From positions 1-23,202 of IMG/VR virus record IMGVR_UViG_3300027976_000232: 23,202 bases of DNA. One strand, 5' to 3'. Positions within the stretch are counted from its first letter, which is position 1. Each line of letters starts with the position of its first letter. The notes under the pieces are model-generated. The model had not been told where the DNA came from. It did not search any database and was given only the letters and a program-made list of their open reading frames with translations. Source of the stretch: a virus. Made by a program: the position numbers and the translations under genes. Below, one piece after another: positions 1-23,202 of the stretch.

Positions 1-530
1 TCCAACTCCTTTAAAAAAGAAGGTATCTCTTTATGCATAGGAGTTAAATACTTAATGTCTTTAAAAGAAGGGTCTTCCGCAGTTCCATATTGAATAAACT
101 TATCGAGGGATCCATCACGATACCAAATCAAAGGGTTATTTTTTCCAAAAAAATGCATTCTATTAATATCTGTGTATGTGAAAGTACCCACCCATATTTT
201 TTTAATATTTAATGCTCTGCATACAACCCCTGCCATTAGGGCATTATATTGATCATCTGACTCTAAAGTTAATCCTTGAGGCAAATCAAAAAAAAGACCT
301 GCATTAACATATTCAAATTTATATCCTTTTTCTTTAAAATATTTAAGTATAGAAGTAACTGCTTTATTCTGTTCGGGTAGTTTCTTTTGACCAGATATAT
401 GATAACCCAATTGATTGTATAAAACATACACATTTCTTTTCTCTTTTAAAAAAGATTCTAACAAAATAGTACTATCTAATCCGCCTGAAAAAAGAATTAA
501 CTCTGGTTCTTGGTGATTGTTGGTACTCAT
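1..530 (-). CDS. QueC-like PP-loop ATP pyrophosphatase (3' end cut by window edge)
   Basis: I translated 176 residues from ATG at 530; an in-frame TAG lies directly before this ATG, so the start is well bounded. The protein runs off the left edge. Near the N-terminus it has LILFSGGLDSTILLE (about residues 11-25), the SGGxDS PP-loop that binds ATP in adenylating N-type pyrophosphatases. A later segment, DDQYNALMAGVVCRALNIKK, followed by a WVGTFTYTD strand, matches the layout of QueC (7-cyano-7-deazaguanine synthase), as does YLTPMHKEI near the cut end. QueC converts 7-carboxy-7-deazaguanine to preQ0 with ATP and ammonia; preQ0 feeds queuosine tRNA or deazaguanine-modified phage DNA. The C-terminal zinc cysteines of QueC, which would be decisive, lie outside the window. 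Another PP-loop amidotransferase-type enzyme is possible. The gene lies 63 bp downstream of an oxygenase-like gene on the same strand. Confidence 0.62.
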   Translation of the reverse strand, partial: MSTNNHQEPELILFSGGLDSTILLESFLKEKRNVYVLYNQLGYHISGQKKLPEQNKAVTSILKYFKEKGYKFEYVNAGLFFDLPQGLTLESDDQYNALMAGVVCRALNIKKIWVGTFTYTDINRMHFFGKNNPLIWYRDGSLDKFIQYGTAEDPSFKDIKYLTPMHKEIPSFLKEL

Positions 531-593
531 CTAAAATTACAGTTAATGATTACCCTTTTATCCACTATAGATGCTTCGGTGTCATTTAAAAAA

Positions 594-1187
594 TTATCTA
601 TTATTTTTATCATTAATTCTTTTACTTACTTCCCAATCTGGGTTTTCTTTAATATTTGCAACTAAATTATATCTAGTAGAATCATCCGTTACTTCTGGGA
701 CCCCATGTAAAATATTCGGTTCAAAAATATAATAAGAACCCACTTGTGGTTTGATAGTTATTTTTAATTCTGGAACAAGAAGAGGACTTCCTTCTGTTAA
801 ATATAAAATAATATGGTAGTGGTGGTGTACATGCATTTGAACATGTTCCCCTTTTACTAATTCATTTCCCCATGCTTGTATCTCAGGTTTATTTACATAC
901 CATTTTTCTTTAGTAAAGATAGGGTTTATGTTTTGATGTTTTTTAACCAGGTAATCTAGAAATCTTGTAAATTCTGGTTTATCATTAAAAAAAGTCCAAC
1001 CTGTTTTTCCTCCCTTTACATTAGTAGTATCTCTTTCTATGATGTTTGTTTTGATCATAGTAGTCATGTTCATCATATCTACTATATTATCATAAACACC
1101 GTGAGATATTTGAGTAGTTTTGGGATAGGTTACTACTGTACTATAGGAAAAATTTTCTTCATCTTTAATAGGGCTTATTATTATCAT
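594..1187 (-). CDS. Putative 2OG-Fe(II) oxygenase / cupin-fold protein
   Basis: 197 aa. The C-terminal half looks like a double-stranded beta-helix iron enzyme. A Trp (W106) precedes a histidine cluster (H115, H119, H121-H123, H125) leading into a hydrophobic strand (IILYLTEG). Then comes a P-x-x-G turn (P147-G150) and FEPNILHGVP with a distal His (H161), followed by an Arg (R172) before the last strand. This order (W, HxH region, G turn, FxPxxxH, R) matches the phage-common TIGR02466/PF13759 type of putative 2OG-Fe(II) oxygenase. In that family the distal Arg binds 2-oxoglutarate and the histidines bind iron. Which proximal residues bind metal is unclear because of the extra histidines, so a plain cupin is the alternative. 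The start overlaps the stop of the upstream 228-aa gene as ATGA, which suggests coupled translation. The substrate is unknown. Confidence 0.55.
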   Translation of the reverse strand: MIIISPIKDEENFSYSTVVTYPKTTQISHGVYDNIVDMMNMTTMIKTNIIERDTTNVKGGKTGWTFFNDKPEFTRFLDYLVKKHQNINPIFTKEKWYVNKPEIQAWGNELVKGEHVQMHVHHHYHIILYLTEGSPLLVPELKITIKPQVGSYYIFEPNILHGVPEVTDDSTRYNLVANIKENPDWEVSKRINDKNNR

Positions 1188-1870
1188 AGTTTATTTAATA
1201 TGTATCTTTTTAAGTCACTGAAAGTTTTCCTTGCAGATAATTGTAATTGTTTTTCTTTAAATACAATATCTACATTTTTTTCTGTTAAAGGAGTAAGTAA
1301 GAATAGCGGGTCTCCTACCCTAATTAATAATTCTTTTCTATCTTTTTCTATGGGAATAAAAAAATTAAGCTGTGATTTATAGGCAGGGGAAATAATACCA
1401 GGTAAAGTTTCATAGTTTAAAAAATGATACCACGAATTATGCATTAATACAGGAACTTCAGAATCTATGTGTATATTTAAAATTATTTTCGCAATAAATT
1501 TATATTTTTTTTTCTGAACAACATAATCTAATAATTGAGTATTTGGATGCAGGCTAATAAAAGATGTTTCTGTCTCTTTGCCCAATGAAGAAAACTCAAT
1601 ACCCGTGTCATTAAATATAACCTGTATATCAAAAGGACTTTTAAATAAAAAAGACCTCTTAAATAAATTTATAAAACCAGAACATTTTTTAATAGTAGTG
1701 TTCATTAATAGACTTCTTTCAATACCAGGGTGAAACATTTCTTTTGGAATTGTTTTAAAATATGTTGGTAAATTCTCGGGTATTTTTACAAAAGAGGATC
1801 TTATTTCTTCTCTAGAATAAGTGACAAAGGCATTAGGGTCTGTAAAAATAGTTAATGTTTTATTAAACAT
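1184..1870 (-). CDS. Conserved-looking phage protein of unknown function
   Basis: 228 aa, no named domain recognised. Visible traits are a central ATTIKKC-like stretch (TTIKKCSGF) followed by LFKSPFDIQVIF, then an ISLHP segment, a long beta-rich region and a late VGDPLFLLTPL segment. The layout recalls recurrent phage proteins with a 'kcP..., ..kSPfDi.., ..lPGii.., ..GdPL..l.P' pattern, often annotated only as hypothetical or DUF6065-like; I recall this resemblance from memory and have not tested it. There is no signal peptide or membrane span. Its 5' end overlaps the upstream oxygenase gene by 19 nt and its TGA overlaps the next gene's ATG, so it sits between two predicted iron/2OG oxygenases in one operon. 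It could be a partner or substrate of these enzymes, but this rests on position only. Confidence 0.6.
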   Translation of the reverse strand: MFNKTLTIFTDPNAFVTYSREEIRSSFVKIPENLPTYFKTIPKEMFHPGIERSLLMNTTIKKCSGFINLFKRSFLFKSPFDIQVIFNDTGIEFSSLGKETETSFISLHPNTQLLDYVVQKKKYKFIAKIILNIHIDSEVPVLMHNSWYHFLNYETLPGIISPAYKSQLNFFIPIEKDRKELLIRVGDPLFLLTPLTEKNVDIVFKEKQLQLSARKTFSDLKRYILNKL

Positions 1871-2337
1871 ATTGTTTTAAAAGCCAGTGTTATTCTAGGA
1901 ATATTTTGTTTTGGAGGGTTCCCCTTGTGTAATTTTTTAGCATCAAAATAAATTAAACGATTAAATTTATATTCAAATTTTCCCTCGTCTTTTATTTCAA
2001 AGTGACCTTCGTCTGAATTTATGCCCTTAGAGGGCATAAATATAAAAGTAATATCCCCATCATCTGAGTGGAAATCTCCCCCCATATTATTGTAATGTAA
2101 GTTTGTGTATATTCGTAATACTTCGATAGGGAGAATAAACTTTAATTTATATATTAAAAAATCAGTCAGTGGACTTAACGGGATAACACCAAATAAAAAA
2201 GAAGTATTGTCTATTGAAGTAGATCCGTGACCTGCTTGGTACACTATTCCTTTATATAAATAATCTGATAAGAAGTTAGCTAATTGAGGTTCTAGCCAAT
2301 TGTCGATTACAGTGGTGGGTATAATATCTTTATTCAT
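1852..2337 (-). CDS. 2-oxoglutarate/Fe(II)-dependent oxygenase (prolyl-hydroxylase-like)
   Basis: 161 aa, about the size of a stand-alone 2OG-Fe(II) catalytic domain. The three diagnostic elements are present in order: H90-S-D92 (GGDFHSDDGDITFIF), distal H137 (KKLHKGNPP) and R148 (IPRITLAFK). The first two hold Fe(II); the Arg pairs with the C5 carboxylate of 2-oxoglutarate. The preceding RIYTNLHYNNMGG strand fits phage members of the P4H-like family. Such enzymes hydroxylate protein side chains, bases or small molecules; the substrate here is unknown. It is the first gene of the leftward operon and has a promoter-like sequence just upstream (2348-2376). No Shine-Dalgarno sequence precedes the ATG, so the leader would be very short. 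Confidence 0.82.
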   Translation of the reverse strand: MNKDIIPTTVIDNWLEPQLANFLSDYLYKGIVYQAGHGSTSIDNTSFLFGVIPLSPLTDFLIYKLKFILPIEVLRIYTNLHYNNMGGDFHSDDGDITFIFMPSKGINSDEGHFEIKDEGKFEYKFNRLIYFDAKKLHKGNPPKQNIPRITLAFKTICLIKH

Positions 2338-2347
2338 ATATTTCTAC

Positions 2348-2376
2348 GTTGTACTCTATCTAAATATAGGTGTAAA
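2348..2376 (-). promoter_or_regulatory. Candidate leftward promoter for the oxygenase operon
   Basis: On the minus strand TTTACA (2376-2371) is followed by 17 nt and TACAAC (2353-2348). These match the sigma70 consensus at 5/6 and 4/6 positions. Transcription would start about 4 nt before the oxygenase ATG at 2337, so the mRNA would be almost leaderless. The -10 is weak, so the call is tentative. Confidence 0.35.
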
Positions 2377-2395
2377 GGGATAAAGGGAAGCTAGA

Positions 2396-2424
2396 TTGTA
2401 CTTATTGCCCCTATCCTATATAAT
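2396..2424 (+). promoter_or_regulatory. Candidate rightward promoter for the virion operon
   Basis: TTGTAC (2396-2401), 17-nt spacer, then a perfect TATAAT (2419-2424). It lies in the 93-bp divergent gap between the leftward oxygenase operon and the tail gene. The expected transcription start is at or within a base or two of the ATG at 2431, and no ribosome-binding site is seen before that ATG. Confidence 0.6.
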
Positions 2425-2430
2425 GATTTT

Positions 2431-4563
2431 ATGCCTTTAAATTTAATAAACATAAGACCAGGCTTTAATAAACAAATAACCGATACTGCTGCCGAAGGGC
2501 AGTACATAGACGGTGATTTTGTACGGTTTCGTTATGGGTTGCCTGAAAAGATAGGTGGTTGGAGCAAAATCACTTCTAATACGTTAGTAGGAGTAACCAG
2601 GGCACAGCTACAATGGACAGATCTAGATAGTAGAATTTACGCTGCTTTAGCTTCGCTACGATGTTTATATATTTATTATCAAAATGCATTTTATGATATT
2701 ACCCCTTTAGAGTCCCCTCAAGCAGGAGCTACTTTTACTACCGTTAGTGGATCCCCTACCGTAACGGTTAATCTAACAGGAAGTTTGCTTCAACAAGGGG
2801 ATTTATTTACTTTTACCTCTGTCACCCCTCCCACAGGAGCAGGGTATACCGCAGGGAATTTTCAAGATCAAACTTTTGAAGTTACTTCCAGAATTAGTTC
2901 TAATCAATTCACCATTACCATGGCAGCTAATGCAACCACAAGTATCTCGGCTAATGGAGCAGCTACTATAAACCGATACGTATTAGTAGGACCTGTTGGT
3001 CAAGCCGCAGGTTATGGTTGGGGAACGGATTTATATGGAGGACAAAGTTCCGTAGAAACAACTTTAAACGGAGCCATCAATGACTTGGTCACTACGATTA
3101 CTCTAACCAGTACAACAGGGATACCAACTACAGGTTCTGTATTAATCGATAGTGAAATTATCTCTTATACAGGGATTTCTACTAGCCAATTAACAGGATG
3201 CACCAGAGGTACTCAAAGTACTACCGCTGCCTCTCATTTAGATGGAGCCTCCGTAGTCGCACTTACAGGATGGGGAGATGCTTCTTTAGCGGGAGGAACT
3301 TCCATTGAACCAGGTAATTGGTCTTTAGATAATTTTGGACAAATTTTAATTGCAACTATTTTTAATGGTCGTACCTTTATATGGCAGCCCCTTCAAAACA
3401 CTAGTAATGCTTTAACTACGAGAGCAACCCTTATGGCAGGAGCTCCCACAAAAAGTATTATGAGCATTGTGTCTGATCAGGATAGACATTTAATTCATCT
3501 TGGTACGGAAACGATTATAGGGAATACTTCTACTCAAGACAAAATGTTTATTCGTTTTTCTGACCAAGAAGATTATAATGTGTACCAGCCTACTTCGGTT
3601 AATACCGCAGGCACGTTTAGATTAGATGATGGAACAGAAATCAGATCCGCAGTAAAAGGAAAAGATTATATTTTAATTACCACAGACACAGCGGCCTATA
3701 CCTTGCAATATGTTGGAGCCCCCTTTACCTTTAGTATTAGGAAAGTAGGAACTAATTGTGGATGTATAGGACCACACGCAATGTCTTTTAAAGATGGACT
3801 TGCTTACTGGATGGATGATTCTGGGGGTTTTAATTATTTTGACGGAACCGTAAAAACATTAGAGTGTTCGGTTGAAGATTTTGTATTTACTCAAAACAAT
3901 CCAGGGGATCTTGGTTTAAACTATGGGTCAGGAAAACTAGTGTATGCAGGGAATGATTGTCTATATGGTGAAACCACTTGGTATTATCCTTCTGCTTCCT
4001 CTAACACTATCAACAGATCGGCTACTTGGAATAGAGGGGAAAATTGTTGGTACACAAGTTCCTTAGCAAGAACGACTGCACAAGATGCTCATTTATACCC
4101 TGTTCCTTATATGACTTCTTTTAATTCAACAGGTACCCCTAATTTTCCTATTATACAGGGAATTAGTAATATCAATGGGTCTACTACTTATTGGGCGCAT
4201 GAAACAGGTACGGATCAAGTTGAAGGCAGTACTACTACAGCGATCAAGGCGTTTGTAGAGTCGGGAGATTTTATGCTACACGTAGATGGGGATGGAGAAA
4301 TTTTTACTAAAATAAGAAGATTTATTCCAGACTTTAAACGATTAACAGGAGATGCTCAAATTACTATTTTATTAAAAGATTATCCTTCCGACACGGCTAC
4401 CTCCTCCTCGTTGGGGCCTTTTGCTATTAATAGCTCTACTCAAAAAATAGATACTAGAGCAAGAGGACGAGCGGCAGCATTAAAAATTGAAAATTTATCC
4501 ACAGGTCAAACTTGGAGATATGGAACGTTTAGAGCAGACGTACAACCAGACGGAAGAAGATAA
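2431..4563 (+). CDS. Tail hub / stabilisation-type virion protein (T7 gp12 or P22 gp10-like)
   Basis: 710 aa. The N-terminus, MPLNLINIRPGFNKQITDTA followed by EGQYIDGDFVRFRYG and PEKIGGW, is the hallmark opening of phage tail tubular B / packaged-DNA stabilisation proteins, beta-propeller-like components that close the portal-proximal tail. Most of the chain is Thr/Ser/Gly-rich beta structure. Residues about 209-279 form a discrete segment (ITLTSTTGIP ... ISYTGI ... GCTRG) that recurs as an inserted module in many virion proteins, from memory. The conserved start supports ATG 2431, although it lies only 6 nt beyond a TATAAT box and lacks a Shine-Dalgarno sequence. The stop overlaps the next start as TAATG. 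Family assignment rests on N-terminal recognition, size and location. Confidence 0.75.
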   Translation: MPLNLINIRPGFNKQITDTAAEGQYIDGDFVRFRYGLPEKIGGWSKITSNTLVGVTRAQLQWTDLDSRIYAALASLRCLYIYYQNAFYDITPLESPQAGATFTTVSGSPTVTVNLTGSLLQQGDLFTFTSVTPPTGAGYTAGNFQDQTFEVTSRISSNQFTITMAANATTSISANGAATINRYVLVGPVGQAAGYGWGTDLYGGQSSVETTLNGAINDLVTTITLTSTTGIPTTGSVLIDSEIISYTGISTSQLTGCTRGTQSTTAASHLDGASVVALTGWGDASLAGGTSIEPGNWSLDNFGQILIATIFNGRTFIWQPLQNTSNALTTRATLMAGAPTKSIMSIVSDQDRHLIHLGTETIIGNTSTQDKMFIRFSDQEDYNVYQPTSVNTAGTFRLDDGTEIRSAVKGKDYILITTDTAAYTLQYVGAPFTFSIRKVGTNCGCIGPHAMSFKDGLAYWMDDSGGFNYFDGTVKTLECSVEDFVFTQNNPGDLGLNYGSGKLVYAGNDCLYGETTWYYPSASSNTINRSATWNRGENCWYTSSLARTTAQDAHLYPVPYMTSFNSTGTPNFPIIQGISNINGSTTYWAHETGTDQVEGSTTTAIKAFVESGDFMLHVDGDGEIFTKIRRFIPDFKRLTGDAQITILLKDYPSDTATSSSLGPFAINSSTQKIDTRARGRAAALKIENLSTGQTWRYGTFRADVQPDGRR

Positions 4564-4730
4564 TGGCAAAAATAACTTCTTATATACCAGAACCCACACT
4601 TAATTATGACGTTAGTAATCAACAACAGTTATTACAGTCTATAGAAACACTAAAGACACAATTAAACACTTCCTTTCAAGAAGATTTAAAACAAGAAGTG
4701 GAACGATTCACTTTTTTTGGATTAGGATAA
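4563..4730 (+). CDS. Small coiled-coil virion-module protein
   Basis: 55 aa, MAKITSYIPEPTLNYDVSNQ then a Gln/Leu-rich amphipathic helix (QQLLQSIETLKTQLNTSF) and a charged end finishing FTFFGLG. The ATG overlaps the TAA of the tail hub gene (TAATG) and its stop lies one base before the next ATG, so translation is probably coupled. Small proteins of this look commonly sit after the tail hub gene in marine phages; a helical tail or head-tail accessory role is inferred from position and helix only. Confidence 0.7.
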   Translation: MAKITSYIPEPTLNYDVSNQQQLLQSIETLKTQLNTSFQEDLKQEVERFTFFGLG

Positions 4731-4731
4731 T

Positions 4732-5082
4732 ATGGCTAATTTTTATAAAAATACAAAATTAGATTTAACGGTTGCTACGGCAGTTACTTTGTATACTTGT
4801 CCTTCTAACTCAAGAGCCATAATAAAATCTCTATATGTTTCTGATGATTCAGGAACGGGTAGTACTATTACGGTTGACTTATTTAATGGGGATCCTGCTT
4901 CTGCGGCTAAATTTAATTTATTTAAGACAAAAGCCATAGCTGCAAACGCTACAGATCAATTAATTACAGTACCCTTGATCCTTATGGAAAGTGAAGTATT
5001 ACAAGTAACGGCAGCCGATGCTAATAGGTTACATGTTATACTTTCACTATTAGAAATATCAAGAGAAGATCAAAATGGCTAA
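4732..5082 (+). CDS. Small beta-rich virion-associated protein
   Basis: 116 aa beginning MANFYKNTKLDLTVATAVTL and continuing LYTCPSNSRAIIKSLYVSDD. The chain is a predicted beta sandwich with no membrane span or catalytic motif. The pattern 'xLYTxPxxxRAIIKSIxV' recurs in phage structural proteins that often decorate or join virion parts; this resemblance is from memory. It follows the 55-aa gene after a single base; AGGA in the preceding gene's end may serve as its ribosome-binding site. Its last codons overlap the next small gene by 8 nt. A structural role is likely from its place between tail hub and later virion genes. Confidence 0.65.
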   Translation: MANFYKNTKLDLTVATAVTLYTCPSNSRAIIKSLYVSDDSGTGSTITVDLFNGDPASAAKFNLFKTKAIAANATDQLITVPLILMESEVLQVTAADANRLHVILSLLEISREDQNG

Positions 5083-5185
5083 ACGAGCTAACGTAGTGCA
5101 TATTGCAGGGAAAAGAAGAAAAAGACCAGGTCGCCATGCTAAGTGGCAAAAAACAAAGAAAACTAACATGGGTCGCCCACAATAA
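5075..5185 (+). CDS. Small highly basic protein
   Basis: 36 aa, MAKRANVVHIAGKRRKRPGR followed by HAKWQKTKKTNMGRPQ. Roughly 40% of residues are Lys, Arg or His and only hydrophobic VVHIA interrupts the charge, so it should bind nucleic acid or an acidic protein surface. It overlaps the preceding gene by 8 nt, and a purine-rich AGAGAAG lies upstream of its ATG. Comparable KRPG-R/V-HAK micro-proteins recur beside structural genes in marine phages (recollection, untested). It may be a virion DNA-condensing peptide, but this is inference. Confidence 0.6.
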   Translation: MAKRANVVHIAGKRRKRPGRHAKWQKTKKTNMGRPQ

Positions 5186-5187
5186 GG

Positions 5188-5218
5188 TAGACAACCTTAG
5201 ATAAAATAAGTATATAAT
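5188..5218 (+). promoter_or_regulatory. Candidate internal rightward promoter
   Basis: TAGACA (5188-5193) and a perfect TATAAT (5213-5218) with a 19-nt spacer occupy the 47-bp gap before the 64-aa gene. The spacer is longer than the preferred 17 nt. It is followed directly by a good Shine-Dalgarno sequence, AGGAG at 5223-5227, five bases before ATG 5233. Confidence 0.45.
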
Positions 5219-5232
5219 TAAAAGGAGAAAAA

Positions 5233-5427
5233 ATGACAAAAATAATTAAGATACCAGCAATAGCAGTAGAAATAGTAAAGAATAAAAAAACGGGAGAAGT
5301 GTACGCAGACAAATCTGCTTTTGAGGCAGATGTGGCAAATCCTGCTACGGAAACTACTGCGGATGATTTTCAACAAGATTTACAAATTACGGTGGCTTCA
5401 GTAACTACTAAACCAGCGGCAAATTAA
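5233..5427 (+). CDS. Small conserved-type phage protein, unknown function
   Basis: 64 aa: MTKIIKIPAIAVEIVKNKKT, then GEVYADKSAFEADV, an acidic middle and a C-terminal QDLQITVASV strand. The layout (short basic N-terminal strand, 'tGe.Y.s...w/f' motif, acidic linker, DL.ITV strand) recurs in small proteins beside structural genes in marine phages, from memory; no function is known to me. AGGAG at 5223-5227 gives it one of the clearest ribosome-binding sites in the window, which suggests high expression. Its TAA is followed after one codon, in the same frame, by the ATG of the glycosyltransferase. Confidence 0.65.
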   Translation: MTKIIKIPAIAVEIVKNKKTGEVYADKSAFEADVANPATETTADDFQQDLQITVASVTTKPAAN

Positions 5428-5430
5428 TAT

Positions 5431-6360
5431 ATGCAGCCTTTAGGAGGTACGGAGTTACAGTATGCTCTTCTGTATAAGCACGTAGATAACAAGTTATTAA
5501 ATAACTTTCAAATTACTACTTCAGTTCCTGAGAAAATACCGTTAGCTACCGATAAGATCAATATCCTTTGGGAACAAAATTCTTATGACCAACCCAACAT
5601 AGTTCCTTGGTTTTTAGATAAAGAAAACCATAAGAAATATGATTGGTATGTATTTAATAGTGCCTGGTGTTATGAAAAATTTAGAATGAAATTTGATGTA
5701 CCCACTAACCAATGTACCGTTATTAAAAACGCTATTGAGAACTTTCCTAAAAGGAAAATCTATAAACAAGGAGACCCTATTAAAATGATATTTCATCCCA
5801 CTCCCTGGAGAGGATTAAATGTTATTTTAGGAGCGATGCAATTAGTTAAAAATAAAAATATTACACTAGATGTCTATTCCTCTACTCAAGTGTATGGAGA
5901 TAATTTTAAAAAAGCAAATGATAAATTATATAAACCTTTATATAACCAGGCAAAAAAATTAAAAAATGTTAATTATATTGGTTACAAGCCTAATGATTAT
6001 ATTTTAAAACAGATAGAGAACTATCAAATATTTCCCTACTCTAATATATGGGAGGAAACTTCCTGTATTTCTGCTATGGAAGCAATGGCAGCAGGCGTCC
6101 ATATGATTACTACCAACTACGGGGCGCTCTATGAAACTTGTTCTGAATGGCCTGTCTATGTGCAATATACTAATGATTATAAAAGACTAGCTCAAGGTTT
6201 TGCCTATGCTATAGATTCTTTAGCTTCTTTTTTACACGAAGAAGGTTGTCAAAATCATTTACAGTCTCAATCTAATTTTTATAAAAAGTTTTATTCCTGG
6301 GATTCTAGGAAAGAAGATTGGACTACTTTTTTACAGGGAGCACTTAATGCAAAATCATGA
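5431..6360 (+). CDS. Glycosyltransferase, GT-B fold (GT4-like)
   Basis: 309 aa. GGTE at residues 5-8 is the N-terminal nucleotide-sugar/acceptor loop of GT4-type enzymes. FHPTPWRGLN (121-130) begins the C-terminal Rossmann domain, and EETSCISAMEAMAAG (208-222) contains the E-x7-E motif (E209/E217) that binds the donor diphosphate. Between them lie the expected beta/alpha elements with NVNYIGYKPNDYI. The usual chain has about ten more residues before GGTE; here an in-frame TAA stands two codons upstream of the ATG, so this start is the only ATG option and the N-terminus is short. No Shine-Dalgarno sequence is seen, so reinitiation after the 64-aa gene is likely. Placement between virion genes suggests it glycosylates a virion or host surface component. 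Confidence 0.85.
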   Translation: MQPLGGTELQYALLYKHVDNKLLNNFQITTSVPEKIPLATDKINILWEQNSYDQPNIVPWFLDKENHKKYDWYVFNSAWCYEKFRMKFDVPTNQCTVIKNAIENFPKRKIYKQGDPIKMIFHPTPWRGLNVILGAMQLVKNKNITLDVYSSTQVYGDNFKKANDKLYKPLYNQAKKLKNVNYIGYKPNDYILKQIENYQIFPYSNIWEETSCISAMEAMAAGVHMITTNYGALYETCSEWPVYVQYTNDYKRLAQGFAYAIDSLASFLHEEGCQNHLQSQSNFYKKFYSWDSRKEDWTTFLQGALNAKS

Positions 6361-7150
6361 CCCTATATGGTTTAACACCAAACAAAAGAAGAAATCTAAA
6401 TATAGTTTATTTATAGCTACTCCTTGTCATTCCGAAGTTAGTATTCATTATACACAGTCTGTACTGGACCTACAAAAAGTTTGCATGATCAAACATATAC
6501 CCATCTCTTTTCACATGTTAAAATCTTCTTTGGTCACTCAAGGAAGAAATTTATGTGTCTCTGGATTTTTACAATCAGATTGCACTCACTTACTGTTTAT
6601 TGATTCCGATATAGCATTTAAGGCTCAAAGCGCCCTTAATCTTCTTTATGCCAATAAAGATGTTATTTCGATTCCTTACCCATTGAAAGACATGAATTGG
6701 GACAAAGCTATGCACATGATAAAAGAGGGTAAAATTAAAACGGCAAACGATTTAAGAACTAAAGGTTTTTACAGATACCCGATGAAAGTACCTTCCAATG
6801 AATCTATTTCAGTTAAAAACGGAATTATAGAAGTAACTCATTCTCCTACTGGATTTATGATGATTAAAAGAGAGGTGTTTACTAAAATGATTAAAGCTTA
6901 CCCTGATTTCTATATTAAACAATTAAATATTATTAATGGAAAACCAGTAGAAACACCTCATATGTGGAATTTTTTCGATACTCTGCACGATCCAAAAACT
7001 AAAACATACATGGGGGAAGATTTTGCTTTTTGTAAAAGATGGAAAGATATTGGAGGTCAATGTCACGCTTGGATATTAGACCAAATTATCCATGTGGGAG
7101 AACATCAATATACTGGTCGTTTTGGAGATGAGTTGATATTACCTAAGTAA
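6347..7150 (+). CDS. Glycosyltransferase, GT-A fold (family 2-like)
   Basis: 267 aa. FIATPCHSEVSIHYTQSV (22-39) is the first Rossmann strand and loop; SSLVTQGRN (60-68) and CTHLLFIDSDIAF (79-91) follow, with D86-S-D88 as the metal/UDP-sugar-binding DXD. MGEDFAFCKRW (222-232) supplies the acidic pair near the acceptor site and IIHVGEHQYTG (247-257) the late His. This is the layout of Anp1/GT2-like enzymes found beside structural genes in marine phages. A good Shine-Dalgarno sequence (AGGGAG, 6335-6340) lies six bases before the ATG, within the end of the GT-B gene, which it overlaps by 14 nt. The two enzymes of different fold may act in sequence. The acceptor is unknown. Confidence 0.85.
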   Translation: MQNHDPIWFNTKQKKKSKYSLFIATPCHSEVSIHYTQSVLDLQKVCMIKHIPISFHMLKSSLVTQGRNLCVSGFLQSDCTHLLFIDSDIAFKAQSALNLLYANKDVISIPYPLKDMNWDKAMHMIKEGKIKTANDLRTKGFYRYPMKVPSNESISVKNGIIEVTHSPTGFMMIKREVFTKMIKAYPDFYIKQLNIINGKPVETPHMWNFFDTLHDPKTKTYMGEDFAFCKRWKDIGGQCHAWILDQIIHVGEHQYTGRFGDELILPK

Positions 7151-7196
7151 AATGGTATTCTTTTAAAAACATATATAAATAGGAGCTTCTATACTT

Positions 7197-8258
7197 ATGA
7201 TGCAATTTGTTGCACCTTTTCTAATTAACTTCGGCCTAAATAAAGCAATGGGAATGTCTACAGGCAAAGCCATTGGTATGGCGGGAATAAATTCATTTAT
7301 GCCTGGGGGCGGAGCAACAGCACAAGGAGCTGGGGGTATTGGAGGATTACTTTATCAAGGAGGATCTCCTGGAAGTGCTTTAGCCATGGAAGGAGCAAAA
7401 ACTTTAGCGTCAGGTATGGCTGCTAAAAAATATGGATTAGCAGGAGGAATGGCAGCGTATGGTGGACTATCTGGTTTACAAGGATATGCGGGTATGGGAC
7501 CTAATGTAGGATTACAAGGATTAGAAGGAGCACAAGCCGCTTTGACAGGAGCACCTACAGCGGAAGCTGGGGTTATACCTCAACCTAAACCAAGTACGTT
7601 AGGTGGAACAGCCACAACAAGTAGTGTAGGAAGAAATGCGGTTCCTACAAAAGGATTTTTTGAAGGAATGGGTACAGGATCAAAATTAGCTTTAGGAGCA
7701 GCCGCAATACCTTTATTAGGAGAATTAGGTGGTGAAGATAATGATGAGCCACGTAAAGAAAAGTTAAATGTAAATTATCCGAAAGTAAAAGACCTAGTAA
7801 CTCGATTTAAAATTAGAGATTATAGTACAGGAAAAGACAACCAATTAAATATCGGAGAAACAGTGGAAGAAAGATTAGGTAGTAATTATGTCTCTAGATA
7901 TAAACACGGTGGTATTGCACAATTTAAAACAGGTGATTTAGTTAATAGATTACCTAGTAAAACTCAATATGATGAAAAGGATTATTCTGTATATACAAGA
8001 GCATCTAACTTTGTTACGGATGAGTCTGGAAACGGCGATGAAGACGAAGATACTATGTTAGCTCAACTTGCTGACGGTGAATTTGTAACCACCGCTAAAG
8101 CTGTATTAGGAGCAGGTATTATTGCTGGAGCTAGTCCTTCTGATAAAACTTCCATGAGAGATAAAGGCGCTAAATATTTTTATGAACAACAAGCAAGATT
8201 TAAAAGAGTTTATAAACTATTAAATGACGCAAAAAAACGAACTAATTCTGTTCAGTAA
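7197..8258 (+). CDS. Gly/Ala-rich virion protein (internal-virion/tail type)
   Basis: 353 aa. The N-terminal half is rich in Gly, Ala and Met (IGMAGINSFMPGGGATAQGA) with weakly hydrophobic stretches. The C-terminal part ends in a charged module: EDEDTMLAQLADGEFVTTAK, AVLGAGIIAGAS, MRDKGAKYFYEQQARFKRVY. That DTMLA-LADGEFV...GAG...FY-QQ-RFKR module recurs in virion proteins of podovirus-like marine phages, from memory. By order it would correspond to the internal virion/ejection set that follows the tail hub in T7-like genomes. AGGAG at 7181-7185 lies 11 nt upstream of ATG 7197 (14 nt from a second ATG at 7200). The last 35 nt overlap the GNAT-like gene. Confidence 0.65.
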   Translation: MMQFVAPFLINFGLNKAMGMSTGKAIGMAGINSFMPGGGATAQGAGGIGGLLYQGGSPGSALAMEGAKTLASGMAAKKYGLAGGMAAYGGLSGLQGYAGMGPNVGLQGLEGAQAALTGAPTAEAGVIPQPKPSTLGGTATTSSVGRNAVPTKGFFEGMGTGSKLALGAAAIPLLGELGGEDNDEPRKEKLNVNYPKVKDLVTRFKIRDYSTGKDNQLNIGETVEERLGSNYVSRYKHGGIAQFKTGDLVNRLPSKTQYDEKDYSVYTRASNFVTDESGNGDEDEDTMLAQLADGEFVTTAKAVLGAGIIAGASPSDKTSMRDKGAKYFYEQQARFKRVYKLLNDAKKRTNSVQ

Positions 8259-8646
8259 AGAGGAGATAGAAGGAGTATGGAATTTAGCAAAAGATTTAGT
8301 ACACAAGGCGTGTGTCAGAGCAGGGGGGTTTTTTAATGAAGAACATGTTAAAGAGTTTTGTAAAAAAGGCACAATGCAACTTTGGCTTGTGGTCACCGAA
8401 ACTAATGACGTTCTTTGTGTCTGTGTTACAGAAATTAGGAAGTATCCTAATTACAGCGTTTGCGACACTAGGATTGTTACTGGTAAGCAGTATAAAGATT
8501 GGTTTCATTATATTGATAGAATTGGCGAATGGGCTAAAAAACAAGGTTGTAGAAAGATGGAAATCTTCGCACGACCTGGCTACGTTCCTATGTTTAAGCA
8601 AAGAGGGTATTTGGCGACACACATCCAAGTCGAAAAAAAATTATGA
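8224..8646 (+). CDS. GNAT-like acetyltransferase-fold phage protein
   Basis: 140 aa. The order of elements is that of a GNAT fold: an N-terminal helix region, MQLWLVVTETNDVLCVCVTE (about 51-70, strands beta2-beta4), IDRIGEWAKKQGCRKMEIFA (helix and strand) and PGYVPMFKQRGYLATHIQVEKKL at the end, which is the 'R-G-Y-x-x-x-H-x-x-x-E-K-x-L' tail of phage GNAT-like proteins. The acetyl-CoA loop (R/QxxGxG/A) is not obvious, so activity may be lost or altered. Related proteins lie among internal virion genes of podovirus-like phages, so a virion component with an acetyltransferase-derived fold is also possible. It overlaps the previous gene by 35 nt; the stop forms ATGA with the next gene. Confidence 0.6.
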   Translation: MTQKNELILFSKEEIEGVWNLAKDLVHKACVRAGGFFNEEHVKEFCKKGTMQLWLVVTETNDVLCVCVTEIRKYPNYSVCDTRIVTGKQYKDWFHYIDRIGEWAKKQGCRKMEIFARPGYVPMFKQRGYLATHIQVEKKL

Positions 8647-9734
8647 ACAACAGTAATTTAATACAAGAGATAAAAACTAAATTAACTATTCAACAAAAAG
8701 TTGAGTTGTTTAAAGAATTACATAAAGAAATTTCTGGAAAAGGGGTTAAAGGGGATACTGAATTAGCTCATATCAATACCTTTGAGTCTAGAATACTAAG
8801 AATGTTCGGTGGATCAGGAACTATTAACCCAGAGACAGGATTAAAACAATATTTTGGTGGAGGAGGGGGTGGAGGATCCGCTCCATCTGACACTACTAAT
8901 GTACAAACTATTAGAGAAGCTCCAGGGATAGAAGAACGTAAATTAGGTCTAATGGATATATCTAGAGCCTTGGCAGAAACCCCTGTAAATATTCCAGCAC
9001 AAACAGTATCGCCTTTTACTGGCATGGAACAACAAGGTTTTACACAATCGGGAGTTACAGGAATTGGTCAAGCTCCTGTGTCTCAAGGTATTGCATCGTT
9101 ACAAGGAGTAGGTACACAGGCTGCACAAGGAGCAACCTCTGCGGGTTTTCAAAATTATTTGAACCCTTATCAGTCTTACATAACCGATGAAATTAATCGT
9201 CAAGCGGCGCAACAACGAAATCAAGTATCTCAACAAGCTATTCAGTCGGGCGCGTTTGGGGGAGGAAGAGAAGGTGTTCAATTAGCAGAATCCGAAAGAG
9301 CAAGACTACAAACTATTGGTCAAGCACAACAATCTTCTTTTGGACAAGCTATGCAATCTTATCAAACTGGATTAGGTCAACAAATGCAAGCGGCTACAGG
9401 CGCAGCACAGTTAGGCGCAGCCCAGCAACAAATGGCACAAGGAGATATTAATCAATTAATGTCTGCAGGGGGATTACAAAGACAACTTGCGCAACAAACA
9501 GTAGATGCGCAACGTGCTACAGATTTACAACGAGCATATGAACCATATCAAAGAGCGGAGTTTCTAAAAGCTCAGTATCAAGGTGGACCTACCTCTCAAT
9601 CAGGAATAACTGCAGTAACTGCACCTACCAGTAATCCCTTAGCACAAGCTGCTGGAGCGGGATTAGGAGCTTACGCCGCATATCAAACAGCACAAGCTAA
9701 GGCTCCACAAATTAACGTAAACCCAGGGAAATAA
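8643..9734 (+). CDS. Gln/Ala/Gly-rich virion protein
   Basis: 363 aa. The N-terminal ~45 residues are charged and helical, then INTFESRILRMFGGSGTINP and a run of seven glycines introduce a long Gln/Ala-rich domain. NPYQSYITDEINRQAAQQRN, SGAFGGGREGV and repeated Q-A-Q helices are typical of a recurring marine-phage structural protein with 'NPYq..v.deInr...QQnQ....GAFGG.Re' (from memory). The composition favours a long helical, possibly ejected or membrane-inserting protein. The ATG overlaps the preceding TGA and a single base separates its TAA from the next ATG. No enzymatic motif is visible. Confidence 0.7.
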   Translation: MNNSNLIQEIKTKLTIQQKVELFKELHKEISGKGVKGDTELAHINTFESRILRMFGGSGTINPETGLKQYFGGGGGGGSAPSDTTNVQTIREAPGIEERKLGLMDISRALAETPVNIPAQTVSPFTGMEQQGFTQSGVTGIGQAPVSQGIASLQGVGTQAAQGATSAGFQNYLNPYQSYITDEINRQAAQQRNQVSQQAIQSGAFGGGREGVQLAESERARLQTIGQAQQSSFGQAMQSYQTGLGQQMQAATGAAQLGAAQQQMAQGDINQLMSAGGLQRQLAQQTVDAQRATDLQRAYEPYQRAEFLKAQYQGGPTSQSGITAVTAPTSNPLAQAAGAGLGAYAAYQTAQAKAPQINVNPGK

Positions 9735-9735
9735 C

Positions 9736-11913
9736 ATGGACCCAATATTGAATCGTCCTTTATTTAGAAAAAAGGCTCTTCATCAAGAGCAGATTAACCA
9801 AAACAAAATACCTGGTTTTGTTATTGGAGGAATTGCTTCTGGATTAGGGATATTAGGACGAGCGGGAGTGGCTGGATATAAAGCCTTTAGAGCAGCACAA
9901 GCAGCTAGACCTGCAGTGGGTGCTGGATTAGGGAGATTAGGACAAGCTAAAGATAGAGTACGTGAACTAGGTCAATATGGAAAACAGTTAATAGATACAC
10001 CCACAGGATCAAAAGTACTAGGAGCAGCTGAATTAGGTTTTGCGGGAGCAGGACTAGAAGAAACTCGCAGAGGGCTTATGGGTCAAGAGTCTATTTATGG
10101 AGGAGGACCCGCTTCTGTTATTGGAGGATTAACTTCTTTATACGGCGGTACAGGATTAGTAGGAAGAACTTTAAAAGGAGCTTTTCCAAAAAGTTTACAA
10201 GCTGCAGATATAGGTGCAAAAATTACCAAAGGTACACCTTTTCCTATTGTAGCTGCTTTATTAGGGGTTCCAGCAGGAATGGCTGAATCTGAAACTAGAA
10301 GAGCTATTAAAGATGAATCAGAAAAAAGAATACCTGAAGAAACTTTAACTGCATTAGAGAAAAAATTAAATGAATTAGGGAAAACACCTGATGTAAACGA
10401 AGTTATTAAAACAGTTCAAGGTTTTAAAATTACAGATAAACAAAAAAAAGCTGTATATGATACTTTAGGCATTAGCGAATTTGCTAAAACTCAACAACCA
10501 CAACCTGCTCCAAAAGGTTCCGATTCAAAAGGAGGACCTATAATTCCAATAGAGAAAACGGTGAAGGATAATATGATTGGTGTAACAGAACCTACATTAG
10601 ATACTTCTAAAATGAACCCTGAGGAAAAAGACGATTTGGCAGTTACCATGGCGAATCAAATGGAAAAAGCCAAAAAACAAGTTACGGAGGCTGAAGGATC
10701 TGGAGACGATTCATTTAAAAGAGAATTTTCTAATTTAAAACGACAAATTCAAGGTAGTACTAATAATGGAGACATGACTAATTTAATTTTATTAAAATTA
10801 GCTTCTGGATTATTAACTGGAAAATCAAGAGATAGAGGAGTTTCGGGATTGATGGACGTAGCGGGACAAGCGTTAGGCCCTACGGTAGATACTGCTTTAG
10901 TTTTAGCTAATCAACAAGCAGAGTTTGATCAAAATTTAGCTATCCAATTAATTAAAGACAGAGCTGATAGAAGAAAAAATGTAGGTCTTAAAGCAGACTC
11001 TAAAAGACAATTTTTAGTAGAATCTAATCTAGGGGATGATTTATTTCCTGAAACAGGTAGGTATGTTCCAGTGAATAAAGACACAGGAACTTATTTAGAT
11101 TCTGTACAAACAGAACAAGGAGAAGTGTTAACAGAATATACAGGAAATGGTACTCCTGAAAAAGCAGATGAAAAAAATAAACAAGTTGCGTTTAGACAGT
11201 TAGGAGATTTGTCTAGAGGTATTGAGTTTACTCAAATTGTTCAAGCGGCTCCTTTAGCAACTATTGGCCCTGAAGGACGTGTTAGAGAAATAACAGATGC
11301 TTTCATAGGGGCTGGAAAAGGTTTTATGTCCTCTTTTGGGTCTATTGACGAATTTAAAGTTAAATCTTTTAATGATATTTCTGAACAAATTATGAATGTA
11401 AATCCAAGCGACGCTCCTTTATCCGATGATTCTTTAAAAGACAGAATAAAGGATGCTGAAAAACTTTTATCTAAATTTCAAAAAGAAGATGCTGAAGTTT
11501 CTCAAAAATTCTCTGAAGCGTTGGAATCTGGAGATCAACAAAGAATAGCAAGAGCACAATTAAGATTAATTGAACAACGTATGAAATACGTTATTGCTAA
11601 TTCAAATAAAGGAACAGATAGGTTAACGGTTAAAGATATTGAAAGTGCGGCTCAAAGAACAAGAATATTTGATTTATTAGATAACCCAGAACAAATAAAA
11701 AGAAACTATCAAGCAATTGAAAAAGATTTAAATGCTCAATTTAAAAGAAACGCTGGTACTTATGTAAGAAACGGTGGTTCTAAAGATTATATTTTAAGTA
11801 AATACAGAAACTTAACTCCTGTTCAACAATACTTGCTTAAGCAAGATGAAAAATCTAAAGAACAAGTATCAGGAAAACCGACGGACCCTTATGGAGCCTT
11901 GAAAGGTATATAA
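9736..11913 (+). CDS. Large virion/internal virion-type protein
   Basis: 725 aa. The opening MDPILNRPLFRKKALHQEQI is followed by Gly/Ala-rich, weakly hydrophobic segments (IPGFVIGGIASGLGILGRAG and two similar stretches before about residue 180). The middle is a charged helical region, with LILLKLASGLLTGKSRDRGV and a region around 'QALGPTVDTALVLANQQ', and the C-terminal half is acidic and helical. This recurs in marine podovirus-like genomes between the Gln-rich protein and the largest late protein (from memory). By order it may be an ejected channel protein, in the role of T7 gp15, but no sequence relation is visible to me. AGGGA lies near its start; the stop joins the next start as TAATG. 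Confidence 0.62.
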   Translation: MDPILNRPLFRKKALHQEQINQNKIPGFVIGGIASGLGILGRAGVAGYKAFRAAQAARPAVGAGLGRLGQAKDRVRELGQYGKQLIDTPTGSKVLGAAELGFAGAGLEETRRGLMGQESIYGGGPASVIGGLTSLYGGTGLVGRTLKGAFPKSLQAADIGAKITKGTPFPIVAALLGVPAGMAESETRRAIKDESEKRIPEETLTALEKKLNELGKTPDVNEVIKTVQGFKITDKQKKAVYDTLGISEFAKTQQPQPAPKGSDSKGGPIIPIEKTVKDNMIGVTEPTLDTSKMNPEEKDDLAVTMANQMEKAKKQVTEAEGSGDDSFKREFSNLKRQIQGSTNNGDMTNLILLKLASGLLTGKSRDRGVSGLMDVAGQALGPTVDTALVLANQQAEFDQNLAIQLIKDRADRRKNVGLKADSKRQFLVESNLGDDLFPETGRYVPVNKDTGTYLDSVQTEQGEVLTEYTGNGTPEKADEKNKQVAFRQLGDLSRGIEFTQIVQAAPLATIGPEGRVREITDAFIGAGKGFMSSFGSIDEFKVKSFNDISEQIMNVNPSDAPLSDDSLKDRIKDAEKLLSKFQKEDAEVSQKFSEALESGDQQRIARAQLRLIEQRMKYVIANSNKGTDRLTVKDIESAAQRTRIFDLLDNPEQIKRNYQAIEKDLNAQFKRNAGTYVRNGGSKDYILSKYRNLTPVQQYLLKQDEKSKEQVSGKPTDPYGALKGI

Positions 11914-14900
11914 TGGCTGAAAAACAAAAAGACACGGGTCAGGTTAATTTTCAAGATATACAATCAAGATTAGATAATAAATTAATTGATCCTGGACAAT
12001 TAAATCGAGACCAAAGAAGAGCTTTAGACTTAGCTTTTAAAGATAAAAAACTTACAGGTTATCAGTCTGTTTCGGAAATGGATGCCGAAAGAAATGTTGC
12101 AAGACAAGAAATAGCAAAAGATGTCAGAGAAAAACTAGCTCCTTTAACCCCTACTTCAGCTTTAAGCTTAGGAGTAAGACGAGGAACGTTAGTTGCTGCA
12201 GGAGATATTCTTGGTTCTTTTACGCCATATATTATGGATGGCAAAAAATTAGCCATAGAAGCTAGAGAAATGGCGCTTAAGGGAAAAGGTGTTTCGTATG
12301 TACCTGAAATACAAAGGACTGCTGGAAAGAATACTTTTAAAGGAGTGTCTAATCTTTTAACTAAATTACCTTATTTAAGAAATTTAAAATTATTTACAAA
12401 TACTGCAAAAGTATTAGACGGGTTTGCAGGCACTATCGGGGCAGGGGTACTTCCTAAAGTAGTTGCTTCTCAGGCTTTAAAAACAGAATTAAAATCTCAA
12501 GCGTTAGGAGCCGTTGCGGCAGGAGCTGGTTCTGTGACTTATGATATGATTAATTTTCCAGCAAAATTTGTAGCAGGCGCTAACAGCGATATTTCTAAAA
12601 TAGATCAAAACCAGTATAGCAAAATGAGTGGATTAGAAAAAACAACCTACCATGCTATTGATAATGCAAAAACAGCTTTAATGTGGAATGCGGGAGCGTT
12701 TGGATTATTCGGGACTTTAAAAGGTTTGGGCACAGCCTCTGCAAAGTTTTTTAGATTAAATCCAGTCCAACAGTCTAAATTAAATGAAAAAATATTAGAG
12801 CAAGGGTTACCTGTGAACCCTGTAATGATAGCAGAAGGAACGGGGGGAGCTTCTGGTCTATTTAAAAACATGAATAGAATTCTAGCGGTGCTACCTGCAG
12901 CGGCGGGGGAACCTTTAAAGTTTCAATCAAAATTTACAGCTGCTGCTTTAGTGGGACTAGAGTCTAATTTAAAAAATGCACTTAATGTTCCTTTACTCCA
13001 CACAGAAATTTTAGCAAATGCAGTTAATACCACAGCTAGAGATACTTACGTGAAATCAGGAAATGTTTATGGTGCTTTATATAAAGCGTCTGAAAAACAA
13101 CTTAATGAAATTTCAGGCACTATGGACAAGTACATGAATAAAATTATAGATAAACAAAGAAATCAAGATTTAGCACAAGGGTTACCTGCTCGGGGCGATG
13201 AAGACTATATTAGAGCGGTCTTTCCCGAAGGTATGGAGATACCTTTTGTTTATTCTAAAAATTTAAGGGACACTTCTAATAGAATTATCCAAGATATTAG
13301 TCAAGGAACCAGTGTTAATGTTCAAGGAAGAATGCAAGCAAGAGGATTGCGAAGTGCTGATTTTGATCCTTTAAATCAATTTGTAAGAGAAATTGGAGAT
13401 AGATTAGATGAGTTTAAAGTAATAAATGGGGGAGATTATCTAACTCCTAACCAATTCTTTAAATTAAGAAGAGATTGGAATCAAAATTATATCAACACCT
13501 TTCAAACTGCTAGTGCTAATGTTCAAGGTAAGGTGCACCAGATTTTAGAAGCTTTTGAAAAAGATTTTAATGGTGTGGTTAAAAATCCAAACGCAAATCA
13601 ATTATTAGAAACTAATCCTAAATTAGGCAGAATGCATAATTTTGTTAAAGAAAATTTAGGGGATAAAGAAGCTCAAAGTTTTTTAAATGAATTTCAATCT
13701 AAAATAAAAATGGCAAACCAACAATATGCAAATGCAAATTTGACTTTTTCACAGTCTGTTAATTTTTATCACAACTCTAAAATGGCCTCTATTGTAAAAA
13801 AAATGGACTCCAATGCATTAACGGTGAAACAAACGTTAAATATGCCTGGAAAGCAATCTATAACAGATGTGCAGGGGATGAACCAACTGTTTAAAGCAGC
13901 TTTTAATCCTACTACAGGAAACGCATCAGCGGTGAAAGAATTATATGAGTTATTAGGAGGAGCTAAATATTTTCCTAAAGAAGTTCAAGAAAGAGCCCAG
14001 TACACCATGGGTTTGTTAATGTATAGACAGTTTTTTGATGCTTTTAATAAAAATGCTATTGTTAGAAAAGTAAGTGGAACTGCAGCTGGAGCCGAACTTG
14101 CTGAACCCTTTATGGCCCAAGGAGGAGATGTAACTGATGTCATTAGAATATTAAATGATAATAGTCCTTCTTTTAACAGATCGGTTACGGAGTTAATGGA
14201 AGCAGACATGCCAATGGGGAAAGTAAGTTCCCAGTTTGTAGATAAGATTAAATATGAAAAAAAAGCTATAAACATGGATGTTATTAGGCAGGCTATTAAA
14301 GATGACCTACCTATTACGCAAAAAGTGTTTGTAGCAAAAGAAGTAGCTGTCCAAGGGGGAGCGGCGAAACCTTTAACACAAGACGCTGTGGCCCTTGCGG
14401 AGAAGTCAAGATTGGCTCAGGTGGGTGGAAAAATTATATCTAAAGAAGAGAGAAAAGCTGCGAAGGAAGAACTCGAAGAACTTCAATTAAGATTGTCGGG
14501 ATTTCAAGAATTTAGATTCGATAAATTTGCCAGTGATATAGGTTTGTCTGCTGGAAATAAAGCAGGTAGAGAACAATTACTGGAGGGCTTTAAAATAGCT
14601 AGAGGATTAAATGCTAAAGGGGCGGAAAAACATGTGGACAATATTGAAACTATTATAGGGGCTTTAAAAGCAAACAGTTTAACCCCCGTAGGAGATGCTT
14701 CCGCTTTTGTTACTCGTTCTATTATTTTAGGATTAGGATTAGGGGGAGGACTAACTGGAGGTTTATTAATGGGTAGTGCAAGTGGAGGTTTATTAGGGGT
14801 GGTAATGACTGCTTTAATATTAAAAACTGGTGGAAGAGCATTTAACTCTCCTAAAATAGCTCAAAAATGGGTAGATCTATATACTACAGGACAACGACTA

Positions 14901-15440
14901 GATGATAATATAAGAAAAGCAATACAACCTTCAAGGCAAGCAGCCTTTGCGGATGTATTTAATTACCTTACTGCAGATGATCCAGACGCTCCAGTAATAT
15001 CTCCAGGTAACATTCCTGAAAAAATGATTATTGAATATTTACAATCCCCTGGATCGGTTCAAAGAGTTCCTACAGAAGAAGGGTTATATCAATCAATTCC
15101 TAGGGACGTAAAAGAACGATTTAATCCCGATCTAAAAAAACTAAGAGAACTATCTGGATTACAAAGATACGATTTCAAAAATTACGATAATGGACTCCAA
15201 GTAGCAAACACTAGAGCGGATATTTTAGATGGTTTATCCGATCAACAAAACACTCAGGAGATACCTCCACAACTTCAAGGTTTTTTAGAAAACCCTTCAG
15301 CCATAGATGTACCTGAAAGCGTAAAGCAAGCGTCAGCCCAGGCACAGGCAAATATTCCAGCTCAAACCCAAGCGGTATATGATAGTTTATTTCCGTTAGA
15401 TAAACTTGGTTCCGCTATAGCAGGTAGTCAGAATGTCTAA
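11913..15440 (+). CDS. Very large late virion protein (candidate ejection protein)
   Basis: 1175 aa, the longest gene in the window. It is mainly helical with charged coiled stretches. Hydrophobic Gly-rich stretches occur around residues 170-220 and 255-280, and a strong one lies at about 930-975 (SIILGLGLGGGLTGGLLMG and VVMTALILK), enough for one or two membrane spans. I looked for a lytic transglycosylase or peptidase motif and saw none. Size, position at the end of the virion run and the membrane-active segments resemble T7 gp16-type ejection proteins by role, not by detectable motif. The C-terminus (PLDKLGSAIAG) is a tail also seen in marine phage late proteins, from memory. The final 8 nt overlap the 77-aa gene. 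Confidence 0.6.
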   Translation: MAEKQKDTGQVNFQDIQSRLDNKLIDPGQLNRDQRRALDLAFKDKKLTGYQSVSEMDAERNVARQEIAKDVREKLAPLTPTSALSLGVRRGTLVAAGDILGSFTPYIMDGKKLAIEAREMALKGKGVSYVPEIQRTAGKNTFKGVSNLLTKLPYLRNLKLFTNTAKVLDGFAGTIGAGVLPKVVASQALKTELKSQALGAVAAGAGSVTYDMINFPAKFVAGANSDISKIDQNQYSKMSGLEKTTYHAIDNAKTALMWNAGAFGLFGTLKGLGTASAKFFRLNPVQQSKLNEKILEQGLPVNPVMIAEGTGGASGLFKNMNRILAVLPAAAGEPLKFQSKFTAAALVGLESNLKNALNVPLLHTEILANAVNTTARDTYVKSGNVYGALYKASEKQLNEISGTMDKYMNKIIDKQRNQDLAQGLPARGDEDYIRAVFPEGMEIPFVYSKNLRDTSNRIIQDISQGTSVNVQGRMQARGLRSADFDPLNQFVREIGDRLDEFKVINGGDYLTPNQFFKLRRDWNQNYINTFQTASANVQGKVHQILEAFEKDFNGVVKNPNANQLLETNPKLGRMHNFVKENLGDKEAQSFLNEFQSKIKMANQQYANANLTFSQSVNFYHNSKMASIVKKMDSNALTVKQTLNMPGKQSITDVQGMNQLFKAAFNPTTGNASAVKELYELLGGAKYFPKEVQERAQYTMGLLMYRQFFDAFNKNAIVRKVSGTAAGAELAEPFMAQGGDVTDVIRILNDNSPSFNRSVTELMEADMPMGKVSSQFVDKIKYEKKAINMDVIRQAIKDDLPITQKVFVAKEVAVQGGAAKPLTQDAVALAEKSRLAQVGGKIISKEERKAAKEELEELQLRLSGFQEFRFDKFASDIGLSAGNKAGREQLLEGFKIARGLNAKGAEKHVDNIETIIGALKANSLTPVGDASAFVTRSIILGLGLGGGLTGGLLMGSASGGLLGVVMTALILKTGGRAFNSPKIAQKWVDLYTTGQRLDDNIRKAIQPSRQAAFADVFNYLTADDPDAPVISPGNIPEKMIIEYLQSPGSVQRVPTEEGLYQSIPRDVKERFNPDLKKLRELSGLQRYDFKNYDNGLQVANTRADILDGLSDQQNTQEIPPQLQGFLENPSAIDVPESVKQASAQAQANIPAQTQAVYDSLFPLDKLGSAIAGSQNV

Positions 15441-15666
15441 AACAAAAAACGGATATAACAACTCAACCAAAACGGCGTTAGCCCATCAGAGAATAGATGA
15501 CCATGAAAAACTTTGTAGAATAATGCAGAAACAAACGCAGGATCAAATGAATAAAATGTGTGCTCAAATTAAAAGATTAGAGTCTAGAATGATGTGGGCC
15601 TCAAGCATGATTATTACTTCTTTAATTGGGTTAATTATTGCTTTACTTCGCGTTCAAATAAGCTAA
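15433..15666 (+). CDS. Coiled-coil protein with C-terminal membrane anchor (XhlA-like, possible lysis accessory)
   Basis: 77 aa. Residues about 16-52 are a hydrophilic helix (HQRIDDHEKLCRIMQKQTQD then KRLESRM) and residues 53-73 a single hydrophobic span (WASSMIITSLIGLIIALL), with a very short end. This is the shape of haemolysin XhlA-type proteins, small holin partners, and of some phage tail-anchor proteins. Its place just after the last virion gene fits a late lysis role. No endolysin or separate holin is visible nearby, so this is not proven. It overlaps the 1175-aa gene by 8 nt. Confidence 0.6.
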   Translation: MSKTKNGYNNSTKTALAHQRIDDHEKLCRIMQKQTQDQMNKMCAQIKRLESRMMWASSMIITSLIGLIIALLRVQIS

Positions 15667-15669
15667 AAC

Positions 15670-15685
15670 ATCTCCTATGGGAGAT
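15670..15685 (+). promoter_or_regulatory. Start-codon hairpin of the exonuclease mRNA
   Basis: ATCTCC (15670-15675) and GGAGAT (15680-15685) are exact inverse complements separated by TATG (15676-15679). The start codon 15677-15679 forms most of the four-base loop. No U-run follows, so it is not an intrinsic terminator. It could limit or present the start codon in an mRNA with no Shine-Dalgarno sequence. Confidence 0.45.
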
Positions 15686-16420
15686 ACTTATAAATTTTCT
15701 TGGGCAACTGATTTAAACAAATATTTGTATCAGCCTTATTCCAGGTCTCAAATAAATGGAGAAAGAATGTACTCTGTTAATGAAGTACAGATTCCGTCCG
15801 TAACTACTATACTTTCAGCTACTAAAGATATGAAGGGGATACAAGCGTGGATTAATAGAGTAGGTAAAGAAGAAGCTGCTAAAATTGTTAAAAAGGCTTC
15901 CGATAGAGGCTCAGAAATGCATGCTTTGATAGAACAACGACTATTAGGCTCAGAAACATCACTTAGCTCTCCAGATAGCTCTGAGGCGGCTAGAATGGCA
16001 AAAACTGTCATCACTAACATGAGTGGCTTAAATACCGTTTACGGAAGTGAAATTTCTCTTAATTACAAAACGTTATGGGCAGGAACCACAGATTTAGTTT
16101 GTTTGTACGAAAACCAACTAACCATTGGCGATTTTAAACAAGCAAATAGAATGAAAGAAGAAAAATGGATTGATGATTATTTTTGTCAGTTAGTTGCCTA
16201 CTCTATGGCCCACACAGAAAATTATGGATTAATAGAACAGGGTAAAATATTTATGGTAACTCCAAAATTAGAATATAAAGAATTTGAATTAAATAAATTT
16301 AATTATGAAAAATATAAAAAACTATGGATGGGAAAAGTAGAACAATATTATAAAAACAGACCTGCCCTAGAGCCTGTGAAACCAGTGTTACAGGTTAATA
16401 AAAACAATCCTAACTCTTAA
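15677..16420 (+). CDS. PD-(D/E)XK exonuclease (RecB/Cas4-like)
   Basis: 247 aa. Nuclease signatures occur in order: DRGSEMHALIE (76-86, the helix with H82 typical of RecB-type nucleases), GSEISL (123-128, E125), AGTTDLV (135-141, metal-binding D139), TIGDFKQA (149-156, D152 and K154) and QLVAYSMAH (171-179, the QxxxY motif). These make a complete PD-(D/E)XK active site. In phages such enzymes resect or degrade DNA, and often partner an annealing protein. The 269-aa protein downstream of the divergent promoter is a possible partner. The start has no Shine-Dalgarno sequence and lies in a hairpin loop. Its stop shares the TTAA tetramer at 16417-16420 with the convergent SNF2 gene. Confidence 0.88.
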   Translation: MGDTYKFSWATDLNKYLYQPYSRSQINGERMYSVNEVQIPSVTTILSATKDMKGIQAWINRVGKEEAAKIVKKASDRGSEMHALIEQRLLGSETSLSSPDSSEAARMAKTVITNMSGLNTVYGSEISLNYKTLWAGTTDLVCLYENQLTIGDFKQANRMKEEKWIDDYFCQLVAYSMAHTENYGLIEQGKIFMVTPKLEYKEFELNKFNYEKYKKLWMGKVEQYYKNRPALEPVKPVLQVNKNNPNS

Positions 16421-17859
16421 AGCCATTCACGAGCTTTTTCCCCTAAAATTTTAGCAGAGAGTTTAATTTTATCCTTGAGTATACTTATTACTTTTTCATC
16501 AATAGTGTCCTTACATATTAAGTCTATATAAGTACATTTATTGGTTTGTGAAATTCTGTGAATACGTGCTTCTGATTGTTCTCTTTGCTCATATGAATAA
16601 TTATTATTAAAGTAAATCATAGTATGGGAAGAAGTTAAAGTTAATCCCATTCCACCACTTGCAGTGTTACCTACAAAAAATCTTGTTTTAGGGTTTTTTT
16701 GAAAAGACTCTCTAGCTTCTGTTCTAGACTCATTAGAGTCTCCACCATAAAAAGTTACAGTAGAGTCAGTACCATAAGTAGAACGAAGAGTGTCAGCAAT
16801 TTTACGAATATTATGTGTATAACAAGCCCAAATAATAACTTTTCCTTGTGTTTCATCGAGTGTCTCCAGTAGTAGTTTAATTTTTTCATTGTCATCAAAT
16901 TCTTCTATCTCACCACTATCCTTCATGACAAAACCATTCGCAACTTGATGTAGTCTTAAGATTTCTGTTAGTTTGTTTTGAAAACTTATACTGTCGTCTT
17001 CTAAAATAGCGAGCGCATGCATTTTTAAATCGTCATAAACTTTTTTTTGTTTTTTACCTAACTCACAGAATCTTTGTTGATAAATTTTTTCAGGTAAATC
17101 CAAACACTCCTCCTTGGTTACACGGAAGGAATGTGTTTTAACTTTTTCTTCTAGTTCTTTTAAGTTAGTAAAATATTTTGGAAATTTAACAATTTTTCCA
17201 TTAATAATACTTTCGTGAAATACACAATAACGATTACGAAAGGTGTAGTAAGAACTATGTCCTAAAATACTTTTATCTAAAAATTCTAATTGAGTGTACA
17301 CATCTAAAGGGCTGTTGGTTACGGGAGTACCTGTTAAAATTCTTCTGTATGGAGCCAAATCTTTTAACTTTAAAATGTTTTTGGTCCTATCTGCACCTGG
17401 ATTTTTAATCTTACTGGACTCATCAATAGCCATTAAGCACTTGAATTTATTAAGAAATTCTTTAGCTGTTGCAAAACCATTACCTCTAGATAACGCTTCC
17501 ACATTCATAACAAAGATTTTAAATTTACCATTACGAGTAAATAATCGTTCCTGGGCTAATCTATTTTTAATGGTGGTTGCATTAGACCAACTAATAATGT
17601 CACTTTCCTCTACAAAAGGGTAATGCGTGGGTATCTCATTTTTCACCCATACCGTGTATACCGATTTAGGAGCGATAATTAAAACACCCTCTATCTTGTG
17701 GTTATGATGTAGAATACCTACTGTATCTAGTAAAACTTTAGTTTTACCTGTACCCATTTCCATAAACAAACCATAATAAGGCTTATCAAAAGATTTTTGT
17801 AACGCTTCTTGTTGATGAGCGTAGGGCTGTGTTTTAAAAATATATTTTTTGTATCCCAT
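16417..17859 (-). CDS. SNF2-family (SF2) DNA helicase/translocase
   Basis: 480 aa from the start I prefer. Motif I is MEMGTGKTK, motif II AIDESSKI (a DESS form of DEAH), and motif III LTGTPVTNSP; the second RecA domain has VIIWACYTHN, FVGNTASGGMGLTL and the arginine-finger motif VI REQSEARIHRISQ. This is the compact two-domain SNF2/SWI2 layout seen in phage genomes, an ATP-driven translocase without extra domains. The ORF can be extended nine codons to ATG 17886, but that ATG lies inside the -10 of the divergent promoter (17884-17889), so a transcript from there begins after it; ATG 17859 is therefore chosen. It is the only minus-strand gene in the right half. It may unwind or remodel DNA for replication or recombination. 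Confidence 0.85.
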   Translation of the reverse strand: MGYKKYIFKTQPYAHQQEALQKSFDKPYYGLFMEMGTGKTKVLLDTVGILHHNHKIEGVLIIAPKSVYTVWVKNEIPTHYPFVEESDIISWSNATTIKNRLAQERLFTRNGKFKIFVMNVEALSRGNGFATAKEFLNKFKCLMAIDESSKIKNPGADRTKNILKLKDLAPYRRILTGTPVTNSPLDVYTQLEFLDKSILGHSSYYTFRNRYCVFHESIINGKIVKFPKYFTNLKELEEKVKTHSFRVTKEECLDLPEKIYQQRFCELGKKQKKVYDDLKMHALAILEDDSISFQNKLTEILRLHQVANGFVMKDSGEIEEFDDNEKIKLLLETLDETQGKVIIWACYTHNIRKIADTLRSTYGTDSTVTFYGGDSNESRTEARESFQKNPKTRFFVGNTASGGMGLTLTSSHTMIYFNNNYSYEQREQSEARIHRISQTNKCTYIDLICKDTIDEKVISILKDKIKLSAKILGEKAREWL

Positions 17860-17879
17860 GAAATAATAAAATATTAAGA

Positions 17880-17912
17880 TTGACATATATTACTTAGATC
17901 TATATATGTCAA
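17880..17912. promoter_or_regulatory. Symmetric bidirectional promoter / operator palindrome
   Basis: Arms TTGACATATAT (17880-17890) and ATATATGTCAA (17902-17912) are exact inverse complements around an 11-nt centre. On the plus strand TTGACA (17880-17885), 17 nt, TATATG (17903-17908). On the minus strand the same: TTGACA (17912-17907), 17 nt, TATATG (17889-17884). The -10 of each promoter overlaps the -35 of the other by two bases. It would fire leftward into the SNF2 helicase and rightward into the replication operon, and RNA polymerase could bind only one way at a time. The palindrome could equally be a dimeric repressor site. Confidence 0.7.
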
Positions 17913-17930
17913 CTTAATAAGGAGGCAAAC

Positions 17931-18473
17931 ATGTCTAACATCAATATAGATGGACGCGGTTTGGCCGAATTAAGTAAACTGTGTCAGAAGTTATTATCAA
18001 TCCGAGACGAGATTGGAAATCTTCAAAAGACACTAGATGATAGGATGAAAGATGAAGAACATATGTCTGGTCTTGTAATACCAAATATAATGACCGAGTT
18101 AGGCATCAGATCATTTACACTTGATGACGGTTCCACTGTCAAAGTCCAAAAAAAATATCGACCCCATATTTCAGATGACAATAGGTCAGCTGCGATGGAA
18201 TGGTTGAGAATAAATAATCATGAAGATCTAATTAGAAATGAAATTAGTATTCCATTCACCAAGGGTGAGGACGCTAAAGCAATAGCTTTAGAAAAACTAA
18301 TTCGTGGAAATGAAGAACTTCATGACATCGTGTTGAACAAAAAAGAAAATGTTCACTGGAAGACTCTTTCAGCGTTCTGTAAAGAACAAGTTGAAAAAGG
18401 AATAAACTTCCCTGAACATTTATTTGGATTGTTTATTCAGGATGAAACTCAAATAAAAGGAGAAAAAAAATGA
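17931..18473 (+). CDS. Conserved-type phage protein at head of replication operon, unknown function
   Basis: 180 aa. Residues about 12-48 form an amphipathic helix (LAELSKLCQKLLSIRDEIGN) likely to coil. Next come LVIPNIMTELGIRSFTLDDG and STVKVQKKYRPHI, a beta-rich 'IP..M.E.GI...TL.DG..V.V...Y' pattern, then an acidic helical part. The C-terminus has VHWKTLSAFCKEQVEKG and NFPEHLFGLFI. I recognise the pattern as recurring at this position beside ssDNA-binding and recombination genes in marine phages (from memory) but know no function. AAGGAGG at 17919-17925, five bases before ATG, is the strongest ribosome-binding site seen, and the gene is first after the symmetric promoter, so it should be an abundant early product. 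ATGA overlap with the next gene. Confidence 0.65.
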   Translation: MSNINIDGRGLAELSKLCQKLLSIRDEIGNLQKTLDDRMKDEEHMSGLVIPNIMTELGIRSFTLDDGSTVKVQKKYRPHISDDNRSAAMEWLRINNHEDLIRNEISIPFTKGEDAKAIALEKLIRGNEELHDIVLNKKENVHWKTLSAFCKEQVEKGINFPEHLFGLFIQDETQIKGEKK

Positions 18474-19279
18474 GTAAAACACCAACAGTAAAAACAACAA
18501 ACGAATTATCTTTATCGAGTGCCGATCTTGATAAACTAATGGTAAATTCGTTTGATAACATTGACAGCAATGCTGTCTCGATGCCATATTTTAAATTGGT
18601 GTCTAAACAATCCGACATACTTGAACCAGGAAGTGCTAACTACGTAGAAAAAGCAAAACCTGGAATGCTTTTCAATACCGCTATAAGAGAGGTGTATGAA
18701 AACATTAAAGTAATCCCAAGTTTCTTTTACTTGGCAGATGTAGAGTGGTCTGAAAGAGGAGAAGGTTCTAATAGACCTGTTTCTATCCATGACATATCCG
18801 CAAACGTTCTTAAGAATACACAGAAGGACGATAAAGGAAAAGACCGTTTGGAAAATGGTAATTACATTGAAAGAACTGCACATCATTTCGTAGTTCGTTT
18901 AGATGATAATAATAATGTTTTGGACAGTGGACTTATTCTAATGTCTAGAACCCAAATGAAGAAGTCGCAACGATGGAACACCATGCAATTATCTCAATTT
19001 CAAGATATAGAGGGTGTCCGTAAGCAACTTCCGAATCATGCACAAATTTATACCCTTGGCTCGACTTTAGAAAAAAACTCTAAAGGTACTTGGTACGGCT
19101 GGGTTATAAACTTCACTGGAGTTGCTCCTATGACTGCAATTAACAGATCTGTAGAGTTTAGATTATCTGTTTCGCAGAACAAAGGTGTGAACTACGCTGA
19201 TGAGAAAACGGTTGATAAAAAGGAAATCCCTAGTGTAACAACTAAGGGTTTGCAAGGTACTGAAGCTACTCCTTTTTAA
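18470..19279 (+). CDS. Candidate phage ssDNA-binding protein
   Basis: 269 aa. The N-terminus is flexible, followed by a beta-rich core starting VSMPYFKLVSKQSDILEPG, with KPGMLFNTAIREVYENIKVI and a W-containing GTWYGWVINFTGVAPM late region. The 'P.fkl.q..S.....G...fv..akpGm.fn........' pattern recurs in phage replication modules, often annotated as ssDNA-binding or recombination mediator-like (from memory). The last residues, GLQGTEATPF, end in -PF as bacterial SSB tails do, but are weakly acidic. AGGAG at 18458-18462 lies seven bases before the ATG. Its place between the 180-aa gene and the primase supports DNA handling; ssDNA binding itself is inferred. Confidence 0.55.
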   Translation: MSKTPTVKTTNELSLSSADLDKLMVNSFDNIDSNAVSMPYFKLVSKQSDILEPGSANYVEKAKPGMLFNTAIREVYENIKVIPSFFYLADVEWSERGEGSNRPVSIHDISANVLKNTQKDDKGKDRLENGNYIERTAHHFVVRLDDNNNVLDSGLILMSRTQMKKSQRWNTMQLSQFQDIEGVRKQLPNHAQIYTLGSTLEKNSKGTWYGWVINFTGVAPMTAINRSVEFRLSVSQNKGVNYADEKTVDKKEIPSVTTKGLQGTEATPF

Positions 19280-20820
19280 TGACTGCTACTCGATTCTTAG
19301 ATCTGTTTGATTGCCAACGAGAGAACTATTACACCTTTGAACTTCAAGGACAGAGGGACCGTGATGGTAAAGCCGAAGGTAAATACACTCGGATCCGAGA
19401 ATCAGTGACTGATGAGGTCATTGAAAAACATTTCAGTGGAGAAATCAGCATTGGTCTTATTCCTACTCGTAGGGATAAGACCTGTTCCTGGGGTTGCATT
19501 GATGTAGATAATATTATTTATAACAAAGACCCCAGGCCCCTCATTAAAAAAGTAAGAGATAATAAATATCCCTTAATGCCTTACCGATCTAAAACAGGAG
19601 GCTTACATTTAGTGTTACATATTAAAGGTTCTGTTCTTGCAGCAGACATGCGAGCAAAAATTCATGAACTTGCAGCAGATTTAGGATGCGGAGGAGAAGG
19701 AGCAGATAAGTTTCCAGCCGAAGATGAAATTAAATGGGATCCACAAAAAAATGAATACAGGACAGGTAAGTGTTTAAATATTCCCTATCAAAACTGTGCT
19801 AATAAATTTTTCACTCGCTACGGAGTGAATGATAATAATGAATCATTGTCATTAGAAGAATTATTTGAGTTCGTAGAGCCCTTACGAATAACTCCAGAGC
19901 AATTTAATAAAATAACTGTGGCGAAGCCACGTAATGAAGATAATGATATGTGGAATCAATATCCGCCTTGCGTGCAAAGTTTTATTAAAGAAGGCGTTGG
20001 AGAAGGTCAAAGAAACAATGCAATGTTTAATATTGCGGTGATGGAGCATTTAAAAAATCCTAAAACTTTAAGACAAGAAGTATATTCGAAGAATAAAGAA
20101 ATATGTAAACCACCTATTGATAGAGATTCGGAGTTAGAGGAGATTATTAATGGGATTAAAGACCAAAATTATTTCTATCAGTGCGAAACCCCGATTGCTA
20201 AAAAGTATTGTAATAAAGAATTATGTAGACAAAGAAAATTTGGTATTGGGCCTGAACAATATCAACCAAGTGTAGAGAGTTTTGAAAAGTTGGACACAGA
20301 TCCTCCTATTTATTATTTAACTATGGAAGGAAAGCAAATCACTTTAACAGGAGTAGACATTACCCAACAACAATTATTTGCTAGGTCCTTATTTGACCAA
20401 GCGGATACCGTTTGGGATACGTTAAAGCCTAAAGATTTTAAACTATTTTTACGTAAATTAAAAGACGTGCAAATCGTTATTGAAGATGCAACCGATTCTA
20501 AGGTAGCTGAATATGAGTACTATATTAGAAAATTTATTCAAGATGAAGAACCTGGGGATGATATATCTCAGATTGAAGCAGGATATATATTTATAGAAGA
20601 AGACAGTGTGTACTTTAAGTTAGAAACCTTCATGGAATTTATGGTTAAAAATAGACAAAATAAAAAAAGAAATGAATTAATTCATTATTTAAGAAATGGC
20701 GGGGCAAAAAATGTGATTAAGAATAAATCCCGTATGTGGAAAGTAAACAAACCAACTAAGATCGAAATTAAAAATCGCTCTGTGACCTTTAAGAAAAACG
20801 ATGAGTCCATTCCGTTTTAA
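19279..20820 (+). CDS. Archaeo-eukaryotic-type primase (AEP, TOTE/PriCT-like) with four-cysteine cluster
   Basis: 513 aa. The catalytic AEP core reads CSWGCIDVDNI (69-79, acidic metal pair D75/D77), then YRSKTGGLHLVLHI (102-115, the sGGxH motif with H110) and CLNIPY (165-170, the strand with the third active-site region). This matches TOTE conflict-system and phage/mobile-element AEP primases. Residues 230-330 resemble a PriCT/PriL-like domain: PPC (C232), GEGQRNNAMFNIAV (243-256) and CETPIAKKYCNKELCRQR (303-320) with C303, C312, C317. Four cysteines could bind zinc or a 4Fe-4S cluster. The protein ends NDESIPF, like the tip of bacterial SSB. TAATG joins it to the preceding gene and its 3' end overlaps the helicase start by 20 nt. 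It should make primers for phage DNA replication. Confidence 0.85.
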   Translation: MTATRFLDLFDCQRENYYTFELQGQRDRDGKAEGKYTRIRESVTDEVIEKHFSGEISIGLIPTRRDKTCSWGCIDVDNIIYNKDPRPLIKKVRDNKYPLMPYRSKTGGLHLVLHIKGSVLAADMRAKIHELAADLGCGGEGADKFPAEDEIKWDPQKNEYRTGKCLNIPYQNCANKFFTRYGVNDNNESLSLEELFEFVEPLRITPEQFNKITVAKPRNEDNDMWNQYPPCVQSFIKEGVGEGQRNNAMFNIAVMEHLKNPKTLRQEVYSKNKEICKPPIDRDSELEEIINGIKDQNYFYQCETPIAKKYCNKELCRQRKFGIGPEQYQPSVESFEKLDTDPPIYYLTMEGKQITLTGVDITQQQLFARSLFDQADTVWDTLKPKDFKLFLRKLKDVQIVIEDATDSKVAEYEYYIRKFIQDEEPGDDISQIEAGYIFIEEDSVYFKLETFMEFMVKNRQNKKRNELIHYLRNGGAKNVIKNKSRMWKVNKPTKIEIKNRSVTFKKNDESIPF

Positions 20821-22384
20821 AACAATAAAACTATTCGGGCCTCCAGGGACAGGTAAAACAACTACCTTATTAAATAGAATAGAAAAATATATAGGACGAG
20901 GAGTTTCTCCCCATAAAATTGCTTATTTTTCTTTTACTAAAAAAGCAATCAATGAAGGTATAGAACGAGCTAGAAGTAAGTTCCCTAATTTACAAGATCA
21001 AGATTTACATAACTTTAGAACCATTCATAGTTTTTGCAGGCAGCAGTTTTCCACCATTCCAGTACTAGATGAAGACGTAGATATAAAAGAATTTAATACC
21101 TCTATGGGAATCATATCTTTAGACTTTGATGATACTTACGATGGACACAGGGTTAGGAAAAATTGGGCCTTGCGTATTTATGATAAAGCTAGAAACATGA
21201 TGGAGGATCCTATTAGTGTTTACCGTAGGGAGAAAGTTAAAAGGATAGGGTACGATAAGTTTGTTAACATTATACGTTTGTATGAAGAGTTTAAGGCAAG
21301 ACACCGAGTAGATTTCACAGATATGTTAAAACAATTTATTGAAGAAGGCGTAGCCCCGTCTTTTGATTTAATGATTATAGACGAAGCCCAGGACTTAACT
21401 CCGCTACAATGGAAATTTGTCTACAAGTTGGGAGAGAAGGCAAAAAGAATCTACTTAGCAGGAGACGATGACCAGGCCATCTATGAATGGAATGGTGCGG
21501 ACGTTAAATCATTTCAAAACTTTCCAGGGAAAGACGTGGTTTTAAAATACTCCCACAGGTTAAATAAAGATATTTTTACTTTTTGCAAATTGTTACAAAA
21601 CAAGATTAGAAATAAAAAAGAAAAAGAATTTGTACCTTTTAATAAAAATAAGGGGAACATTTTAATGTTTAAAAATTTTTCAGAATTACCCTTTAGTTTA
21701 TTTACAGGGAAATGGTTTTTACTCGCCAGGGTAAGGGATGCAGTTAAAGTTTTAGAAGGAGAAGCCAGAAAACAGGGTTTGTATTTCCAAAATCAAAAAG
21801 GGAAAAAATCTTTTGATATTAATCAATGGAACGCTGTTCGTTACTGGGAAGATTTAATGGGGGGAGGAACTCTTACTAAAGATAAAGTGGAAATTATGTA
21901 TAATTTTATTGAAGAAATTACGCACGGCTATAGAAAAATAGAATCTAAAGCGTGGTTAGATATAGATCCAGCTTATGAGATGACTTTTGAAACATTACAG
22001 GTAGTGGGAGGTCTATCCACGAAGAAGAAAAAAGAACCTTGGTGGGATGCGTTAAACCGTAAGTTTAATGATAGACAGAAAAGGTATTTTCTACAAGTTC
22101 AAAAGATGGGTATTGATTTGACTACTAAAGCAAACATCATTATAGATACTATTCATCAAGTTAAAGGAGGGGAAGCTGAAAACGTGGTTTTATTTGCACA
22201 AACTAACTATCCAACTAATTTTGACGAAAAAATAACCGATGATAAATCCAATGAGCTTAGAGTGTGGTATACAGGAGCTTCTCGGTCTAAGAAGAATTTA
22301 TTTTTGTTAGGAACCACCCATAGATATTCTTTTCCATTAGCTAGAATTTATAACAGTTACCTGGAGGCTGCAGATGCCCTGTAA
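20801..22384 (+). CDS. UvrD/Rep-like SF1 DNA helicase
   Basis: 527 aa. Motifs in order: GPPGTGKT (13-20, Walker A), YFSFTKKA (42-49, motif Ia), IDEAQD (193-198, motif II), GDDDQAIYEWNGAD (221-234, motif III), YSHR (motif IV), TIHQVKGGEAENVVLF (motif V) and VWYTGASRSKKNLFL (motif VI with the arginine finger). Size fits a minimal SF1A helicase. Only nine residues precede the first beta strand, so the start at 20801 is required although it overlaps the primase gene by 20 nt. It probably works with the primase in replication restart or fork unwinding. The last 11 nt overlap the HNH gene. Confidence 0.9.
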   Translation: MSPFRFKTIKLFGPPGTGKTTTLLNRIEKYIGRGVSPHKIAYFSFTKKAINEGIERARSKFPNLQDQDLHNFRTIHSFCRQQFSTIPVLDEDVDIKEFNTSMGIISLDFDDTYDGHRVRKNWALRIYDKARNMMEDPISVYRREKVKRIGYDKFVNIIRLYEEFKARHRVDFTDMLKQFIEEGVAPSFDLMIIDEAQDLTPLQWKFVYKLGEKAKRIYLAGDDDQAIYEWNGADVKSFQNFPGKDVVLKYSHRLNKDIFTFCKLLQNKIRNKKEKEFVPFNKNKGNILMFKNFSELPFSLFTGKWFLLARVRDAVKVLEGEARKQGLYFQNQKGKKSFDINQWNAVRYWEDLMGGGTLTKDKVEIMYNFIEEITHGYRKIESKAWLDIDPAYEMTFETLQVVGGLSTKKKKEPWWDALNRKFNDRQKRYFLQVQKMGIDLTTKANIIIDTIHQVKGGEAENVVLFAQTNYPTNFDEKITDDKSNELRVWYTGASRSKKNLFLLGTTHRYSFPLARIYNSYLEAADAL

Positions 22385-22829
22385 ATTAAAATCAAAAAAA
22401 ATTAAAGTAAATCAAAGGTATTTTTCTACAGAAAGAGGATACTTCACTGAGTTATTTAATTCGTTACGACAACGTTGCGGTAAAACTAAATATAAACGTA
22501 TAGGAAGAAAAATACATGTACTGGAAATTGAAGACAGACATAGTTTAATTGAGCTATGGCACAAGCAGTGTCAAGCTTTAGGGGGCCCTTATTGTATTTT
22601 TACAGGGGAAGAAATGACTATGAAAAAGAACAGAGGAGAAGGACGGAATAATGGCACAACTCCAACTAATGTTTCAGTAGACAGATTAGACGCATCCAGA
22701 CCATATTCAGAAGCTAATATTGTTTTTTGTACCTGGGAGTTTAATAAAAGAAAAGGAGCAATCACCATAGATGATTGTTATAAAATATTAGATATACATG
22801 AAAGGAGAAGATATGGTAGCAGCATCTAA
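22374..22829 (+). CDS. HNH-type homing-like endonuclease
   Basis: 151 aa. The N-terminal 50 residues are strongly basic (CKLKSKKIKVNQRYFSTERG, KRIGRKIHVL), suitable for DNA binding. The nuclease part reads CIFTGEEM (74-81), then NVSVDRLDASRPYSEANIVF (99-118) and WEFNKRKG (121-128): the beta-beta-alpha HNH pattern with C74, N99, D103, R104 and N115/N124. The canonical first His position appears replaced, as in the 'SIDRID' subgroup of phage HNH proteins. GGAGG at 22363-22367 lies six bases before the ATG, inside the helicase gene. It may be a free-standing homing nuclease or a replication-linked nicking enzyme. Confidence 0.75.
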   Translation: MPCKLKSKKIKVNQRYFSTERGYFTELFNSLRQRCGKTKYKRIGRKIHVLEIEDRHSLIELWHKQCQALGGPYCIFTGEEMTMKKNRGEGRNNGTTPTNVSVDRLDASRPYSEANIVFCTWEFNKRKGAITIDDCYKILDIHERRRYGSSI

Positions 22830-22857
22830 TTTACAAAGAAAGGGTTATTCATTATGA
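22813..22857 (+). CDS. Tiny 14-residue leader ORF coupled to DUF3310 gene
   Basis: ATG 22813 opens MVAASNLQRKGYSL and stops at TGA 22855-22857, overlapping ATG 22854 of the DUF3310 gene as ATGA. A strong Shine-Dalgarno sequence, AGGAG (22803-22807), lies five bases before its start, while the DUF3310 ATG has only a weak AAAGGG at 12 bases. The two may thus be coupled, with the small ORF loading ribosomes. It overlaps the end of the HNH gene in another frame. Its product probably has no role of its own, though that is unknown. Confidence 0.4.
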   Translation: MVAASNLQRKGYSL

Positions 22858-23093
22858 CGACTAAAGAAGACATAGAAAGATTGTTTCCAACATCGAGACA
22901 AGAAGGAGGGGATCATTATAAAAAACATGCAATACAGCCTTACACCTTTATAACGAAAAACAATTTGTCATTTTTTCAAGGTAATGTTATTAAATATGTA
23001 ATACGTTACAAAAATAAAAACGGTATTGAAGATATTAGAAAAATTATTCATTACTGCGAACTTGAAATAGAAAGTTTAAAAAATGAAAAATAA
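22854..23093 (+). CDS. DUF3310 (SaV-like nucleotide kinase-associated) protein
   Basis: 79 aa. The whole chain is the DUF3310/SaV-like domain: GGDHYKKHAIQPYTFI (18-33), LSFFQGNVIKYVIRYKNKNG (38-57) and EDIRKIIHYCELEIESL. The GGDHY and GN-x-x-KY-x-x-RYK motifs are diagnostic. The fold is small and helical, and the gene is common in phage early modules, often beside nucleotide metabolism genes and sometimes annotated nucleotide kinase, but its reaction is not established to my knowledge. The start overlaps the stop of the tiny leader ORF, and its end overlaps the 35-aa ORF by 11 nt. Confidence 0.88.
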   Translation: MTTKEDIERLFPTSRQEGGDHYKKHAIQPYTFITKNNLSFFQGNVIKYVIRYKNKNGIEDIRKIIHYCELEIESLKNEK

Positions 23094-23190
23094 AGAAATA
23101 GTTGGGTATTATTGGGATGGTAAAAATCAATACATAATTTATAAGGATGATAATGGCTATACAGAAATGGTATTGGAATCAAATAAGTAG
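23083..23190 (+). CDS. Small 35-residue ORF, hypothetical
   Basis: ATG 23083 gives MKNKEIVGYYWDGKNQYIIY plus DDNGYTEMVLESNK-like acidic end, stopping at TAG 23188-23190. It overlaps the DUF3310 gene by 11 nt. It has no clear Shine-Dalgarno sequence; coupling to the preceding gene is possible. Aromatic and charged content suggests a small soluble beta-type peptide. Coding status is uncertain because of the short length. Confidence 0.4.
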   Translation: MKNKEIVGYYWDGKNQYIIYKDDNGYTEMVLESNK

Positions 23191-23202
23191 GCTTGGTTGT
23201 TA

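Follow-up and report, generated by a model that had tools for sequence, protein, structure and literature searches.

The 33 bp at positions 17880-17912 of the window, the whole viral stretch of 23,202 nucleotides analysed here, probably constitute two complete host-type promoters on opposite strands, one reading leftward into a SNF2-family helicase gene and the other rightward into a replication operon. A two-way promoter at this site is very likely real, because many related phages retain the design at varying spacings. Bidirectional promoters are already known; the compact mirrored geometry predicted here appears new in the literature searched, in which we found no description of a mirrored interlocked element.

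The mirrored element and its flanking genes

Read directly, the element is TTGACATATAT-N11-ATATATGTCAA, with a left arm at 17880-17890 (TTGACATATAT), a centre of TACTTAGATCT and a right arm at 17902-17912 (ATATATGTCAA). Each 11-bp arm is the exact inverse complement of the other. The features of the region are the following.

16417-17859, minus strand: SNF2-family helicase, the leftward gene (PF00176, E 1.9e-24; phrog_62), with its ATG at 17859 placed from homologue starts
17872-17878, no strand: left outer dyad extension TATTAAG, with a bulged A at 17879
17880-17912, no strand: 33-bp mirrored element, an 11-bp perfect inverted repeat with an 11-nt centre (sequence, shuffles)
17880-17908, plus strand: predicted rightward promoter, -35 TTGACA at 17880-17885, spacer 17, -10 TATATG at 17903-17908, expected start at about 17915
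17884-17912, minus strand: predicted leftward promoter, -35 TTGACA at 17912-17907, spacer 17, -10 TATATG at 17889-17884, expected start at about 17877
17913-17919, no strand: right outer dyad extension CTTAATA, which pairs with TATTAAG
17919-17925, plus strand: Shine-Dalgarno-like AAGGAGG of the rightward operon, ahead of the gp33-like gene (sequence)
17931-18473, plus strand: Pam3 gp33-like gene (PF23984), the first rightward gene (domain match, alignment)
18470-19279, plus strand: Pam3 gp34-like gene (PF23977; domain match)
19279-20820, plus strand: primase with an AEP-TOTE domain (phrog_21866), the third rightward gene (domain/phrog match)
20801-22384, plus strand: UvrD-like helicase (PF00580, E 4.7e-33)

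On both strands the -35 hexamer TTGACA agrees with the sigma-70 consensus at all six positions and the 17-nt spacer lies inside the sigma-70 range of 16-18 nt, while the -10 hexamer TATATG agrees with TATAAT at four of six positions, being without the T at position 6. A standard consensus scan misses the element because this final T is lacking. TATATG and TATATA, unusual as -10 sequences, are the commonest -10 hexamers in the phage family. The sequence-only reading had described the same TTGACA-17-TATATG arrangement on both strands as a product of exact 11-bp arms, which was borne out by the direct read and by comparison of the arms; the interlock that it had proposed, each -10 box lying over the other promoter's -35 box, also holds, with two bases shared at each overlap. 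For both -10 boxes to fit between the -35 boxes with no clash of bases, a span of about 33 bp is the minimum (6+16+6+5).

In the proposed mechanism, host RNA polymerase would bind the 33-bp element in either of two orientations, one at a time, and would begin transcription a little way beyond the arms, at about 17915 and 17877; through the symmetry, two near-equal promoters would fit into minimal space. Since the two promoters overlap, we infer that two polymerases exclude each other at the element. HTVC027P, a phage with the same gene order around this gap (see below), has no RNA polymerase of its own and is said to depend on that of its host (PMC12753301), and RNA-seq of HTVC027P has been published.

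When the 71-bp gap between the divergent genes was dinucleotide-shuffled, 0.21% of the shuffles contained a perfect inverted repeat of 11 bp with a loop of up to 30 nt, and none of 20,000 contained TTGACA-N19-26-TGTCAA. An 11-bp inverted repeat anywhere in the whole window, found in 27% of shuffles, is not rare, so that the case rests on the identity of the element and its place. Besides the element at 17880-17912, the 23 kb of the window contain no other TTGACA-N16/17-TATA. If a one-base bulge (A17879) is allowed, the dyad extends a further 7 bp on each side of the arms. A second perfect inverted repeat of the window, ATTTATGCCCTTAGAGGGCATAAAT at 2017-2041, lies within a minus-strand gene predicted to be 2OG-Fe(II) oxygenase-like. 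Elsewhere in the window, a PP-loop protein (3-530, minus strand) with weak QueC similarity below the Pfam cut-off adjoins weak 2OG-oxygenase-like genes, and these neighbours may possibly take part in base modification.

An open reading frame start at 17886 was ruled out as the start of the helicase: the homologues begin at ATG 17859, and 17886 was rejected as a gene start because it lies inside the left arm and upstream of the predicted transcript start. The predicted helicase leader is 18 nt long and carries no Shine-Dalgarno sequence. This absence had been read from the sequence as a sign of unequal output in the two directions; the absence itself is real, but it is a family-wide trait, shared by the helicase leaders of 38 of 40 relatives, and is no indication of unequal output. 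On the other side, the rightward gene had been called a primase. A primase does belong to the rightward operon, where it is the third gene, the first being the Pam3 gp33-like gene. In 18 of the 40 relatives (L171, L053, L028, L151 and others) the predicted rightward transcript starts no more than 3 nt from the start codon, which suggests leaderless messages in these phages and lends the predicted start position indirect support.

The divergent order helicase / gp33-like / gp34-like / primase / UvrD matches that of HTVC023P-like pelagiphages (PMC9599517, PMC12753301) and is shared by HTVC023P, HTVC027P and 023Pt_psg01, all of them SAR11 phages or environmental relatives of such phages. By its gene order, the window comes from a SAR11-type (HTVC023P-like) phage, of whose genome it is one fragment. 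The main texts of PMC9599517 and PMC12753301 contain no mention of promoters, and we found no mapped promoters of SAR11 phages in the literature searched. In a distant relative, phage DSL-LC04 (L013), a small gene annotated as an RNA polymerase sigma-G factor (397-654) is found in the corresponding primase/UvrD operon.

Arm conservation and box spacing in related phages

Related loci were collected by helicase and gp33-like protein searches; a scan with the gp33-like protein alone returned no relatives, and for this protein alignments were used. The exact pair TTGAC..GTCAA with an outer span of 33-41 bp (modes 33 and 37) was detected in 37 of 76 non-redundant gaps upstream of the same helicase, which were thinned by similarity yet are still related by descent, against an average of 0.145, and never more than 2, in 200 shuffle sets of 76 gaps. 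Paired conservation of the arms relative to the centre, proposed beforehand as a sign in favour of the promoter pair, is therefore clearly evident in roughly half of the related gaps, with no paired change in the centre.

The mirror is common, not universal. Unlike the window phage, the cultured phages HTVC023P and HTVC027P have no TTGACA mirror, many relatives miss one or both TTGACA arms, and 39 of the 76 gaps lack the exact double arm. The sequence-only reading had held that homologous gaps losing an arm with gene order unchanged would speak against it, and this is partly what is seen, as gene order is often retained in these 39 gaps. The loci L005 and L006 retain an interlocked TTGNNN-17-TATAAT on both strands.

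Across the relatives, arm spans of 13, 14, 33, 34, 36, 37, 38 and 41 bp occur, and spans of 15-30 bp are missing from the exact-arm set. The compact 13-14 bp form, for example TTGACTTAAGTCAA, is found in the nearest kin of the window (L002-L004, about 69% helicase identity) and in L021 and L047; in this topology the two -35 boxes are superposed and the -10 boxes lie outside. Since the -10 boxes of this class stand outside the palindrome, palindromy alone cannot create them.

Among 40 non-redundant elements, a TA-box is situated 16-17 nt from its own -35 box on 75 of 80 strands, compared with 17.5 strands on average, and at most 29, in shuffles, and this distance holds in the span classes 13-14, 33, 34, 36 and 37. 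A dimer operator requires a constant span, whereas promoters require a constant distance from each -35 box to its own -10 box. Because the arm span varies while each TA-box keeps its distance to its own -35 box, the arrangement is, as far as sequence comparison can tell, promoter logic and not a fixed dimer-operator geometry. The proposal of bidirectional interlocked promoters thus gains support from -10 boxes tied to their own -35 boxes at every arm spacing and from the conservation of the arms in relatives.

The helicase tree pairs the window (33 bp) with L002 (14 bp) as sisters at full support and places the window far from the main 33-34 bp group, and the span class shifts at least eight times over the element-bearing rows. 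These shifts and this sister placement suggest repeated rebuilding of the geometry, with the reservation that recombination of the gap may be independent of the helicase.

No paired variation of inner dyad positions was detected in the 33-bp form (p = 0.90), for which only nine non-redundant cores, oriented and thinned, were available. A full-dyad, operator-like centre had been suspected from unoriented cores, and this signal disappeared after orientation and thinning of the cores. In most relatives an outward AGAAAG flanks the arms in mirrored form on both sides, even where it falls within the first codons of the rightward gene. GAAAG is found on the left in 30 of 39 elements, on the right in 26 and on both sides in 25, with about three expected per side. 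Where the relatives have AGAAAG, the window carries CTTAATA outside both arms. The simplest guess is that the outer repeat is an initially transcribed sequence or a weak ribosome-binding sequence.

Alternative readings and known divergent promoters

It is unlikely that the palindrome is chiefly an operator, at which a dimeric phage or host regulator would recognize TTGAC half-sites and repress or activate both divergent genes. The perfect dyad symmetry, the symmetric outer flanks and the compact TTGAC-N3/4-GTCAA of the nearest kin, which resembles a dimer site, would all suit such a regulator. However, a dimer site would not tolerate the range of arm spans given above, the TA-box tracks its own -35 box and not the neighbouring arm, the inner dyad positions of those nine sequences do not vary in pairs, and no regulator gene was identified adjoining the element. 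The earlier suggestion of a repressor palindrome covering both promoters is accordingly weakened, since arm spacings range between 13 and 41 bp and no covariation is seen in the dyad centre. An FNR/CRP-like operator, which the compact TTGAC-N4-GTCAA presumably resembles, was also considered and is disfavoured, as spans of 13, 14 and 33-41 bp all exist. In E. coli bioA/bioBFCD and argE/argCBH and in Tn10 tetR/tetA, overlapping divergent promoters are controlled by a dedicated repressor at a fixed operator that lies between them. The phage element is like these systems in that overlapping promoters in one short region serve divergent genes, and unlike them in that its arm spacing varies and a repressor is not evident.

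That the promoter pair needs a phage-encoded factor, with TTGAC as the box of that factor, as in phage middle promoters, and the TA-box as the sole sigma contact, is quite improbable, although several observations would fit. In the four SAR11 single-cell assemblies searched, TTGACA-N-TATATG pairs are confined to phage contigs, and TTGACA-16/17-TATANT is not enriched in these genomes (6 matches against 16 for the control), so that TTGACA could be the box of a factor other than sigma-70. The conserved AGAAAG just outside each arm and the non-consensus sixth position of the -10 box point the same way. On the other hand, TTGACA at 16-17 nt from the TA-box is the ordinary sigma-70 layout, and we know of no -35-box factor of this kind in the HTVC023P-like group. 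Perfect arms around an unrelated centre are also the expected residue of quasi-palindrome correction, and the window retains its outer symmetry with a sequence (CTTAATA) different from that of its relatives; the symmetry could then be partly a mutational by-product, hairpin template switching in replication having equalized the arms while selection acted on one promoter only. We regard this as very improbable, given that both flanking genes need a promoter and that many relatives keep both promoters without perfect palindromy (the 36-38 bp class, and L005 and L006). The strong single-strand fold of the element (-16.2 kcal/mol, z -5.4) would be compatible with an RNA hairpin or terminator in place of a promoter, a reading to which we give hardly any credence: there is no G+C stem and no U tract, no terminator was called at the element, and no expected transcript contains the palindrome because the genes point away from it.

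The preferred reading, two interlocked promoters, can be compared with the bidirectional promoters of E. coli, in which transcript starts flank or fall within a shared -10 element and are usually 18 bp apart, with 10 and 23 bp also common (Warman and colleagues; PMC12825309, PMC10268837). As in those promoters, and in their counterparts of Salmonella plasmids and of other prokaryotes, symmetry is predicted here to permit two polymerase orientations, outward firing and mutually exclusive binding (PMC12825309, PMC10268837). In contrast to them, where the symmetry resides in the shared -10 element, the phage element has two separate -10 boxes about 13 bp apart, each with a full -35 box, and predicted starts about 38 bp apart, and it falls outside the E. 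coli definition of a shared -10 with commonly 18 bp between starts. In its predicted action the element would work like a bidirectional promoter, with a different geometry, in which a single stretch of DNA holds two full, interlocked promoters. The sequence-only reading had the element act as a choice switch between helicase and primase expression. Such regulation by competition between the two promoters is no more than a possibility; in published tests of E. coli bidirectional promoters, basal firing proved too weak for the two directions to compete, and competition emerged only under strong activation of one of them (PMC12825309). The 36-bp core of a geminivirus bidirectional promoter, which was assayed in E. 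coli as a foreign host and for which a directional bias was measured, likewise has compact overlapping -10 and -35 elements on both strands. The core differs from the phage element in that its -10 boxes overlap, and it is apparently not mirror-perfect (PMC12907893).

Distribution and a second gene pair

The pattern TTGACATATA-N13-17-TATATGTCAA was retrieved from at least 119 viral stretches, against four for the reversed control. All 119 stretches listed were exactly 33 bp long, though 33-37 bp were permitted, and nearly all adjoin the helicase; by mechanical ORF calls, 89 lie in divergent gaps, 4 at contig edges and 26 within over-extended ORFs. Among the matches listed for TTGACAT-N19-23-ATGTCAA, 26 of 120 are placed in divergent gaps, compared with 0 of 120 for the reversed control. 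In these latter scans it is the position of matches, not their number, that was compared with the control, the control count being supplied by the longer pattern.

A search of 257 billion bases from bacterial and archaeal genomes gave 21 matches to the 33-37 bp pattern. Among them are four phage contigs in Pelagibacterales single-cell assemblies, in which the pattern is always 33 bp long and adjoins the helicase; HTVC023P-type isolates infect HTCC1062. SAR11 bacteria are among the most abundant in the sea, and a conserved compact two-way promoter offers a concrete, testable entry to the transcription programme of HTVC023P-type phages. With spans from 13 to 41 bp, the relatives also supply a natural set of interlocked promoters in which the conditions for competition between divergent promoters can be studied, and the same set bears on how short a two-way promoter can be.

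A second site, the gap that separates the terminase small subunit gene from a small, divergently oriented gene, additionally holds a mirrored element of 33-34 bp in six loci (L414 of G006, L182, L246, L250, L283 and L284), and here the start codons lie only a few bases beyond the arms. One example has TTGACA-17-TAAAAT in one direction and TTGACA-17-TATAAT in the opposite one. It is conceivable, albeit doubtful, that the mirror module of SAR11 phages acts as a coupler, in which interlocked promoters within one polymerase-sized footprint would fire the helicase and the replication operon, or elsewhere the terminase small subunit and its neighbour, in strict alternation and at a fixed ratio, often as leaderless messages, with the geometry repeatedly rebuilt at a few allowed spacings. 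One genome of 57.6 kb carries the element twice, in the helicase gap (L141, span 34) and in the terminase gap (L414).
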